Part shown: in pieces, positions 1 to 64,000 of the stretch
Position numbering within the stretch: the stretch's first letter is position 1
Layout: each line of letters opens with the position of its first letter
DNA from: Haloferula luteola
GTDB taxonomy: Bacteria > Verrucomicrobiota > Verrucomicrobiia > Verrucomicrobiales > Akkermansiaceae
Direction of reading: 5' to 3'
DNA length: 64,000 bases
NCBI RefSeq assembly: GCF_014201715.1
Contig: NZ_JACHFD010000003.1
Coordinates: forward strand, 124,001 to 188,000
Program-made: the position numbers and the translations under genes
Notes under the pieces: model-generated
Seen by the model: the letters and a program-made list of their open reading frames with translations, nothing else
Told to the model about the DNA's origin: nothing
The model's database searches: none

Positions 1-41
1 CACCTAAGCGCAAGCTCGCCAAGCCCACGGGTTCCACGTGA
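1..41 (+). CDS. 3' end of upstream gene, probably acetolactate synthase large subunit (partial)
   Basis: One frame is open from the window edge and ends PKRKLAKPTGST followed by TGA at 39-41. The next gene is the acetolactate synthase small subunit, and large and small subunit genes are normally adjacent, so this is probably the C-terminal tail of ilvB. That identity rests on position only; twelve residues cannot identify the family. Confidence 0.5.
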   Translation, partial: PKRKLAKPTGST

Positions 42-50
42 TCCGTTCTC

Positions 51-620
51 TTGAATTTCCAACCTTCCAACCTGAATCACTCCGTGAGCACCTCCGTCAT
101 TTCCGACACTCCCGCGACTGAAGATCTCGGCGCGGGAACCCACACCCTCTCCGTTTTCGTCAACAACAAGGCCGGCGTGCTGATGCGCATTTGCCAGGTC
201 TTTGCCCGCCGTGGCTTCAACATCGATTCCCTCGTGGTCTCGCAAGGCCGCTCTCAGCGCTTCTCGCGCATGACCATCGGCATCTCAGGCGACCCCCAAG
301 GCCTTGAGCAAATCATCAAGCAAGTCAGCAAGCTGATCGACGTCATTCATTGTTCCGAGCACAACTCGGACGACGCCGTGACCCGCGAATTGTGCATGGT
401 GAAAATCAAATGCTCCCCTTCAGAGCGCTCCCAAGCCCTCCAGATCACCGAGCATTTCTCCGGTAAAACCGTCGACCTCACGCCCAGCTCGATGATCGTC
501 ATGATCACGGGCGACAGCCCGAAAATCGATGCGGCCATCACGATGTTCTCTCAATTTGAGATCATCGAGACCGTCCGCACCGGCAAGGTCGTCATGGCCC
601 GCGGCGAGCAGCCGACTTAA
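51..620 (+). CDS. ilvN: Acetolactate synthase small (regulatory) subunit
   Basis: Regulatory subunit of acetohydroxyacid synthase, the first common enzyme of valine, leucine and isoleucine synthesis; it binds the catalytic subunit and mediates feedback inhibition by branched-chain amino acids. The 189-residue product has an N-terminal ACT domain (about residues 30-105), opening with THTLSVFVNNKAGVL and containing RRGFNIDSL, both typical of the family. A C-terminal small-subunit domain follows (ELCMVKI to IETVRTGKVVMARG). The first 29 residues are extra compared with usual IlvN proteins. The start used is TTG at 51, nine bases after the previous stop. A GTG at 84 is an equally plausible start, and neither has a clear ribosome binding site. 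A strong hairpin follows the stop. The assignment is secure; only the start is uncertain. Confidence 0.93.
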   Translation: MNFQPSNLNHSVSTSVISDTPATEDLGAGTHTLSVFVNNKAGVLMRICQVFARRGFNIDSLVVSQGRSQRFSRMTIGISGDPQGLEQIIKQVSKLIDVIHCSEHNSDDAVTRELCMVKIKCSPSERSQALQITEHFSGKTVDLTPSSMIVMITGDSPKIDAAITMFSQFEIIETVRTGKVVMARGEQPT

Positions 621-638
621 AACTGAGATCTGAATTGG

Positions 639-701
639 AGGTCGAGTGACCATTTTGGAACATGTTTCCAATGAACAAATGGCACTCGACCTGCTGTTTT
701 T
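639..701 (+). terminator. Long hairpin with T-tract after ilvN
   Basis: Arms AGGTCGAGTG (639-648) and CACTCGACCT (683-692) pair perfectly. Inside them CCATTT (650-655) pairs with AAATGG (677-682), and TGGAA can pair with TTTCCA around a short loop. Nearly the whole 54 bases fold into one stem, followed by GCTGTTTTT (to 701). This fits a Rho-independent terminator for the ilv genes. The stem is much longer than usual, so it may also act as an mRNA 3' stabiliser. Confidence 0.75.
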
Positions 702-769
702 CGAGTTGCGACTAGAGAATACCCCCTCTTGGTCGATCAGTTCGAATTCTCCACACCTAATTCAAGTCC

Positions 770-1426
770 ATGAAACTTCAGCTCACGGTAGTCGCTAGCA
801 TTGCGGCCGCCCTCAGTGCCCAAGGGGCCTTGGTCTCCTACTGGAACTTTAACGGCCTGTCGATTTCGACGGCGTCCACTCCAGGATCGGGAGGAGTCCC
901 TACTTCCATCAGCGCGGATCAAGGGAGTGGAAGCCTTGATCTCTCCAACTGGACAGGAACTGTCGATGACTTTGGCGGTACGACCCTCAACGCGCTCGAT
1001 TCTGACCCTTCAGAAGAGTCTCTGAGTTTGGTCGGGAATATCGGCAACGGCAGCTTCATTGAGATCGGTGTGAACCTGACGGACTACTCGGATCCTGTCA
1101 TCACCTTCTCTACGCGGGGAACAGGCACGGGATTCAATTCAGGAATTTGGTCATACAGCATCGACGGAATCAACTACTTCGATCTCGCCATCAATACCGC
1201 CAGCAATAGCAGCACGTTCGCCCTCCAAACGGTCGACTTTTCATCGGAAGACACCCTTGATGGAGCATCATCGGTCACTTTCCGCTACACTCTTACCGGC
1301 GCCTCTTCAACTTCGGGTAACAACCGCATTGATAACCTTCAGATCAATGCCGTTCCCGTCCCAGAGCCCACTTTCGCCCTTCTCGGAGGACTCGGACTTC
1401 TTGGTTTGATGCGTCGTCGCCGCTGA
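770..1426 (+). CDS. PEP-CTERM sorting-signal protein of unknown function
   Basis: A 218-residue exported protein. The N-terminus (MKLQLTVVASIAAALSAQGA) is a signal peptide, probably cleaved after SAQG or QGA. The mature part begins with SYWNFNG, an opening often seen in secreted beta-sandwich proteins of Verrucomicrobia and Planctomycetes. The C-terminus has the full PEP-CTERM tripartite signal: VPVPEP, then a hydrophobic stretch (FALLGGLGLLGLM), then RRRR. By family knowledge such proteins are processed and anchored or released by an exosortase, usually with exopolysaccharide export; no exosortase gene is in this window. The gene lies alone between two strong hairpins. The ligand or enzymatic role of the roughly 170-residue central domain cannot be read from the sequence. 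Confidence 0.85.
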   Translation: MKLQLTVVASIAAALSAQGALVSYWNFNGLSISTASTPGSGGVPTSISADQGSGSLDLSNWTGTVDDFGGTTLNALDSDPSEESLSLVGNIGNGSFIEIGVNLTDYSDPVITFSTRGTGTGFNSGIWSYSIDGINYFDLAINTASNSSTFALQTVDFSSEDTLDGASSVTFRYTLTGASSTSGNNRIDNLQINAVPVPEPTFALLGGLGLLGLMRRRR

Positions 1427-1448
1427 TCAGATCTTCCATCACTTCCTC

Positions 1449-1483
1449 AAAAAGGCGCCAGGTTTCGAACCTGGCGCCTTTTT
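1449..1483 (+). terminator. Rho-independent terminator
   Basis: A perfect 11-bp stem, GGCGCCAGGTT (1454-1464) with AACCTGGCGCC (1468-1478), has a three-base TCG loop. It is flanked by AAAAA on the left and TTTTT on the right, so it could work in both directions. It lies 28 bases after the stop of the first PEP-CTERM gene. Confidence 0.92.
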
Positions 1484-1597
1484 ATCTCTCTAAATATCAA
1501 GGAACAGAACTCATTTGGCAGGCAGGATGCTTTGTCCACGGTTAGCCCACGAGCGTCCTTCGTTCAGTGCGGCCAAACCATGCAGCCAAAGACTCCC

Positions 1598-2257
1598 ATG
1601 AAGATCGAAAATCCAATCCTACTCGCCCTCGCCCTCGCCTTCACCTCGCTCTCCGCTCACGGCGCGGTCGTTCTAAATGAAGTGATGGCATCCACCACCG
1701 GAGCGGATGCGGAGTTCATCGAACTCTACAACACCGGAGGCTCTCCGATCGACCTGAGTGGCTGGGAAATCCGCCTCTACGAAAGCGATGCCGGAGCCTC
1801 CCTTGGGAGCCTCGACGGAACCGTCTCGATCACCGTAGGAATCATTCAACCCGGAGGATACTTTCTCATCGGCAACGATGAATTTGTCACCGACTACGGC
1901 ATCAATCCAGATCTTCTCGACTCCAGTCTTTCGATTGAAAACAGCTCCGTCACGATCCAACTGGTCGACTCGCTCGGGGGCTCTGAAGACATCGTTTACA
2001 TGACCGATGGAGGTGCGGGCGACATGGCGAACATTGCGGGCGATACCTTGATCACGCCTTCCATCTCCATTGGCCCCGATGGCTCCTTCTTTCCCGCTGG
2101 ATTTACCCGCGACACCCCAGGCGGAAGCACCGCGAGTATTCTTGAATTCTCTCCCTCCCCCGCCCCTTCCGCCACCCCAACAGCAGCGGTGCCCGAGCCC
2201 TCATTGGCCCTTTTGAGCGTTCTCGGAGTGCTCTTGGGTTATCGGCGTCAGCGCTGA
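1598..2257 (+). CDS. PEP-CTERM protein with lamin-tail domain (LTD)
   Basis: A 219-residue exported protein. ATG at 1598 is chosen because it starts a clean signal peptide (MKIENPILLALALAF...SAHGA); the frame stays open upstream to 1532, but those residues do not look like a leader. The mature protein starts VVLNEVMAS and continues EFIELYNTGGSPIDLSGWEIR, the hallmark opening of the lamin-tail domain (about residues 25-140), an Ig-like fold common in extracellular bacterial proteins. A proline/serine/alanine-rich linker (SPSPAPSATPTA) leads to VPEP, a hydrophobic helix and YRRQR, a PEP-CTERM anchor. It is probably surface-exposed and exosortase-processed like its neighbour. The role of the LTD here, adhesion or partner binding, is unknown. 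Confidence 0.85.
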   Translation: MKIENPILLALALAFTSLSAHGAVVLNEVMASTTGADAEFIELYNTGGSPIDLSGWEIRLYESDAGASLGSLDGTVSITVGIIQPGGYFLIGNDEFVTDYGINPDLLDSSLSIENSSVTIQLVDSLGGSEDIVYMTDGGAGDMANIAGDTLITPSISIGPDGSFFPAGFTRDTPGGSTASILEFSPSPAPSATPTAAVPEPSLALLSVLGVLLGYRRQR

Positions 2258-2361
2258 CACTCCTGTCCGCGAAACCATGCTGGAACCGGATTCTGGTGGA
2301 CATCCGGGGCATTTTTCGCCGTTTCAAGGGGATTTCCGTGTCAAGCACCGGAACTCGTTCA

Positions 2362-2389
2362 TTGACACAAGATTCGCGATTCCTAAGCT
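2362..2389 (+). promoter_or_regulatory. Candidate sigma-70 promoter for ppdK
   Basis: TTGACA (2362-2367) and TAAGCT (2384-2389) are separated by 16 bases. The -35 is a perfect consensus; the -10 is only partial (TAnnnT). This would give a leader of about 80 bases before the ppdK ATG at 2475. It is a prediction by eye only. Confidence 0.4.
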
Positions 2390-2474
2390 CCGCGCGTCCT
2401 CGCCGGGGCACGCGACGGCATTTGCGTGCTGAAATCGGCCTCGACGACGCAAACCTCATCCACCGAGACTAACG

Positions 2475-5300
2475 ATGGCTACACGCAAAAAGACCGCCAA
2501 GAAAGCGGCACCCAAGGCGGCCTCCAAGGGCCCGAAATACGTTTACACCTGGGGCAACGGCAAGGCCGACGGCCACGGGAAAATGAAGGAACTCCTTGGC
2601 GGCAAGGGCGCCAACCTCGCAGAAATGACCCTCATCGGTCTTCCGGTGCCTTCCGGGTTCACCATCACCACCGAGGTCTGCACCTACTACTACGCCAACA
2701 AGCGTACTTACCCGAAGACACTGCGCGCCCAAATGGAGGCCGGTGTCGCCAACATGGAGAAGATCATGGGCTACAAGTTCGGTGATTCCGAGGGCTTCCC
2801 GCTCCTCGTCGCCGTCCGTTCCGGCGCCCGCGACTCCATGCCGGGCATGATGGACACCGTCCTCAACCTTGGCCTCAACGACAAAACCGTCAAAGCTCTC
2901 GCCAAGGCCACCGACAACGAGCGTTTCGCTTGGGACTGCTACCGCCGCTTCATCCAAATGTATGGTGACGTGGTGCTCGGTGTGCAAAAGCGTGAAGGAG
3001 AAGACCACGAGCCATTCGAAGAAGTCATCGAAGCCTTCAAACACGAAGTTTACGGCAAGGACATCGTCGATTCCGACCTCACCGCCGAGGACAACCAAGA
3101 AATGGTCAAGCGTTTCAAGGCCCTCGTCAAAGAGCGCACCGGCAAGGGCTTCCCGGAAGATCCGTGGGAGCAGTTGGAAGGCGCTGCTGGTGCCGTGTTC
3201 GGTTCCTGGATGAATGACCGCGCGATCGTCTATCGCCGCAAGTATGGCATCCCTGCTGAATGGGGCACCGCCGTCAACGTGCAGGCCATGGTCTTCGGTA
3301 ACACCGGCCCGAACTCCGGTTCCGGGGTGGCCTTCACTCGTAACCCGGCCAACGGTGAAAACGAGCTCTACGGTGAATTCCTCGTCAACGCCCAAGGCGA
3401 AGACGTCGTCGCCGGCGTTCGTACGCCCGATCCGGTTGCCGGAATGGCTCAAGCCCTGCCCCAGGCCTACAAGGATCTCCTCAAGGTTCGCCAAATCCTT
3501 GAAAAGCACTTCACCGACGTTCAGGACGTCGAGTTCACCATTCAGGATGGCAAGCTGTTCATGCTTCAAACCCGGAACGGCAAGCGCACCGCTGCCGCCG
3601 CTCTGAAGTTCGCTGCCGACATGGTGAAAGAAAAACTCATCACCTGGCAAACGGCTGTCCTTCGCAACCCGGCCGATCAGCTGGACCAACTTCTGGCTCC
3701 CGTCTTCGACGCTGCCGAAATCAAGAAAGCCAAGGAGATCGCCAAGGGTCTGCCCGCCGGTCCGGGTGCCGCTTCGGGCAAAATCTATCTCAACGCCGAT
3801 CGCGCTGCCGCGGCTGCCCAAAAGGGTGAGAAGGTGCTCCTCGTTCGCGTCGAAACCTCTCCGGAAGACCTTCGCGGCATGATCGCTGCCGAAGGCATTC
3901 TCACCTCCCGTGGCGGGGTTTCCTCCCACGCCGCTCTCGTCGCCCGCCAAATGGGTAAAGTCTGCATCTGTGGCGCTTCCGCCGTGGAGATCGATTACGA
4001 GAAGAAAACCGTCAAGGCCAGCGGCGAGTCCTTCAAGGAAGGAGACTTCCTCTCCATCGATGGCACCACTGGCGTCGTTTACGGCGGCGAAGTCGCCACC
4101 GCTCCTTCGGAAATCATCACCGGCCTCATCAGCAACAACAAGGCTGCGCAGAAGACCGAGAAGTTCCAAAACTTCGTCCAGCTCATGGAATGGTGCTCCA
4201 AGGCCACCAAAATGGGTGTCCGCACCAATGCCGACACTCCAGAGCAAGTGAAGAATGCCGTTGCTTTCGGAGCCGAAGGCATTGGCCTCACCCGGACCGA
4301 ACACATGTTCTTCGAAGGTGACCGCATCGACGCGATGCGCGAAATGATTCTGGCCGACAACGAAGTGAACCGTCGCAAGGCCCTCAAGAAACTCCTCCCG
4401 CACCAGCGCAAGGACTTCTTCGGCATCTTCAAGGCCCTCGATGGCAAGCCGGCCACCATCCGTCTCCTGGACCCGCCGCTCCACGAATTCCTGCCCCACA
4501 CCAAGGAGCAGCAACTCGACCTCGCCAACAAGATTGGCATTCCGGTGGAAACCATCATGCAGCGCGTTCACGACCTGCATGAGTTCAACCCGATGCTCGG
4601 TCACCGGGGTTGCCGCCTCGCCATCTCCTATCCGGAAATCGCCGAGATGCAGGCTCAGGCCATCTTCGAAGCCGCTGCTCAGTGCGTGAAGAAGAACATC
4701 CCGGTCCACCCGGAAGTGATGGTCCCGCTCGTCGGCTATGCTCGCGAACTTCAACTCCAAGTCGAAATCATCCACCGCGTCGCCGCGGAGGTGAAGGAGG
4801 CCAAGGGCGTCGAGTTCGACTACCTGGTCGGCACCATGATCGAAGTTCCACGCGGTGCCGTCACCGCCGACGAGATCGCCGAGTATGCTCAGTTCTTCTC
4901 GTTCGGCACGAACGACCTGACCCAAACCGCTCTCGGCGTCAGCCGCGACGACATGGGCTCGTTCCTCAACAGCTACACCGAGAACGACATCTATCCGAAG
5001 AATCCGTTTGCTTCGCTCGACGCCACCGGTGTCGGCCAGCTGATGGAAATCGCCGCCGCCAAGGGCCGCGCCACCCGCCCGGGCATCAAGCTCGGCATCT
5101 GCGGTGAGCACGGTGGTGACCCATCGTCGGTCACCTTCTGCCACAAGCTCGGTCTCAACTACGTGTCCTGCTCGCCTTACCGCGTGCCTGTCGCCCGCCT
5201 TGCCGCTGCCCAAGCAGCGATCAACAGCGGCGATGCTCCGGTTGCCAAGAAGGCCACCAAGAAGAAGACCGCCAAGAAGGCGGCCCGTAAGGCCAAGTAA
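2475..5300 (+). CDS. ppdK: Pyruvate, phosphate dikinase with Lys/Ala-rich tails
   Basis: Interconverts pyruvate, ATP and phosphate with phosphoenolpyruvate, AMP and pyrophosphate in the cytoplasm, serving gluconeogenesis or PPi-dependent glycolysis. The 941 residues hold an N-terminal ATP-binding region ([30 protein letters not shown]), the swivelling phosphohistidine domain ([12 protein letters not shown], His485), and the PEP/pyruvate TIM barrel ending in [12 protein letters not shown] with catalytic Cys876 and VSCSPYRVP. The core matches the usual length of about 875-900. Unusual additions are a basic N-terminal tail ([16 protein letters not shown], residues 3-18) and a matching C-terminal tail ([17 protein letters not shown], 925-941), both like histone-H1 repeats. 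The start is ATG 2475. The gene is monocistronic, with a candidate promoter upstream and a strong terminator downstream. Confidence 0.97.
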
Positions 5301-5343
5301 ATCCTTCGCCCTTAGATCCTAGGACCTGAGGGTAACTTCCCTA

Positions 5344-5380
5344 AAGCCGTTCCGGTTCACTCCGGAGCGGCTTTTTTTTT
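5344..5380 (+). terminator. Rho-independent terminator of ppdK
   Basis: AGCCGTTCCGG (5345-5355) pairs with CCGGAGCGGCT (5362-5372), with one G-T pair and a short loop. A run of nine T follows, to 5380. It lies 44 bases after the ppdK stop and also separates ppdK from the convergent gene on the minus strand. Confidence 0.9.
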
Positions 5381-5754
5381 CAACGGCACCTAACTTCCAT
5401 CGTCGTGGCACACGGCTTGAGCGGACTTTCGTGAAGCCCCACTCCCATCTGTCATTCCCCTGCCCTGAAGAGTTGTTCCCCGGTTATTCACATCGCACGC
5501 GGGCGGACTTCCAAGCTCCAATGCCCCCAAAGAAACCAGCAACCTGCTCTCGAACTCTTCCATCGTGAATCGCTTGAGACGCGGAGCGGAAGATATTCAC
5601 TTCGACGTCCGCCTTGCGCATCCTCCTCGGCCACCATGCAGCTTGCGCTCTTCGATGCAGGCCGCACCCATCGAATGCAGTTGTCGCGTCACCCGTTCTG
5701 CCCCTCGGCCGATCCCGCACTTCCACAGATTTTCGTCTCTTGAGGTCCTCCATC
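5381..5754. other. Gene-free stretch
   Basis: There are 374 bases between the ppdK terminator and the 3' end of the minus-strand oxidoreductase gene. Open frames here lack recognisable protein features or run antisense into the neighbouring gene. No tRNA, repeat or clear hairpin was found. It may hold decayed coding sequence, but nothing supports a specific call. Confidence 0.6.
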
Positions 5755-6960
5755 TCAACGATCAAAGGCGAACACCTCGTCATCCTCGTGCTTCTTACCG
5801 AGAATCCGCTCACGGATGATTTCTCCCGCAATGACGCTGTAAGTTATGCCGTTACCACCGTAACCGAGGGCGAAAAGACAACCGGGCATTCCTGGCTTCT
5901 CTCCGAGATAGGCAAGGCCATCGGAAGTCTCTCCAAACGTGCCCGCCCATCCGTAAGCCACCTCCATCGGCAACTCCGGGAACATCTTCCGGAATCGATT
6001 CTCCAACTTTCCGAGCTTCTTCGACAGCGCCTTTCCCCTCACACCCGGTCGCCGAAAAGGGACGTCCTCTCCCCCCAAAATCGCCCGGCCATCGCGATCC
6101 GTTCGGAGATAGAAGTAGGGCCGTGCACTTTCCCAGAGCAGACAGTCTTTCCACCACCTCTGCGCCATCGGCTCACTGGCCAGAGCGAACGACTGGTGAA
6201 GAGATACCAGCTTCCCCACATCGAAACACTCCACCGCCTCGTATCCAGAGGCGACCACCACCCATCGAGCGCCGACATGCCCACGGTCCGTCACCAAGTG
6301 CATGCTACCCGAGCGATCGCGCGTGACCTCAGTGACCTCCGTCCGATCCAAAATTCGAACTCCTCGACCAGCGGCCACCGCTAGGAGGCCATGAGCGAGG
6401 CGATACGCGTCCACCTCCGCAGCCTGTGTCGATGCCAACGCCAGTGGATGGGACAATCCCAGCCGATCCTTCACCTCGCTCGCGGCCCAGGTATCGACAT
6501 CAATTCCAATCTTCCGCCGGGCCACAGCTTCGCGCCTCAGGACATCGACATCCCTTTCCTGTGAGGCGAGGTACACACTGTCCTTGCGCGCAAATCCACA
6601 GTCGTCTCGAAGCCCAAGCAACTGAATTCGATCCTCCAGCAAGTCGATGCTCCGATGGCACGCCAGATATGCACGCTCGGCGCGCTCTCGACCATGCCTC
6701 TCCATAAGATCGATCAAGTGGGTATCGATCTCATACTGTAGCAAAGCCGTGCTGGCGCTCGTGCTACCATGGCACACATCTCGACGGTCCAGCACGACCA
6801 CGTCATGACCATCCGCCGACAAAGCTTCGGCGAGAATTGCCCCGGTGATTCCCGCTCCGAGCACCGCGACATCGCACTTCGTGTTTCCCTCCAACGAAGG
6901 ATAAACACCGAGGATGCCATTCTTGACGGCCCAATACGGGTGTTCTGAGGTCAGGTTCAT
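5755..6960 (-). CDS. FAD-dependent oxidoreductase (DAO family)
   Basis: A 401-residue flavoprotein of the D-amino-acid oxidase/glycine oxidase superfamily. A Rossmann dinucleotide motif (VAVLGAGITGAILAEAL) starts near residue 30, followed by the usual acidic ribose-binding strand (VVVLDRRDV). Near the C-terminus AYGWAGTFGETSDGLAYLG and GYGGNGITYS match the FAD-closing region of the family. Such enzymes oxidise amines, amino acids or polyols; the substrate cannot be told. No signal peptide is seen, so it is probably cytoplasmic. The start ATG overlaps the stop of the upstream GH13 gene as ATGA (6957-6960), so the two are translationally coupled. That pairing is unusual and gives no obvious substrate clue. 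Confidence 0.85.
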   Translation of the reverse strand: MNLTSEHPYWAVKNGILGVYPSLEGNTKCDVAVLGAGITGAILAEALSADGHDVVVLDRRDVCHGSTSASTALLQYEIDTHLIDLMERHGRERAERAYLACHRSIDLLEDRIQLLGLRDDCGFARKDSVYLASQERDVDVLRREAVARRKIGIDVDTWAASEVKDRLGLSHPLALASTQAAEVDAYRLAHGLLAVAAGRGVRILDRTEVTEVTRDRSGSMHLVTDRGHVGARWVVVASGYEAVECFDVGKLVSLHQSFALASEPMAQRWWKDCLLWESARPYFYLRTDRDGRAILGGEDVPFRRPGVRGKALSKKLGKLENRFRKMFPELPMEVAYGWAGTFGETSDGLAYLGEKPGMPGCLFALGYGGNGITYSVIAGEIIRERILGKKHEDDEVFAFDR

Positions 6961-8804
6961 TCTTCGACCCGTTCCTGACTCAAAATCATGAACCCGTAGG
7001 CCGGCAATGGCAGCGCTCCCAGATGATTCTCCGCAACCTCGATCGCAGGTTCCCCGACATCACTGAAGGCCTCGCTGTAGCCTTCCCAATCCGCATTGAA
7101 TCGGACCTTCCATGATCCCGGCGCAGGAAATGGAAGTTCGTAGAAGTCATAAGATTGAGCGGTCAAATTCATCACCACCATCGTGCTGTCGCCCGGCCCG
7201 CCTTCGTCCCATCGATGCCAGCCGAGCACCTTCGATTCGGCATCAACACGGGTGAACTCAGTGTGCTGGCCGCAGAGTCCGCGAGTCTGCATGTCCAAAT
7301 TTCTCCGCAGGCGGATGAGATCTCTGAAGGCCGCCCGAATGCCTTCAAATCGCTCGGCTTTCGACCAATCCAGAGGCTCGTGATCGTCAAAAGCCCCATC
7401 TTCCAAGAACTCCTGCCCTTGGAATAACATCGGAACTCCCGGTGAGGTCATCGGAATCGCCGCTCCCAAAAGCGCCCGCCGTTGGGCCCATTCCCCCTGT
7501 GGGGCCTCACCATCAATCCCGCTCGTCGTACGACTTCTCCCGTTGGCCACCATGTCGTGGCTCTCAAGAAAGACCACCCTCCGGAAAACATCTCCTTCGG
7601 GGGCGTGACCGATCGCTTCCGCCACTCGATCCGCATCTCTCCCAGCATCATCGGGACACTCAATCATCTCTTTCAAGGGAAACACGAAACCTTGCTCCCA
7701 TTGAGTATCAAAACCCCCACCCCCTTGATCAATCCAAGTCGTCAGCGCCCGATTGTCGCCAATGTCTTCAGCAATCGAGTAGACGCGTGACGAGTGCAGC
7801 TTCAGGTCCTTGTTGATCCACTGCATCACTTGCCAGCCTTCTGGGATTTCCTCTGGCTCGGGCACCTCGACATCCACGGTGCGAATGAAGGCCACAGCAT
7901 CCAAACGCAATCCATCGACTCGGAACTCCTCCACCCACATCAAGGCATTGTCGCGAAGGTATTGGCGCACCTCTGGCCGTCCATAGTCAGGGCGCGTATC
8001 ACCCCATGGGGTCTTGGATCTCCAGTCGTTATAGAAGTAGATCCCACCCTTGCCATTTTCGCTCCACCCATCGAACTGCCACAGATCCAGCTCTGAGGGA
8101 CCAAAGTGATTGTAGACCACATCCAGAATCACCGCGATACCCCGCCGATGGGACTCCTTGACCAGTCGCTTCAATCCATCGGGACCGCCGTAACTGTCTT
8201 CTACGGCAAACGGATGATTCACGTTGTAGCCCCAAGAATGCATTCCGGGGAATTGGGTCGGTGGCATCAACTCAATCGCGTTGACCCCTAACTCAACTAA
8301 CTTGTCGAGCTTGCCGATGACATCGTCAAAGGTTCCATCCGCGTGTTCCCCCTCAGGAGCAAAGGTCCCAATATGCAACTCGTAGATCACCACTTCGTTC
8401 AAAAGAGGAGCCTCGAACTCGACGCCTTCCCAATCAAATTGATCACGGTAGATCTTCGAATTCCCCGTATGCGGATCGACCACACGGGCACGGGGATCCG
8501 CCTTCAGCAAACAGTGTTCGCCGTTCTTCAGCCGGAATTTGTACGCTTGCCCCTCAGCCGCCTCTGGCACCCACCCAGACCAATGGCCGGCATCCTCCCC
8601 CACCAACTCCATTCCCGGGTCAGCCCAATCACAAAAGTCCCCCGTGACCCACACCTGCTCGGCGTAGGGTGCCCACACTCGAAAATCGACACCTTGCTCT
8701 CGAACAAGAGCTCCCAAACCTTCACCACGAGCCTGTGGAAGCTGCTCGTTTTCTGTCGATAATGCCCCAACGTCCGCTCCTTCGAGCTCCAATGTGGATT
8801 TCAT
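6957..8804 (-). CDS. GH13 alpha-glucan enzyme with CBM48 (branching enzyme/trehalohydrolase-like)
   Basis: A 615-residue glycoside hydrolase family 13 enzyme. Residues about 30-120 form a CBM48/isoamylase-N type module (VDFRVWAPYAEQVWVTGDF). The TIM barrel carries the conserved regions DVVYNH (228-233), GLRLDAV with nucleophile Asp302, AEDIG with acid/base Glu346, and ESHD with Asp417. PGVPMLFQGQEF and EPLDW are typical of bacterial branching enzyme and maltooligosyl-trehalose trehalohydrolase relatives. Which reaction it performs (branching, hydrolysis or transfer) is not decided by these motifs. No signal peptide is present, so it acts on intracellular alpha-glucan. It is first in a two-gene unit with the FAD oxidoreductase. 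A second, clearly different branching enzyme lies at 18879-20879. Confidence 0.85.
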   Translation of the reverse strand: MKSTLELEGADVGALSTENEQLPQARGEGLGALVREQGVDFRVWAPYAEQVWVTGDFCDWADPGMELVGEDAGHWSGWVPEAAEGQAYKFRLKNGEHCLLKADPRARVVDPHTGNSKIYRDQFDWEGVEFEAPLLNEVVIYELHIGTFAPEGEHADGTFDDVIGKLDKLVELGVNAIELMPPTQFPGMHSWGYNVNHPFAVEDSYGGPDGLKRLVKESHRRGIAVILDVVYNHFGPSELDLWQFDGWSENGKGGIYFYNDWRSKTPWGDTRPDYGRPEVRQYLRDNALMWVEEFRVDGLRLDAVAFIRTVDVEVPEPEEIPEGWQVMQWINKDLKLHSSRVYSIAEDIGDNRALTTWIDQGGGGFDTQWEQGFVFPLKEMIECPDDAGRDADRVAEAIGHAPEGDVFRRVVFLESHDMVANGRSRTTSGIDGEAPQGEWAQRRALLGAAIPMTSPGVPMLFQGQEFLEDGAFDDHEPLDWSKAERFEGIRAAFRDLIRLRRNLDMQTRGLCGQHTEFTRVDAESKVLGWHRWDEGGPGDSTMVVMNLTAQSYDFYELPFPAPGSWKVRFNADWEGYSEAFSDVGEPAIEVAENHLGALPLPAYGFMILSQERVEE

Positions 8805-9023
8805 GGTAGTGCCGTACTTCCAGCCTGCCGAATGCCAGCCTTACGAACCTCCCAAGTGCTTGATCCTGCTTTCTCAAGCTCAGCACCTCCCTCCACCCCC
8901 GCGCAAAAAGCCCGAATCCCACGCGGCATTTTGCCCTATCGCAGGATGAATGATGCCCCTTCCGTCGTCCACCGATCGAGCCTTGAATCTTGCCAGTTCC
9001 CCCCCAGCGGAAAGAATGAAACC

Positions 9024-9578
9024 ATGCACCGCCAGCCCCTGCTCGACGCCCTTGAAACCTACTTTTCTCGCCATCCCGCCGAGGCCGAAACCGTGGGACC
9101 ATTTCGTCAATTCGTCGAAGCCGAGCCCGATTGCTTTGAACGCCATCTTTCAAAAGGCCATGTCACAGGCTCGGCGTGGATTCTCAGTTCCGACCAACAA
9201 CGAGTTCTTCTCACCCACCATCGCAAACTGAATCGCTGGCTGCAGCTCGGTGGCCATGCGGACGGGGATCCTGACGTCCTCGCAGTCGCCCTTCGTGAGG
9301 CGCGTGAAGAATCGGGCCTCCATGACTTTGAACTCGTCCTCCCAGGGATTTTCGACCTCGATATCCACCCGATTCCCGCCAGGGCCAGCGAGCCCGCGCA
9401 TTTTCACTACGATGTCCGCTACCTACTTCTCGCGACAGGCGATGAGTCCTACACAGTCAGCGAAGAGTCCCATGACCTGAGTTGGGTCCCTCTTTCGGAA
9501 GTACCCCAGCGAGTCCAGGAAACTTCGATGCTTCGCATGTTGGAGAAGTGTCAAAACATCCAACCAGGCATCGCCTGA
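9024..9578 (+). CDS. Nudix hydrolase
   Basis: A 184-residue protein (start ATG 9024; the frame is open further upstream but the extension is low-complexity and unlike the family). It hydrolyses a nucleoside diphosphate linked to an unknown moiety. The Nudix box spans about residues 77-99: GGHADGDPDVLAVALRE followed by AREESGL. Spacing is canonical and the metal-binding REUxEE part is intact, but the first glutamate of GX5E is replaced by proline. The C-terminal LSWVPLSEVP element is typical. It is divergent from the GH13 gene and convergent with the PcfJ-like gene. The substrate is unknown; this subgroup is usually annotated only as Nudix hydrolase. Confidence 0.88.
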   Translation: MHRQPLLDALETYFSRHPAEAETVGPFRQFVEAEPDCFERHLSKGHVTGSAWILSSDQQRVLLTHHRKLNRWLQLGGHADGDPDVLAVALREAREESGLHDFELVLPGIFDLDIHPIPARASEPAHFHYDVRYLLLATGDESYTVSEESHDLSWVPLSEVPQRVQETSMLRMLEKCQNIQPGIA

Positions 9579-9618
9579 TCGCCTCATTCCGGGTTCGTGC
9601 TCATCTTGCCGACTCACT

Positions 9619-10905
9619 TCAGACCGCGATCTGGAACCCCTGTCGTCGTGCCCAGGCCGTCACCCATCGCCACTCCACAGCCATCGGAGCCCGATTCCGA
9701 TAGCCTCGCACCTGGATGACCCGCCGCTGCGGCACCTCGACTTCGAGCGTCAACAAGCGCTTCTCGCATCCGTCGATCTCGCTCACACATGAGAAAATCG
9801 CCGACCTTCCCGACAAACATTTTCGCCAATAGCCTGCGACGCAGTGCCTGAGTTCACGAGCCTCATGCTCCAGTTCGAGAAGTGACAACCGCTCCTCAAA
9901 GCGGATGGTCGTTCCCCTCCATGACCGCACGGACTCCCGGTATTCAAACTCCAGCAGCCCTGACATTGGAGACCAGCGGGCTCGACTGCGATTCCGCAAG
10001 CTGCGTCGGATGGCGACATCCTCAAGCGCCGTTTCGTTCTCCAATTCGGATTCCCGGCCCAGGGACTGAGCCAAGAGACGCCAATGTTCACGACAACACC
10101 GGAGCAGATCGCTCATCGGCAAGCGCAGAAGTTCATGGACGTAGGCATCCCTCCCCATCGCCAGTTGGAGTTGCAGGATTTCCGCCACCCACTCGAACGA
10201 TCCAGCCGATCCCGCGGCCGACCACTTTTGCAACAGCCGCGACCAAACCGCTTCATGGAGAAAGTCTCCAACCATCGAGGAGTGAAGGACTCGTTCAACA
10301 AACTGCTCCGGTGCTCCCAACACCTTCATTTGCCCCCATCGAATCGCTTGGGCCATCGACAAGTTCGGGGGTGCTTGGAGAGCCGCGTGGAGCGCGCGGT
10401 TGCTGATTTCTCGGGGAAAGCTTTCTAACTTTCGAAGGCTGCGACCTTGAGCCAGGGCACAAAACCAATCGCGAGAGGGACAGCGCAGGGAACCTCGTTC
10501 CCACCACACGCTCTGGAATCCGCTAGGAACTGGCCACTCCTGCCAAAGATGACGCAAGAATCCTCCCATGGTATCCGCCACCGAACCTCGTTCCGCTCCC
10601 TCCCAGGAAAGCGGATCACGAGCCCACTCAGGCTCATAGGCGGCACAACGCAACAGCATCGCTGCTCCGGTTGCTGCCGGGAAATCGGGTTGATGCAACA
10701 AATGGGATCGGAGCACCAAGGAGCGAAGCAATCGGATGCAAGGTTCCCGAAGCGAATCCCAATCGCTTGATTGGCGAAAAATGGTGTTCCATTGCCGCGC
10801 ATGGCGGCGAAGAGCAAGAGAGTGGATGTCAGCAGCGACCCATGGTTCTCCGCGAACCACAGCCTCCAGCATCGCTGCCTCCTTCCAACGAAGGCACGTT
10901 GACAT
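9619..10905 (-). CDS. PcfJ-domain protein
   Basis: A 428-residue cytoplasmic protein. The C-terminal third (about residues 320-415) has the PcfJ-like signature: ELEHEARELRHCVAGYW, then SGRSAIFSCV, then KRLLTLEV and QVRGYRNRAP. The HC pair and following segments match the family first seen on conjugative plasmid pCF10, whose biochemical role is unknown. The N-terminal 300 residues are helical and tryptophan/arginine-rich, without a motif I recognise. ATG 10905 is used; a TTG at 10938 would add 11 residues. Two palindromes sit just upstream. No conjugation or plasmid genes are nearby, so a plasmid role is not supported here. The family call rests on motif memory and is moderately sure. Confidence 0.65.
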   Translation of the reverse strand: MSTCLRWKEAAMLEAVVRGEPWVAADIHSLALRRHARQWNTIFRQSSDWDSLREPCIRLLRSLVLRSHLLHQPDFPAATGAAMLLRCAAYEPEWARDPLSWEGAERGSVADTMGGFLRHLWQEWPVPSGFQSVWWERGSLRCPSRDWFCALAQGRSLRKLESFPREISNRALHAALQAPPNLSMAQAIRWGQMKVLGAPEQFVERVLHSSMVGDFLHEAVWSRLLQKWSAAGSAGSFEWVAEILQLQLAMGRDAYVHELLRLPMSDLLRCCREHWRLLAQSLGRESELENETALEDVAIRRSLRNRSRARWSPMSGLLEFEYRESVRSWRGTTIRFEERLSLLELEHEARELRHCVAGYWRKCLSGRSAIFSCVSEIDGCEKRLLTLEVEVPQRRVIQVRGYRNRAPMAVEWRWVTAWARRQGFQIAV

Positions 10906-10922
10906 ATTCAAGATGAGAAGCA

Positions 10923-10970
10923 CCGGAATTTCCGGCAATGCATTTCAGGCACGTGCGCGATCGCGCACGT
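10923..10970. promoter_or_regulatory. Two palindromes upstream of the PcfJ-like gene
   Basis: CCGGAA-T-TTCCGG (10923-10935) is an interrupted palindrome. ACGTGCGCGA (10951-10960) is followed directly by its exact reverse complement (10961-10970), giving a perfect 20-base palindrome. Both lie within 65 bases of the PcfJ-gene start and 218 or more bases from the ClC start. They look like operator sites for a dimeric regulator, possibly acting on this gene. Confidence 0.5.
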
Positions 10971-11187
10971 ACAACCCAGCGACTCGCGGAATCACCGCAG
11001 TCGCTTTCTCATCAGGAATGACCTTTCACCATGAACATGGTCCCGATGGTCTAACTTACTCTTCGCTCCAAGGCAAGCCCGACCAACTGCATTGCTGGGT
11101 CCGCTTGAGGACGAACCCTTGCATCGACCCTTTCCGCATTTCAGAGTTCCCTCGCTTCGTCGCGAGTCCAAGAATCCCTCCCGCCCC

Positions 11188-12444
11188 ATGATCCGTCCGC
11201 CCTTCCAACCGGTCGCCGCGCTCAAATGGCTGGCTCTGCTTCTTCCGATGGCGGCGGTGGTCGGCTCGGTATCCGCCCTTTTTCTCTGGTCACTCGACGC
11301 CGTGACCCGTGTTCGATTCGAATTCCCATGGCTGCTCTACCTGCTGCCTGTTGCCGGAGTCATCGTAGGCACCCTCTACCACCGTTTCGGCGGCAAATCG
11401 GGCGGCGGCAACAATCTGATCATGGACGAGATCCACGAACCCGGCGCAGGCGTGCCGCGGAGGATGGGAGTCTTCGTTTTGCTGGGTACTCTCGTAACGC
11501 ACCTCTTTGGAGGCTCTGCAGGTCGCGAAGGTACCGCCGTGCAAATGGGGGGAAGCGTCGCAGCTGCCTTTGGAAAGGCCCTACGGATGGACGCTGCCAG
11601 TCTGCGAATCCTGCTCATGGCTGGCGTGGCAGCAGGCTTCGGTTCCGTGTTCGGCACCCCCATTGCTGGCGCGGTTTTCGCCCTGGAGGTCCTCGTCATT
11701 GGCCGCATGCAGTATGATGCCCTCGTCCCGTGCTTTCTGGCCTCCTTGGTCGCCGATTGGACCTGTCGATCGTGGGGCGTGGGTCATGCCCACTACTTCG
11801 TTGCCGTGACCGGCCCCGAGCCTCACCTGCTGCTCATCGGCAAAGTACTGCTTTCCGCTGTCGCCTTCGGACTCACGGGAGCACTTTTCGCCTGGCTCAT
11901 GCATCGACTTGGCAAGTGGCTCACGCAGTTGATCCCTCGGCCGGAATGGCGTCCTGCGGTCGGTGGACTGGTCGTCATCGTCCTCTTCTTCCTTGCAGGG
12001 ACACCCGACTACCTCGGCCTCGGCGTGCTCGGCAATCGGCCCGAAGCGATCACTTTGCCCGCCTTCTTTTCCTCCGCCGAGATCCCCGCCAGCGCTTGGC
12101 TGTGGAAACTCGCCTTCACCGCCGTAACTCTTGCTGCGGGCTTCAAAGGAGGAGAGATCACGCCCTTGTTTTTCATCGGTGCCGCACTTGGAAATGCTCT
12201 CGCCCATCTTCTTGGAGCTCCGGTGGACCTCTTCGCAGCCCTCGGATTTGTCGCCGTCTTCGCGGCCGCGACCAACACGCCATTGGCTTCCACCCTGATG
12301 GGCATGGAATTGTTCGGCGCTGGCAATGGTCTTTATCTCGCCGCCGCTTGCATCATTGCCTACCGCTTCAGCGGCCATAGCGGCATCTACGCCTCCCAGC
12401 GTTTGGCCGTGCCGAAATTTCACAGCGACTCCGAAGGCTCCTGA
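11188..12444 (+). CDS. ClC-family chloride channel/transporter
   Basis: A 418-residue integral inner-membrane protein of the voltage-gated chloride channel family, moving Cl- (or F-) possibly in exchange for protons. Family motifs appear in order: GGKSGGGN, GGSAGREGT with gating Glu114, GTPIAGAVFALEV, and near the C-terminus ATNTPLASTLMGMELFG. The usual GREGP is GREGT here. ATG 11188 is chosen because hydrophobic helices begin soon after it; the frame is open upstream to 11092. There is no cytoplasmic CBS pair, so it is the short bacterial type. Its last 25 bases overlap the 3' end of the convergent membrane-protein gene. Confidence 0.92.
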   Translation: MIRPPFQPVAALKWLALLLPMAAVVGSVSALFLWSLDAVTRVRFEFPWLLYLLPVAGVIVGTLYHRFGGKSGGGNNLIMDEIHEPGAGVPRRMGVFVLLGTLVTHLFGGSAGREGTAVQMGGSVAAAFGKALRMDAASLRILLMAGVAAGFGSVFGTPIAGAVFALEVLVIGRMQYDALVPCFLASLVADWTCRSWGVGHAHYFVAVTGPEPHLLLIGKVLLSAVAFGLTGALFAWLMHRLGKWLTQLIPRPEWRPAVGGLVVIVLFFLAGTPDYLGLGVLGNRPEAITLPAFFSSAEIPASAWLWKLAFTAVTLAAGFKGGEITPLFFIGAALGNALAHLLGAPVDLFAALGFVAVFAAATNTPLASTLMGMELFGAGNGLYLAAACIIAYRFSGHSGIYASQRLAVPKFHSDSEGS

Positions 12445-12953
12445 GTGGACTTTGGCCGCCGACCCCGCAAGACCAGAAGTCCCGCCAGCGAAAAATACGG
12501 GAACGTCAGCAAAGCCAAGGTTCCCAGACGAATCCTAAAGCCATCATCGAGGACCACGGCATTCATCAGCGAACTCGCGGTCAGGACTGAAAACGCCAAG
12601 GTGGAGATCCCCATGGCCATAAAAAACATCCACCAGAGAAGCCGCGAACTCTGCAACAATTTCACGGCAAATGGCGCCACGAGAACACACAACATCGCGA
12701 GGAGATACCCGCTCAGTGAAATTCCATCCCTTGCCTCAAGCGAGGCAGGATATCGGAGCATTTTGAAAATCTCGAGCCACAACTGATAACCCCAATCCGT
12801 TCGGGTCCCTCTGATCGAGTGGGTGTCATCAAACAATGGCAGTACCTGCATCACCGCAAATAGCGCCCATCCCAATCCCAACAGCACGCGGGCGAGACGG
12901 CCGGTGCGGTGCCGTGCCCGCCAACCGTTCTCAACACCGCCCGAATCTCTCAT
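12420..12953 (-). CDS. Four-helix membrane protein, unknown function
   Basis: A 177-residue protein with about four hydrophobic helices (around LLGLGWALFAVMQVL, GYLLAMLCVLVAPFAV, LLWWMFFMAMGISTLAF and TLALLTFPYFSLAGLLVL) and a basic C-terminus. No family was recognised. It lies 13 bases downstream of lnt on the same strand and is probably the last gene of the pgm-lnt unit. Its 3' end overlaps the end of the convergent ClC gene by 25 bases. Hydrophobicity and good spacing to lnt support a real gene. Confidence 0.7.
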   Translation of the reverse strand: MRDSGGVENGWRARHRTGRLARVLLGLGWALFAVMQVLPLFDDTHSIRGTRTDWGYQLWLEIFKMLRYPASLEARDGISLSGYLLAMLCVLVAPFAVKLLQSSRLLWWMFFMAMGISTLAFSVLTASSLMNAVVLDDGFRIRLGTLALLTFPYFSLAGLLVLRGRRPKSTQEPSESL

Positions 12954-12966
12954 TTGTTGGAACTTT

Positions 12967-14766
12967 CTAAGCCAAAACCTCGCTTCGGTTCACCCATCCT
13001 CCGACCACCAATCCCAACAACCCCAGCGCCAAAACACCGGAATCACCCACGACCGCATACAGCGAAAACGACGGATGCTTGGGGATCTCCACCTCCACCA
13101 GCAATGACCCGCGCGTCAAATGGCTCCCTTGTTCGTCGCGCAGTTCCTGAACCGTGCCAGTGGTGGGATTGACCGTGCTGCCCCGGGTATCGATGGCCGC
13201 GCTCACCCCCGTGTTCGCACAACGCACCATGGGCCGTCGCAATTCGATCGCCCGAAACCGGGCATTCGCGAAATGCTGAGCCGCCGCTGGACTGTCCTTG
13301 AACCAACCATCATTGGTCACATTCACGATCACCTGAGGACCGCCACGCACAAACTTCCGCAACAAGCGGGGCACGGTATCCTCAAAACAGACCGAAGGGA
13401 TCACCCCGAATTCTTCACCGTTCACCTGCGCGGACAATGGCTCCAGCGACACCCCTTTCGAAATGGCCCCCGCATACTGAGCACCCGACTGCTGCTCGTA
13501 GATTTTGCGCAGAAAGGGTAGCTCCTCCACCCATGGGATGTATTCCCCAAACACCACCAAGTGATGTTTGCGAAAGGTCTGCATCGCCCCGCCAGGCTGC
13601 AACATCACCAGAGAGTTCCACACTCGGCCGTCTTCCTTCCTTACAAGTTGGTCACCCAAGCGAACGCCCTCTTCTTCGAGCAGCCCTAACACCAAAGTGA
13701 ATTCCCCATCAGGGTTCACCACCGACCACGTATCCAGGTTTTCTTGCCAAGTGGCCCAGGCCCCCTCGTTATCTCGCAGAATCCGCCCGTCGAGTGACAC
13801 CTCGGGCCACAGGATCCAATCCGGACGTGCCAGCTCCACCAACTCGCCTTCCTGAGCAGCGCGAATTTTTGCCTCATTGGCCGCCTCGACCTGTTTCAGT
13901 CCCGCTAGAGTTTCATCTTCATAACCAAAATGGATCTCCTCGGATGTCCACAAGCGCCGCGCTGCCTCCTGCGGAATGTCGAGCTGAACCAAAAGCGCCT
14001 GAAGGCGAATCGAGTCCCCTTTCCCCTCGCGACTCAAACGCCAAACACCGTAGCAAAACGAGAGTGCCACCAAAACCGCGGCCACCCCGAAGTCGATGTG
14101 GGGTCTCAGCTTTCCCGCCCGGGCCTCCGCCACCAATCGGCGACCCGTTTGCACGATCACAGCCTGCAAAAACACCGGCACAAACGCCAGGCCGCAAATC
14201 CCTAGCAGATCCGCCGACTGCGCCATGACCGGAGTTCGATGGAATCCCACCCCCAGCGTATTCCAGCCGAATCCCGTAAACAGCCATCCACGAAGCCACT
14301 CCAGAACGCACCAGACCGCCGCCGCACTCAACGCGATCCTCAGCGATTTCCACGAAGCCTGCCAATGGCCTGCGCGCACCACCTCCTTCTGCCGCATCTT
14401 CATGGCAATCCGGCTCTCATCTTTCGGAGCGCGATCGATCCACGGATGAACGACCTTGGCCACCCAAGCTCCCCAAAGAGCTGGAAAGAGGGCAAGGTAG
14501 GTACTCAGTGCCACCCACCCTGCGGAGCTGACTTCCGTGAGCCAATGGAGACTGATCAGGAAACTGCTGAAACCCATCAGCCAGCCCAAGCCGAACCCTT
14601 TCCAGCCTCTCCGTCCCTCCAAAGACCACAATGCGAGCAATGCGGGCAGCAATGCCACCCACACCAGCCCTCCGCCATCATACGGCGGCAAAACCAAGGC
14701 ACTGCCCGCCCCGCTCGCCACCGCGGCTACCAGACGCAGCCACGGTCCTGACTTTCCGAGCTTCAT
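12967..14766 (-). CDS. lnt: Apolipoprotein N-acyltransferase
   Basis: Transfers an acyl chain from phospholipid to the N-terminal cysteine of apolipoproteins in the inner membrane, the last lipoprotein maturation step in diderm bacteria. The 599 residues give several N-terminal membrane helices (from VLPPYDGGGLVWVALLPALL on) and a periplasmic nitrilase-like domain. The Glu-Lys-Cys triad is visible: Glu322 in WPEVSLDG, Lys400 in FRKHH and Cys460 in PSVCFED. The conserved FGEYIPW with Glu408 is also present. The protein is somewhat longer than the E. coli enzyme because of inserts near residues 110-140 and 280-310. The start is one base after the stop of the phosphoglucomutase gene, so the two are cotranscribed. 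Confidence 0.96.
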   Translation of the reverse strand: MKLGKSGPWLRLVAAVASGAGSALVLPPYDGGGLVWVALLPALLALWSLEGRRGWKGFGLGWLMGFSSFLISLHWLTEVSSAGWVALSTYLALFPALWGAWVAKVVHPWIDRAPKDESRIAMKMRQKEVVRAGHWQASWKSLRIALSAAAVWCVLEWLRGWLFTGFGWNTLGVGFHRTPVMAQSADLLGICGLAFVPVFLQAVIVQTGRRLVAEARAGKLRPHIDFGVAAVLVALSFCYGVWRLSREGKGDSIRLQALLVQLDIPQEAARRLWTSEEIHFGYEDETLAGLKQVEAANEAKIRAAQEGELVELARPDWILWPEVSLDGRILRDNEGAWATWQENLDTWSVVNPDGEFTLVLGLLEEEGVRLGDQLVRKEDGRVWNSLVMLQPGGAMQTFRKHHLVVFGEYIPWVEELPFLRKIYEQQSGAQYAGAISKGVSLEPLSAQVNGEEFGVIPSVCFEDTVPRLLRKFVRGGPQVIVNVTNDGWFKDSPAAAQHFANARFRAIELRRPMVRCANTGVSAAIDTRGSTVNPTTGTVQELRDEQGSHLTRGSLLVEVEIPKHPSFSLYAVVGDSGVLALGLLGLVVGGWVNRSEVLA

Positions 14767-14767
14767 C

Positions 14768-16699
14768 TCAGCCCATGCGCGCCTGCGCGTCGGCCTCGAT
14801 CGCGGCCCACAGTTGAGCCAAACCTTCCGTCACTCCCGCTTTTGCAGCTGCCAACTCCCCTCCAGGCTGAGAACGCCCAAACAGGTAGAACTTGATCTTG
14901 GGCTCGGTTCCCGAAGGTCTAACGGCAAAGGATCGACCGTCCTCAAGATCAACAAACAGCATCCCTTCCTTGGGAAGCTCGTCCCCTTCCTCATCGAAAA
15001 TCGTCTGCGTGGCAAAATCCCGCACCTTCTCGACCTTCGCTCCATCGATCTCGATCGGTGGGTTCTCCGAGTAGGACTTCGCCAAAGCCTGAATCTTCGC
15101 AGCCCCATCAGCCCCCTCCATCACCATCGCTTTCCCTTGTTCAAGGAAATAGCCGAATTCCGAATAAATCTCATCGAGCAAATCAGGCAAAGTCGATCCC
15201 ACCGACTTCGCGTAGGCCGCCACTTCGGCAAACATCACGGTGGCACCGTTCGCATCCTTATCGCGGACAAAATCACATCCGAGATAGCCGTAGCTCTCCT
15301 CGCCCCCAAACAGGAAGAATCGCGAAAACTCCAATCGCAGCTTGCGTGTCGTGTCCTCATCGAGATCCCGATAGTCCACCCCCTTTTTGTCCGCCGGAAT
15401 GGCGTCCTCATACTTGCCCAGTTTCGAGGCGATGTACTTGAATCCCGTCAGCGTATTCACCACGGCGATCCCAAATTTCGCGGCGATCGCACTCTGCAAC
15501 TCGGTGGTCACGAAGGTTTTCACCAACACGGCACGAGCACGGGTGGTGTCGTTGAGCCAACCGATATCGAAAGCAGCCTTGCACCGGTACCATGCCATCA
15601 ACGATCCAATCTGGTTTCCGGTCAGCAAGCGCATGGTCCCCGAGCCGTCTCGTGCCACCACCCCCATCCGGTCACTGTCCGGGTCGGTGCCGATCACAAT
15701 TTCGGCGGCTTCCTTTTCCGCCAGCGCCACCCCCATCTCCAACGCTTCCGCATTTTCCGGATTCGGGGATTTCACCGTCGGGAAGCGCCCATCGCGGACA
15801 TCTTGTTCTGGTACTGTGAGGACCTCAAATCCCAGCTCCCTCAGCATCGGCACCGAGATATGCCCCCCCGTGCCATGGAGATTGGTGAACACCACCTTGG
15901 TTGAGCTGCCTTCCAACAACGAAGGCTGCATCAACAGCGAGCGGAGTCGGTCCATGTAGCGGCGATCCGCTTCCGCACCCAAAATCGTCACCGTTCCGCG
16001 CTCTCCTTCCGGCAGCGCGTCGAACTTCTCGCTATCGATCGCATTCACCTCCGTGATGATCCCGGTCGCGTGCGGCTCGACGATTTGGGCACCGTCGGTG
16101 AAGTAGGCCTTGAAACCATTGTCGTGTGACGGGTTGTGACTGGCTGTCAACACCACCCCGGCATCCGCGCGCAGTTCACGGATCGTAAAGGAAAGCTGCG
16201 GGGTCGATCGCGCATCTTCGAAAAGCCAAGCATCACAACCCAATTCCGATGCGGTCTTCGCGCAGAACTCGGCGAAATCCCTTGAGAAATGCCGCGTGTC
16301 ATGGGCAAACACCAACTTCGGTTTCCGCCCGCTGCCCACGTGCGCCTTCACATAGGCGATGAGTCCACGCACGGCGCGGGAGACGTTGAAAAAGTTCATC
16401 GAGGCCGTTCCCACGCACGGGTGCTCCGGACGGTCATTCGGGCCACCTTTGCCCTGTTCGACTGAAGTGACCTTTCGGCCGATTGTCCGGCCCCGCAGGC
16501 CACCGGTACCAAAGGCAAGGGTCTTGAAAAACCGGTCATTCAATTCCTGCCATTCGCCTCCCTGCGCGAGCTCCTGCACCGTCGCCTCCGCCACTGGCGA
16601 AGCCGCTCCGGAAAGCAGGAGATCAATATTTTTGCGGGAGCTTTCGAGAAGATTTCCGGCCGACACGGCCTGGTCGAGAAGGGCAGCAAGTTCGCTCAT
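14768..16699 (-). CDS. Phosphoglucomutase/phosphomannomutase
   Basis: Alpha-D-phosphohexomutase interconverting hexose 1- and 6-phosphates through a phosphoserine. ATG 16699 (MSELAALLDQ) is used; the frame is open upstream to 16951 but that part does not resemble the family and would cross into the parE region. Of 643 residues, the active-site loop is GVVLTASHNPSHDNG with Ser187, the metal loop is GTDPDSDRMG (337-346), the sugar loop is GGEESYGYLG, and the C-terminal phosphate loop is RPSGTEPKIKF. Length and motifs fit the PgcA/eukaryotic PGM2-like branch, which acts mainly on glucose phosphates. It joins UDP-glucose pyrophosphorylase and the branching enzymes in glycogen and nucleotide-sugar metabolism. 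It is followed by lnt after one base. Confidence 0.94.
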   Translation of the reverse strand: MSELAALLDQAVSAGNLLESSRKNIDLLLSGAASPVAEATVQELAQGGEWQELNDRFFKTLAFGTGGLRGRTIGRKVTSVEQGKGGPNDRPEHPCVGTASMNFFNVSRAVRGLIAYVKAHVGSGRKPKLVFAHDTRHFSRDFAEFCAKTASELGCDAWLFEDARSTPQLSFTIRELRADAGVVLTASHNPSHDNGFKAYFTDGAQIVEPHATGIITEVNAIDSEKFDALPEGERGTVTILGAEADRRYMDRLRSLLMQPSLLEGSSTKVVFTNLHGTGGHISVPMLRELGFEVLTVPEQDVRDGRFPTVKSPNPENAEALEMGVALAEKEAAEIVIGTDPDSDRMGVVARDGSGTMRLLTGNQIGSLMAWYRCKAAFDIGWLNDTTRARAVLVKTFVTTELQSAIAAKFGIAVVNTLTGFKYIASKLGKYEDAIPADKKGVDYRDLDEDTTRKLRLEFSRFFLFGGEESYGYLGCDFVRDKDANGATVMFAEVAAYAKSVGSTLPDLLDEIYSEFGYFLEQGKAMVMEGADGAAKIQALAKSYSENPPIEIDGAKVEKVRDFATQTIFDEEGDELPKEGMLFVDLEDGRSFAVRPSGTEPKIKFYLFGRSQPGGELAAAKAGVTEGLAQLWAAIEADAQARMG

Positions 16700-16808
16700 G
16701 TCGGGCTCGGATACTAGAGCCGACCTGCCCGCTGGCAATGCCCGCTTGCGTGGAAATTGCAGGGAATCGACGGGACCACCAATTCCATCACCACGGCCAC
16801 CCGAGAGG

Positions 16809-18662
16809 TCACGCCGCGTCCCCGATCTGACGGTCGACGTCTTCGCGAAGGTGTTTGATGATATAATCCTGACGATCCGGAGTGTTCTTACCCATATAAA
16901 ATGTGAGCAACTCCTTGACGCCCTTACCTTCCTCGAACTCGACGGGATCAAGGCGCATGTCCGGCCCGATCATGAATTTGAACTCGTCCGGCGAGATTTC
17001 ACCCAGCCCCTTGAACCGGGTGATCTCGGCCGACTTGCCCAGTTTCTTTAAGGCAGCCACTCGTTCTTCCTCGCTGTAACAATAGATCGTCTCCTTCTTG
17101 TTGCGCACCCGGAACAGCGGCGTTTGGAGAATGTGCAGGTGACCTTCACGAATCACTTCCGGAAAGAACTGCAGGAAGAAGGTGAGCAGCAGCAATCGGA
17201 TATGCATGCCGTCGACATCCGCATCAGTGGCGATCACGACCCGTGCGTAACGCAGACCTTCAATTCCTTCCTCGACTCCGAGAGCTGCCTGCAAAAGCGC
17301 AAATTCTTCATTCTCATAGACCACCTTCTTGCCCAAACCAAAGGTATTGAGCGGCTTGCCGCGCAAAGAGAACACCGCTTGAGTTTCCACATCGCGGCTC
17401 TTGGTGATCGATCCAGAGGCCGAATCACCCTCGGTGATGAACAGCGTGCTCGCCTCACGCAGCTTGTGCTTGGTGTCGAGATGGGCACGACAGTCCCGAA
17501 GCTTTTTGTTGTGCACCTTCGCCTGCCTGGCGCGTTCCCGGGCCATCTTCTGGATGCCCTTCATGTCCTTGCGTTCGCGCTCTGCCGCCAAAATGCGTTT
17601 CTGCATCGCCTCCGCCGCTTGCGGATTGCGGTGCAAGTAGTTGTCGAGGTGCTCTTTGAGGAAATTGACGATGAAAGTCCGCAGCGTTTCTCCCTCCGGC
17701 GCCACGGTTGCAGAACCAAGCTTGGTCTTTGTCTGCGATTCAAAGACCGGTTCCTCAATCCGCACCACCAAGGCAGCCTCCAGGCCTGCGCGGATGTCGG
17801 ACGGGTCATACTGCTTCTTAAAGAAGCCGCGAACCACCTGCACGATGGCCTCGCGAAACGCCGCTAAGTGAGTTCCGCCTTGAGTGGTGTTCTGGCCATT
17901 CACGAAGGAATAGTATTCCTCACCACTCTCCGCCGTGTGAGTGAATGCAATCTCGATGTCCTTGCCCTTGAGATGCACCGGCCCGTAAAGGGGTTCGTGT
18001 TCCATCTCCTCGCGGAGCAAATCCAACAAGCCATCCTTCGATTTGAATTTGCGACCGTTGAACACCAAGGTCAGCCCGGGATTCAAGTAGCTGTAGTAGC
18101 GGCACATCCGCTCAACGTAGGCCGGCTTGAATCCGGTCCGTGCGGGGAAAATGCTCCGATCCACCTCAAACGCCAATCGCGTTCCTGCCTGCCCGGCATC
18201 TGATCGGGGAGTCTTCATCTCCTCGACCACCTCACCCTTGGAGAACTCAATGGCTTTGGTTTTCCCATCACGCCAAGCTTGGATCTCGAAAAAACCGGAC
18301 AGGGCATTGACCGCCTTGATCCCCACACCGTTGAGTCCCACCGACTTCTTGAAAGCTTCGCTGTCGTACTTCGCCCCCGTGTTGATCTGGGCTGCACAGT
18401 CGTAGAGTTTCCCCAGCGGGATCCCGCGTCCAAAGTCACGCACCTCCACCCGTCCTCGGTCGTCGATCCCGATGTGGATCTCCTTGCCGTGCCCCATGAT
18501 GTGCTCGTCGATCGAATTATCGACCACCTCCTTGAGCAGGATATAGACGCCATCATCCGGTGACGAACCATCGCCGAGCTTGCCGATGTACATTCCGGGG
18601 CGGAGGCGAATGTGCTCCCGCCAGTCCAGGGACTTGATGTCGTCTTCGGTGTAGTCAGCCAT
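16809..18662 (-). CDS. parE: DNA topoisomerase IV subunit B (GyrB/ParE type II topoisomerase ATPase)
   Basis: ATPase subunit of a type IIA topoisomerase that passes DNA duplexes through each other, mainly for chromosome decatenation. In 617 residues: GHKL ATPase motifs [11 protein letters not shown] (from residue 44), DFGRGIP and [13 protein letters not shown]; then the transducer domain with the QTKTKLG loop; then the TOPRIM domain with [11 protein letters not shown] and [12 protein letters not shown]; ending with the IIKHLRED tail. The length and the lack of a GyrB-type insert favour ParE over GyrB. No parC is adjacent in the window. The gene is divergent from the branching enzyme. The subtype is less certain than the family. 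Confidence 0.9.
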
Positions 18663-18878
18663 GCGAATCCTTCGGTTTCGTTAAGGGATAGGTCCGGCGG
18701 CTCGATGAGGCAAGGCTGGGGTGGCTTTCCCTCCCGCAGTTCCTCGGCATCAAAGACAAGCGCCCTGCGCGCTCGGCTCTCATCATAGGAACGACCCCTC
18801 TCCACGGGGAAAAAGGAAATGTTTCGTGACCCGCAACGACCTTGCGTGTCGAGGCACTCGGCTCCAATGTGGCTGGCG

Positions 18879-20879
18879 ATGAGCGATGTGCCGCAATTGG
18901 TGAAAGACGATCCGTGGTTGGAACCCTATGCGAACCGGATCGAGGAACGCATGCTGCGCTTCAAGGCCACACGAGCTCACCTTGCTCGACTGGGTGGCGG
19001 CAGCCTCAAGGATTTCGCGAACGGCCACTGCTTGACCGGCATCCACCGCGAACCCGATGGCAGTTGGATAGCCCGAGAATGGCTCCCCGGTGCCAAAGCC
19101 GTCAGCCTCATTGGAGATTTCAATGACTGGAAGGCCGATTCCCATCCCTTCCAGAAAGGCGAACAGGGCGTGTGGGAACTCTGGCTTCCAGCCGATGCCA
19201 TCCAACATGCCGATCGGGTCAAATTGCGCATCGCAGGTGCCGATGGAAGCATCCGCGACCGCATTCCCGCCTGCATCCAACGCGCCGTCCAGGACCCCGA
19301 AAACCACGATTTTTCAGGGCAGGTTTGGGCTCCATCGGAGCCCTACAAATGGCGACATGAGTTCGACCCCTCCACCATCCAAGTTCCCCGAATCTACGAA
19401 GCCCATGTCGGCATGTCCGGCGAAGAAGGACGAGTTCACACCTATCGCGAATTCGCAAATACGGTGCTGCCGCGCATCGCTCGACTCGGCTACAACACCC
19501 TGCAACTGATGGCCATTCAGGAGCACCCCTACTACGGCTCCTTCGGCTATCACGTCTCGAATTTCTTCGCGGCCTCATCCCGCTTTGGCACGCCGGAGGA
19601 TCTCAAATACCTCATCGACACCGCTCACGGCCTGGGTCTCGCCGTGCTTCTCGACGTCGTCCATTCCCATGCCGTGAAAAATCTGGCAGAGGGCATCAAC
19701 GACCTTGATGGCTCCGGCGGACTCTATTTCCACGCCGACGATCGCGGTGAGCATCCGCAGTGGGATTCGAAGTGTTTTGACTACGGTCGCCCGGAAGTTC
19801 GTCGATTTTTGCTCTCCAACGTTCGCTACTGGCTTGAGGAATTTCATTTCGATGGCTTCCGCTTCGATGGCGTCACCTCAATGCTCTACTGGCACCGCGG
19901 CACCGCCGCCTTCGACCACTACGACAAATATTTCGTCCAGGACATCGACGAGGACGCCATTCTCTACCTCCAACTGGCGACTTCCCTCGCTGAAGAACTT
20001 CGCCCAGGGGCCCTGTTGATCGCAGAAGACATGTCGGGCATGCCAGGCCTCTGCCGACCCATTGCCGAAGGCGGCATCGGTTTCACGCACCGGCTTGCCA
20101 TGGGGGTCCCCGACTTCTGGATCAAATTGCTCAAGCATTCCCGCGACGAGGACTGGAATCTCGATGAGATGTGGCACACCCTGATCAATCGTCGACATGG
20201 CGAGGCCAACATCGCCTATGCCGAAAGCCACGATCAGGCGCTTGTCGGCGACAAGACCCTGGCCTTCTGGCTGATGGATCAGGAAATGTACTGGCACATG
20301 GGAGTCGACGACCCCCATCCCGTCATCGAACGCGGGATTGCCCTCCACAAAATGATCCGGCTCGTGACTTTCGCTGTGGCAGGAGAAGGATGGCTCAACT
20401 TTATGGGCAACGAATTCGGCCACCCCGAGTGGCTCGATTTCCCACGGGAAGGCAATGGCTGGTCCTATCACTACTGCCGTCGTCAGTGGTCTCTGGTCGA
20501 CAATCCCGCGCTCAAATACCGGTTTCTCAATGATTTCGACCGGGCCATGCAGCACCTCGGAGCGACCTTTGACCTCCCTGGCAATGCCCCGGTACATTGC
20601 CTCAACATCGATCCTGTGAACCGCGTATTGGTCTTCGAGCGAGCTGGCCTGGTGTGGGTCTTCAATTGGTCGTTCGAGCACTCGGTCCCTGGCTATCAGG
20701 TGAAAGTGCCGGGCAGCGGCAGCTATCACCTCGTACTTCACACGGACCGCCCCGAGTTCGGCGGTTTTGATCGCCTCGACGCCAGCATCCCCTACCCCGT
20801 CGATGAACATGGCCATCTCACCTTCTACACGCCGGCGCGAACGGCCCTGGTCTTCGCTCCCGCCGGAGAAGAGGATTAG
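18879..20879 (+). CDS. glgB: 1,4-alpha-glucan branching enzyme, GH13_8 (eukaryote-like)
   Basis: Cuts alpha-1,4 chains and re-attaches them through alpha-1,6 bonds during glycogen synthesis. From ATG 18879 (MSDVPQL) it is 666 residues; the frame is open to 18819 with in-frame ATGs at 18819 and 18867. A CBM48 module (about 60-150, REWLPGAKAVSLIGDFNDW) precedes the barrel. Conserved regions are DVVHSH (259-264), FRFDGV with nucleophile Asp330, IAEDMSG with Glu383, and AESHDQ with Asp452. The VHSHA form, the SFGYHVSNFFA segment and the GNEFGHPEWLDFPR tail resemble plant/animal branching enzymes rather than E. coli GlgB. It is not in an operon with other glycogen genes here, though phosphoglucomutase and the GH13 enzyme at 6957 are close. 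Confidence 0.93.
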   Translation: MSDVPQLVKDDPWLEPYANRIEERMLRFKATRAHLARLGGGSLKDFANGHCLTGIHREPDGSWIAREWLPGAKAVSLIGDFNDWKADSHPFQKGEQGVWELWLPADAIQHADRVKLRIAGADGSIRDRIPACIQRAVQDPENHDFSGQVWAPSEPYKWRHEFDPSTIQVPRIYEAHVGMSGEEGRVHTYREFANTVLPRIARLGYNTLQLMAIQEHPYYGSFGYHVSNFFAASSRFGTPEDLKYLIDTAHGLGLAVLLDVVHSHAVKNLAEGINDLDGSGGLYFHADDRGEHPQWDSKCFDYGRPEVRRFLLSNVRYWLEEFHFDGFRFDGVTSMLYWHRGTAAFDHYDKYFVQDIDEDAILYLQLATSLAEELRPGALLIAEDMSGMPGLCRPIAEGGIGFTHRLAMGVPDFWIKLLKHSRDEDWNLDEMWHTLINRRHGEANIAYAESHDQALVGDKTLAFWLMDQEMYWHMGVDDPHPVIERGIALHKMIRLVTFAVAGEGWLNFMGNEFGHPEWLDFPREGNGWSYHYCRRQWSLVDNPALKYRFLNDFDRAMQHLGATFDLPGNAPVHCLNIDPVNRVLVFERAGLVWVFNWSFEHSVPGYQVKVPGSGSYHLVLHTDRPEFGGFDRLDASIPYPVDEHGHLTFYTPARTALVFAPAGEED

Positions 20880-20891
20880 CCGACAGCGAAA

Positions 20892-21389
20892 CTAACGGCG
20901 CCAAGCGCCAACGGTGATCCCCAAGCCTCCCACCACAAAGATCAACGGAAACCACAGCGAATAGCCGGGGGCTTTCGATTCCCCTTTGAGCACCGCTTTC
21001 CGGGGCTGCTCAGGATTCACCAGGCAATCTTGGACGCTGCCCTTGGGATACTGTTCCACCAACGCCTCGGCGGCCGCGGGAGTGCTCGACCATGAAGCCC
21101 CACGGAGCCGATAGTGGTCGGACTCCCATTCCTTCCCCTCCCACTCGTAAATGTAGCGAACGTGAAAGCTAAACTCCTGCGGCATTTCTGGCGGCCAATC
21201 CGGATCGTCTCGTCTGGATTTCACTTCGGATTCCAGGATGGAGCACGGAACGACGGGCCAATGATCCACCTCTTCCGCGCGCAGGAAGCTTTTCCACATC
21301 AGCCATGAAAACACCCCGCCCAGGACGGCGAGGGCCAGCCCCACGAAGCTCAAATAGACGCGTGCTGCAACCGACCGCTTTTTCTTCAC
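20892..21389 (-). CDS. DUF3592 membrane protein
   Basis: A 165-residue protein with one helix near each end (VYLSFVGLALAVLGGVFSWL; LWFPLIFVVGGLGITVGAW) around a soluble domain. That domain fits DUF3592: HWPVVPCSILESEV, then YIYEWEGKEWESD, then YPKGSVQDCLVNPEQPRKAVL. The function of the family is unknown. GTG 21389 is chosen because it has a purine-rich GGCGGGG just upstream and gives the usual length. A longer frame runs to a GTG at 21518, but it would overlap the start of the divergent yqeY and lacks family features. Confidence 0.75.
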   Translation of the reverse strand: MKKKRSVAARVYLSFVGLALAVLGGVFSWLMWKSFLRAEEVDHWPVVPCSILESEVKSRRDDPDWPPEMPQEFSFHVRYIYEWEGKEWESDHYRLRGASWSSTPAAAEALVEQYPKGSVQDCLVNPEQPRKAVLKGESKAPGYSLWFPLIFVVGGLGITVGAWRR

Positions 21390-21499
21390 ACCCCGCCGTA
21401 TGCCGGGAGCCCGCAAGCGCCAAGGGAAATGCCCTTCGGATCCCTGGGTAGGCACGATTTCCTCTTTGACCCGAATCGCTGGAGAGATACCTAAGCCGC

Positions 21500-21955
21500 A
21501 TGAGCAACTTCGCCGCACAAATTCAGGAAGACCTCAAAGCCGCCATGAAGGCCAAGGACGCCAATCGCTTGACGGTCATTCGCGCCCTCAAGACCGCATT
21601 GACCAACGCGTCCATTGAAAAAGGAGGTCTCGGCACCGAATTGACCGAAACCGAATCGATGGCCGTCGTCCGCAAACAACTCAAACAGCGCGAAGACTCC
21701 GCTTCCCAATTTGATGCCGCAGGACGGCCAGAACTCGCCGAAAAGGAACGGGCGGAAATCGAAGTCCTCCAAGCCTACCTCCCTGCCGCCCTATCTACTG
21801 AAGAAGTCGTTGCTTTGGTCGATGCTGCCATTTCCGAAACCGGGGCCACCACCAAGGCCGATATGGGCAAGGTCATGAAACTCGTTCAAGAACGCGCCGC
21901 CGGACGGGCCGATGGCAAAACGATCTCTCAAGAGGTCGCCAAGCGACTTTCCTGA
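21500..21955 (+). CDS. yqeY: YqeY family protein (GatB/YqeY domain)
   Basis: A 151-residue cytoplasmic protein resembling the C-terminal tRNA-interacting domain of the GatB amidotransferase subunit. Typical family features are the opening DLKAAMKAKDANRLTVIRALKTAL, the central QLKQREDSASQFDAAGRPELAEKE and the tail KLVQERAAGRADGKTISQEVAKRL. The function of free-standing YqeY is not well defined; tRNA contact is inferred from homology. The stop overlaps the start of ispD by one base (TGATG), so the two are translationally linked. Confidence 0.93.
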   Translation: MSNFAAQIQEDLKAAMKAKDANRLTVIRALKTALTNASIEKGGLGTELTETESMAVVRKQLKQREDSASQFDAAGRPELAEKERAEIEVLQAYLPAALSTEEVVALVDAAISETGATTKADMGKVMKLVQERAAGRADGKTISQEVAKRLS

Positions 21956-22635
21956 TGGCGTGCGACGCGATCATTGTCGCTTCGGGCAGCAGCCGGAGAA
22001 TGGGCTTCGATAAGCTCGCCGCTGAATTGGCCGGAATCTCCGTGCTGCGCCGAACCGTCGCCGCTTTTCTCGGTTGTCCTGACATCCAGAGAGTCGTGGT
22101 TGTATGCCCGCAAGATCGATTCGACGCCCTCCTCTCCGACGTCGCCGATCAGGTATGCCGGGTAGATGGCGGACAGGAACGGCACTTTTCGGTTTTGGCG
22201 GGCCTCGCCGAGGTCTCCGCCGACCAGGTGGCTGTCCACGATGGCGCCCGTCCATTGATCACGCCCTCGGCCATTCGTGCCTGCCTCACGATTGCTCAAG
22301 AAACCGGTGCAGCAGCCTTGGCTCGCCCGGTAACGGAGACCCTCAAGCGCGCCAATGAAGAGGGTTTCAGTGATGGCGCGGTGTCTCGTGAAAACCTCTG
22401 GAACATGGAAACTCCACAAATTTTCCAGACCGGATTGCTCCGTCGCGCCTACGCGGAAGTTCTTTCCCGCAACCTCCTCGTTACCGACGAGGTGTCCGCC
22501 TTGGAAGCCCTCGGGGTGCCGACCAAGCTGTGCTTGTCGACCGCACCCAATCTGAAAATCACCCACCCAGCCGACCTCCACGTCGCCGGGGCCCTCCTCC
22601 GATCAGATTCCAGCCATGCGGGCCACCTACCATGA
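21955..22635 (+). CDS. ispD: 2-C-methyl-D-erythritol 4-phosphate cytidylyltransferase
   Basis: Third step of the non-mevalonate (MEP) isoprenoid pathway, joining MEP and CTP to CDP-methylerythritol. The 226 residues carry the nucleotidyltransferase opening (AIIVASGSSRRMGFDK), the substrate region VAVHDGARPLI, RPVTETLKR, WNMETPQIFQTGLLRRAY and TDEVSALEALG, all characteristic of IspD. The protein starts directly on the glycine-rich loop. It lies in a compact unit with yqeY upstream and overlaps the start of the M16 peptidase gene by 20 bases. The pathway would feed the polyprenyl synthase at 26263 and the carotenoids. Confidence 0.95.
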   Translation: MACDAIIVASGSSRRMGFDKLAAELAGISVLRRTVAAFLGCPDIQRVVVVCPQDRFDALLSDVADQVCRVDGGQERHFSVLAGLAEVSADQVAVHDGARPLITPSAIRACLTIAQETGAAALARPVTETLKRANEEGFSDGAVSRENLWNMETPQIFQTGLLRRAYAEVLSRNLLVTDEVSALEALGVPTKLCLSTAPNLKITHPADLHVAGALLRSDSSHAGHLP

Positions 22636-23845
22636 AACCCGGAGCCAGTCGGGGGTCCGACTGGCCATTGCCGAGCTCCCCGACAGCGAGTGCGCGGCGT
22701 TATCGATCCACCTTCCAGCAGGCTCCCGTGACGATCCCGCCGGACTTGCCGGTACCGCCCACTTCGTGGAGCACATGCTCTTCAAAGGCACGGAACGTCG
22801 CGATGCCCGCACAATCAGCATTGAAACGGAAGATGTGGGCGCGATGCTCAACGCTCACACTTCTGAAGACCAAACCAGTTACGAAGGCCGGGGCGATGCC
22901 GATACCCTGCCCCTCCTCGCCGACATCCTCTGCGACATGGTGTGGCACTCCCGATTCGCCCCTCCTGACATCGCTCTGGAGCGCGAAGTGATTGCCGAGG
23001 AAATCGTGATGTATGAAGAATCGCCCGGCGACCATATCGGCGATCTCCTATCTTCCGCCCTGTGGTCTCCCCATCCCTTGGGAGAACCCATTTCAGGCAC
23101 CCTCGAAAGCCTCCGTCGCATCGACCGCAAGGCACTCCAGAAGTTCGCCGCCCTTCATCACCGGCGTCGGGATATGGTCGTCGCCGTAGCCGGACCCTTT
23201 TCGCCGCAAACCGTCGTCGATCTGCTCGACCCTCTTTTGCCCGAACTCACCGACGCGCTTCCCAGCTCCCGCTTTTCAGGCCTGCCGCCCGGAGAATCCG
23301 TGCGCATCGACGAACGGGAGACCCAGCAATTGCAACTGGCCATCGCCTACCCCACGTTCGGACGCCTCGACCCCCGACGTCATGCGCTGCGACTGCTGGC
23401 GATGATTCTGGGCGAAGGGTCGAGTTCCCGGCTCTTCCTCAAGCTACGGGAAGATCGCGGACTCTGCTACCATGTCTCCTGCGATGCCTCACTGTTGGAG
23501 GAAACTGGAGCCCTTGAATTCAATGCCGGTCTCGACCCGGAAAGTCGGGATGAGGCCATCGCCGTTTTCGAAGCGGAACTCGCCGAGTTGGCAGAAAACG
23601 GCCCCCACGAAGCCGAACTGGCGCGTGCCAAGCGTCTGTCGTTCAGCCAACACCGGGCTTCCATGGAAAACACCTCAAGTCATGCCGCTTGGGCAGCAGA
23701 TTCACTTCTTCAACACGGTCGTATCCTCCATCCGCAAGAAGCGCTCCTTTCGGTCGAAGCCGTCACAGTGGCTGCCGTGCGCGAAGTTGCCCGCGACGTG
23801 CTCGCTAGCGGCAGCCGGGCCCGCGCTGAAATCCGCCCGTCCTGA
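22616..23845 (+). CDS. M16 family zinc peptidase
   Basis: A 409-residue insulinase/pitrilysin-family protease, or processing-peptidase beta-like protein. The inverted zinc motif HFVEH is at residues 49-53, and the third ligand is expected in the EREVIAEEI segment about 75 residues later. The second, inactive M16 domain is in the C-terminal half (TFGRLDPRRHALRLLAMILGEGSSSRLFLKLREDRGLCY). No signal peptide is seen, so it is probably cytoplasmic, as in the common short bacterial M16B group. It is the third gene after yqeY and ispD, overlapping ispD by 20 bases. The substrate is unknown. Confidence 0.92.
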   Translation: MRATYHETRSQSGVRLAIAELPDSECAALSIHLPAGSRDDPAGLAGTAHFVEHMLFKGTERRDARTISIETEDVGAMLNAHTSEDQTSYEGRGDADTLPLLADILCDMVWHSRFAPPDIALEREVIAEEIVMYEESPGDHIGDLLSSALWSPHPLGEPISGTLESLRRIDRKALQKFAALHHRRRDMVVAVAGPFSPQTVVDLLDPLLPELTDALPSSRFSGLPPGESVRIDERETQQLQLAIAYPTFGRLDPRRHALRLLAMILGEGSSSRLFLKLREDRGLCYHVSCDASLLEETGALEFNAGLDPESRDEAIAVFEAELAELAENGPHEAELARAKRLSFSQHRASMENTSSHAAWAADSLLQHGRILHPQEALLSVEAVTVAAVREVARDVLASGSRARAEIRPS

Positions 23846-23856
23846 TCGACGGGCGG
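23833..23856. terminator. Hairpin between convergent genes
   Basis: CCGCCCGTC (23833-23841) pairs exactly with GACGGGCGG (23848-23856) around CTGATC. The stem overlaps the M16 stop and faces the convergent gene ending at 23888. There is no T-tract, so it is not a classical intrinsic terminator; it may block exonucleases or assist termination for both transcripts. Confidence 0.45.
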
Positions 23857-23887
23857 ACTCTCCGTCCGCACTCGAAAAGCGCGAAGC

Positions 23888-26098
23888 TCAGTCCATCGAA
23901 ATCCGGAAAGTGGTCCGGCGTTGACCTCCTTCCTCCCGTTCGTGGATCGTTACCTCCTTGAACTCCTCAAGTGCCGCGATCCCTTGACGAATCTTCGGGA
24001 GACTTTGCTGGAATTTCTCCCACTGATCCGGATGAGGGAAGAGTTCAGCTCCCTGTTCCTCGACGACCGCCAGTGTTTCCGAGAGGTAGTCACTGAGCAC
24101 ATCGAGATCGAGTTTCAGCCACGCTCCCACCCGTCCCCCATCGGAATCGGCTTGGGCGGCCTTGTCCAACAGCTCGAGAGCTTGGTGGCGTGAAGTGGAT
24201 GCCGCAAACCAATCGTCATTCAGCGTCACGGAGGGCTTCGCATCATCCGAATACGCTGCAAGGTCGTAATACCAAGTGATTTGGCCGTCCTTCTCGGAGG
24301 ACGTCGGGGCTGGCAGTGAAAAATCTCCAGCTCCCATCTCCCGGGCTTCGACAAGCAAACCGCGCAGGCCGCCTTCCATCTCCAGCCAAGCTTCACCCAG
24401 CTGCGCACGATCCTTGACCGCAGCCACGTAAGAGGCCCGGGGAATGGAGACCTTTTCGACCACCGCGGGCGGAATCCCGGGAACCGAAGGCATGGCGCCA
24501 GCCAAATCGACCACCAAGGCACGTTCCGCCCCCAGTCCCGCATCCGCCTGGGTGATACCGTTCCACACCTTCAACAAATTCTCCCGCGCATTTTCGTCGA
24601 AGACCTGAAACCACTCCGAGAACCTTGCCATTTCGGGAGTAGCAGGCTCCAAACCTGCGACATGCTGAGCCGCGGTGTAAGCGATCGTACAAAGGAGATC
24701 GAGATACTCGTGCATCGCCTTTTGGTAGTCGGTCGAAGCCATTCCATCCGCAAACAGAAGCGTGCGCTCGCCTTCCCCCAAGGAACCCAGACTCAACGCT
24801 TTTCCCTGACGATTCCCGGTGATCTCAATGCCACCAAAGGTATCGAACACCAATCCGCCATCCTCCGAAATCATCCCGCCAAAGGTGTCCGCCGAATAAA
24901 ATTTCATCAATGCCTCCTGATGGTCCTCCACCAGGCCCAGCAGAGCGATCAGTTCACGCGGATCGCCAAATCCCTCGGCTTCACGCAGACCATCGATCAC
25001 CCCTGAAACCGTATCGGAGATTGATGAGTTTTCGAGGCCGGTCGACAGCACTTCTTTCGATCCATAAAGGAAGCCATAAGTAGCTTTCCCTTGGAAACCA
25101 TCGATGAAGGAAACCTCGGAGTTCGCCGCGAGCGAATCATCCAGACTCTCCGCCAATGGGCAACTTTCCACATCTGGCCCCAAGTAGAGCATCACATACT
25201 GACCCATCGTCGCCGACGCCATAACCACCTGCTTTTCGCGCACCAGAGAGATCAACTCCTGAGCCACCTCCGAACCAAACTGGGCGCTCAATTCAGCGGC
25301 ATTGGCCTCCATTTGCTCCGCCACCATCGCCCCTTCCAATTTGAGCCCCGTGAAAGATCCTCCCCCTGCTTCAAAGGCCACCAACTCGGACTGCTGCCCC
25401 ACCATCGCCAGCAACTGTGAGATTTGCCCCGATGTCATCACTCGCTCCTCTTCGTCCTCAATCTGAACGCCAAACAAAAGAGGCGGAATCGAAAGCTCCT
25501 TCAGTGCGGGAAGAAACATTTTCATGTCCCCACTTATGCCCTCCAGAAGGGAACCTTGCCCCAGGGACTCCATGTTCTCCATGCCCTCCAGATCGCCCTT
25601 CACCACGGACTCGGCCGCAGTCCGGGAGAGATCCCGATACTGGTAGTAGCTCAACCGCCCTTGAATCACTCGCAGATTGCTGAGGAAGTCCTTCATCCCC
25701 TTCCCAAACACCATCACCCACTCCTGACTCGATTGGGGCCCAAGAACTTGGGCAAACGACCCCATCCCTCCCGTCTCCGCACCCGGCGCGCCCGGCGCCA
25801 ACTCAGTGAAAAACTCCCACGCTTTCAGCCCCCTGAGTTTCGCAAGCCCCTCACCCACCTGCTTGAGCGAAGCCACCCCATCCACGTCCGCCTTCACCAT
25901 ACCCGTGATGGGAACGATTCGAGCCCTCTCCTCCGCAGAGAGACCCACCGGCAAGCCCATCGACTCCGCAACCTCTTCGACCACCGCTTCCACAACGCTC
26001 TTCGGAGCGGATTCCGCAGCATTCTCCTTCTGGCATTGGGTCAGCAAAAGCGTCGAAAATGGAACCGCATAAATCCATGGACGGGCGAAGTTCATCAT
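23888..26098 (-). CDS. Exported protein of unknown function (possible lipoprotein)
   Basis: A 736-residue protein I do not recognise. The N-terminus (PWIYAVPFSTLLLTQCQKENAAES) is a signal peptide with Cys22. The box LTQC has Gln where Gly, Ala or Ser is usual, so lipid attachment is uncertain. The mature part starts with an acidic helical segment (VVEAVVEEVAESMG) and is mostly alternating helix and strand without cysteines or clear catalytic motifs. It has many methionines and glycines (GMENMESLGQGSLLEGISGDM). It is divergent from the polyprenyl synthase gene and not in an operon. Length and codon use support a real gene. It may be a Verrucomicrobia-specific periplasmic or outer-membrane-associated protein. 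Confidence 0.8.
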   Translation of the reverse strand: MMNFARPWIYAVPFSTLLLTQCQKENAAESAPKSVVEAVVEEVAESMGLPVGLSAEERARIVPITGMVKADVDGVASLKQVGEGLAKLRGLKAWEFFTELAPGAPGAETGGMGSFAQVLGPQSSQEWVMVFGKGMKDFLSNLRVIQGRLSYYQYRDLSRTAAESVVKGDLEGMENMESLGQGSLLEGISGDMKMFLPALKELSIPPLLFGVQIEDEEERVMTSGQISQLLAMVGQQSELVAFEAGGGSFTGLKLEGAMVAEQMEANAAELSAQFGSEVAQELISLVREKQVVMASATMGQYVMLYLGPDVESCPLAESLDDSLAANSEVSFIDGFQGKATYGFLYGSKEVLSTGLENSSISDTVSGVIDGLREAEGFGDPRELIALLGLVEDHQEALMKFYSADTFGGMISEDGGLVFDTFGGIEITGNRQGKALSLGSLGEGERTLLFADGMASTDYQKAMHEYLDLLCTIAYTAAQHVAGLEPATPEMARFSEWFQVFDENARENLLKVWNGITQADAGLGAERALVVDLAGAMPSVPGIPPAVVEKVSIPRASYVAAVKDRAQLGEAWLEMEGGLRGLLVEAREMGAGDFSLPAPTSSEKDGQITWYYDLAAYSDDAKPSVTLNDDWFAASTSRHQALELLDKAAQADSDGGRVGAWLKLDLDVLSDYLSETLAVVEEQGAELFPHPDQWEKFQQSLPKIRQGIAALEEFKEVTIHEREEGGQRRTTFRISMD

Positions 26099-26262
26099 GT
26101 CGGCAAACTACGCATTCGAATTCCCTCCCGACAAGGATCCCCCTATCAAAAACCCACAAATTCAACACAGAGAGCCAAAATGACCGCTCTCTCAGCGCGG
26201 ATTCGGACATCGCTATTGCGACATCCCCGCCTTTGTGGAACCGTTCCCCACGCCTCCGAATC

Positions 26263-27267
26263 ATGGGCATGCCGACCACCCTCACCACCAGCGACCGCTT
26301 TCCGTTCGACCTCGTTCGCCCCCACCTGGACAAGGTGGAGACTTCCATCCGCGAACAAGTCCGTGCCTTTGATCCTGCCGTAGAGCCCTACGTCTCCTAC
26401 GTCTGCAACACCTCCGGCAAAAGAATCCGGCCAGCGCTTTCCATTCTCGTTGGGGGAGCCTTCGGAAACCTCGGAGAAGAACAACGCAAGCTCGGCGTCA
26501 TTCTCGAACTCATCCACATGGCCACCCTCGTCCACGATGACATCATCGATGGCGCCGTGACCCGTAGGATGGTTCCCACCGCCAATGCCAAATGGGGCAA
26601 TGGCCTATCGGTGCTGCTCGGAGATGCGCTCTTCTCCCATGCTCTCGCCCTCGCCACCGAATTCGACGACATCACCATCTGTCGCAAGGTCGGGAGAGCC
26701 TCCCGCGAAGTTTGTGAGGGTGAAATCGTCCAAACCCAACGACGCTTCGACCTTTCGCTGACCAAGGCGGACTACTTCCGGATCATCGAAATGAAGACCG
26801 GAGCCCTGTTCGCCGCGGCCACCGGAATCGCTGCCGCCCTCTCTGATGCCGACGAAGCCACCGAACAGCGCTTGTTCAACTATGGCCTCCGGCTCGGCAC
26901 CGTTTACCAGATTTACGACGACTGCCTCGACCTCGTCGGCACGGAAGACGCCGTCGGCAAGACCCTGCGCACCGACCTCGAAAAGGGCAAACTGACCCTT
27001 CCCATCCTCAATCTCCTTGAGTCCGCTTCGGAAGCCCAACGGACGAAGCTAAACAAGCGCATCATCGAGCAAGAACCTCTGGACCTCTCGGTTCTCGTCG
27101 GAATCGCCGAATACGAAGGCGCCATCGAGTCCGCCGTCGATACTGCCTGCCGGATGCTCGACGACTGCCGGGAAGATCTGTCCGGGCTTCCTGACAACGA
27201 CTTCACAGCAGCTCTCCACCAGATCACCCGTTTCCTCGGGTCCCTTCTGGAGAAATGCCGCCGCTGA
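26263..27267 (+). CDS. Long-chain polyprenyl diphosphate synthase
   Basis: Trans-prenyltransferase condensing isopentenyl diphosphate onto allylic diphosphates, most likely to make the quinone side chain. From ATG 26263 the protein has 334 residues; the frame is open upstream to 26059, but that part overlaps the divergent gene's start region and is not family-like. The first aspartate-rich motif is VHDDIIDGA (DDIID at 92-96) and the second is YQIYDDCLDLVG (DDCLD at 219-223). GKRIRPAL binds the diphosphate. The residue before the first motif region is small (Ala87-Thr88), which suits a long product, but chain length cannot be fixed by eye. It depends on the MEP pathway to which ispD belongs. 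Confidence 0.92.
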   Translation: MGMPTTLTTSDRFPFDLVRPHLDKVETSIREQVRAFDPAVEPYVSYVCNTSGKRIRPALSILVGGAFGNLGEEQRKLGVILELIHMATLVHDDIIDGAVTRRMVPTANAKWGNGLSVLLGDALFSHALALATEFDDITICRKVGRASREVCEGEIVQTQRRFDLSLTKADYFRIIEMKTGALFAAATGIAAALSDADEATEQRLFNYGLRLGTVYQIYDDCLDLVGTEDAVGKTLRTDLEKGKLTLPILNLLESASEAQRTKLNKRIIEQEPLDLSVLVGIAEYEGAIESAVDTACRMLDDCREDLSGLPDNDFTAALHQITRFLGSLLEKCRR

Positions 27268-27301
27268 GGCCCGTCGAAGGCAAAACCCCTTTCCTGCGTG
27301 G

Positions 27302-27320
27302 GGCGGAGGTCACTTCCGCC
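27302..27320. terminator. Small hairpin between convergent genes
   Basis: GGCGGA (27302-27307) pairs with TCCGCC (27315-27320) over a seven-base loop in the 79-base gap between the polyprenyl synthase and truB. No T-tract follows on either strand. It is weak evidence, listed because similar T-less hairpins occur at two other convergent gene ends here. Confidence 0.3.
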
Positions 27321-27346
27321 GCCACACTCACGGATTTCCCCCAGGC

Positions 27347-28084
27347 TCAAGCTCCCCGCATCAGCGAGATCTCCGCGAGGCTGATCATGGCCTTGTAGAG
27401 GTCTTCCCGTGGGGCAGTCTTCAGCATGTCGATCGTCACCGCGCGCTCGAGGGTGAACTTACCCGACCGCACTCGCCGCAAGGCGCTCAGGTGCGCGCCG
27501 CATCCAAGATGCTGACCGATATCGTGAGCATAGGTGCGCACGTAGAATCCTTTCGAACAGTCCACCGAGAACGTCACCTCTGGCAACGCAATGTCCCGGA
27601 TCTCATATTTCGTGACATGCACCGGGCGGGGATCCCGCGCCACTTCCTGGCCCTTGCGAGCCAATTTGTAGAGCGGCACACCATCCTTCTTGATGGCGGA
27701 AACCATTGGAGGAATCTGTTCGAACTCCCCCTTAAAGACGCCAAATGCGGCGTCAATTTCTTCCGGAGCAAAAGACCGGACTTCCTTCTCCTCAAGAGGT
27801 TCCCCTTGGCGATCCTGAGTCGAGGTAGTGACACCGAGTGTCAGCGTCCCCTCGTACTCCTTGTCTTCGCTCATCAGCAAATCCTGGATCTTCGTAGCGC
27901 GCTCCACCACCAGCATCAGCAGACCCGTCGCCATCGGATCAAGCGTCCCGCAGTGGCCAATCTTCTTCGTACCCAACGCACGGCGGGCAATCGCAACCAC
28001 GTCGTGTGAGGTCATATCGGGGGCCTTGTCCACAACCAGCACACCGGAAGGGACTTGGGAAACAACTGAATGGGGTCGGCTCAT
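27347..28084 (-). CDS. truB: tRNA pseudouridine(55) synthase
   Basis: Converts U55 in the T-loop of tRNAs to pseudouridine. The 245 residues (ATG 28084, MSRPHSV) include the opening GVLVVDKAPDMTSHDVV, the catalytic loop GHCGTLDPMATGLL with its aspartate, and the GFYVRTYAHDIG segment, all diagnostic of TruB. A longer frame begins at a TTG (28123) overlapping the nrnA stop; ATG 28084 is preferred because family similarity begins soon after it. It follows nrnA on the same strand, an order common in bacterial translation operons, but rbfA, infB and ribF are absent here. Confidence 0.95.
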   Translation of the reverse strand: MSRPHSVVSQVPSGVLVVDKAPDMTSHDVVAIARRALGTKKIGHCGTLDPMATGLLMLVVERATKIQDLLMSEDKEYEGTLTLGVTTSTQDRQGEPLEEKEVRSFAPEEIDAAFGVFKGEFEQIPPMVSAIKKDGVPLYKLARKGQEVARDPRPVHVTKYEIRDIALPEVTFSVDCSKGFYVRTYAHDIGQHLGCGAHLSALRRVRSGKFTLERAVTIDMLKTAPREDLYKAMISLAEISLMRGA

Positions 28085-28119
28085 GCTTGAAAAAATGGGA
28101 AACTTTAAGGCAGCAAAAC

Positions 28120-29109
28120 TCAATCGTTCAGAGTGGCCAGCTCGGCTTCGATGGCTTCAATCACGCGCGATTGCGCATCAGCAAGTGGCCCGGACATGCG
28201 AATGCCAGCAGCCAGAGAATGCCCGCCACCACCGAACAGCATGCACACCTTGCAGGCATCCACACGGGGATCCTTCGAGCGCATCGAAACCCGAATTTTT
28301 CCATCGGGCAACTCCTCGAAAAAGACAGCCACGATCACCCCTTGAATGGCGCGGATGATGTCGATCAGCCCCTCACTGTCCTCTGGCTTCACGCCAAGGC
28401 GCGATACCGTCGCCTGATCGAGCTTCCAATGGGCCAAGCGCCCAGCAGAGCTCACTTCGAGGGTATTGAGCAGCGCGCGCATCAGCTCCACCCGCCGCAT
28501 GGGATGATTGTCGTAAATCAGGGCGTTCAACGGGCCCACCTCCGTTCCACCACGCACCAAGTCCGCCGCCATTTCGTAGGTCTCCGCGGTGGTGCCACGA
28601 TACTGCCAGGATCCCGTGTCCGTCGACACCGCGACGTAGATCGCATCCCGCGACTCTGCAGGCATCGGCAGACCCAGTTCACGAATCAGGGAGTAAAGAA
28701 TCTGCCCCGTTGCTGGGCTGCTGGAATCGATCAGATTCAAATCGCCATATCCCGGATTCGACTTGTGGTGGTCGATGTTGATCCAGCGTCGGCAGTTGGC
28801 CACAGCCGCCAAGGTCCGCTCGCCCAAGCGCGGTTGGGTCGCGGTGTCGAGCGCGATCACCACGTCCACCTCCACCGGTTCCCCAGATGGTCGTTCGATT
28901 TTCTCCGACCCCGCCATGAAGGCGAGATTCTCCGGCAATCCATCCTCATTGATCAATCGCACCGTCTTGCCGGCCGCCATCAGGGCAAACCCCAAGGCAA
29001 TCTGAGAGCCAATCGCATCGCCATCTGGACGCACATGACTGAGCAAAGCAAAGCTCTCGGAATCGTTCAGCCATTGGCCGATTTCTGCGATGACAGGGGT
29101 CTTGCTCAT
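28120..29109 (-). CDS. nrnA: DHH/DHHA1 phosphoesterase, NrnA-like (nanoRNase/pAp phosphatase)
   Basis: A manganese-dependent phosphodiesterase that degrades very short RNA oligonucleotides and, in many species, dephosphorylates 3'-phosphoadenosine 5'-phosphate. The 329 residues (ATG 29109) contain HVRPDGDAIGS (His25, Asp29, Asp31), ALDTA (Asp88), the DHH signature NIDHHKSNPGYG (Asp113-His115), and the C-terminal DHHA1 motif GGGGHSLAAGIRM. The frame upstream to 29208 is not family-like. It is cotranscribed with truB. Whether it has both activities cannot be judged from motifs. Confidence 0.93.
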   Translation of the reverse strand: MSKTPVIAEIGQWLNDSESFALLSHVRPDGDAIGSQIALGFALMAAGKTVRLINEDGLPENLAFMAGSEKIERPSGEPVEVDVVIALDTATQPRLGERTLAAVANCRRWINIDHHKSNPGYGDLNLIDSSSPATGQILYSLIRELGLPMPAESRDAIYVAVSTDTGSWQYRGTTAETYEMAADLVRGGTEVGPLNALIYDNHPMRRVELMRALLNTLEVSSAGRLAHWKLDQATVSRLGVKPEDSEGLIDIIRAIQGVIVAVFFEELPDGKIRVSMRSKDPRVDACKVCMLFGGGGHSLAAGIRMSGPLADAQSRVIEAIEAELATLND

Positions 29110-29319
29110 GGTCGGATGGTCCGGTAACGGGGGCCGCGGATTCTCCCGATCCCCCTCGTCGGGGCAAGGACAATCCGGCCGAATTGCCCGTCTCCATGTC
29201 GAAATCACCCCTTGGTACGCCGCTTGCTAATTTCCTGACTATCGGCGTAAAAATACTTTGGTCTTCTGAAGTATCTCCCGTATAAAACGCGTCTGAACGG
29301 ACGTATCGATTCTTATCCG

Positions 29320-32300
29320 ATGCACGGCGCCCTTGCACGCTTCCTGACTTTTGCCCTTCTTGGCCTTCCCTCGCTGCTTTGCGGCAAGGAATCGCAACCC
29401 GCGGATTCGACGGGGGAAATCATCATGACCAGTTGGCCCTGTGTCTCCCCCGATGGCCGCAAAGTGGCCTTTGAGTGGCGTGATGACATTTGGTCCTGTT
29501 CCATCGACGGCGGCCGTGCCACCCGCATCACCGCCCACCCGGCACGGGACAGCTACCCACGTTTTTCACCCGATGGGAAGACCCTCTACTTCTGTTCGAC
29601 CCGCTCCGGCACTCTGCAACTTTACTCCATGCCGGTCGAAGGCGGCCCTGCGACCCAACACAGCTTTCACTCTGAGGGCGGCACCCTCGAAACCATCTCT
29701 CCCGATGGAAACACCGCGCTCATCCGTGGTGAGCGCGACGAACCCGGATTCCGCCCGCAACGCCTGATCCAGGTCGATCTCCGGCGCAATGCCCCGGAGA
29801 CCTACCTCTTCAATACCAAGGGCAACAGTGCCTCCTGGCTCGCCGACGGCTCGGCCGTCATCTTTTGCCGTGAAGGCGAGCAACTCTACCGCAAAGGCTA
29901 TCGGGGCCCCCGTGCCTCATCCATTTGGCGCTACGATTTCTCTACCGCAGACTTCACGCCCTTGGTCAAAGAAGAATGGGAAGCCAGATCTCCCCTGCCT
30001 TGGCCCGATGGAAACGGCTTCTACTACGTCTCCGAACAAGACGGCACCTTCAATCTCTGGAGCCGCAAAATGGATGGCTCCGAAGACCATCAACTCACCC
30101 ACTTCAAAGATGACGGCGTGATGCTGCCAGCCCTCTCGGGCGACGGCTCAACGCTGGTCTTCCGCCGCGGCTTTGACCTCTGGAAATTCTTTCCCCAATC
30201 CGGCGACGAACCCGTAAAACTCAATCTCTGGCAAGCCGAGGACCTTCCTGACACCACGAAGGAAATGCGGGAAATCGACGGCACCGTCGATGCCGACTTC
30301 TCGTCCAGCGGATTGGAGATCGTGTTTCGCGCCGAAGGGGAGCTGTGGACCATGGACACGGTATTGCGAGAACCCAATCGCATTACCCGCACCGACGCCC
30401 GCGAAGACGACGCCGTTTTCAGCCAAGACAGCCAATACATCTACTATGCGAAAGATGACGGCCTCGAATGCCAGATCTGGCGGATGAAGCGCCGCCACCC
30501 GGACGAGTTCTGGTGGCAAACGGAGTCATTCGAAAACGAGCAACTCACCTTCACACCAGCACCCAAAAGCCGCTTCTCACTGAGCCCCGATGGCCAGAAA
30601 CTTGCCTACGTCGAAGGGAGTGGCGACCTCATGATCGCCGATGCCGATGGGAAAAACCCTCAAATCCTCTTCGAGTGCTGGAACGCCCCCACCTTTGATT
30701 GGTCACCGGATGGGGAGTGGATTGTGTTTGCCGCGCAGGATCAGAATTTCAATCGCGACATCTACATCGTTCCAAGCGATGGCAGCCGCAAACCCTTCAA
30801 TGTTTCCCGCCATCCGGACTTCGAGGGCTCTCCTCGTTGGTCGCCCGATGGCACTCGCATCGCCTTCACCGGCCGCCGCCTGAACAACGAAATGGGCTTG
30901 TTCTATGTGAACTTGCGACTCGATGAAGCCGTTCGATCCACCCGGGACCTCCGGGAAATCGAGGCCGAAGCCGCCATGCGCGATGATCCCACCTATCAGG
31001 ACGACAGCGAGAGCGAGGAGGAACCCCCACCTTCCGGTGAACTGCAGGACGATCCCACCCCCATTCCTTCGCCTCCGAAGAAGAAAAAGCGCAAGCGGAT
31101 CCCCATCGATTTCGACGGCTTGAGTGAACGAGTCGTCCGCCTGAACACTCGCGGCATCGAACCCAAGCGAGTGATGTGGTCCGGCGATTCGGAATCCATC
31201 CTCTTTCAATCCGAGAACAGCAGCAACGACACGCTCTACCAGATTGAGCCCCGGCCCGGCGCGAAGATGGAATCCATCGCCGACGAACGCGGTTTGCCCA
31301 TTCGATCGGAGAAAGATGGCACTCTCTATTGGATCGTCGACCAATCTCCCGCCGTCCTCAAGAAGGGCCGCCTCAAGAAATACTCCATCGACGCTCGCTT
31401 ACTGAGAGATCGCATCGCCCACCAACGCCTCTGCTTCCGGCTCGTTTGGCGCACCTTGAGGGATCGATTCTACGACCCCGAAATGAACGGCCTCGATTGG
31501 AATCGGATGCTCGCCAAATACGAAACCGTCGCCGCGGAAGCCCCCGACTCCCGCACCTTTGACCGCGTCGTTGGCATGCTCCTTGGCGAACTCAATGCGT
31601 CTCACCTCACCTTCATTTCTGAGGAGTGGCCCAAAGCATGGCAAGTCGACGGCTCAGAATTCCAGCAAACCCGTCACCTGGGCATTCGCTTCCAACGCCA
31701 CGGAGCGGGCGATCCGCTCACCGTCGCCAGTGTCATTGCCGGTAGTCCTGCTGCCAGCTGCCAACCTCCCGTAAAACCCGGCGATACGATCGTTCGGATC
31801 AACGGCATGCGGGTCGATAGCAGCATGCCCGTCTACCGATTCATGAACGGCCGTATGGACCGGCGCATCGAACTCGTCGTCCGCGATGCGGAGCAGAAAG
31901 AGCATAGCCATTCTCTAGAGCCGATCTCCTATGAGAAAGCCACGCTTCTCGCCGAAGCGGAAGTGATCACCCAAAACCGTGATGAAGTCGACCAACTCTC
32001 CGATGGCAAACTCGGCTACATCCACATCGCCCGCATGTTCTGGGACGACTTCGATCAATTCGAACGGGAGATCTACGCCGCCGGCCATGGCAAAAGCGGA
32101 TTGATCATCGACATCCGAGACAACGGTGGCGGCTTCACCACCGATCACCTCCTTACCGTGCTCTGCCAACCGCGCCATGCTGTCACCATTCCCCGAGATG
32201 GAGGTCCGGGCTATCCTCAAGACCGCAAAGTCTACGCATCCTGGCACAAACCATTGGTCGTCCTCTGCAACCAGAACTCCTACTCCAATGCCGAGATCTT

Positions 32301-32628
32301 CGCCCATGCGATCAAGACTCTCGGCCGCGGGAAACTGGTCGGCGTCCCCACCGCAGGCGGCGTGATTTCCGCCACCCGCGATCGCATTCTGGATGCCGGC
32401 ACACTGCGCGTCCCCTTCCGTGGATGGTTTCTTCCCGACACCGGCGAAGACATGGAAATGAACGGAGCCGTCCCCGACTACATCGTTTGGCCGGATCCCA
32501 CCGACCAAATTGCCGGAGTCGATAAGCAACTCGAAAAAGCCGTCGGAGTGCTCCTCGAAGACGTCAAAACCGCCGTCGAGAAGCCCTTTACGCCCCACTA
32601 CCGCAATCGCCACGCGTTGCCCAAATAA
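29320..32628 (+). CDS. Tricorn-like S41 protease with beta-propeller and PDZ
   Basis: An 1102-residue exported serine protease. The N-terminus (LARFLTFALLGLPSLLCGK) is a signal peptide. Residues about 30-540 are WD40-like PD40 repeats with recurring SPDG/SxDGK blades (WPCVSPDGRKVAF, PRFSPDGKTLYF, FDWSPDGEWIVF, PRWSPDGTRIAF). A charged linker follows (acidic DDSESEEEPPP, then basic KKKKRKR, about 560-595). Then come a tricorn C1 core, a PDZ (PVKPGDTIVRINGMRV) and the S41 catalytic domain; the nucleophile is probably Ser989 in NSYSNAEIF. By analogy with tricorn it degrades peptides, here outside the cytoplasm. The start is ATG 29320. It stands alone, convergent with fabD. Confidence 0.92.
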   Translation: MHGALARFLTFALLGLPSLLCGKESQPADSTGEIIMTSWPCVSPDGRKVAFEWRDDIWSCSIDGGRATRITAHPARDSYPRFSPDGKTLYFCSTRSGTLQLYSMPVEGGPATQHSFHSEGGTLETISPDGNTALIRGERDEPGFRPQRLIQVDLRRNAPETYLFNTKGNSASWLADGSAVIFCREGEQLYRKGYRGPRASSIWRYDFSTADFTPLVKEEWEARSPLPWPDGNGFYYVSEQDGTFNLWSRKMDGSEDHQLTHFKDDGVMLPALSGDGSTLVFRRGFDLWKFFPQSGDEPVKLNLWQAEDLPDTTKEMREIDGTVDADFSSSGLEIVFRAEGELWTMDTVLREPNRITRTDAREDDAVFSQDSQYIYYAKDDGLECQIWRMKRRHPDEFWWQTESFENEQLTFTPAPKSRFSLSPDGQKLAYVEGSGDLMIADADGKNPQILFECWNAPTFDWSPDGEWIVFAAQDQNFNRDIYIVPSDGSRKPFNVSRHPDFEGSPRWSPDGTRIAFTGRRLNNEMGLFYVNLRLDEAVRSTRDLREIEAEAAMRDDPTYQDDSESEEEPPPSGELQDDPTPIPSPPKKKKRKRIPIDFDGLSERVVRLNTRGIEPKRVMWSGDSESILFQSENSSNDTLYQIEPRPGAKMESIADERGLPIRSEKDGTLYWIVDQSPAVLKKGRLKKYSIDARLLRDRIAHQRLCFRLVWRTLRDRFYDPEMNGLDWNRMLAKYETVAAEAPDSRTFDRVVGMLLGELNASHLTFISEEWPKAWQVDGSEFQQTRHLGIRFQRHGAGDPLTVASVIAGSPAASCQPPVKPGDTIVRINGMRVDSSMPVYRFMNGRMDRRIELVVRDAEQKEHSHSLEPISYEKATLLAEAEVITQNRDEVDQLSDGKLGYIHIARMFWDDFDQFEREIYAAGHGKSGLIIDIRDNGGGFTTDHLLTVLCQPRHAVTIPRDGGPGYPQDRKVYASWHKPLVVLCNQNSYSNAEIFAHAIKTLGRGKLVGVPTAGGVISATRDRILDAGTLRVPFRGWFLPDTGEDMEMNGAVPDYIVWPDPTDQIAGVDKQLEKAVGVLLEDVKTAVEKPFTPHYRNRHALPK

Positions 32629-32644
32629 CCGGGCCCCCACCATG

Positions 32645-32672
32645 GGACCGGATCTCATCGAAGATCCGGCCC
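32645..32672. terminator. Hairpin between convergent genes
   Basis: CCGGATCT (32648-32655) pairs with AGATCCGG (32662-32669) around CATCGA, extended by GG/CC after one mismatch. It lies midway between the protease stop (32628) and the fabD stop (32689). No T-tract is present, so Rho-independent termination is doubtful; it is likely a bidirectional transcript-end structure. Confidence 0.5.
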
Positions 32673-32688
32673 GCGACCCTTCGCGCGA

Positions 32689-33615
32689 TCAATCCAGTGC
32701 TTCGACGGCCGCTTCCAGGCTGGCGAGATCTTCCACGCTGATCACCGTCACCTCCTTGGCAATCTTGGCGACCAATCCTGCCAACACCTTTCCAGGACCC
32801 AGCTCGATAAAGGTCGTGTGCCCATCGGCCACCAACTTCTGGATCGATTCCGTCCAGCGCACCGATCCCGTCACCTGCTTCTCAAGCATTTCACGAATCT
32901 CCGCGGGTTCACTGACCGCCTGGGCGGCATAGTTGCACACCACTGGAATGCTCGGAGACCCCATCGTCAGCCCGGCCAATTCCTCTGCCAGCTTGACCTG
33001 AGCCGATTGCATCAAGCGGCTGTGGTAAGCGCCCGCAACCTTCAGCTTCACTGCTTTGCGAATGCCCTTTTCCTTGGCTGCTGCCACGGCGGCATCGACC
33101 CCCGTTTCATCGCCGGAAATCACCGTCTGTCCCGGGCAGTTAAAATTCGCGACGTCGACATCGCTTTCAGCCGCCAACTCGGCCACCGCTTCGTCGGAGC
33201 CACCAATCATGGCTGCCATCGCTCCTTGGGTGGCATCGCAGGCCTCCTCCATGAAACCTCCCCGCTGCGCCACGATGCGCAGGCCATCCTCGAAAGAAAA
33301 CGTCCCGGCCGCCGCATGCGCCGTGAACTCTCCCAGCGACAAGCCTGCCGCCGCCACCGGGTTCAAATCCGGGCGCTTCTCCCTGAGCAAATCGAGGGCA
33401 ATCAAACCGTGCAAATACAAGGCTGGCTGACAACGGGAGGTCCGCGTCAGTTCCTCCTCCGGGCCTTCAAACATCACCTGAGAAAGAGGAAAACCCAAAG
33501 CCTCATCCGCTGCCGCGAACTTTGCACGCGCAGCCTCGGAGGCTTCGAAGAAATCCTTCCCCATGCCCACCTTTTGGGCGCCTTGGCCGGAAAATAGAAT
33601 GACGACGTCGCTCAT
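32689..33615 (-). CDS. fabD: Malonyl-CoA:ACP transacylase
   Basis: Loads malonyl groups onto acyl carrier protein for fatty-acid synthesis. The 308 residues begin VVILFSGQGAQKVGMG, have RCQPALYLHGL and the nucleophile elbow GLSLGEF with Ser93, and keep the GAYHSRLM segment with the catalytic histidine. The elbow is usually GHSLGE; here His is Leu. The C-terminal ELGPGKVLAGL is typical. No acpP, fabH or fabF is adjacent in this window, so it stands apart from the usual fab cluster. Confidence 0.94.
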   Translation of the reverse strand: MSDVVILFSGQGAQKVGMGKDFFEASEAARAKFAAADEALGFPLSQVMFEGPEEELTRTSRCQPALYLHGLIALDLLREKRPDLNPVAAAGLSLGEFTAHAAAGTFSFEDGLRIVAQRGGFMEEACDATQGAMAAMIGGSDEAVAELAAESDVDVANFNCPGQTVISGDETGVDAAVAAAKEKGIRKAVKLKVAGAYHSRLMQSAQVKLAEELAGLTMGSPSIPVVCNYAAQAVSEPAEIREMLEKQVTGSVRWTESIQKLVADGHTTFIELGPGKVLAGLVAKIAKEVTVISVEDLASLEAAVEALD

Positions 33616-33736
33616 GTTCCCGCCGTCCTAGGCACAAGCCCGCTTCGGGATCAAGACCCGCCCGCAGCGGAATCGTGTCACCGCGGCAAAGGAATCCCCC
33701 GATCCACCACCGACCGAGTCGCTGCCTCGCGCAGCC

Positions 33737-34897
33737 TCAACGGAGCACCGTCAGGTACCACTCTGCCACCTTCCAACCACCGAAGAACCAGACCAGCGCA
33801 CCGAGAATCAGGTAGGGACCAAAGGGCAACTGCTTGCCGAATCCAATTCTTCCGAAAATCGCCGCGACGATCGCCAACAACGAACCGCCAAACAGCGAAA
33901 AGAACACCGCGAAGGGACCCAAAAAGGCGCCGATCACTCCCATCAGATGAACGTCCCCCATGCCCATCGCCTCACGTGGCACCACCGCTTTGGTGGCCGT
34001 GCCCTCCAGAGACTTCAGGTCCTCGATCGCGATCTTGCGCCCATCGGGAAGCACCACTCCAGCTTGGTCAATCACCACCTCCCCTGCCCCTCCATCCTCG
34101 CCATTCACCTTCACCGAATCCGCGGTGATTCGCAGACGATCCGAAGACCGGAAAAAGATATCCCACCAAGCCAGCGAATCTTCCCCCATGTGGAAAAGAA
34201 TCGGATCATTCTCCGTCTCCGCATCCTGCAAACGCCAGGCGACCGGCTTCTCATGCGACCACTCCATTTTCCCAAACGCCAACTTTCCCAACAACACCAC
34301 CGCCCACAGACCAAAGAATCCAAAAACCCATCCCAACACCGAAAACTTCAAACCGCTCCACCACCCCGTCGATAAACCATCCCATCCGCAAAGGTCAGCG
34401 AGCTCCGGCTGCAACACCGCCGCCACACACGCCGCGACCGTTCCCGAAATCGACAACTCCAACGGAATGATCATGTGCTCCGCATCGATGAATGTCATCG
34501 CCACAAAAGCCGCGAGCAGAAACCACACGGGCAAAATCGCCAAGTCCGCCATCACGAATTCACCCACCGGCACTCGCGCGCCCATCACCCTCCAGGCCCC
34601 AACAAAAAGCAGGCCCGTCAGCAGCTCGACCCAAAAATATCGCATCGAAATCTTTCCGCCACAGTCCGCACACTTCCCCCGCAACCACAACCAACTCACC
34701 AACGGCAAATTCCTCCTCATCGGAATCGACGCCTTACAGCCCGGACAAAAGGATCGCTTCGGATCATTCACCGAAAGCCCCAACGGGAGTCGGTAAATCA
34801 CCACATTCAAAAACGAACCGACGCAAATCCCAAACAGGAATGCCACCAGCAGCCACAACGGATGATCGAGCGGAGGATAGATCACGCGCGGACTCAA
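33737..34897 (-). CDS. Type IV prepilin peptidase (A24) with large insertion
   Basis: An inner-membrane aspartic protease cleaving, and usually N-methylating, type IV pilin and type II secretion pseudopilin precursors. Of 386 residues, the first helix is followed by the cytoplasmic zinc domain with CPGC (51-54) and CADC (76-79). The catalytic aspartates are Asp138 (FIDAEHMIIP) and Asp315 (GMGDVHLMG). An extra soluble segment of about 100 residues (208-308) sits before the second aspartate, making it longer than E. coli-type enzymes (about 225-290). The start is a TTG at 34897; a GTG at 34885 is possible. No pilin or secretion genes are adjacent. It lies downstream of the hairpin-rich region. 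Confidence 0.92.
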   Translation of the reverse strand: MSPRVIYPPLDHPLWLLVAFLFGICVGSFLNVVIYRLPLGLSVNDPKRSFCPGCKASIPMRRNLPLVSWLWLRGKCADCGGKISMRYFWVELLTGLLFVGAWRVMGARVPVGEFVMADLAILPVWFLLAAFVAMTFIDAEHMIIPLELSISGTVAACVAAVLQPELADLCGWDGLSTGWWSGLKFSVLGWVFGFFGLWAVVLLGKLAFGKMEWSHEKPVAWRLQDAETENDPILFHMGEDSLAWWDIFFRSSDRLRITADSVKVNGEDGGAGEVVIDQAGVVLPDGRKIAIEDLKSLEGTATKAVVPREAMGMGDVHLMGVIGAFLGPFAVFFSLFGGSLLAIVAAIFGRIGFGKQLPFGPYLILGALVWFFGGWKVAEWYLTVLR

Positions 34898-34975
34898 GCG
34901 GATGAAATCGGATTCGGAAACCTGAAAACCGTGCCCCTTCGAAGCTCCCTGCCGATTCAGAACTTGAGAGAATGA

Positions 34976-35277
34976 CCACGGACGTCGAAAGGGGAAAACC
35001 TCCGACGCCCGTGGGCCCTTTGGGGGGCTGTGTTATCCCTTACGGAGTGGAGACTTGCACACCTCCCACCGGGACTCCATCACGTCATCGCGGCACCCTT
35101 CGCTTTCTCCCCAAATGCCTCGTAGCAAAAAACTTGCTTTCACCCGATCCCGGGCGCCGAGGGGGGAGAATCTCGGCGCCCCGGTGTCGACCCACGTCGA
35201 CGCCTGCCACGGCAAAAACTCTGCTAGGTTCACCTCCGCGTAGCCATTACGCCTTCACGGTCCCCATCACAAGGGGG
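34976..35277. ncRNA. Hairpin-dense intergenic region, candidate structured RNA (strand unknown)
   Basis: This 300-base stretch separates DUF58 from the prepilin peptidase and holds at least six helices. 34976-35014: CCACGG-A-CGTCG with CGACG-C-CCGTGG. 35044-35078: GGAGT with ACTCC, with GGAG/CTCC inside. 35125-35137: GCAA with TTGC. 35150-35184: CCGGGCGCCGAG with CTCGGCGCCCCGG, one bulge. 35186-35201: GTCGAC with GTCGAC over CCAC. 35238-35252: GCGTA with TACGC. A CCCC/GGGG helix closes at 35262-35276. I could not match it to RNase P, tmRNA, SRP RNA or a riboswitch I know. It could be the 5' leader of the peptidase mRNA, an independent RNA, or a repeat element. Open frames here look non-coding. 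Confidence 0.45.
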
Positions 35278-35280
35278 CAC

Positions 35281-36585
35281 CTATAATCGACCAGCCGCCT
35301 TGATGTCCAGATAGCGGTTCGCCAAGGCCACCGGCAACTCATCCGCGGGGACATCCAGCGTGATCACCCCATGACTGCGCAACGAGGCCAAGGTTTGCGC
35401 ACGCTCCCGATCGTAATGCTCCGCCGCTGCAAACTTCAGAGCATCCGCAAACTGCTCCACCGGACGCTCCCGCGCATCCTCCAACGTTCGCTCCCGCAAA
35501 CTGGCCAGCACCACCACATGACGCCGCGTCAGGCTCGCCAAAGCCGGCACCAACTCCGTCGCATCCTCGCCACGCAGATTCGTCAAAAGCACCACCATCG
35601 CCCTCCGTTGCTGCCTCGCCTGCAACTTCTCGGCTGCCGCGGTAAAATCACTCGGCGCCGGCGTCGTACGGTAATCGTAGAGATGATCCAGCACCTTCGG
35701 CATCGAGTGGAAACCCTTCACCGGTGGCATCCACAGGTCACTTCCTCCAAATGATTGCACCCCGACGCGATCTCCCTGTCGCAGGGCGATCGACGCAACG
35801 AGCAACATCGCATTCAGGCAATGATCGAACTGTTGAAGCTCCCCATCCCTCGCCCGCATCCGTCGCCCCGTGTCCGCCAAGAAAATCAAGGTCTGATTGC
35901 GCTGCTCCTGGAACTCGCGACTGATCAACTGCGCCCGCCGGGAACTCGCTTTCCAATCGATCTGAGCCCATGGGTCCCCCTCTCGATATTCCCGCAGCTG
36001 ATGGAAGTCACGACTTGAGCCCACCAGCGCCTTGCGCACGATCCCCATTTGGTCTTGGCGAGAAGCCATCGACAAAAGAGCCAATCGAAGGGTCGGCTCG
36101 TAGTCAGGATACACTTTGACCGCCACCTCTTCCCCCACCCTCCATGCACGCCACCACAGCCCCAAGGGAGACCGCGCTCTCACATGCATCGGACGAAACA
36201 TCGCCAAACCCCGCTCCAGAATCTTCACCGGATGCTCGATTCCAGTCGTCGACTTTCCTGCTACCTCACCCCTCCAAGGCATCCTGGGCGCATCACTGCC
36301 TTCCGGGATTCCATCAAAAATCTCGATCCGTCTCCGCCGCGCTGCCGCATGCACCACCTTCAGCCGCACCACACCCACCTCGCCGACCGCGAAGCGGCCA
36401 GGCACCTCGCGCATCACGGAAATCCCTTTGACCGAAATTCCTAACAACGCATCGAAGGCCGCCAGGCCCACCATGGTTCCTCCCACCGCAGCCCAGGCCC
36501 ACAACCAGGACCGCTCGATGGAAACCAGCAGGCCCAGGAGCACCCACACCCCGCCAAGCGCCAGAGCTCTGGAAGACGGAATCAC
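35281..36585 (-). CDS. DUF58 domain protein
   Basis: A 434-residue protein with two N-terminal membrane helices (LALGGVWVLLGLLVSI; LWAWAAVGGTMVGLAAF), a beta-rich domain, and a cytoplasmic-type DUF58/von Willebrand A-like region. The family core is YREGDPWAQIDWKASSRRAQLISREF, followed by the vWA-like strand TLIFLADTGRRM. DUF58 proteins almost always pair with MoxR AAA+ ATPases; they are thought to be clients or adaptors in a chaperone-like system, function not established. The start GTG (36585) overlaps the moxR stop as GTGA, so it is translationally coupled. It is the last gene of the six-gene unit. Confidence 0.92.
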   Translation of the reverse strand: MIPSSRALALGGVWVLLGLLVSIERSWLWAWAAVGGTMVGLAAFDALLGISVKGISVMREVPGRFAVGEVGVVRLKVVHAAARRRRIEIFDGIPEGSDAPRMPWRGEVAGKSTTGIEHPVKILERGLAMFRPMHVRARSPLGLWWRAWRVGEEVAVKVYPDYEPTLRLALLSMASRQDQMGIVRKALVGSSRDFHQLREYREGDPWAQIDWKASSRRAQLISREFQEQRNQTLIFLADTGRRMRARDGELQQFDHCLNAMLLVASIALRQGDRVGVQSFGGSDLWMPPVKGFHSMPKVLDHLYDYRTTPAPSDFTAAAEKLQARQQRRAMVVLLTNLRGEDATELVPALASLTRRHVVVLASLRERTLEDARERPVEQFADALKFAAAEHYDRERAQTLASLRSHGVITLDVPADELPVALANRYLDIKAAGRL

Positions 36586-37571
36586 GAACGGGGAGCCGGC
36601 ACCGACTCCACCAAAGCCTTCAAAATCCCATCCCCATCCTGACCGCTGATCGCCACCTCAGGGGCCAGCTGAATGCGATGCCTCAACACCGGCAACGCCG
36701 CTCCCTTGATGTCATCCGGAATCACAAAATCCCGTCCATGAAGAACGGCAATCGCCTTGGCAATACGAACCAATGCGATGGCTCCCCGAGTTCCCGCACC
36801 CAACGTCACAGCACGGGACTCCCGGGTTGCCTGCACGATCGCCACCGCATAGTCGACCACTTCAGACACCACCTTCACCGCTGCCGTTTCCGCCTGCGCA
36901 CGCACCAAGTCCTCAGGGGTCGCCACAGCCTCGACTCGCGCCACCGGTGACTCGCCGGGCACTTCTGCAGCCGATCGCGTCACAATCTCCCGCTCCGCCT
37001 TGGCCTCAGGATAGTCCAACAAAATCTTCATCAGGAATCGGTCCAACTGCGCCTCGGGCAGCGGATACGTTCCTTCATGCTCCACAGGATTCTGCGTCGC
37101 CAAAGTCATGAACGGCGGCGCCAACAATAAGGTCTCCCCGTCAATCGTCACCTGCCTTTCCTGCATCACCTCCAAAAGCGCCGACTGCGTCTTGGCAGGT
37201 GCCCGGTTGATCTCGTCCGCCAATAGCAAGTGCGTGAACACGGGACCCTTCCGGAGTTGGAAAGTCTGGCTCTTCATGTCGAACAAGCGAAACCCCGTCA
37301 CATCCGATGGCATGAGATCCGGAGTGAACTGAATCCGCCCGAACGACCCCGCAAAACTCTTCGCCATCGCCAGCACCAACTGCGTCTTCCCCAAACCCGG
37401 CTTGCCTTCCAACAACACGTGTCCTCCCGCTAACAAGGCGGCCAGCACCTGATAGACCACTTCCCGTTGGCCGAGCAACACCGTCTCGATTTGTTCACGC
37501 ATGCGTTGGATCGCCGTCGTGGAAGACGGAGTCATCGGGGGAGGGGGCGATTCTTGAGAGGGTTCGTTCAT
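36582..37571 (-). CDS. MoxR-family AAA+ ATPase
   Basis: A 329-residue cytoplasmic AAA+ ATPase, proposed to act as a chaperone for metal-ion insertion or complex assembly. Walker A is GKPGLGKTQL, Walker B is LLLADEINRAPAK, sensor 1 is TLATQNPVEHEGTYPLPEAQLDRF, and the C-terminal lid has AIALVRIAKAIAVLHGRDFVIPDDIK, all diagnostic of MoxR. The ATG (37571) overlaps the DUF4350 stop as ATGA. Its stop overlaps DUF58. The vWA-type partners expected for this family are supplied by DUF58. Confidence 0.96.
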   Translation of the reverse strand: MNEPSQESPPPPMTPSSTTAIQRMREQIETVLLGQREVVYQVLAALLAGGHVLLEGKPGLGKTQLVLAMAKSFAGSFGRIQFTPDLMPSDVTGFRLFDMKSQTFQLRKGPVFTHLLLADEINRAPAKTQSALLEVMQERQVTIDGETLLLAPPFMTLATQNPVEHEGTYPLPEAQLDRFLMKILLDYPEAKAEREIVTRSAAEVPGESPVARVEAVATPEDLVRAQAETAAVKVVSEVVDYAVAIVQATRESRAVTLGAGTRGAIALVRIAKAIAVLHGRDFVIPDDIKGAALPVLRHRIQLAPEVAISGQDGDGILKALVESVPAPRS

Positions 37572-38659
37572 GGCAAAGATTGATGAATGGCTTGAAGGTC
37601 GGCACCGATGCGCGTGAAGCGGGCACCGTCACGAGGAGATTCGTAAAGCATCGCCTCCCGCACCCGGTCCGGCGAAATTCCTACCCGCTCGGCGATCACT
37701 TCGAAAATCTCGTCGTCCTGACGCCCAGTGGCCATGGCAAAGCGGTGCGCTCTCTCCATCAAGGACTCCCTCAATGGAGCCAGCAACCCGCGCCCTCGAT
37801 CCAACCGCCAATGAAACGCTCCCAACGACTCCAAGTGGTGCTCGCTCGACACCAAAGGGCGCGTCGATTCCTCCCCATCCACAGGTCCAAATCGGGGTAA
37901 GTTTTTCCACAGCCACAACAGCGTCAAAACCCCTAATGCCACCAAAAACGGCCAAGCTTTCTCCCAGATCAACGACCAGAAAGACAGTTCCGCAAAACGC
38001 AGAAAAATGATCGTCCCCCACGCATCCGTTGCATTCGCCAAAGCCTGCAACAACTCCGCATGATCGTAGTCACCCACATATCGGTTGCGCAGGGGCAAAC
38101 CACTCGCCAATGCAGTCACTCGCCCCTCCCCCACGGATCGGGTTCCCAAAAACTTCCCATCCCCAATCCGAGCCGTCGATTCCATGAACACCTCGAATTC
38201 CTCTCCTCCAAATGGCAACTTCTTCGCCGAATCTTGGTCCGTCTCGCTGACCTCCAAACCCAATTCCGCCAACCACCTGACATAGGGCTGAGCTTCGCTG
38301 TCATCCAAGATCTTCTGAAAGCGCGGACGGTTCCAGTCGTCGATCCCCGCCTCGCCATCATGCACCAGCACCACCAGATGCCCCCCCTCGTGGACCCACT
38401 CCTGCACTTGGGCCTCCTGCCCGACCGATTCTAACAGCGATAGCGGAGCGACGACCATCACCTCCTCGGAATCGAATTTCGGCCAACGCAACCCTTGCCC
38501 GATCTCGAAATCCTCTCCCTCCAAAAAACGCTCGGCTGCCAGATAAGGATTCGACCGAGCCAGCCCCTTGTGGCCGATCTCGCGGGATTCCTCGCGAAAT
38601 TCACAGCTCGTCATCCCACCGAAGAGAATCACACCGAACAACAGGAGCCCTCGCTTCAC
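37568..38659 (-). CDS. DUF4350 domain protein
   Basis: A 363-residue membrane-anchored protein. GTG 38659 is chosen over a more upstream ATG because it overlaps the preceding stop as GTGA, matching the rest of the operon, has AAAGGGGG just upstream, and begins a clean hydrophobic leader (VKRGLLLFGVILFGGMTSC). The DUF4350 region follows (SNPYLAAERFLE, then VVAPLSLLESV, then WVHEGGHLVVLVHDG), resembling a Rossmann-like GATase fold. A helix (WPFLVALGVLTLLWLW) leads to a cytoplasmic tail. The leader MTSCEF could be a lipobox-like site but is not canonical. Function is unknown; it is conserved in this gene neighbourhood. Confidence 0.85.
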   Translation of the reverse strand: MKRGLLLFGVILFGGMTSCEFREESREIGHKGLARSNPYLAAERFLEGEDFEIGQGLRWPKFDSEEVMVVAPLSLLESVGQEAQVQEWVHEGGHLVVLVHDGEAGIDDWNRPRFQKILDDSEAQPYVRWLAELGLEVSETDQDSAKKLPFGGEEFEVFMESTARIGDGKFLGTRSVGEGRVTALASGLPLRNRYVGDYDHAELLQALANATDAWGTIIFLRFAELSFWSLIWEKAWPFLVALGVLTLLWLWKNLPRFGPVDGEESTRPLVSSEHHLESLGAFHWRLDRGRGLLAPLRESLMERAHRFAMATGRQDDEIFEVIAERVGISPDRVREAMLYESPRDGARFTRIGADLQAIHQSLP

Positions 38660-40134
38660 GCGGTGCCCCCTTTCTCCTGCGATCTCGCAGTGCCAAAGGG
38701 CCAGCGGTGGCACAACCCCTCCACCACCCGATCTTCTGGCTCTCGCCGTGCGTAGGCGAGCCGGCTCCAGACTTGCGTCAAATCCTCAAAATATCCGGCC
38801 TCCACCACCCCCGCATCATGGACTCGTCGCAGGCAATCCATCTCTGTGTCCGATTCTGCAATCTCCACACCCGGCACCCGGATCATCCAAGAAATCGCAC
38901 CACGATACAACAACGCCAACGCTTCTTGCCGCCGACCACCGAGCCACGCCGCCCAAGCCGCCTTCGCCACATCATCTGGTAAACTGCTTTCCCTCACATC
39001 CATCCCCATCACCACCGAAGCTCCCAACTTCGGGGCCGACGGGTTCGCTTCCATTCGGCGGTTGAGGAAGACATGTCGATGGGAATAGATCAACCAACTC
39101 AGGAAGACCACGGCCAGCACTGCCAGGGAAACCAAGGCGACGTTCCCCAACACCGCCATCACATCCATCCATCCCGTTCCTCCCGAAGACGTCGTCATTG
39201 GCCGCCGAGAGAGCCAACGCTCCAGCCAATCCCAAGGAACCCATTTCCTGGTCACTTCATGATGCACCTCGAAATCCGGATCGGACAGCACTTCCCCCAT
39301 CCGGTCTTTCGCCCCGTCGTCGCCACGCACCATCCCGCATCCCAAGCACACGGCCATCATCCAAATCGCCACCCGGGCCAACCGCGCAGCAATCCTCCGA
39401 AACGACAATTCGACATCCCATCCCTCAATCCAGGTTCTATGGTTCACGTAGATCCCAAAACCCGCTCCGGTCGCAAATAGATCCGTCAAAGCCACTGCAA
39501 AAGTCAGACAAACTCCCCAAGCCACTGCCAACCCCATCGGCATGCCTTGGGCTGGAGTCAGCTGGCCGGTCTCCAAGGCCGTCGCCCACTCGGCTTTCGC
39601 CGTCACCGGCAAGAATAGATACAAAGTACTGATCCCACTTACCACCAACCACCCGGTCAGTCCGATTCTCCATAGGTGCAACTGCACCAAACTCGAGTCT
39701 CCCCGTCGCATCAGAGTGCGGCATCGCGTGCGATAATCACGGCCCCGAAGCCCTTCCAAGTCCTCCACCGGCATCGTCAGCGGACGCCAAGGCGAAAAGC
39801 GGGCCCATCCCAGACGATACCCCCATCGACGCCCCATCGCTCGAGGCAGCTCCCGTAATTCCTCAGTCAACTTCGGAGCATCTCCAAACAATCGCCGACT
39901 CAGCTGGAAGAGCACCATTCGCGAGCCCACCGGAACCCACCACCAAAACCCCAAAAAAGCCAACACCGGACTCCACCAGAACGTCACTCCCGCGACCATC
40001 ACCATCGGCGCCATGCCCAGCCACCAAGACAACAACAGGCGCCAAAAATCTCTTCTTACCAAAGCCAACCCGAGGTCCACCGCCTCCCAGTCGCTGCGAG
40101 GTCTCAGCTCTGCTGTCACCGATTCCAACTTCAC
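38656..40134 (-). CDS. Membrane protein with C-terminal DUF4129
   Basis: A 492-residue multi-helix membrane protein. GTG 40134 is used because it overlaps the preceding stop as GTGA; the upstream extension is not needed. Helices lie near LLLSWWLGMAPMVMVAG, VLAFLGFWWWVPVG, LTGWLVVSGISTLYLFL, GLAVAWGVCLTFAVAL and VALVSLAVLAVVFLSWLIY. The soluble C-terminus has a DUF4129 pattern (AWLGGRRQEALALLYRGAISWMI, then SDTEMDCLRRV, then LTQVWSRLAYARREP). DUF4129 is frequently found with MoxR/DUF58 genes and is thought to be membrane-associated; activity is unknown. Confidence 0.82.
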   Translation of the reverse strand: MKLESVTAELRPRSDWEAVDLGLALVRRDFWRLLLSWWLGMAPMVMVAGVTFWWSPVLAFLGFWWWVPVGSRMVLFQLSRRLFGDAPKLTEELRELPRAMGRRWGYRLGWARFSPWRPLTMPVEDLEGLRGRDYRTRCRTLMRRGDSSLVQLHLWRIGLTGWLVVSGISTLYLFLPVTAKAEWATALETGQLTPAQGMPMGLAVAWGVCLTFAVALTDLFATGAGFGIYVNHRTWIEGWDVELSFRRIAARLARVAIWMMAVCLGCGMVRGDDGAKDRMGEVLSDPDFEVHHEVTRKWVPWDWLERWLSRRPMTTSSGGTGWMDVMAVLGNVALVSLAVLAVVFLSWLIYSHRHVFLNRRMEANPSAPKLGASVVMGMDVRESSLPDDVAKAAWAAWLGGRRQEALALLYRGAISWMIRVPGVEIAESDTEMDCLRRVHDAGVVEAGYFEDLTQVWSRLAYARREPEDRVVEGLCHRWPFGTARSQEKGGTA

Positions 40135-41096
40135 GCGCGCCCCCTTCCCACCCGCAGGAAATACACCCCGTGCATGGCCCACATCACCGCCCCAAAGCCA
40201 TATTTCACCATCGCCGGAAACTCCTGGGCCGACCAGAACCCCTCAATGACCGCCGCCAATGCCGTCAAGGCCCCGGCTCCATAAATCAACGGAAGGGCAC
40301 CCTTGGCAGCCGCTGCCAGGGATCTCGACCGACTCATTCGCCCAGGCCGTAGCACCCCCACTCCCAACTTCATCCCAGCCATTCCCGCCACCACCATCCC
40401 GATCAGCTCCGGTGCCGAATGCCCGGCCACAAATGTCCAAAATGCCGATCCATCGCAAGCATAGCTTGCATACCCCGCCGACCCACCAATCAACAAACCA
40501 TTGTAGACCAAATAAAACACCGTCCCCAACCCCGCCACAATGCCCCCAGCAAAAATCCGAAAGTCGATCCCAATATTATTCCAGATATAGTAGCCAAACA
40601 TCGCAAAGTTCGACCCATACTCACTCCTCATGGCTGAAATCGAATCTGACTCTCGACCATACATGCTCTCCATCGCAATCACCTGATCCGGCCCCAAGAT
40701 GGCGCGCACCCAGTCCAAATCACGGCTGGCGATCATCAACATCGCGAAAAAAGGCACCCAAAACAGCAGGCTGGATAACCAGAACAATCGAGCCTCGGAA
40801 CGCACGATGGCCGGGAAATCCTGCCCGACGAACCGCACCACTCGATCCCAACCTTCACGCCGCTGCCGATAAAGCAACTTGTACCCCCGGATCACCAATG
40901 TATTCAGGCGCTCGATCGTGGCGCTGCGGTACATTCGATGGCTCGCCAACGCCAAATCGGCGCACAGCTCACGAAACTTACGGGGAAGCTCCTGCGCTCC
41001 TTGGGGTGCGGGTCCCCGTTTCTCCAGCCCGCTCACCAATTGCTCGAACTCCTGCCACGCCTTTTCGCGTCTTGCTTCAAAATCCGCCTCCTTCAC
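40131..41096 (-). CDS. SpoIIM-like (stage II sporulation protein M family) membrane protein
   Basis: A 321-residue membrane protein of the SpoIIM family; the name comes from Bacillus engulfment, but most members are in non-sporulating bacteria. GTG 41096 is used, with AAGGAA and GAGGGG just upstream inside the end of the RDD gene. An N-terminal cytoplasmic helical domain (FEQLVSGLEKRG, then YRSATIERLNTLVIRGYKLLY) precedes helices. The family core is YYIWNNIGIDFRIFAGGIVAGLGTVFYLVYNGLLIG and AGHSAPELIGMVVAGMAGMKLG. It lies between RDD and DUF4129 genes in the conserved order. Confidence 0.88.
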   Translation of the reverse strand: MKEADFEARREKAWQEFEQLVSGLEKRGPAPQGAQELPRKFRELCADLALASHRMYRSATIERLNTLVIRGYKLLYRQRREGWDRVVRFVGQDFPAIVRSEARLFWLSSLLFWVPFFAMLMIASRDLDWVRAILGPDQVIAMESMYGRESDSISAMRSEYGSNFAMFGYYIWNNIGIDFRIFAGGIVAGLGTVFYLVYNGLLIGGSAGYASYACDGSAFWTFVAGHSAPELIGMVVAGMAGMKLGVGVLRPGRMSRSRSLAAAAKGALPLIYGAGALTALAAVIEGFWSAQEFPAMVKYGFGAVMWAMHGVYFLRVGRGRA

Positions 41097-41100
41097 CCCC

Positions 41101-41874
41101 TCAATTCCTTTCCTGCAACCACTTCGCCATCGCCAAGAGCCTTGAAACTCCTGCCGCCCCCTTCGCTCCACTCAGCTCACTCACATGATCCGCAATCTCT
41201 ACCTGCCGACCCGGTGACCACGTCGCCAGCCGATCCTTGAACGCCGTAAGGGCTCGAACTTCCTCCGGACGCAACGCCACAGCAGGTGCCCGCACCTCTG
41301 CAACCGGCAATCCTCCACCCATCGGTCCCGAGGGCTGCCGATCGTAGATCACCACCGTGCCCGCCGCCAAATCTCCCAACCTCTGGAATCGACGAGTCGC
41401 CATCATCGACACCAATGCAAAGCCAAAAGTCGGCACCCCGGCAATCCCACCGAAAAGATAGGGCATCCCATCCGCATACCTTAAAAAGTTCCGCAAAACC
41501 GACTGCCCCCAGGTGATCGGTGACCCCGATTTTTGCACCACTCGAAGACCGCAAATCTTCTTACCGGGAGTCGCCCCCCATTTCCCCGCCTCGAAAAACA
41601 CCGGATACCACCAGGAAACCCCAAACCAAAAAATCATCGAAACCCCATCGATCGCCATGCCGGGGATCGCCAAATTCAGCAAACCCACCAAAAACCCGAA
41701 GCCCAACATCAACCCCGCTTGGATCAACAAGTCCAACAATAAGGCTCCGCCCCGCGGAAAGGGCCCCGCAATCCGTAGACGGATTTCCACTCCCTCGGCG
41801 AGTTCCATCGCCTGCAAGGTGTCCAATCGTCGCTCCGCCTCACCCGTCATCCTTACCACCTGCACCATAGGCAT
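41101..41874 (-). CDS. RDD family membrane protein
   Basis: A 257-residue protein with an RDD domain: helices around LLLDLLIQAGLMLGFGFLVGLL and GVSMIFWFGVSWWYPVFF, then GATPGKKICGLRVV, SVLRNFLRYAD, and RFQRLGDLAAGTVVIYD. The charged RDD motif of the first helix is weak here (GGALLLDLL). A soluble C-terminal part of about 70 residues follows (LRPEEVRALTAFKDRL). RDD proteins are poorly understood; some are tied to ion transport. It is the first gene of the RDD-SpoIIM-DUF4129-DUF4350-MoxR-DUF58 unit. ATG 41874 is used; in-frame ATGs at 41850 and 41808 are possible. Confidence 0.87.
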   Translation of the reverse strand: MPMVQVVRMTGEAERRLDTLQAMELAEGVEIRLRIAGPFPRGGALLLDLLIQAGLMLGFGFLVGLLNLAIPGMAIDGVSMIFWFGVSWWYPVFFEAGKWGATPGKKICGLRVVQKSGSPITWGQSVLRNFLRYADGMPYLFGGIAGVPTFGFALVSMMATRRFQRLGDLAAGTVVIYDRQPSGPMGGGLPVAEVRAPAVALRPEEVRALTAFKDRLATWSPGRQVEIADHVSELSGAKGAAGVSRLLAMAKWLQERN

Positions 41875-41975
41875 CCGCAGCTCGGGGTAAACTCAGAAGT
41901 CTCCGCAAATCCCTCGATCCAGCATTCCCACCACTTCTCGCTTTCTTTGGTCTCTACCACCTGCGATCTCTCGGC

Positions 41976-42488
41976 ATGCTTTTGGGAACTCATGTCCTGT
42001 TACCGGTCAATCTCGCCCTTATGGTGGATCTGCCGCGAATTCGACATGGGAACACTCCCCTCTTCTCCGGCGGAGGCCTACTCGCCATCGGCATTTTTGG
42101 CGCCCTCCCGGATCTTTGTTCTCCCCACGTTTCCCTCGATGCACGCCATGCGAGCCTCTCGCATACATGTCTATTTCTCGGCTTGCTCATCTTCATCTTG
42201 GCCGCACTGACATCGTTTCTACACAAGGGCCAGCGATTGCGACTCGCTGCCGCCTGCTGGCTCGCGAGCTTTCTCCACCTCGCTGCGGATGCCGTCTCCG
42301 GAGGCATTCCCTGGCTCCACCCATGGAGCGAGGATATCCTCGGAACCTTCTACATCGATCCGCTCTGGTGGATTCCCTCCGATATCGTCTTTGTCGTCAT
42401 CGGAAGCTCCCTCCTATTGATCCGTCGCCGCTGGCTCCATGCCCCTCCCCGCCCCCATCAGGATCTACCTTCCCCGTCACCCCACTAA
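41976..42488 (+). CDS. YdjM-like membrane-bound metal-dependent hydrolase
   Basis: A 170-residue inner-membrane protein of the YdjM/DUF457 type. Supporting features are THVLLPVNLAL at the start, IFGALPDLCSPH, a histidine pair HASLSH, and HLAADAVSGGIPWLHPW. The histidine and aspartate clusters on membrane helices are what the family is named for, although the hydrolase activity is inferred, not shown. The last 20 residues are proline-rich. It is divergent from the RDD operon, about 100 bases away. Confidence 0.75.
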   Translation: MLLGTHVLLPVNLALMVDLPRIRHGNTPLFSGGGLLAIGIFGALPDLCSPHVSLDARHASLSHTCLFLGLLIFILAALTSFLHKGQRLRLAAACWLASFLHLAADAVSGGIPWLHPWSEDILGTFYIDPLWWIPSDIVFVVIGSSLLLIRRRWLHAPPRPHQDLPSPSPH

Positions 42489-42667
42489 AATCTCACGGAC
42501 CCAGAGCCACGGCGACTCGGCAACATGCCCGAATCCCAAAATGACGCCTCCGAGCCATTGATCGAACATCCTAGGAAATCGCGACCCGAAGCTTCCATTG
42601 GAAACCTCTCCCCGACCTCCAATCTGATCTCCTTCCGCCGGTAGTGCCTTTCTCGAAATCCCTTGGA

Positions 42668-43180
42668 TCAGGGCAGTCGATTGAAGAACGGCACCAGAAT
42701 CTGCGTCGCCAAATCTTCTGGGCTGGCCGCCAAATCCAGTACCAGTGCAGTTTCCGGCCGTTCCAGTGTCGCCAACTGACTATCCAACAAAGCGGGCGGG
42801 AAAAAATGATCCGACCTCGCTTGCAATCGCGCAAGGAGCTGATCGCGACGGCCATCGAGAAACACAAAAACCACCTGAGGTCCCGCTTCCCGCAAGACAT
42901 CCCGGTATTTCCGTTTCAGCGCTGAGCAGGCTAACACCAGAGTCCGGCCCGCCTCGTTGGTCGCACGGATATGATCGCGCAACGCCTCCAGCCACGGCTG
43001 CCGATCCCCATCGTCCAGAGGCATTCCCGCTGCCATCTTCTGACGATTTGCAGGTGAATGGAAATCGTCCGCATCGGCGAAATCCGCTCCCGTGCGGTCC
43101 GCCACCAAGCGACCTACCGTGGTTTTCCCGCAACCGGAAACCCCCATAATGACGAGCGTGAACTGAGGTTTGACCGGCAT
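42668..43180 (-). CDS. gntK: Gluconokinase
   Basis: Phosphorylates D-gluconate to 6-phosphogluconate with ATP, feeding the pentose phosphate or Entner-Doudoroff route. The 170 residues have the P-loop MGVSGCGKTTVG, DADDFHSPANRQKMAAGMPLDD, DRQPWLEAL and CSALKRKYRD, all diagnostic of the GntK/IdnK family. It lies 13 bases downstream of a D-2-hydroxyacid dehydrogenase gene on the same strand, so the two are probably cotranscribed. No gluconate transporter is in the window. Confidence 0.95.
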   Translation of the reverse strand: MPVKPQFTLVIMGVSGCGKTTVGRLVADRTGADFADADDFHSPANRQKMAAGMPLDDGDRQPWLEALRDHIRATNEAGRTLVLACSALKRKYRDVLREAGPQVVFVFLDGRRDQLLARLQARSDHFFPPALLDSQLATLERPETALVLDLAASPEDLATQILVPFFNRLP

Positions 43181-43193
43181 AGAGAAGGAAGAT

Positions 43194-44168
43194 TCAGGCG
43201 ATGAGATTGGGACAAGACTTGGGACCTTGTGTCAGACAGGTGATCACATTTTCTGCCGCCATCCGGGCCATCGCATCGTTGGATTCCTCCGTATTCGATC
43301 CAATGTGCGGGGTCAGAATCACCTGAGGCAACGAACGCAAATCCTTCTCCGCATCGGAAGGCTGATAAGGTTCGCGCTCAAAGACATCCAACGCGGCCCC
43401 CGAGAGATGCCCCGAAACCAAGGCGTCGTAAAGATCCGGTTCATCTACCAGAGCTCCGCGAGCCGAATTGATGAACCTCGCTCCCTGCTTCATCTGCTTG
43501 AAAAAACCGGCATTGGCGATGTGCCGAGTGGCATCCAGCACCGGCAAAAGACAGATCACAAAGTCCGCATCCGCCAACGCTCGATCCAATTGGTTCGTGT
43601 AGCGGGTGAATCCACTATCTTCACCAAAGTGGGGGGCCTCCAAAATATCATACCCCGTCACCACCATGCCCAGCCCAATGCCGAGCTTCCGCGCCAATGA
43701 CCGGCCAATGCGCCCACACCCCAGAACCGTCACATTCCGCCCACGAACTTCAATGCCTTCTGCGGGCTGCCATTTCCCTCCATGCATCTCACCATACGCC
43801 TTCGCCACAGGGCGGGCCAAGGCCCCCAACATCCACACCGCATGCTCCGCCACCGCATTGTCGAGCACCCCAGGAGTATTGCACACCGTCACCCCAGCAC
43901 GCCGGGCCCGCGATTTGTCGATCGAATCATGGCCCACTCCATAACGGGAAATCACCCCTCCGCGTCCCAGCGCCTCATACAAGGGCCCCTTGTAGGGCGT
44001 GAGATCGGCGATGAAGCCCTGCACCCGATGTTGGCGCACCAAAGCAGCAAGAGCTTTCTCATCATCCGGTGCCGGCTCGAAGTGGAATCCGACCTGACTG
44101 GCATTGATGTCCTCAAAAGACGCTCGCGCTTTCCCGAACGAGGTTTCGGACACGAAGACGGTTTTCAT
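43194..44168 (-). CDS. D-2-hydroxyacid dehydrogenase (SerA/GhrB-like)
   Basis: A 324-residue NAD(P)-dependent oxidoreductase. It shows the superfamily NAD-binding loop VLGCGRIGRSLARKLG, the catalytic-arginine region INSARGALVDE, the segment DVFEREP, and the catalytic histidine in LTPHIGSNTEES. The N-terminal part with IADLTPYKGPLYEAL and RYGVGHDSIDK resembles phosphoglycerate dehydrogenase-like enzymes. Its pairing with gluconokinase suggests it could reduce a ketogluconate to gluconate, as the E. coli 2-ketogluconate reductase does; this is inference. A role in serine synthesis is less likely because the C-terminal ACT domain is absent. Confidence 0.87.
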   Translation of the reverse strand: MKTVFVSETSFGKARASFEDINASQVGFHFEPAPDDEKALAALVRQHRVQGFIADLTPYKGPLYEALGRGGVISRYGVGHDSIDKSRARRAGVTVCNTPGVLDNAVAEHAVWMLGALARPVAKAYGEMHGGKWQPAEGIEVRGRNVTVLGCGRIGRSLARKLGIGLGMVVTGYDILEAPHFGEDSGFTRYTNQLDRALADADFVICLLPVLDATRHIANAGFFKQMKQGARFINSARGALVDEPDLYDALVSGHLSGAALDVFEREPYQPSDAEKDLRSLPQVILTPHIGSNTEESNDAMARMAAENVITCLTQGPKSCPNLIA

Positions 44169-44347
44169 GATGAGTTTTTCGTCTACCTCCTCGCTCCTCC
44201 CTTCTCCAAGTGCGGAGCCGAAGGCGCGAACGAAAGCGCAAAATGCGCAGAGCCGAACTTCTCAATTCGCAGGCGCCCCACTCAGGACCGCCGTTTGGAT
44301 GCTTTTTCGCATTGGGCATTTCCCACCGCTCCTCCAAGCTCCACGCC

Positions 44348-45379
44348 GTGTCCGACGCCTACGCCATCGCCCGCTCGCTTTTGTTTCGTCTTGATGCCGA
44401 GTCCGCTCACCACATCGGCATGTCCGGGCTCCGGCTCGCGGAAAAATCGGGCCTCCTTCCCCTACTCTTTCCCGCACCGGAATGCATCGCGCCCATCGAA
44501 GTCATGGGCCTGCGCTTCCCCAACCGCCTTGGCCTCGCCGCCGGACTGGATAAGGAGGGAAACACCATCGATGCCCTCGGTCGCCTCGGGTTCGGATTCA
44601 TTGAAATCGGCACCATCACCCCCCGACCTCAACCGGGAAATCCCAAGCCGCGGCTCTTCCGTCTCATTGAACACGAAGCCATCATCAACCGCATGGGCTT
44701 CAACAACAGCGGCATCACCGCAGGCGTCGCCAACGTCCGCCGATCCCAAACTTTCCAGGGAGTCATTGGATTCAACATCGGAAAAAACAAAGATACTCCC
44801 AATGAGCAGGCGGCCGAGGACTACCTCATCTGCCTGCGCGAGGCCTATCCCGTGGCCGATTACATTGCGGTCAACCTCTCTTCTCCCAATACCCCGGGAC
44901 TGCGCGACCTCCAAGGTGAAGACGCCTGCGCCCGTCTCCTCGAAACCTTGAAGGCCGAACAAACGCGGCTCGCCAAAGAACATGGCCGCCAAGTCCCACT
45001 GCTCTTCAAGGTCGCTCCCGATCTCGATCCACCGCACATCGCCGGACTCGCACGGGTGTTCCGTGACGGTGGGCTCGATGGACTCATCGCCACCAACACC
45101 ACCATCCGCCGCGACCCAGTGGCCGATCACCCCCGCGCCCATGAGGCCGGCGGACTTTCGGGCCGAGTTTTGCTTGAACAGAGCAACGATGTCATCCGCG
45201 CCTTTGCTACCGAGTTGGGCGAAAACATCCCCATCATTGGAGTCGGCGGCGTCGATTCCCCTGAATCCGCCCTTTCCAAGATCGCTGCAGGGGCGACACT
45301 CGTGCAGCTCTACTCCTCGTTCATCTTCCGCGGACCATCCATGGTCAAAGAAATCGCCCGGTCGCTCGACACCATCTAA
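44348..45379 (+). CDS. pyrD: Dihydroorotate dehydrogenase (quinone), class 2
   Basis: Oxidises dihydroorotate to orotate, passing electrons to quinone at the inner membrane; the fourth step of pyrimidine synthesis. GTG 44348 gives 343 residues, the normal class 2 length. The frame is open upstream to 44210, but those residues are arginine-rich and unlike the family. Class 2 features are the N-terminal membrane-associating helices (AYAIARSLLF...HHIGMSGLRLAEK), GLAAGLDKEG, NRMGFNN, VNLSSPNTPGLR with the catalytic serine, TNTTI, GGLSG, and GVGGVDSPESALSKI. It is divergent from the dehydrogenase gene. Confidence 0.95.
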   Translation: MSDAYAIARSLLFRLDAESAHHIGMSGLRLAEKSGLLPLLFPAPECIAPIEVMGLRFPNRLGLAAGLDKEGNTIDALGRLGFGFIEIGTITPRPQPGNPKPRLFRLIEHEAIINRMGFNNSGITAGVANVRRSQTFQGVIGFNIGKNKDTPNEQAAEDYLICLREAYPVADYIAVNLSSPNTPGLRDLQGEDACARLLETLKAEQTRLAKEHGRQVPLLFKVAPDLDPPHIAGLARVFRDGGLDGLIATNTTIRRDPVADHPRAHEAGGLSGRVLLEQSNDVIRAFATELGENIPIIGVGGVDSPESALSKIAAGATLVQLYSSFIFRGPSMVKEIARSLDTI

Positions 45380-45446
45380 ATCCGAGCTCGGGTTTTTTCG
45401 GGAATCCTGAACGGGTGTTAGATCTCCACCCGTAAAGCAGAGTTCC

Positions 45447-47525
45447 ATGTCCCGCCTGATTTTCCTCTTCTTCACATTCGCCTCTCTGGCCTTCGGCCAG
45501 TTTCCCTTCGGCGACCTTGAGCAGCCTCACGTCGTAGCGCGCCTGCTCACGGCCAAGCCGACCATCGAAGCCGGCGAAACTCTGGATGTCGCTCTGGTCC
45601 TCGACCACGAAGAGCACTGGCACACCTACTATGTGAATCCTGGCCAGGCCGGCTTTGCCCCTTCCATCGATTGGCAATTGCCCGAAGGCTTTGAGGCTGG
45701 CGATTTGACCTTTCCCACGCCCATTCTCGGGACCTTCGCCGGCACTCCATTCTACGGCTACGACGGAGAAACCTGGTTCTTCACCACCGTGAAGGTGCCC
45801 GATCACCTTGAGGCAGGCGAGATCACCCTCCACGCCAAAGCCTCCTGGCTGACCTGCAACGAAACCTGTGTCCCGGAAGACGCAGAACTCACCCTGACCC
45901 TTCCTGTCGGCCCTTCTGAACCGGAAGCAGCCGTCGCCGCGGCATTCCAAACGGCCCTCAAGGTCCTCCCTGCCAGCGAAGTTCCATGGTCCATCAGTGC
46001 CTCTGAAAATGGTGCCATGATCACCCTATCCCTCACTCCGCAGAATCCGGGTGGCGATCCAGGCGAGCTCCACTTTTTCAGCGAGAATCAGATGGAGGAC
46101 AGCTCCGCACCTCAAATCCTGGAACATCAGGAAAACCAGTGGACGCTCACCTTCCCTCGCCATGCGGACACGGATCCTGCCCCCGAGCGCGTCAAAGGCA
46201 TCCTCAAAGCCACCCAGGGGTGGGGCGACCCAGCGGTCCAAGGTTGGGCCATCGACGTTCCCCTTACCGAACCCACAGGTCCGCTTGCGACAAATTCAGC
46301 CGGCTCGCCACAGCTTCCCGTCCCCATGGTGCTGGCAATGATGTTTCTCGGCGGGATGATCCTGAACCTCATGCCCTGCGTGTTCCCGGTGATTGGGCTC
46401 AAAGTCATGGGATTCGTCCAACAGGCCGGTCACTCACGCTCGAAGATCGTCACCCACGGGCTCCTGTTCACCCTCGGGGTCCTCCTGTCGTTTTGGATTC
46501 TCGCCGGGATCCTCCTCGCGGGTGGCATTGCTAACTGGGGAGGCCAACTCGAGAACCCGTGGGTCGTCTACATCCTGCTGCTGGTCATGCTGATCTTCGG
46601 GCTCAACATGTTCGGCGTGTTCGAGGTCGGAACCTCAGCCACCTCCGTAGGTGGCTCCCTGGCCGCCCAACAAGGTCTTGCCGGAACCTTCTTCTCGGGA
46701 GTCCTGGCAACCGTCGTGGCCACGCCCTGTTCCGCTCCCTTCCTCGCCCCCGCCATCGGGGTCGCCGTCACTCTTCCGGGACCTCTGTTCTTTCTCGCTT
46801 TCACCATGATGGCCCTCGGTCTCAGCACCCCCTACCTTCTGCTTTCCGCCTACCCTGCGTTGGTCGACAAACTCCCCCGACCAGGCGCTTGGATGGAGTC
46901 CTTCAAACAAGGCATGTCTTTCCTGCTCCTTGGCACCGCTGGCTACCTCCTCTGGGTCTACAGCGTTCACGTTTTCGATCAAAAGGGCATCCAGGTCATG
47001 CTCGGCCTCACTGCCATTGCCGCTGGGTTCTGGGTCTATGGACGCTGGAATCTACCCTCGAAATCCACCCGCACCCGCGGCACAGCAGGTGCCGTTTCCC
47101 TGGCTCTCGTGGTCACCGGATTCGTGATCGCCAAGCCGATCCCGGCACCCAGCGAAACAGAACTCGCCCGACCCAAAATCCACTGGGAACCCTGGACCAA
47201 GGAGTTGCAAGAACAACTCATGGCCGAAGGCAAACCCGTCTATGTCGACTTCACCGCCCGTTGGTGCCTCACCTGCCAGACCAACAAGACGGCGACCTAC
47301 ACCGAAGACATGGCGCGCTACTTCGCCGAAAAAGGCATCATCGCCCTCAAGGCCGACAAAACCGCATCCCGCCCCGATATCGACGAGGAGATCCGCAAGC
47401 TCGGCATGAGCGCCATTCCCGTCAACGTCTTCTACACCCCGGGCTCCACCACTCCCCACGTCACGCAAACGGTTCTCACCGAAAACTACCTGCGAGGCTT
47501 CCTTGACGAAAAACTCGCCCCCTAA
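45447..47525 (+). CDS. dsbD: DsbD/ScsB-like thiol-disulfide interchange protein
   Basis: Carries electrons from cytoplasmic thioredoxin across the inner membrane to periplasmic substrates such as cytochrome c or disulfide isomerases. The 692 residues show a signal peptide (LIFLFFTFASLAFG), an N-terminal immunoglobulin-like DsbD-alpha domain with conserved ECHWHTYYVNPG-type sequence (here EEHWHTYYVNPG) and a CNETC cysteine pair, and a membrane domain with the paired cysteines in LNLMPCVFPV and ATPCSAPFLAP. A C-terminal thioredoxin domain has the redox pair WCLTC (Cys607, Cys610). The full three-domain layout is present. Its stop overlaps the convergent crtO stop by four bases. Confidence 0.93.
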   Translation: MSRLIFLFFTFASLAFGQFPFGDLEQPHVVARLLTAKPTIEAGETLDVALVLDHEEHWHTYYVNPGQAGFAPSIDWQLPEGFEAGDLTFPTPILGTFAGTPFYGYDGETWFFTTVKVPDHLEAGEITLHAKASWLTCNETCVPEDAELTLTLPVGPSEPEAAVAAAFQTALKVLPASEVPWSISASENGAMITLSLTPQNPGGDPGELHFFSENQMEDSSAPQILEHQENQWTLTFPRHADTDPAPERVKGILKATQGWGDPAVQGWAIDVPLTEPTGPLATNSAGSPQLPVPMVLAMMFLGGMILNLMPCVFPVIGLKVMGFVQQAGHSRSKIVTHGLLFTLGVLLSFWILAGILLAGGIANWGGQLENPWVVYILLLVMLIFGLNMFGVFEVGTSATSVGGSLAAQQGLAGTFFSGVLATVVATPCSAPFLAPAIGVAVTLPGPLFFLAFTMMALGLSTPYLLLSAYPALVDKLPRPGAWMESFKQGMSFLLLGTAGYLLWVYSVHVFDQKGIQVMLGLTAIAAGFWVYGRWNLPSKSTRTRGTAGAVSLALVVTGFVIAKPIPAPSETELARPKIHWEPWTKELQEQLMAEGKPVYVDFTARWCLTCQTNKTATYTEDMARYFAEKGIIALKADKTASRPDIDEEIRKLGMSAIPVNVFYTPGSTTPHVTQTVLTENYLRGFLDEKLAP

Positions 47526-48007
47526 CGCCATCCCGACCTCTCCCGCTCCAGAACCCGGTCAAAACGCAACCGATTCTGCCGCTGAAGCACGATACAAGGG
47601 AGATTCGTGACCAGGGCATACAAAGGCAAAAGGCAGCCCCACGGCCACGGGTTCAGAAAAAAGAACATCGAAATCACCACCACCTGAGCGTGGTGAGCCA
47701 CCTCCCCACGACAGGTCTCTCGCCGAAATCGTTCCAGATACTGGCGATCTCTCCCCTTCAGGTGGGCCTTCGCGAATCCACCGAACCAAGTGGCTCCATC
47801 GGGAAGCCACGACTTCCAACGGCGCACCTGAAAAACCCGGTCGTAAAACCTCACGGACTCGCCGGGAAAACTCCGGAACACACCCCGCCCCGGCACGAAC
47901 CATCGGTCCGGCATCTTCGTCACCCCCCAGGCCACGCCCAGATGAGCCGCAGGAACTCCTAGACTGTGGATCCATCCCAACGCCCAAACCGGCAAATCAA
48001 GCCACAT
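47522..48007 (-). CDS. crtO: CrtO-like acyltransferase (staphyloxanthin type)
   Basis: Predicted to acylate the sugar of a glycosylated carotenoic acid, the last step in staphyloxanthin-type pigment assembly. The 161 residues have two or three membrane segments and the family pattern FYDRVFQVRRWKSWLPDGATWFGGF, then LERFRRETCRGEVAHHAQ, then NLPCIVLQRQNRLRF near the C-terminus. These match my knowledge of Staphylococcus CrtO (about 165 residues). It starts 11 bases inside the end of crtQ. Context with CrtQ-like and CrtP-like genes strongly supports the call. Confidence 0.82.
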   Translation of the reverse strand: MWLDLPVWALGWIHSLGVPAAHLGVAWGVTKMPDRWFVPGRGVFRSFPGESVRFYDRVFQVRRWKSWLPDGATWFGGFAKAHLKGRDRQYLERFRRETCRGEVAHHAQVVVISMFFFLNPWPWGCLLPLYALVTNLPCIVLQRQNRLRFDRVLERERSGWR

Positions 48008-49103
48008 CCCGACCCTTCCAGCGAGTTTTGTGCCCCAGCTTCTCCCGCACCAAGGAGATCAAGAACAGCCCCTGATAAAACAACAGCGCGATCGGGTAAA
48101 ACACCGCATTCCACGGCGAAAACCGCCCCACCCAGGCCATCCGTTGATACAGCGTGAGCGCCGCCACCCCATAGGCCCCCGGCAACAGCAAAGCCTGTGG
48201 CGAAGCCTCCATCGCGCCCATCACCACCGCGCCTAAAACCATCATCAAACCGGTGATCCATAAAGAAATCGCCGCCATCGCCCAAGCTGGCGTCAACGCC
48301 GCCCCCGATGAAAAACCCTTCAACCAACTCCGACACAACTGCCCGAAACCCTCTGGAAACATCCGCATCGTGATGCTCCCAGCTCCCACATACGAATGCC
48401 GCTCCACTCCCATCGCCTCCAACTCCCGTGACAGATGGAAATTCTCCAGCACCTTGCGGCGCACCACACCATGTCCCCCCACCCGCTGGTAGTGGTCGTA
48501 GCTGATCATCAGCACCTGCCCAAAGAGACCAATCTTTTTTGCCGCGAAACCCGCAGGTCCGGAGGCGCCGATGCCGCCAACCATCAACAAATTGAAAAAC
48601 ACCGATGCCTGCTCATCGAGCCGCTCCGTCCGGTGCCAGGGACACACCGATACCACAGCTCGACCATCCCCAATCGCAGTCACCAACCGAGCCACCGCAT
48701 CCGGCTGCAGATGCACATCCGCATCCACAAACAACAACAGCTGCCCGCTCGCCAGATCCGCCCCCTGCTGGCACGCCCAAGGCTTCCCCAACCACCCGGC
48801 GGGCAAGGGTTTGCTCGAAATCACCCGCGCTCCCATCCTCCGAGCCACCTCATAGGTTTCATCCTCGGATTGATCGTCGATCACCAGAATCTCCAGAGGG
48901 CGCAACCACTGCCGATGCAGCGAATCCAACAAAATCGGAAGATTCCGCGCTTCATTGCGGGCCGGAATGATCACCGAAACCGTCGGAGGCCGCCCCAGAG
49001 CACCAGCCGGCGGCAGAGGCTTCATCCTTCCAAGCAGCCACCACGAGGCCCCTCCCGCCAAGGAAGCCCCTGCCCACGCAATCCCTACTGGCAACCAACT
49101 CAC
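47997..49103 (-). CDS. crtQ: CrtQ-like carotenoid glycosyltransferase (GT2)
   Basis: Predicted to glucosylate a carotenoic acid such as 4,4'-diaponeurosporenoate. GTG 49103 is chosen because it overlaps the crtP stop as GTGA; it yields 368 residues with an N-terminal helix (GIAWAGASLAGGASWWLLG). The GT-A domain has VSVIIPARNEARNLPILLDSL, VIDDQSEDETYEVA, PAGWLGKPWACQQGA and the DxD-like FVDADVHLQPDA. C-terminal helices (AMAAISLWITGLMMVLG; LLFYQGLFLIS) anchor it in the membrane. WLGK...ACQQGA is typical of the CrtQ/hopanoid GT2 group. Donor and acceptor cannot be read from sequence; context sets the call. Confidence 0.82.
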   Translation of the reverse strand: MSWLPVGIAWAGASLAGGASWWLLGRMKPLPPAGALGRPPTVSVIIPARNEARNLPILLDSLHRQWLRPLEILVIDDQSEDETYEVARRMGARVISSKPLPAGWLGKPWACQQGADLASGQLLLFVDADVHLQPDAVARLVTAIGDGRAVVSVCPWHRTERLDEQASVFFNLLMVGGIGASGPAGFAAKKIGLFGQVLMISYDHYQRVGGHGVVRRKVLENFHLSRELEAMGVERHSYVGAGSITMRMFPEGFGQLCRSWLKGFSSGAALTPAWAMAAISLWITGLMMVLGAVVMGAMEASPQALLLPGAYGVAALTLYQRMAWVGRFSPWNAVFYPIALLFYQGLFLISLVREKLGHKTRWKGRDVA

Positions 49104-50632
49104 GGGCCCAAACGGAGCTGAGCGCAGAGCCGGTCGCAAGCCTTCATCCCGCTTAAGATCACCATCGGCATGCCGCCACCCGGGTTCACACTACCCCCTA
49201 CAAACCAGAGATTCTCGAAATACCGGGACTTCTTCGGTGCCTTAAAACCCCGGTTCAGCTTCCAATCGCAGACCACGCCATAAATCGAGCCTCCATTCGA
49301 TCGATACATCGCCTCCAACTCCACCGGAGTCAGCACATCTTCCACCACAATGCTTTCCCTCAACCCCTTGAGCCCCATTCGCTCCAGCTTCTCCAAAACC
49401 CGGTCACGCAACTTCAGATAATCCTCAGCCAAAACCGGTCGATCAGGATCCAGCGCCGGAATGTGTGGCAGAATCTTGATATTGTCGCCCCCCTCCGGGG
49501 CTTTCGACCGATCCGTCCGCGTAGGGGCCACCACATACACCGTCGGATCGTCCGGCAGGCGACCTTCCCGAAACACCTGATCAAAGTGCTTCGACGCATC
49601 CCGGGAGTGGAAAAAACTATGATGCGCCAACTGCGGAAACTCCCGGTCTGTCCCCAAGTGAACCACCAATCCCGAACATGCAGGCTGGAATCGCCGGAAC
49701 TTCTTCCTCAACTCCGCTTCCTCCATCCCCATCAAATCCCGATGCGCCGGGATCACCTCCATATTCGACACCACCTGATCCGCCACCACCATCGTGTCAT
49801 CCTCCAGCCGAACCCCCGTCACTCGACGCCCCTCCTTGACGATCTCGCGAACCCCTGTTCCCGCATGCAAACCCACGCCCAGCTCGCTAGCCAACCGCAC
49901 CAGCGCCCGTGACAGCTCAAACATCCCGCCGCGCACATACCACAATCCGTAGTCAAATTGGATCACCGGCATCAGATTCATGAACCCCGGAGCGTCTCGC
50001 GCGGAGGAACCCACATACTTGATGAAAAACCCAAAAATGCTGCGCAGCGAGGGATCCGAAAAATACCGTTCCACCGACTCCGCCATCCGGTGATTCCAAT
50101 CCAACTTCCTCGCCATCCCAAGAGGCCCGTAGTGCCGAACCATTTCCCACAGCGAATCCAGTCCCTTGCGGAAATACCCATCATCCACCACCGCGTACTG
50201 CTCCCGCGCATACTCCAAAAAAGCCGCCAACTCCTTCGCATGCAGCAACCCATCTCCCGGTAACTTCGCCAACTCCCCCTCCATCCGCACCCGATCCTCG
50301 TGGAGGTCCAATACCAAGCCGCTTTCGAAAAAATTGCGCCATTGCGGAACCACACGCTGCAGACTCACATAGTCGCCCATCTTTCTCCCCGCCCGCTCAA
50401 ACAACTCCTCAAAAAGGTGCGGCAGCGTGAAAATCGACGGCCCGAGGTCGAAAGTATAACCCGCCATCTCCCGCTGGTTGAGCTTGCCTCCGAAATGCTC
50501 GTTCTTTTCGTAAACATCAACGGACAGACCTCGCGCTCGCAGCGAAATCGCAGCCGAAAGACCTCCAAGCCCGCCGCCGATCACGACGACATGCGGAGAT
50601 TTTGTGGATCGAGAAACAGACGGAGAATTCAC
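49100..50632 (-). CDS. crtP: CrtP-like carotenoid oxygenase (CrtN/CrtP flavoprotein)
   Basis: Predicted to oxidise the terminal methyl of a carotenoid to an aldehyde, as Staphylococcus CrtP does on diaponeurosporene. The 510 residues (GTG 50632) have the FAD fold VVVIGGGLGGLSAAISL and VDVYEKNEHFGGK. Features matching CrtP as I know it are FDLGPSIFTLPHLFEELFE, FFIKYVGSSARDAP, GLWYVRGGM, SNMEVIPAHRDL, PQLAHHSFFHS, IKILPHIP, MYRSNGGSIYGVV and GGSVNPGGGMPMVILSG. A desaturase (CrtN) role cannot be excluded because the two are close paralogues. It leads the crtP-crtQ-crtO unit and is divergent from the aldehyde dehydrogenase only 29 bases away. Confidence 0.87.
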   Translation of the reverse strand: MNSPSVSRSTKSPHVVVIGGGLGGLSAAISLRARGLSVDVYEKNEHFGGKLNQREMAGYTFDLGPSIFTLPHLFEELFERAGRKMGDYVSLQRVVPQWRNFFESGLVLDLHEDRVRMEGELAKLPGDGLLHAKELAAFLEYAREQYAVVDDGYFRKGLDSLWEMVRHYGPLGMARKLDWNHRMAESVERYFSDPSLRSIFGFFIKYVGSSARDAPGFMNLMPVIQFDYGLWYVRGGMFELSRALVRLASELGVGLHAGTGVREIVKEGRRVTGVRLEDDTMVVADQVVSNMEVIPAHRDLMGMEEAELRKKFRRFQPACSGLVVHLGTDREFPQLAHHSFFHSRDASKHFDQVFREGRLPDDPTVYVVAPTRTDRSKAPEGGDNIKILPHIPALDPDRPVLAEDYLKLRDRVLEKLERMGLKGLRESIVVEDVLTPVELEAMYRSNGGSIYGVVCDWKLNRGFKAPKKSRYFENLWFVGGSVNPGGGMPMVILSGMKACDRLCAQLRLGP

Positions 50633-50661
50633 TTTGCCAAGAGTCGTGTTAGGATCGGCGG

Positions 50662-52044
50662 ATGTTGGATGATTTCAACCGGCGAAATTTCGACGACCCC
50701 GCCAAACGTGCACGAACGGCTTTCCAGGCCGCTCAACAAGCCTTTCTCGCCTCTCAAAGTCGCCCCCTAAAGACCCGCCACGAGGCACTCCTGAAACTCC
50801 TCTCCTCCTTGGAAAATCATGAAGATGACCTCCTTCAAGCCCTTCAGGACGACCTCGGAAAACCAACTCTCGAAGCCTGGCTCGCTGAATTCCATTTCCT
50901 CCGTCAGGACCTCCGCCTTGCTCACCGGAAACTCTCCCGTTGGGCTCGCCCACGCCTCGCCCCAAGCCCCATCTTCGTCCAACCCGCCATCAGCCGGATC
51001 CACCGCGAACCCCACGGCACCGCCTTGATCCTGGCTCCTTGGAACTATCCCCTGCAGCTCTCTCTCAGTCCCCTCATCGCTGCCATCGCCGCTGGCAATA
51101 CCGTCGTCCTCAAACCCTCCGAACTTGCACCCGCCTCCGCGCGGCTCATCGCCCGCCTCGTCACCGAATCCTTCCATCCACAACACGTTCAAGTGCTTCT
51201 CGGGGACGCTCCCCTTGCTGCCGCCTTGCTCGACCAGCCATTCGACTTCTTCTTTTTCACCGGTGGTGAAGCCATCGGCCGCAAAGTCGCCGCCGCCGCC
51301 GCCCGCCACCTCAAACCCTGCGTCCTCGAACTCGGGGGCAAATGCCCCGTCATCATCGATCGTGGCATGCCCCGCGACCTTGTCGTCCAGCGAGTCGTCG
51401 ATTTCAAAGGCTTCAATGCCGGGCAAACCTGCCTCGCCCCGGACTTCGTCGTCGTCCCCGAACCCGAACGCGACCAGTGGGTTGCGGCCTTCACCGCTGA
51501 GTTTCGCCGGCGCTACACCGATCCCTCCGACCTCGCCCGCATCGTCAATTCTCAGCACTTCGATCGCCTCCTCCGCCTGACCCAGGGACATCCCGGAATC
51601 GGCCCGGACCACCGGGATTCGCTGCGCTTTTCGCCCCGAGTATTGGCCGCCGACTCATCCCATCCCGCCATGCAGGAAGAAATCTTTGGTCCCATCCTCC
51701 CCATTCTCGGCTATTCCGGGACCTTTCCGGAATCTCTTCGCCCACTCCCCAGCCCCCTCGCCTCCTCCATCTTTTCCCGGAATCCCGCTTTCATCGACCG
51801 CGCCCTTCGCGACCTCCCTTCTGGAGGAGTGACCCTCAACGACGTCGCCAAACACGCCATGAACCACCACCTCCCCTTTGGCGGCAAAGGCCCTTCGGGC
51901 TATGGGCGATACCGCGGAAAATTCGGCTTCGACACCTTCTCATACGCCCGCCCCATCACCCGACGCTGGCTGCTCCCCGACCTTTTCACCCTCTCTCCCC
52001 CCTACCGTGACCGCCTCAAACTTCTCCGTCGAATCCTCCGCTAA
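50662..52044 (+). CDS. Class 3-type aldehyde dehydrogenase (candidate carotenal dehydrogenase)
   Basis: NAD(P)-dependent aldehyde dehydrogenase of 460 residues. Key residues are Asn128 (APWNYPLQ), Glu223 (LELGGKCP) and the nucleophile Cys257 (FNAGQTCLAPD). FFTGGEAIGRKVA, QEEIFGPILPI and NHHLPFGGKGPSGYGRY are typical of the class 3 fatty-aldehyde group. A hydrophobic/basic C-terminus (LLPDLFTLSPPYRDRLKLL) suggests membrane contact. Its divergent start next to crtP points to the step from diaponeurosporenal to diaponeurosporenoate (AldH in Staphylococcus). A general aldehyde detoxification role is the alternative. Confidence 0.88.
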   Translation: MLDDFNRRNFDDPAKRARTAFQAAQQAFLASQSRPLKTRHEALLKLLSSLENHEDDLLQALQDDLGKPTLEAWLAEFHFLRQDLRLAHRKLSRWARPRLAPSPIFVQPAISRIHREPHGTALILAPWNYPLQLSLSPLIAAIAAGNTVVLKPSELAPASARLIARLVTESFHPQHVQVLLGDAPLAAALLDQPFDFFFFTGGEAIGRKVAAAAARHLKPCVLELGGKCPVIIDRGMPRDLVVQRVVDFKGFNAGQTCLAPDFVVVPEPERDQWVAAFTAEFRRRYTDPSDLARIVNSQHFDRLLRLTQGHPGIGPDHRDSLRFSPRVLAADSSHPAMQEEIFGPILPILGYSGTFPESLRPLPSPLASSIFSRNPAFIDRALRDLPSGGVTLNDVAKHAMNHHLPFGGKGPSGYGRYRGKFGFDTFSYARPITRRWLLPDLFTLSPPYRDRLKLLRRILR

Positions 52045-52067
52045 GCCCCTTCCCATCAACAAAAAAG

Positions 52068-52139
52068 TGCCCCCGGCAGGAATCGAACCTGCATCTAGCC
52101 TTTAGGAGAGGCTCGTTCTATCCATTGAACTACGGGGGC
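52068..52139 (-). tRNA. tRNA-Arg (CCT)
   Basis: Read on the minus strand, GCCCCCG (acceptor) pairs with CGGGGGC, the D-arm is GTTC/GAAC, the anticodon stem AGCCT/AGGCT holds loop CTCCTAA (anticodon CCT, reading AGG), and the T-arm is GCAGG-TTCGATT-CCTGC. It is 72 bases, with discriminator A and no encoded CCA. A TTTTTT run follows the 3' end and may terminate transcription. Confidence 0.96.
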
Positions 52140-52226
52140 CTCGTGGCGGGAGACTAGGACCACCCCTGCGCCCGAGGCAAGCCCGGGACTTGCCGGAGTG
52201 GGTCGTCACGGGCCAGCATCCGCCGC

Positions 52227-53582
52227 GTGACCGTCCCACGGCCTCCTTGGCACCACCGATTCGAATATTTCCTCTACCGCTGCGTTGAGGGCGCCCTCGC
52301 GCGCCTCGACATGACGACCTGCTGCTCCCTAGGCCGGGGGCTAGGAGCCCTGACCTACCGCCTCAGTGGGCGCTATCGGCGCCTCGTCACACGCAACCTG
52401 CGCATCGCCACCGCCCTCCAACCACTCCCAGAAAGCGAACTCAAGGCTCTCGTCCAGGAAACCTTTCGCCGCGGTGGCGCCAACCTTCTGGCGTCCCTCA
52501 AAACCCAAATCTTGCCCGTCGACGAACTCGCCCAGTGCATCTCCCCTGAAGCTCTCCAACAACTCGCCGCCCATCGCGCCGCCGGCGTCGGCACCATGGT
52601 CGCCATGGCTCACATGGGAAATTGGGAAGCCCTCACCCGACTGGGTTCCAAAGTCCTTGAACCCGGAACCTACGGTGGCGTCTACCGCCCCCTCGACAAT
52701 GCCCTCATGGATCAACTGACCGAGCAACGTCGCACCTCGACAGGTGCTCGATTGTTCAGCCGCAAAGACGGCTACTACGCCCCCGCCACCTTTCTCCGCG
52801 AAGGAGGGGCGCTCGCCGTCTTGGGAGATCAACGCGCCGGTGCCCACGGCGTCGCCATGCCCTTCCTCGGGAAACTCACCACCTGCCCCCCGCTCCTCGA
52901 ACTCATGGCACGCCGCGGTCGGGCACGCATTGCCATCCTCGAAATGCGCACCACCGCTCTCGGCCACTGGCAGCTCGACCTCCGCCCCCTCCCCCCCCAA
53001 TCCACCACGCCCGCCATCATGGCCGCTCTGGAAACCACCATGCGCTCCAGCATTGCCGATGTGTTTTGGTTCCACGACCGGTGGCGCGCCAACTCAGAAT
53101 ATCCCCTCAGCCTCTTTACCAAACTCGATCCCGCGACCGCCGCCACCGCCACCGTCCCCCTCCGCCTGCTTCTCACCACTCCGCCCGAAGCCAACGAAAC
53201 CAGCGTCCAACATTTCCTCCGTCGGCTCCTCGAAATGCGCCCGGACCTCCGCATCGAACGCCTCCAAACGGCCAGCGCACGCAGCGAAGATCCCCGAGTC
53301 CTCCTCCATCCATGGGACCCCGAAACTCCGGAAACCTTCGCCGATTCCTTTCTCGCCACCATCGATCGCACCCACCCCGCCCCTCTCGATGCCTTCCTCC
53401 TCTTCGGAAGTGAACTCGCCCTCGCCCGCGCGGCACGCCGGAACGATCACAAGGCCATTCTCGGTTTCCAAGTTCAGGGGAAACCCTGGAGCCGCTCCCT
53501 GACGCCACCCAGCGACCTTGCAGGCTGGACCTCCCTTGCCGAATCCCTCCATTATATCCCCCGACGTCACCAAAAACCATGA
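52227..53582 (+). CDS. LpxL/HtrB-type acyltransferase with C-terminal extension
   Basis: A 451-residue protein whose first 300 residues are a lysophospholipid/lipid A acyltransferase domain: FEYFLYRCVEGALARL, the active-site HMGNWE (HX4E form), YRPLDN, RKDGYYAPATFLREGGALAVLGDQRAG, and MPFLGKLTTCPPLLELMAR. These fit the LpxL family that adds secondary acyl chains to lipid A or related glycolipid. The last 150 residues (from about 305, VPLRLLLTTPPEANETS on) are an extra domain not seen in ordinary LpxL; its pattern of hydrophobic strands could be a degenerate glycosyltransferase-like fold, but I do not recognise it. Its stop overlaps the next start as ATGA, so it leads a three-gene unit. Confidence 0.85.
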   Translation: MTVPRPPWHHRFEYFLYRCVEGALARLDMTTCCSLGRGLGALTYRLSGRYRRLVTRNLRIATALQPLPESELKALVQETFRRGGANLLASLKTQILPVDELAQCISPEALQQLAAHRAAGVGTMVAMAHMGNWEALTRLGSKVLEPGTYGGVYRPLDNALMDQLTEQRRTSTGARLFSRKDGYYAPATFLREGGALAVLGDQRAGAHGVAMPFLGKLTTCPPLLELMARRGRARIAILEMRTTALGHWQLDLRPLPPQSTTPAIMAALETTMRSSIADVFWFHDRWRANSEYPLSLFTKLDPATAATATVPLRLLLTTPPEANETSVQHFLRRLLEMRPDLRIERLQTASARSEDPRVLLHPWDPETPETFADSFLATIDRTHPAPLDAFLLFGSELALARAARRNDHKAILGFQVQGKPWSRSLTPPSDLAGWTSLAESLHYIPRRHQKP

Positions 53583-54490
53583 GCCGCCCGTTATCACTCT
53601 GCGTGCTCACCGATGGCAAACCGGGGCACCAAAACCAATCGCTCGGCCTCGCCGAAGCCATCGCGCGGCGGCTCCCTGCAGAAATCTCGCAGCTCCCCGT
53701 TCCCACCGGAAAATTGGGCTCCTGGCGTCTCCTCCCCACGCCCCAACCGCCTCCCGACCTTTTCATCGGTGCTGGCCACCGGACTCATGCCCCCCTCCTC
53801 CAGCTCTCCCGCCGCACCGGTGCCCCGTGCGTGGTTCTCATGAAACCCAGTCTTCCTCTCGGTTTCTTTGACCTCTGCCTCGTCCCCGAGCACGACCTCC
53901 AACGCCGAATCGCCGCCAACGTCCTCCCGACCAAAGGCGCTCTCAACCGCGTCCCTCCGACCGATCCAGCCCGACCCCGCCATGGAGGCCTTCTCCTCAT
54001 CGGAGGACCCTCCGGAAGCCATTCATGGGATGGTCCTGCCACCCTCCGACGCATCCGCCATCTCGTTGCCCATTCACCTCACCTGCCTTGGATGGCCACC
54101 GACTCTCGGCGCACCCCTGCTTCCTTTCTTGATGAACTTGCTGCCGCCGTGCCCGAACTTTCCATTCATCCCCACACCCAGACCGGTCCCGATTGGCTCC
54201 CGCAACATCTCGCCAGTGCTCAAGAAGTCTGGGTCACCGAGGACTCGGTCTCGATGATTTACGAAGCCCTTAGTAGCGGAGCTTCCGTCGGACTTCTGCC
54301 AGTCCCTCGCTGGAAAAAATCCCCATCCCGCGTCGCTCGCGGAATCGACCAGCTCGTCGCCACCGGCTGGTTGACTCGCTACGACGATGCCTCTCCCACC
54401 AACACCATCACGCCCCCCCCTGAAACGCTCAGAGAGGCCGATCGCATCGCCGACCTCGTGATCCAACGCCTGCTCACCACCCACTCATGA
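53579..54490 (+). CDS. ELM1/GtrOC1-like glycosyltransferase-fold protein
   Basis: A 303-residue protein resembling the ELM1 (mitochondrial fission)/DUF1022 family, which has a GT-B type fold. Family traits are the opening CVLTDGKPGHQNQSLGLAEAI, then FIGAGHRTHAPLLQLSR, LIGGPSGSHSWD and VTEDSVSMIYEALSSGASVGLLPVP. Bacterial members are usually placed with LPS or capsule genes and are presumed glycosyltransferases; activity has not been shown for this group. It overlaps the upstream acyltransferase and downstream GT4 genes by ATGA on both sides. Confidence 0.82.
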   Translation: MSRPLSLCVLTDGKPGHQNQSLGLAEAIARRLPAEISQLPVPTGKLGSWRLLPTPQPPPDLFIGAGHRTHAPLLQLSRRTGAPCVVLMKPSLPLGFFDLCLVPEHDLQRRIAANVLPTKGALNRVPPTDPARPRHGGLLLIGGPSGSHSWDGPATLRRIRHLVAHSPHLPWMATDSRRTPASFLDELAAAVPELSIHPHTQTGPDWLPQHLASAQEVWVTEDSVSMIYEALSSGASVGLLPVPRWKKSPSRVARGIDQLVATGWLTRYDDASPTNTITPPPETLREADRIADLVIQRLLTTHS

Positions 54491-55590
54491 AAGTGCTCCA
54501 AGTCCTGCCGGAAATGAACTCGGGCGGCGTCGAACGCGGCACCTTGGAACTCGCTGCCCACTTGGCGGCTCACGGCCATCAGTCGCTCGTCCTTTCCGGA
54601 GGAGGTCGACTGGTTCCCCGACTCGAAGCCGCGGGCTCCCGCCACATCACCCTTCCTGTCGGTCGGAAATCCCTCTCGACCCTGCTACTCATCTCCAAGC
54701 TTCGTCGACTTCTCGAAACCGAGCGCCCGGATATTCTCCACCTTCGGTCCCGAGTTCCCGCTTGGGTTCTTTGGTTCGCCTGGCACCGCCTGCACCCCAA
54801 AGATCGCCCTCACCTCGTCACCACCGTTCACGGCTTCTACTCCGTCAGCCGCTGGTCGGAGATCATGACCCGTGGAGAGCGTGTCATCTGCGTCTCGGAG
54901 AGCATTCGCGACTACGTGCTTCAAAACTACCCCTCGACACCTAACGAAATTCTTCGGGTGGTTCCACGCGGCGTCGATCCCGCCGAATATCCCTTTGGAT
55001 TCCGCCCCGAGCCCGCTTGGCGCCGAGACTTCGAAACCCAGTTCCCCGAAACTCGCGAAAAACGCCTCATCACCCTTCCCGGAAGAATCACTCGACTCAA
55101 AGGCCACGAAGACCTCCTGACCCTCCTCCGGGGATTGTCCGACCTCCCCGACATCCACGCTCTCGTCGTCGGCGGCGCCCATCCTCGCAAGCAAGCCTAC
55201 CTCGAAGAAGTCCGCAAAAAAGTCCGTGATGCCGGACTGGAAAATCGCATCACCTTCACCGGAAATCGCGATGACCTGAGGAACATCCTCGCCCTATCCA
55301 CCCTCGTCCTTTCCCTCACCCAGCAACCTGAATCCTTCGGGCGCACCACCCTTGAAGCTCTCGCCATGGGCATCCCCGTCGCTGGATACGATCACGGTGG
55401 AGTCGGCGAGCAACTCAACGTCATCTATCCGCAAGGGAAACTCCTACCCAACGCCCCCGAAGCGGCCATCCCCATCATTCGCCAACTGCTGGCGGATGCC
55501 CCCAGCGTTCGACGGCCCAACCCATTCACCCTGCAAGCCATGCTCATGGGAACCTTGGAAGTGTATCGTGAACTCCATGGCGAAGGCTAG
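54487..55590 (+). CDS. GT4 family glycosyltransferase
   Basis: A 367-residue GT-B glycosyltransferase (group 1). The acceptor domain starts KVLQVLPEMNSGGVERGTLELA, and TVHGFYSVSRWSEIMTRGERVICVSESIRDYV leads to the donor domain (LPGRITRLKGHEDLLTLL). ESFGRTTLEALAMGIPVAGYDHGGVGEQL is the EX7E-type nucleotide-sugar region. No membrane helices are seen, so it works on the inner face of the inner membrane. It is the third gene of the acyltransferase-ELM1-GT4 unit. Its stop overlaps the convergent histidine kinase stop by four bases. Confidence 0.92.
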   Translation: MKVLQVLPEMNSGGVERGTLELAAHLAAHGHQSLVLSGGGRLVPRLEAAGSRHITLPVGRKSLSTLLLISKLRRLLETERPDILHLRSRVPAWVLWFAWHRLHPKDRPHLVTTVHGFYSVSRWSEIMTRGERVICVSESIRDYVLQNYPSTPNEILRVVPRGVDPAEYPFGFRPEPAWRRDFETQFPETREKRLITLPGRITRLKGHEDLLTLLRGLSDLPDIHALVVGGAHPRKQAYLEEVRKKVRDAGLENRITFTGNRDDLRNILALSTLVLSLTQQPESFGRTTLEALAMGIPVAGYDHGGVGEQLNVIYPQGKLLPNAPEAAIPIIRQLLADAPSVRRPNPFTLQAMLMGTLEVYRELHGEG

Positions 55591-57566
55591 ATTTCCGCAG
55601 GAAATGACACCCGCAGTGTGAGCCCGCGCGTCTCACCGCAGACAAAAATAAATTCCCCCCTCAGCGACTCTGCCCGCTGCCTCAAGGCTCGCAAAGTCGA
55701 TGGTCGCTCCCGCTTTTCCACCGGGATCCCCACCCCATCGTCACGAATCTCCAGACTCACCCGACCCTCCTCGGCCTTGACCGAAATCCACACCGCGCTC
55801 GCTGCGGCATGCCTCAGAATATTGTGCAGAGCCTCCCTGAAAAAGAGGAACAGGTGCCGGTTCTGCTCATCATTCAATTCCAGCTCCCACGAAGGATCAT
55901 CCGCCGAAAAATGCCAATCCAAGCGCTCCAGCATGATCGAAGCCGTCTCGCGCAAATGCTCCACCGTCCCAATTCGGTGGCCTCCTCCCGGGCGTAACAA
56001 CCACACGATGTCCCGCACCGCACTCACGGTTTCCGCTGCGATTCGCTGAATCCGCTTCAACTCATCGGAAGCCCCTAACCGTCCTTCCGCCAGATCGGCA
56101 AACATCTGGATACTCCCCAAATTGCTGCCCACCTCATCGTGCAAATCCCCGGCAATCCTCTCGCGCACCTCCAGCAACTTCCGCTTTTCTCTCATCCGGA
56201 AACGAATCGGCAAGGCGATCAATAACGCTGTCCCCACCAAACTCGCCAACACCACTGCCCACACCGCAATTCGATTCCACCGCTGGACAATCGCCCGCCC
56301 CTCGGCTCGCAGCTCGTACTGCCGAGTCTCCAGCTCACGGCGGCGGTCCAGCCTTTTCAGCCAATCCACCATTGGCACCAGACGCCCTTCCGGACCAAAC
56401 CCGTCCGTCAAACTCTGAGAACTCCAGTAGCGCCCTCCCGGCCCCACCATGTTCTCCATTCCCTCCGCACTGCGCACACCCAGTCCCGCTGCGAGATTCG
56501 TCGTCCCATCCAACACCTCAATCTCGCTGAACGCACAAAATGCCGGGTAGCTGTCAAACGGCTTCCACAAACGCGTCGCCGTCAACCTGACATACCGCAC
56601 CCCCTCGGCGACCACCTCCCCATCAAACGGATTGTGCCCGGGATTCGGCAACGCAAACCGCACCGGCTCGGCCCCCGCCAGCTCCGACCGGTGCGCCGCC
56701 GTTCTCACCTCAAACTGCTCAGGAAACCCAAACCCACTCGGCAAATCCGGCGTCGGTCGCTTCGCCGGATACAGACGAATCCGATCCATCCGGCAAAGCT
56801 TCCCCAAATCCAAATCCACTGTCACCGGATCATCCGGCGATTTCATCGGCTTCGAAAGCCACCCAACATTGCCATGATCTCCCTCCTTCACCTCCGGCAA
56901 ACCAAGCGGCGTCTGCCCATCGACCAAATAGCCGGCTGACCATTGCCAGGGCGTCAGCGGTGCCTGTCCCGACAACGCTTTCACGCTTCCGTTGCGAGCC
57001 ACATTCCGCCCCTCCGACATCACCAGGCATTCCGCCCAAGCATGCACATAGTTCAATCCCTCATCGGGATCCGGAAACAATCGCCCCGCCCGAATCACCA
57101 ACGCCACCGCTGTCGTCTCTGACGGCGCTTCCAAAATCAACGGATGGCCCGCACGCACGGGATCTCCCCACAAGCCCTCAAATCCGCCCACTCGCCGCTC
57201 AGCACCATCGGCACCCAACGCCCAAACTTCCACCGCATCCGGCATCCCAAACTGCGGCTCCAAACCGCGTGCATCGTAACGCCGCGCCGGCACCAAAATC
57301 ACCTCGTCGATCTTCACCGGCGCTTCCCAGCGAATCTCCACCTCATGACGATCGGCATCCGTGGGCCATTCCGCCGAATGCTGGGACGCAAAGCCACCGC
57401 GTCCGCCCTGGTCATCAATCGGAACCCTCGGCAATCCTTCCGCTTCTCCCTCCAATGCCCGAACTTCCGCCTCCACCTCCGGGAGCCTGCGCGAAAACAC
57501 CCTCGCCCAATCGCCTTCATCCGCCAACGGCAAGGCCAGCAGCAGCACCATCCCCCATCCCTTCAT
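55587..57566 (-). CDS. Sensor histidine kinase with discoidin-like sensor region
   Basis: A 659-residue membrane kinase. After a signal-like start, residues about 60-355 hold two regions like F5/8 type C (discoidin) domains, each with KIDEVILVPARRYD/RMDRIRLYPAKRP and VRYVRLTATRLW strands, typical of carbohydrate-binding folds. A helix (433-455) crosses the membrane. HisKA_3-type dimerisation has His476 in IAGDLHDEVGSNLGSIQ; the ATPase has N582 in REALHNILRHA and DDGVGIP (609-615). This is the NarX/DegS class, whose partners are LuxR/NarL regulators, but none is nearby. It overlaps malQ by ATGA, so the sensor and a starch/maltodextrin enzyme are cotranscribed. Confidence 0.9.
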   Translation of the reverse strand: MKGWGMVLLLALPLADEGDWARVFSRRLPEVEAEVRALEGEAEGLPRVPIDDQGGRGGFASQHSAEWPTDADRHEVEIRWEAPVKIDEVILVPARRYDARGLEPQFGMPDAVEVWALGADGAERRVGGFEGLWGDPVRAGHPLILEAPSETTAVALVIRAGRLFPDPDEGLNYVHAWAECLVMSEGRNVARNGSVKALSGQAPLTPWQWSAGYLVDGQTPLGLPEVKEGDHGNVGWLSKPMKSPDDPVTVDLDLGKLCRMDRIRLYPAKRPTPDLPSGFGFPEQFEVRTAAHRSELAGAEPVRFALPNPGHNPFDGEVVAEGVRYVRLTATRLWKPFDSYPAFCAFSEIEVLDGTTNLAAGLGVRSAEGMENMVGPGGRYWSSQSLTDGFGPEGRLVPMVDWLKRLDRRRELETRQYELRAEGRAIVQRWNRIAVWAVVLASLVGTALLIALPIRFRMREKRKLLEVRERIAGDLHDEVGSNLGSIQMFADLAEGRLGASDELKRIQRIAAETVSAVRDIVWLLRPGGGHRIGTVEHLRETASIMLERLDWHFSADDPSWELELNDEQNRHLFLFFREALHNILRHAAASAVWISVKAEEGRVSLEIRDDGVGIPVEKRERPSTLRALRQRAESLRGEFIFVCGETRGLTLRVSFPAEI

Positions 57567-59194
57567 CGCTCGATTCCGCGTTCACTTTGCAGGATCATTT
57601 CCTGCCACTCCTTCCAAGCCTTCCGCCGACCACTCACTTCCGCAGTCTCTGGAACGCGATAGCTCCAATTCTGCCCTCCCACCGTTCCCGGTTGGTTGAT
57701 CCGCTCCGCCGATCGATAAAAATCCGTAATCAAAATCGCCGCATAACGGGATCTCGCCGCCATCAAAGCGCGAACCAGAGCCCCATAAACCCCGTCATCA
57801 AAAGCCCCCTCCGCCTCCAAGCCCGCGAACTCCGCCAAAGCCTGCCACGTTTCACGCACCTCCTTCCGGTCGTCCTCATCCTCATTCTCCAACGACGCGC
57901 GCCGGCGGAAATCCTCCCACATCGCCGGGATCGAATCATGATCGTGCGTCGCATACGTCGCAAACGAACACTCCGGGAACTCTTCACCCGGGATCACTCG
58001 TCCCTCCTGATCCCGATCCCAATGAGGGATCCGAAACCCGGGGATCCCCAACGAAGCCAGATGAGGACGGACATAATCCGGCACACACCCCAGATCTTCC
58101 GCCACCACTTCCGCAGTGCCCGCCGCGCTCTGAATCACCCGCAACCGCCGATCCCCATCCGCACGATTCGCATCACAATTCGTCTCATAATCGTCCGGTC
58201 TCGGCACCCACCGCGGAAGCGCTCCTCCCGTCCGCTCCGCAGCCTCGGAACCACTCAGATCGAGGAATTCTCCGTTCCGGCTCGGCGACCATGGAAAAGC
58301 ATAGATCCGATAAAATCCCAGCACGTGGTCGATGCGAAAAATGTGGAAAACATCCGTCAGCTTGTCGATCCGGCGGCGCCACCAAGGATAACCTTCTGCC
58401 GCCATTCGCCCCCACCGATACAACGGAATCCCCCAGTTCTGCCCCCACTTCCGAATGAACGCATCGTGCTTGAAAACCGTTTCCGGAGGAGCCCCGCCCG
58501 ACCAATCGAGATCGAAGTCCTCTCGCTGCATGTAGACGTCCGCCGACGATCGACTCACCCCGATCGGAATGTCGCCCATCAACCTCACTCCACAGGCATC
58601 CGCTCTCCGCCGAACCTCCCGCCATTGTCGGAAACACAACCACTGCACCCAGGCGAAATACGCTCGCCACTCTGGCTCGCGCTCCACGACCTCGCGTGCG
58701 GATGCCACCGTCTGCCATCCCTCAGGCCAGGTCTCCCACTGCGCACTTCCTTGCTTCTCCACCAGCACCCGGAAAAAAGTGTAGTCTTCCAGCCAATCCG
58801 CCTCCGCAGCACAGAACCTGGCAAACTCCTCATGAAGCGCTGCCGCCTGCTGCCCCCACCGCGCCCAGGCCGACCTCAGCGCACCTTGCTTCCATTCTCG
58901 CACCGTCGAGTAATCCACCGCCGCCGCCGACTCCGGTACGCCACCCTTAAGATCCACTCCCGGCACCTCCTCCATCGTCAGGTAAAGCGGCTCCAACGCG
59001 ACCGATGAAATCGCATTGTAGGGGCTATCATCCGTGCCCATCTCATTGATCGGCAGCAACTGCAAAACCCTCACCTCGTGCTTCGCACACAACTCCAACC
59101 ATTCGATCAATGCTCGGGTGTCCCCGATACCACCATCGCCATCCCGCCGCGCGCTGAACACCGGCAAAAGCAACCCTGCATACCTCCGATTCAC
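57563..59194 (-). CDS. malQ: 4-alpha-glucanotransferase (amylomaltase)
   Basis: Transfers maltosyl units between maltodextrins (GH77), releasing glucose. The 543 residues begin RRYAGLLLPVFSARRDGDGGIGD and LLPINEMGTDDSPYNAISSVAL, as in bacterial MalQ. Catalytic parts visible are FRIDHVLGFYRIYAFP (nucleophile Asp), VAEDLGCVPDYVRP (acid/base Glu), and ATHDHDSIPAMWED. The start is GTG 59194. It is first in the malQ-kinase unit, overlapping the kinase start by ATGA. It acts in the cytoplasm together with the glycogen enzymes elsewhere in the window. Confidence 0.95.
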   Translation of the reverse strand: MNRRYAGLLLPVFSARRDGDGGIGDTRALIEWLELCAKHEVRVLQLLPINEMGTDDSPYNAISSVALEPLYLTMEEVPGVDLKGGVPESAAAVDYSTVREWKQGALRSAWARWGQQAAALHEEFARFCAAEADWLEDYTFFRVLVEKQGSAQWETWPEGWQTVASAREVVEREPEWRAYFAWVQWLCFRQWREVRRRADACGVRLMGDIPIGVSRSSADVYMQREDFDLDWSGGAPPETVFKHDAFIRKWGQNWGIPLYRWGRMAAEGYPWWRRRIDKLTDVFHIFRIDHVLGFYRIYAFPWSPSRNGEFLDLSGSEAAERTGGALPRWVPRPDDYETNCDANRADGDRRLRVIQSAAGTAEVVAEDLGCVPDYVRPHLASLGIPGFRIPHWDRDQEGRVIPGEEFPECSFATYATHDHDSIPAMWEDFRRRASLENEDEDDRKEVRETWQALAEFAGLEAEGAFDDGVYGALVRALMAARSRYAAILITDFYRSAERINQPGTVGGQNWSYRVPETAEVSGRRKAWKEWQEMILQSERGIER

Positions 59195-59295
59195 GACCCT
59201 ATCTGCCCCTCACCGACTCACCACGCAAGCCCAGGCCCCGCCGAACTCGCGAAAAAGCCACGGCCTGCCGATCCTCCTCCTCCTCGATCCGAAAA

Positions 59296-59327
59296 CAAAA
59301 AGGCCCCGGCTCACTTTCGCCGGGGCC
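59296..59327 (-). terminator. Rho-independent terminator of guaBA
   Basis: Read on the minus strand, GGCCCCGGC (59327-59319) pairs with GCCGGGGCC (59310-59302) over an eight-base loop, followed by TTTTT (59301-59297). It lies just after the guaA stop and before the malQ start on the same strand, so it isolates the two units. Confidence 0.9.
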
Positions 59328-59338
59328 CCTGAAATCGA

Positions 59339-60862
59339 TCACTCCCACTCGATGCTCGCCGGCGGTTTCGTCGAAACATCATACAGCACCCGATTGATCC
59401 CCTTCACGCCATTGAGGATGTCGTTGCTCGTCTCCCGCAACAGAGAATAGGGCAGTTCCACCCAGTCCGCGGTCATCGCGTCCTCACTGATCACCGCTCG
59501 GAGGGAAATCGCCCACTCATAGCTGCGTTCGTCTCCTTTCACACCCACCGTTTTCACCGGAACCAATCCCGCATAGGCCTGCCACACACGGTCATACCAG
59601 CCGGATTCCTTGAGGTGACCAATGAAGATCGCATCGCAATTCCGAATGATCTCCAAACGTTCCTCCGTGACCTCTCCTGGGCAACGCACAGCCAAACCAG
59701 GCCCCGGGAACGGATGGCGATGGAGGATATCATGAGGAATTCCCAACGAAGTTCCCAAAGCCCGAACCTCGTCCTTGAACAGCTCAGCCAAGGGCTCAAG
59801 CACCTTTCCTTGCGCTTGCAGCTCCAAAATCCGATCGACTCGATTGTGGTGAGTCTTGATCTTCGAGGCCTTCGACTTCGCATTCGACGCACTCTCGATC
59901 ACATCCGGATACAACGTGCCCTGCGCGAGCAACTCGGCATTGCCCACCGAATCCCAGAACACATCGATGAACAGATTCCCAATGATCTCGCGCTTCTTCT
60001 CCGGTTCAGTCACCCCGGCCAGCGCCGTCAGAAATCGCTCCGAGGCGTCCACCGTTTCGATCGGCACCCCCATGCGGTGGAAATTGTTGCGCACTTCGTC
60101 GCCCTCATCCTTCCGCATCAGACCGTGATCGACGAAAATGGCGCGCATGTTCACGCCCGCCTCGTGAAGAAGAACGGCAAGCACCGTACTATCAACACCA
60201 CCGGAAACACCACACACCACCTGCTTGGTGCCCACCGTCTCACGAATACCGTCCAGCAGCTCTTTCTTGAAGTCCTCAATCCGGAAAGGCTCCAACTTCT
60301 CGGCATGAAGCAGGAAATTGTGGAGAATCCGCGTTCCTTCATGACTGTGGGTCACTTCCGGGTGGAATTGAATGCCAAACCAGCGCTCACCCCATTGCAG
60401 CGATACCGGAGTGCCATGTTGGTTGCGCGCAATCACCTGGCAGTTCGATGGCAAATCCGACACCGTGTCTGAGTGGCTCATCCACACCTGGGACTCACGA
60501 GACAATCCCTCATACAGACCCTTGGTCTCTGCGGGGACCAACTTCGCAGGCCCATACTCGCGCTTATCGCTTGCCTGCACACTGCCCCCGAACTTGATGT
60601 TCAACAGCTGCATGCCATAGCAAACACCCAAAACCGGAACCCCAAAGGCCTGCAGCGCATCAAAATCAATGTCCGGAGCATCCGGCTCACTCGTACTGCG
60701 CGGACCACCGGAAAGAATGATCGCTCCCGGTTTCCCAATATCGGGAAACTCCTCCAAGGCATAGAGCTTGGCAAAATACCCCAACTCCCGGACCCGACGC
60801 ACGATCAACTGGGTATACTGGGAGCCGAAATCGAGAACGGCAACGTGTTGAATTTCCTCCAT
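59339..60862 (-). CDS. guaA: GMP synthase (glutamine-hydrolysing)
   Basis: Last step of GMP synthesis, converting XMP to GMP with glutamine and ATP. ATG 60862 (MEEIQHVAVLD) is used; the frame is open upstream to 61051 but overlaps guaB. The 507 residues have the class I amidotransferase domain (VLDFGSQYTQLI; nucleophile Cys in PVLGVCYGMQLL; WFGIQFHPEVTHS), the ATP-PP loop CGVSGGVDSTVLA, and the dimerisation domain ending NRVLYDVSTKPPASIEWE. It lies 28 bases downstream of guaB, so the two form a guaBA operon closed by a strong terminator. Confidence 0.97.
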   Translation of the reverse strand: MEEIQHVAVLDFGSQYTQLIVRRVRELGYFAKLYALEEFPDIGKPGAIILSGGPRSTSEPDAPDIDFDALQAFGVPVLGVCYGMQLLNIKFGGSVQASDKREYGPAKLVPAETKGLYEGLSRESQVWMSHSDTVSDLPSNCQVIARNQHGTPVSLQWGERWFGIQFHPEVTHSHEGTRILHNFLLHAEKLEPFRIEDFKKELLDGIRETVGTKQVVCGVSGGVDSTVLAVLLHEAGVNMRAIFVDHGLMRKDEGDEVRNNFHRMGVPIETVDASERFLTALAGVTEPEKKREIIGNLFIDVFWDSVGNAELLAQGTLYPDVIESASNAKSKASKIKTHHNRVDRILELQAQGKVLEPLAELFKDEVRALGTSLGIPHDILHRHPFPGPGLAVRCPGEVTEERLEIIRNCDAIFIGHLKESGWYDRVWQAYAGLVPVKTVGVKGDERSYEWAISLRAVISEDAMTADWVELPYSLLRETSNDILNGVKGINRVLYDVSTKPPASIEWE

Positions 60863-60890
60863 GATAGAAAAGGGGTTCGGTTCCGAACGA

Positions 60891-62345
60891 TCAGGCGATC
60901 GGCTGGTAATTCGTAGGCTCTTCGGTGATGACAATATCGTGGACGTGGCTTTCACGAAGCCCGCCAGGAGTGATCCGGGTAAACAGCGCCCGCTCACGCA
61001 GCTCAGCCAAATTGTTCGCACCCACATACCCCAGCCCCGAACGAAGTCCACCCATCAACTGGAACACCACGTCAGCCAAGGGACCTTTGTAAGGCACTCG
61101 CCCTTCCACCCCCTCGGCCACCAGCTTCCCAGACGAGTTCTGATTGTAGCGGTCGCCAGCACCCTTCTGCATCGCGCCGATCGAACCCATGCCGCGATAC
61201 GTTTTGAACCGCCTCCCCTGCGAATAAACTGTCTGCCCCGGGCTCTCGCGCGTGCCCGCCAGCAGCGAACCCAGCATCACCAGATCCGCACCGGCCGCAA
61301 TCGCCTTCACCACATCACCGGAATAGCGAATCCCACCATCGGCAATCACCCGCACACCACGCTCCCGGCAATAGCCCGCCACATTCTGAATGGCCGTGAA
61401 CTGCGGCATCCCCACTCCAGAAATCACCCGTGTGGTGCAGATCGAACCTGGCCCCACCCCCACTTTGATCGCGCTGGCACCTGCATCCGCCAAATCTTTC
61501 GCTCCCTCCTCCGTCACCACGTTCCCGGCCACCACGGGGCGGTCCGATAGCTCGCGTAACTTCCCGATCACCTCCAACACCCGCATCGTGTGCCCCGTCG
61601 CGGCATCAATGAACAAAGCATCTGCACCTGCATCCAACACCGCCTTGGCGCGCTCCAGGAAATCAGGACCCACGCCCACCGCCGCGCCACAACGCAAACG
61701 ACCATTGGGATCCTTCGCCGCCTCGGTGAACGCAGCACGCTTTTCAATGTCCGCACCGGTGATCAATCCCACCAGTCGACCTTCTCCATCCACCAGTGGC
61801 AACTTTTCGATCCGATTCTGATAGAGCACCCGCCGCGCCTCCTCCAACTCGGTCGTTGGCGGCGCCGTCACCAGCTTTTCCCGGGGCGTCATCACATCCG
61901 ACACCTTGGCCGAGCCATCATCGAGATAGCGAATGTCACGCCCCGTGATCATGCCCTCCAAACGGCCTTGGGCATCCACCACAGGGAATCCAGAGAACCC
62001 ATACTCCGCCATGATCGCCTTAACGTCGTCGACCGTCTGGTCACGGCGCACCGTCATCGGGCTCAAAATCACCGCGTTCTCCGAGCGCTTCACCCGCGAC
62101 ACCATCGAAGCCTGGGTATCGATCGGGCAAGCGCGGTGAATCACCCCCATGCCGCCCTCTCGGGCGAGAGCAATCGCCAGCTCCGCCTCCGAAACGGTAT
62201 CCATCGCCGCCGAAACGACAGGAATGCGAAGCTGAATGTCTTGAGAAACCGAAGTCGAAAGATCGGTGTTAGCCGGGAGCACCGAGCTCAACCGGGGAGT
62301 CAAAAGGACGTCGTCGAATGAGAGACCAAGAGTGATGTCCGCCAT
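60891..62345 (-). CDS. guaB: IMP dehydrogenase
   Basis: Oxidises IMP to XMP with NAD+, the committed step of guanine nucleotide synthesis. The 484 residues include the barrel opening [19 protein letters not shown], the tandem CBS (Bateman) module (about 95-210, [27 protein letters not shown]-type repeats; TGRDIRYL and TGADIEKR), the catalytic cysteine loop [11 protein letters not shown], the [12 protein letters not shown] phosphate site, and the flap with [10 protein letters not shown] and the RYNQ segment. The CBS module allows ATP/GTP regulation in many species. It is first in the guaBA operon. Confidence 0.97.
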
Positions 62346-62410
62346 GGCGGAGTCAATGGAGCCGGCCGGGGCGAATCAAGCCTGAATACACCCCAAGCTC
62401 GGAAAAACCT

Positions 62411-63028
62411 TCACGAAAGCGAGAAATCCAAGGGGGCGGGAATCGCCTGAACCTTCATGCCAGCCTGTTGGGCCGCCATGATGCCCGCTGGCGCATCCTC
62501 CACTGCCAGACACTTGGTTGGATCAACCCCGAGCAATTCAGCCGCCTTCAGGAACACATCCGGCGCCGGTTTGCCCACCGCCACATCGTCGGCCGTCACC
62601 ACTTCATCGAACAAATCCGAGAGCTCCAATGCCTGCAGCGTCTTTTCGATCACCAGCCGCGTCCCCCCCGTCGCAATCGCCATCGGAATCCGTCCCCGAC
62701 AACGGCGCGCAAATTCCACCACCTCCACAATCTCATCCACTTGAGGCAAACGCGCGAGAAAGGCTTCCCGCTTTTTCATCGCCACGGCTTCAGGATTCAA
62801 CTTCAGGCCGTAGTCCCCGTTCAACTGAACCACGATGTCCTTCGTGGGCCGTCCGCCCATCGCATAAAAGACATCCTCCTGAAACACATTGGCGGCTCCA
62901 TAGAATGCCAGCGCCTCACACCAAGCGGCGAAATGCGCAGGCATCGAGTTCACCAGAGTGCCATCACAATCGAAGACGATTCCTTCGATCCCATCCAATT
63001 CCCATTCGATGCTTCCGACGCTTGCCAT
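62411..63028 (-). CDS. HAD-superfamily phosphatase (beta-phosphoglucomutase-like)
   Basis: A 205-residue HAD hydrolase. Motif I is FDCDGTLVNS with the nucleophile aspartate, motif II is IATGGTR, motif III is in VAVGKPAPDVF and motif IV is VEDAPAGIMAAQQAGM. A helical cap (HFAAWCEALAFYG) fits the phosphoglycolate phosphatase/beta-phosphoglucomutase subfamily. The second residue after the nucleophile is Asp (DCD), as in phosphatases and mutases. ATG 63028 is used, with a further in-frame ATG at 63037. It lies between the UDP-glucose pyrophosphorylase and guaB; the substrate is unknown. Confidence 0.9.
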   Translation of the reverse strand: MASVGSIEWELDGIEGIVFDCDGTLVNSMPAHFAAWCEALAFYGAANVFQEDVFYAMGGRPTKDIVVQLNGDYGLKLNPEAVAMKKREAFLARLPQVDEIVEVVEFARRCRGRIPMAIATGGTRLVIEKTLQALELSDLFDEVVTADDVAVGKPAPDVFLKAAELLGVDPTKCLAVEDAPAGIMAAQQAGMKVQAIPAPLDFSLS

Positions 63029-63097
63029 CGGGGGCACGGCGTATCAGCCCCCCCGGATATGGCAAGCTAACATCGACTGCGACGACGACACATTTGC

Positions 63098-64000
63098 TCA
63101 ACGCTTCGGATAGACTCCCGCAGGAATTTCTTTAACTCCCTCGCCGGTAGAGAATTCCGCAGAACCCTGGATCACAACCCCGTCAGCAAATCGAATATCG
63201 CCTTCCACCACCAAGCTGTCGCACCCAATCAACGAGGGCACTCCGAGCGCATCCAGCGAATCCACAAACTTGTGCCCGTCGTCCAATTTCACCACCGGTG
63301 GCCGACCTTCGCGGCGAGGATCGAGCAGGACCGTACCTCGGTCGTCCACCTGATAAGCGTCGGAGCGCAGCGCCAACAAATCTCCCGTCGTCTTCACCGG
63401 CGCAAAGCGGCTTCGCGGGACTTCCACCGCCGTCGCACCTTCAAAACATTCGATCGCAGCCCCCATCGCCGTTTCCAGCTGAATCACCGCAGTCGATGCC
63501 TTGTCGCGGGGATCCACTGTCTTGCGATTCCGAATCATCGGCAGCGGCAAGACTCCCCCTCCCTGCTCCAACCGTTCCTTCAATCGATCCAATCGCAGCC
63601 AAATCGAATTCGTATTGAAATAACGATGACGCTCGATGTCCTGAAAGCTGTCCAAATCCTCATCCGGGCATTGCGCCACCTCCCGCAGCAGCAAACGACC
63701 ATCCGACCTGCGGCGTGCGAGGTGCCCCCCCTTGCGGTCCGCCGGGGTGCGCCGCGTCACCTCCATCATGAAAGGAGCTTCCGATTCCGCAAACCAGCGC
63801 AACAAGGCGGGATCTAACACCGCACCCAAATTGTCCGAATTCGACACAAACGCATATTTCACCCCTGCATCCAAAAGCCGATCCAACCACCCTGATCCAA
63901 GCAGCGCCGGATAAAGATCACCGTGACCCGGTGGACACCACTCCAACTCGGGATGGGCCTCACAGGTCGCCGGCATCAGCGTCTCCGCATCGATCTTCGG
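63098..64000 (-). CDS. UTP-glucose-1-phosphate uridylyltransferase, eukaryote-like (partial)
   Basis: Makes UDP-glucose from UTP and glucose 1-phosphate. The 3' portion (300 codons) is present; the 5' end runs past the window, so the start is unknown. The core WCPPGHGDLYPALLGSG, the segment YAFVSNSDNLGAVLDPALL and the FNTNSIWLRLDRL region match the UGP2-type pyrophosphorylase family common in eukaryotes and some Bacteroidetes/Verrucomicrobia, unlike GalU. The C-terminus has beta-helix-like strands (VPSLIGCDSLVVEGDIRFADGVVIQG). Upstream residues at the window edge (PKIDAETL) are in frame. Confidence 0.9.
   Translation of the reverse strand, partial: PKIDAETLMPATCEAHPELEWCPPGHGDLYPALLGSGWLDRLLDAGVKYAFVSNSDNLGAVLDPALLRWFAESEAPFMMEVTRRTPADRKGGHLARRRSDGRLLLREVAQCPDEDLDSFQDIERHRYFNTNSIWLRLDRLKERLEQGGGVLPLPMIRNRKTVDPRDKASTAVIQLETAMGAAIECFEGATAVEVPRSRFAPVKTTGDLLALRSDAYQVDDRGTVLLDPRREGRPPVVKLDDGHKFVDSLDALGVPSLIGCDSLVVEGDIRFADGVVIQGSAEFSTGEGVKEIPAGVYPKR

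Follow-up and report, generated by a model that had tools for sequence, protein, structure and literature searches.

In Listeria, the multicopy LhrC RNAs (LhrC1-5, 111-114 nt) bind mRNA through UCCC motifs that lie in both loops, the terminator loop included, and in an unpaired stretch, with Hfq being dispensable; a single two-component system is required for all five copies, whose promoters have positions near and beyond -53 in common (PMC4132741). The csRNAs of the CiaRH regulon in Streptococcus, which lacks Hfq, were predicted from a common CiaR box, a spaced -10 element and a terminator, several sRNA types standing behind one promoter box, and the CiaRH regulator also controls protein genes (PMC3091779). 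For the PVC group, 8 sRNAs, apparently distinct ones, are entered in a review table, against 345 for Proteobacteria (PMC9029176). In this study, we describe a conserved RNA unit, unit B, on the minus strand of a 64,000-nucleotide stretch of the Haloferula luteola genome (the window), and propose that it is probably an independent gene for a trans-acting sRNA of about 75 nt, with a mechanism that is likely similar to that of LhrC or the csRNAs, although the RNA is a member of neither group.

The unit lies in the intergenic stretch 34976-35277, between two genes of the minus strand, namely a conserved upstream neighbour encoding a DUF58 protein (35281-36585; Pfam PF01882, 90.8 bits) and a downstream prepilin peptidase gene (33737-34897; Pfam PF06750 and PF01478). 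An earlier note, made from the letters of the window, had described the stretch as a hairpin-dense region of about 300 bases and had named two stems, both of which were found. Positions 35149-35161 and 35172-35184 form a 13-nt inverted repeat that is 92% complementary. At 34976-35014, the reported 11-bp stem with one mismatch is a stem indeed; it folds with mismatches on the plus strand, and the minus strand forms a better, continuous helix of 16 pairs including G-U pairs. The fold energy of the 302-nt stretch was better than that of 100 out of 100 shuffled sequences on both strands (z -3.42 on plus, -2.64 on minus). The hairpin density had been called far above that of other intergenic regions, and this was borne out in part when every 100-nt segment of the window, coding sequence included, was folded against 30 shuffles (1278 segments per strand): the segment at 35151 on the plus strand had the lowest energy and was third by z, whereas the one at 34951 on the minus strand was only 21st (z -2.95), and z values of -3 or lower occurred in 15 plus-strand and 19 minus-strand segments. 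Segments at 1401, 5301, 601 and 10951 (plus) and at 601 (minus) gave z values of -4.7 to -6.9, about as low as, or below, those of the region studied here.

A scan of the whole window with the Rfam 15 families (cmscan), which the earlier note had proposed, yielded only a tRNA at 52068-52139 at gathering score. Below threshold (E<=10), the region matched KCNQ1OT1_1 (20.2 bits, E 0.0003, cut-off 70), tpke11 (15.7 bits, cut-off 43) and BjrC80 (14.5 bits, cut-off 80). The first of these was read as compositional, since KCNQ1OT1_1 is a human lncRNA family and the loci of four relatives gave no match to it at E<=1. The likeness to tpke11 (RF02031) is weak and consists of one GC-rich hairpin; one relative reached 25 bits with this model. 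LhrC is among the Rfam models, and no LhrC line appeared in the scan of the region at E<=10. No report of this RNA was found among the matches listed in literature on Verrucomicrobia sRNAs and RNA-seq, Luteolibacter sRNA, structured-RNA surveys and Akkermansia small RNAs, a search of open-licence papers that is weak evidence of absence.

Unit B occupies 34968-35044 on the minus strand, with a predicted RNA of about 70-77 nt whose 5' end would lie near 35044 and whose 3' end would lie near 34968-34975. A 5' stretch, CGUAAGGGAUAACACA (35029-35044), is predicted to be unpaired in the window copy and is a candidate seed; 12 of its 16 columns were conserved at 90% or more among 55 units. It is followed by a small predicted hairpin, P1 (GCCC-CCCAAA-GGGC, 35015-35028), which includes a run of six Cs; its length and shape differ among relatives, and five of its C columns were at 90% or more across both genera in which the RNA was found. 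The terminal hairpin P2 (34976-35014), with 14-16 pairs and the C-rich loop UUUUCCCC, is a candidate terminator. Only a weak T-tract follows in this copy, and a strict terminator scan found no terminator there. A covariance model, R1, was built from a seed of 21 aligned units with the terminal stem as its sole helix; the window copy, itself in the seed, scored 73.4 bits (E 1.1e-14) on the minus strand against 14.8 bits on the plus strand.

Covariation in relatives, also proposed by the note, was examined in a MAFFT alignment of 55 units (52 distinct) that was not fitted to the structure. These units were chosen by the author of the analysis from 96 R1 matches of the fetched loci, leaving out antisense matches of the same hairpins, partial matches to a neighbouring unit A, overlap duplicates (L077 against L051) and a 33-bit second match in this genome (L063). 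The 14-bp terminal stem was paired in 99.0% of 728 cells, and nine of its 14 pairs changed on both sides, compared with a mean of 4.7 in shuffled alignments, only one of 500 of which reached nine. Cells changed on both sides numbered 130, against a shuffle mean of 38.2 (sd 11.4) and 11-24 when the stem was slid. These compensatory changes, together with the conservation, the promoter-like anatomy in relatives and the lack of an Rfam family at gathering score, support the suggestion that an independent, unassigned structured RNA lies here.

The region is structured, as the note had it, and looks like two tandem units and not like one RNA of 300 nt. A single RNA of that size was rejected because strong conservation of the RNA sets in at 35044 and the left part forms a second unit. 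What is conserved as a unit comprises 34968-35044 and the promoter-like sequence up to 35092, and most of the remaining stretch is unit A, which we take as a weaker or decaying tandem paralogue of unit B. The terminal hairpin of unit A (35149-35184, minus; loop AUUCUCCCCCCU) gave a partial R1 match (18.4 bits, E 0.014), and a promoter-like box, CGTGAAGGCGTAATGG (35244-35259, minus), has one mismatch to the box pattern described below. The genus has four other genomes (L003, L004, L005, L064) in which unit A, with a box-like sequence and a C-rich loop, stands in front of unit B at the DUF58 gene, and the box of unit A is largely kept in the five-row alignment. Compared with shuffled sequences, the folds of unit A do not stand out (z -1.50 for the window copy and between -1.21 and -2.25 for three relatives), and a T-tract is missing from the window copy.

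The statement that the region holds no credible ORF needs qualification, as a frame of 104 aa is open on the plus strand (34972-35286). A coding reading was nevertheless rejected: the lengths of the 55 units in relatives fall on all three values modulo 3 (22, 17 and 16 units), which argues against coding, despite one minus-strand frame that is stop-free in 36 of the 55 and carries little weight at a length of about 75-99 nt.

Parts of the DNA of the region were found by blastn in 7 of 97 genomes of the taxonomic family, this one included, and the best matches in other genomes cover parts of the block 34970-35051; a pattern derived from that block occurred in 10 of the 18 genomes of the genus, and the reversed pattern in none. 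Of 244 family genomes, 44 had an R1 match at E<=0.01 (42 of these at E<=1e-6); they fall into 2 of 16 genera, and the count includes the weakest matches (e.g. G219, G280) without inspection. The positive genomes are 15 of the 18 in the genus of the window (g1) and 29 of a second genus (g13). In the order, 43 of 386 genomes and 2 of 50 genera were positive at E<=0.001; large searches of this kind apply stricter filters and evaluate few candidates in each genome, so that weak members may escape them. A core pattern searched among 84,980 species genomes returned 28 stretches, all titled Verrucomicrobiota or a subgroup of it, the titles being Luteolibacter, Haloferula, Akkermansiaceae, Verrucomicrobiaceae, Verrucomicrobiales and MAGs labelled Akkermansia muciniphila. 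Luteolibacter marinus NBU1238 and Haloferula sp. BvORR071 are among the genomes with this core pattern.

Downstream of the same DUF58 gene, and in its orientation, a unit was found at 14 of the 50 loci (the window and 13 of 49 others), five of them in g1 and nine in g13, and at least one unit lies within 360 nt of the gene in each except L005 (439 nt). The prepilin peptidase gene adjoins the RNA at none of the 49 other loci, which are 2.6-3.1 kb long. The idea that the region is a leader controlling the prepilin peptidase was rejected on this account. The remaining copies stand near other genes, some in tandem, with three units within 0.6 kb in G010.

Upstream of the units, two promoter-like signals are conserved. 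In the window, the -10-like hexamer AAGTCT (35051-35056, minus) ends 6 nt before the start of the model. Of the 55 units, 49 have a hexamer of the form [CT]AnnnT whose end lies 5-9 nt ahead of the model start, 41 of them at exactly 6 nt, whereas the other 5-nt offset bins hold such a hexamer in 1-9 units; the window copy, with A at the first position, falls outside the 49, and in the aligned hexamer columns the A is conserved at 98% and the T at 96%. Further upstream lies a palindrome-like box, CGCGATGACGTGATGG (35077-35092, minus), which is an exact match of the pattern CGYGATNRCGTRATGG and the sole exact one in this genome. The consensus of the box upstream of the units is CGCGATCRCGTAATGG, also palindrome-like, and 9 of its 16 columns were at 91-100% in the upstream alignment of the 55 units. 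Box spellings start 46-49 nt upstream in 45 of 55 units, a count that rests on a loose list of spellings. A strict sigma-70 promoter was not found at the window copy.

These signals bear on the possibility that the unit is only a strong intrinsic terminator and spacer ending the MoxR-DUF58 operon, spread as a terminator cassette, its RNA being functionless. The position downstream of DUF58 on the same strand in 14 of the 50 loci would fit this, as would the strong hairpin and the T-tracts that come after it in many copies (a run of at least four Ts occurs within the final 10 alignment columns in 9 of the 26 g1 units and in 21 of the 29 g13 units). However, a terminator has no need of the elements conserved at 90% or more, namely parts of the box, the hexamer's A and T and the 5' stretch of the RNA; DUF58 is not a neighbour at 36 of the 49 other loci, and the loop is conserved within each genus. 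We consider this explanation unlikely.

The earlier suggestion of a repeat holds in part, as genomes have one to three sense copies (R1 also weakly matches the antisense of its own hairpins), some of them in tandem. A mobile or REP/MITE-like repeat spreading as DNA would account for these copies and for the several neighbourhoods. Against it stand the low copy number, the same place kept across two genera and the compensatory changes in the stem; moreover, what is conserved, namely box, hexamer, RNA start and stem, is what a gene would be expected to keep. The transposase search, which was for the IscB type, found the RRXRR domain at best at 12 bits (cut-off 25), and the genome gave no match at E<=10 to the IscB guide RNA HEARO (RF02033), a candidate that was thus rejected. 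Blastn of the region matched no plasmid or phage, and an origin from either was likewise rejected. Spread as a mobile repeat is in our judgement very improbable, and we retain the sRNA gene as the preferred reading.

The terminal loop of this RNA differs cleanly between the genera. It carries CCCC in all 26 units of g1 and in none of the 29 of g13, and AGGGA in none of the former and in 24 of the latter. All 29 units of g13 have AAGGGAT in the 5' stretch, so that in this genus the loop is mostly a second copy of part of the AAGGGAU motif at the 5' end. Since the second genus lacks the C-rich loop, base pairing through such a loop cannot be the single function that has been conserved. An inversion of the hairpin behind the change from CCCC to AGGGA is a speculation on our part.

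RsmY and RsmZ are sponge RNAs for the protein CsrA. The repeated AAGGGAU of the units, at the 5' end and, in g13, in the loop, could on this model titrate an RNA-binding protein, and the counts for both motifs in g13 agree with it. In the genus of the window, however, the loop carries CCCC and never AGGGA, and CsrA was detected in 0 of 97 genomes of the family, this one included, so a CsrA sponge was rejected; Hfq was likewise found in 0 of the 97, the controls being positive in 5 and 3 of 14. A sponge for an RNA-binding protein has little probability as an explanation of the unit.

The box is also found away from unit B. Its exact pattern occurs 46 times in the 18 genomes of the genus, compared with once for the reversed pattern. 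Among 45 distinct contexts examined, 12 were assigned to unit B by rule and 33 were others, one of which (L175) looks like unit B. Within 180 nt downstream of the box, all 12 unit-B sites have a run of at least five Cs, as do 21 of the 33 others, and a run of Gs lies there at 5 of 12 and 3 of 33; upstream of the box, C runs occur at 6 of 12 and 7 of 33 sites and G runs at 3 of 12 and 13 of 33. The sites are partly homologous between genomes, so these counts are not independent.

By eye, the sequences downstream of the box in L122, L124, L130 and L134 are short hairpin-like elements that start with CGTAAGC or TGTAAGC and carry repeated CUCCCC or UUCCCC; apparently they are a different RNA family on the same box. 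Hairpin elements with the CUCCCC/UUCCCC motifs were also seen at the box sites of L123 and L126, while L112, L177 and L172 share another box-led element with the conserved block GTCGGTCGCC(T/C)GCGAACCGAGCAGA(T/C)TCTCCTCCCTCGCCCTTCGA. Copies of unit B adjoin other box-led sites at L126 (1386-1469, R1 70.9 bits) and L138 (1550-1640, 77.7 bits), and different box-led elements can therefore stand in tandem.

Some box sites precede protein genes, and the box is thus not specific for RNAs. One set, recognised by eye, comprises proteins of 231-239 aa with a start like MxAQxKIQxLAMAALRSAP and one hydrophobic segment (L171:47-742, minus; L173:915-1634, plus; L178:946-1659, plus), and a frame of 79 aa behind the box in L118 starts similarly. 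In a second set (L113, L129, L136, L174 and L181), frames of 95-144 aa have a common.TS..GE segment. A Pfam scan of the box-led proteins of L173, L136 and L174 gave no match.

In the genome of the window, a box with one mismatch precedes a C-rich-loop hairpin (L143; folded as L186, z -4.16). This site (C2:172351-172366) is followed by a long perfect hairpin with a TTTCCCCCGAAA loop region and then TTTTT, and is a candidate C-rich-loop RNA gene. Another one-mismatch box precedes the 33-bit second R1 match (L149), in a stop-free stretch of 302 codons. Eight of the 10 inexact sites inspected in this genome, L149 among them, lie in stop-free stretches of at least 264 codons, and many may consequently be chance matches in coding DNA. 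With up to two mismatches, 86 sites were found against 14 for the reversed pattern, a difference that was not used as evidence because codon bias and reading direction are uncontrolled in it and most inspected sites lie in long open frames. The occurrence of the box before C-rich hairpin elements and some protein genes, partly established by inspection, suggests one regulon.

Based on these features, the following mechanism is proposed by analogy. A putative regulator would bind the palindrome-like box starting about 47 bases upstream of unit B and, together with RNA polymerase at the -10-like hexamer, would start transcription at or near CGTAAGGG. Termination and protection of the RNA would fall to the strong terminal hairpin, and three segments, namely the 5' stretch predicted to be unpaired, the run of six Cs and the loop of the terminal hairpin, would be offered for pairing with G-rich translation-initiation regions of mRNAs, which would be repressed independently of Hfq or CsrA; in this way the RNA may tune other genes by base pairing. 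Unit A would be a tandem paralogue under a similar box. As other C-rich hairpin elements of the genus stand on the same box, the RNAs would together form the output of a single regulon. Four parts of this proposal, namely transcription, the regulator, pairing with mRNA and repression, are what we infer here.

In its parts, the RNA follows the same logic as the described systems. As in LhrC and the csRNAs, several copies or types stand behind one promoter element, with the box and hexamer present over the 55 units and the box before other C-rich elements recognised partly by eye, and a C-rich motif lies in a loop or unpaired stretch in the genus of the window, though the sister genus lacks it in the loop. 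The RNA differs from LhrC in sequence, phylum and length, and in the exchange of its loop motif in a sister genus (PMC4132741). The CiaR box is a direct repeat, TTTAAG-N5-TTTAAG, in contrast to the palindrome-like CGCGATCRCG here, and the anti-SD sequence of the pneumococcal csRNAs lies in an unpaired region between two stem-loops, a further difference (PMC3091779).

More widely, it can be suggested tentatively that in Luteolibacter-type Verrucomicrobiota, where Hfq and CsrA were not found, one regulator reading the CGCGATCRCGTAATGG box drives a set of short RNAs with C-rich loops, as a riboregulatory regulon, and that sister genera have exchanged the terminal loop for its rough complement, perhaps by hairpin inversion; this combined proposal is a doubtful one. 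Hfq and CsrA are two of the best-known bacterial RNA-binding regulators, and their apparent absence from these genomes gives the question its interest. The conserved RNA and the common promoter box offer a concrete handle on it, consisting of a 16-base candidate regulator site, further candidate RNAs and two uncharacterised small protein families. The exchange of the loop, if true, would turn the pairing partners of the RNA round, and its clean change at the level of the genus is a natural experiment on the evolution of sRNA pairing sequences.
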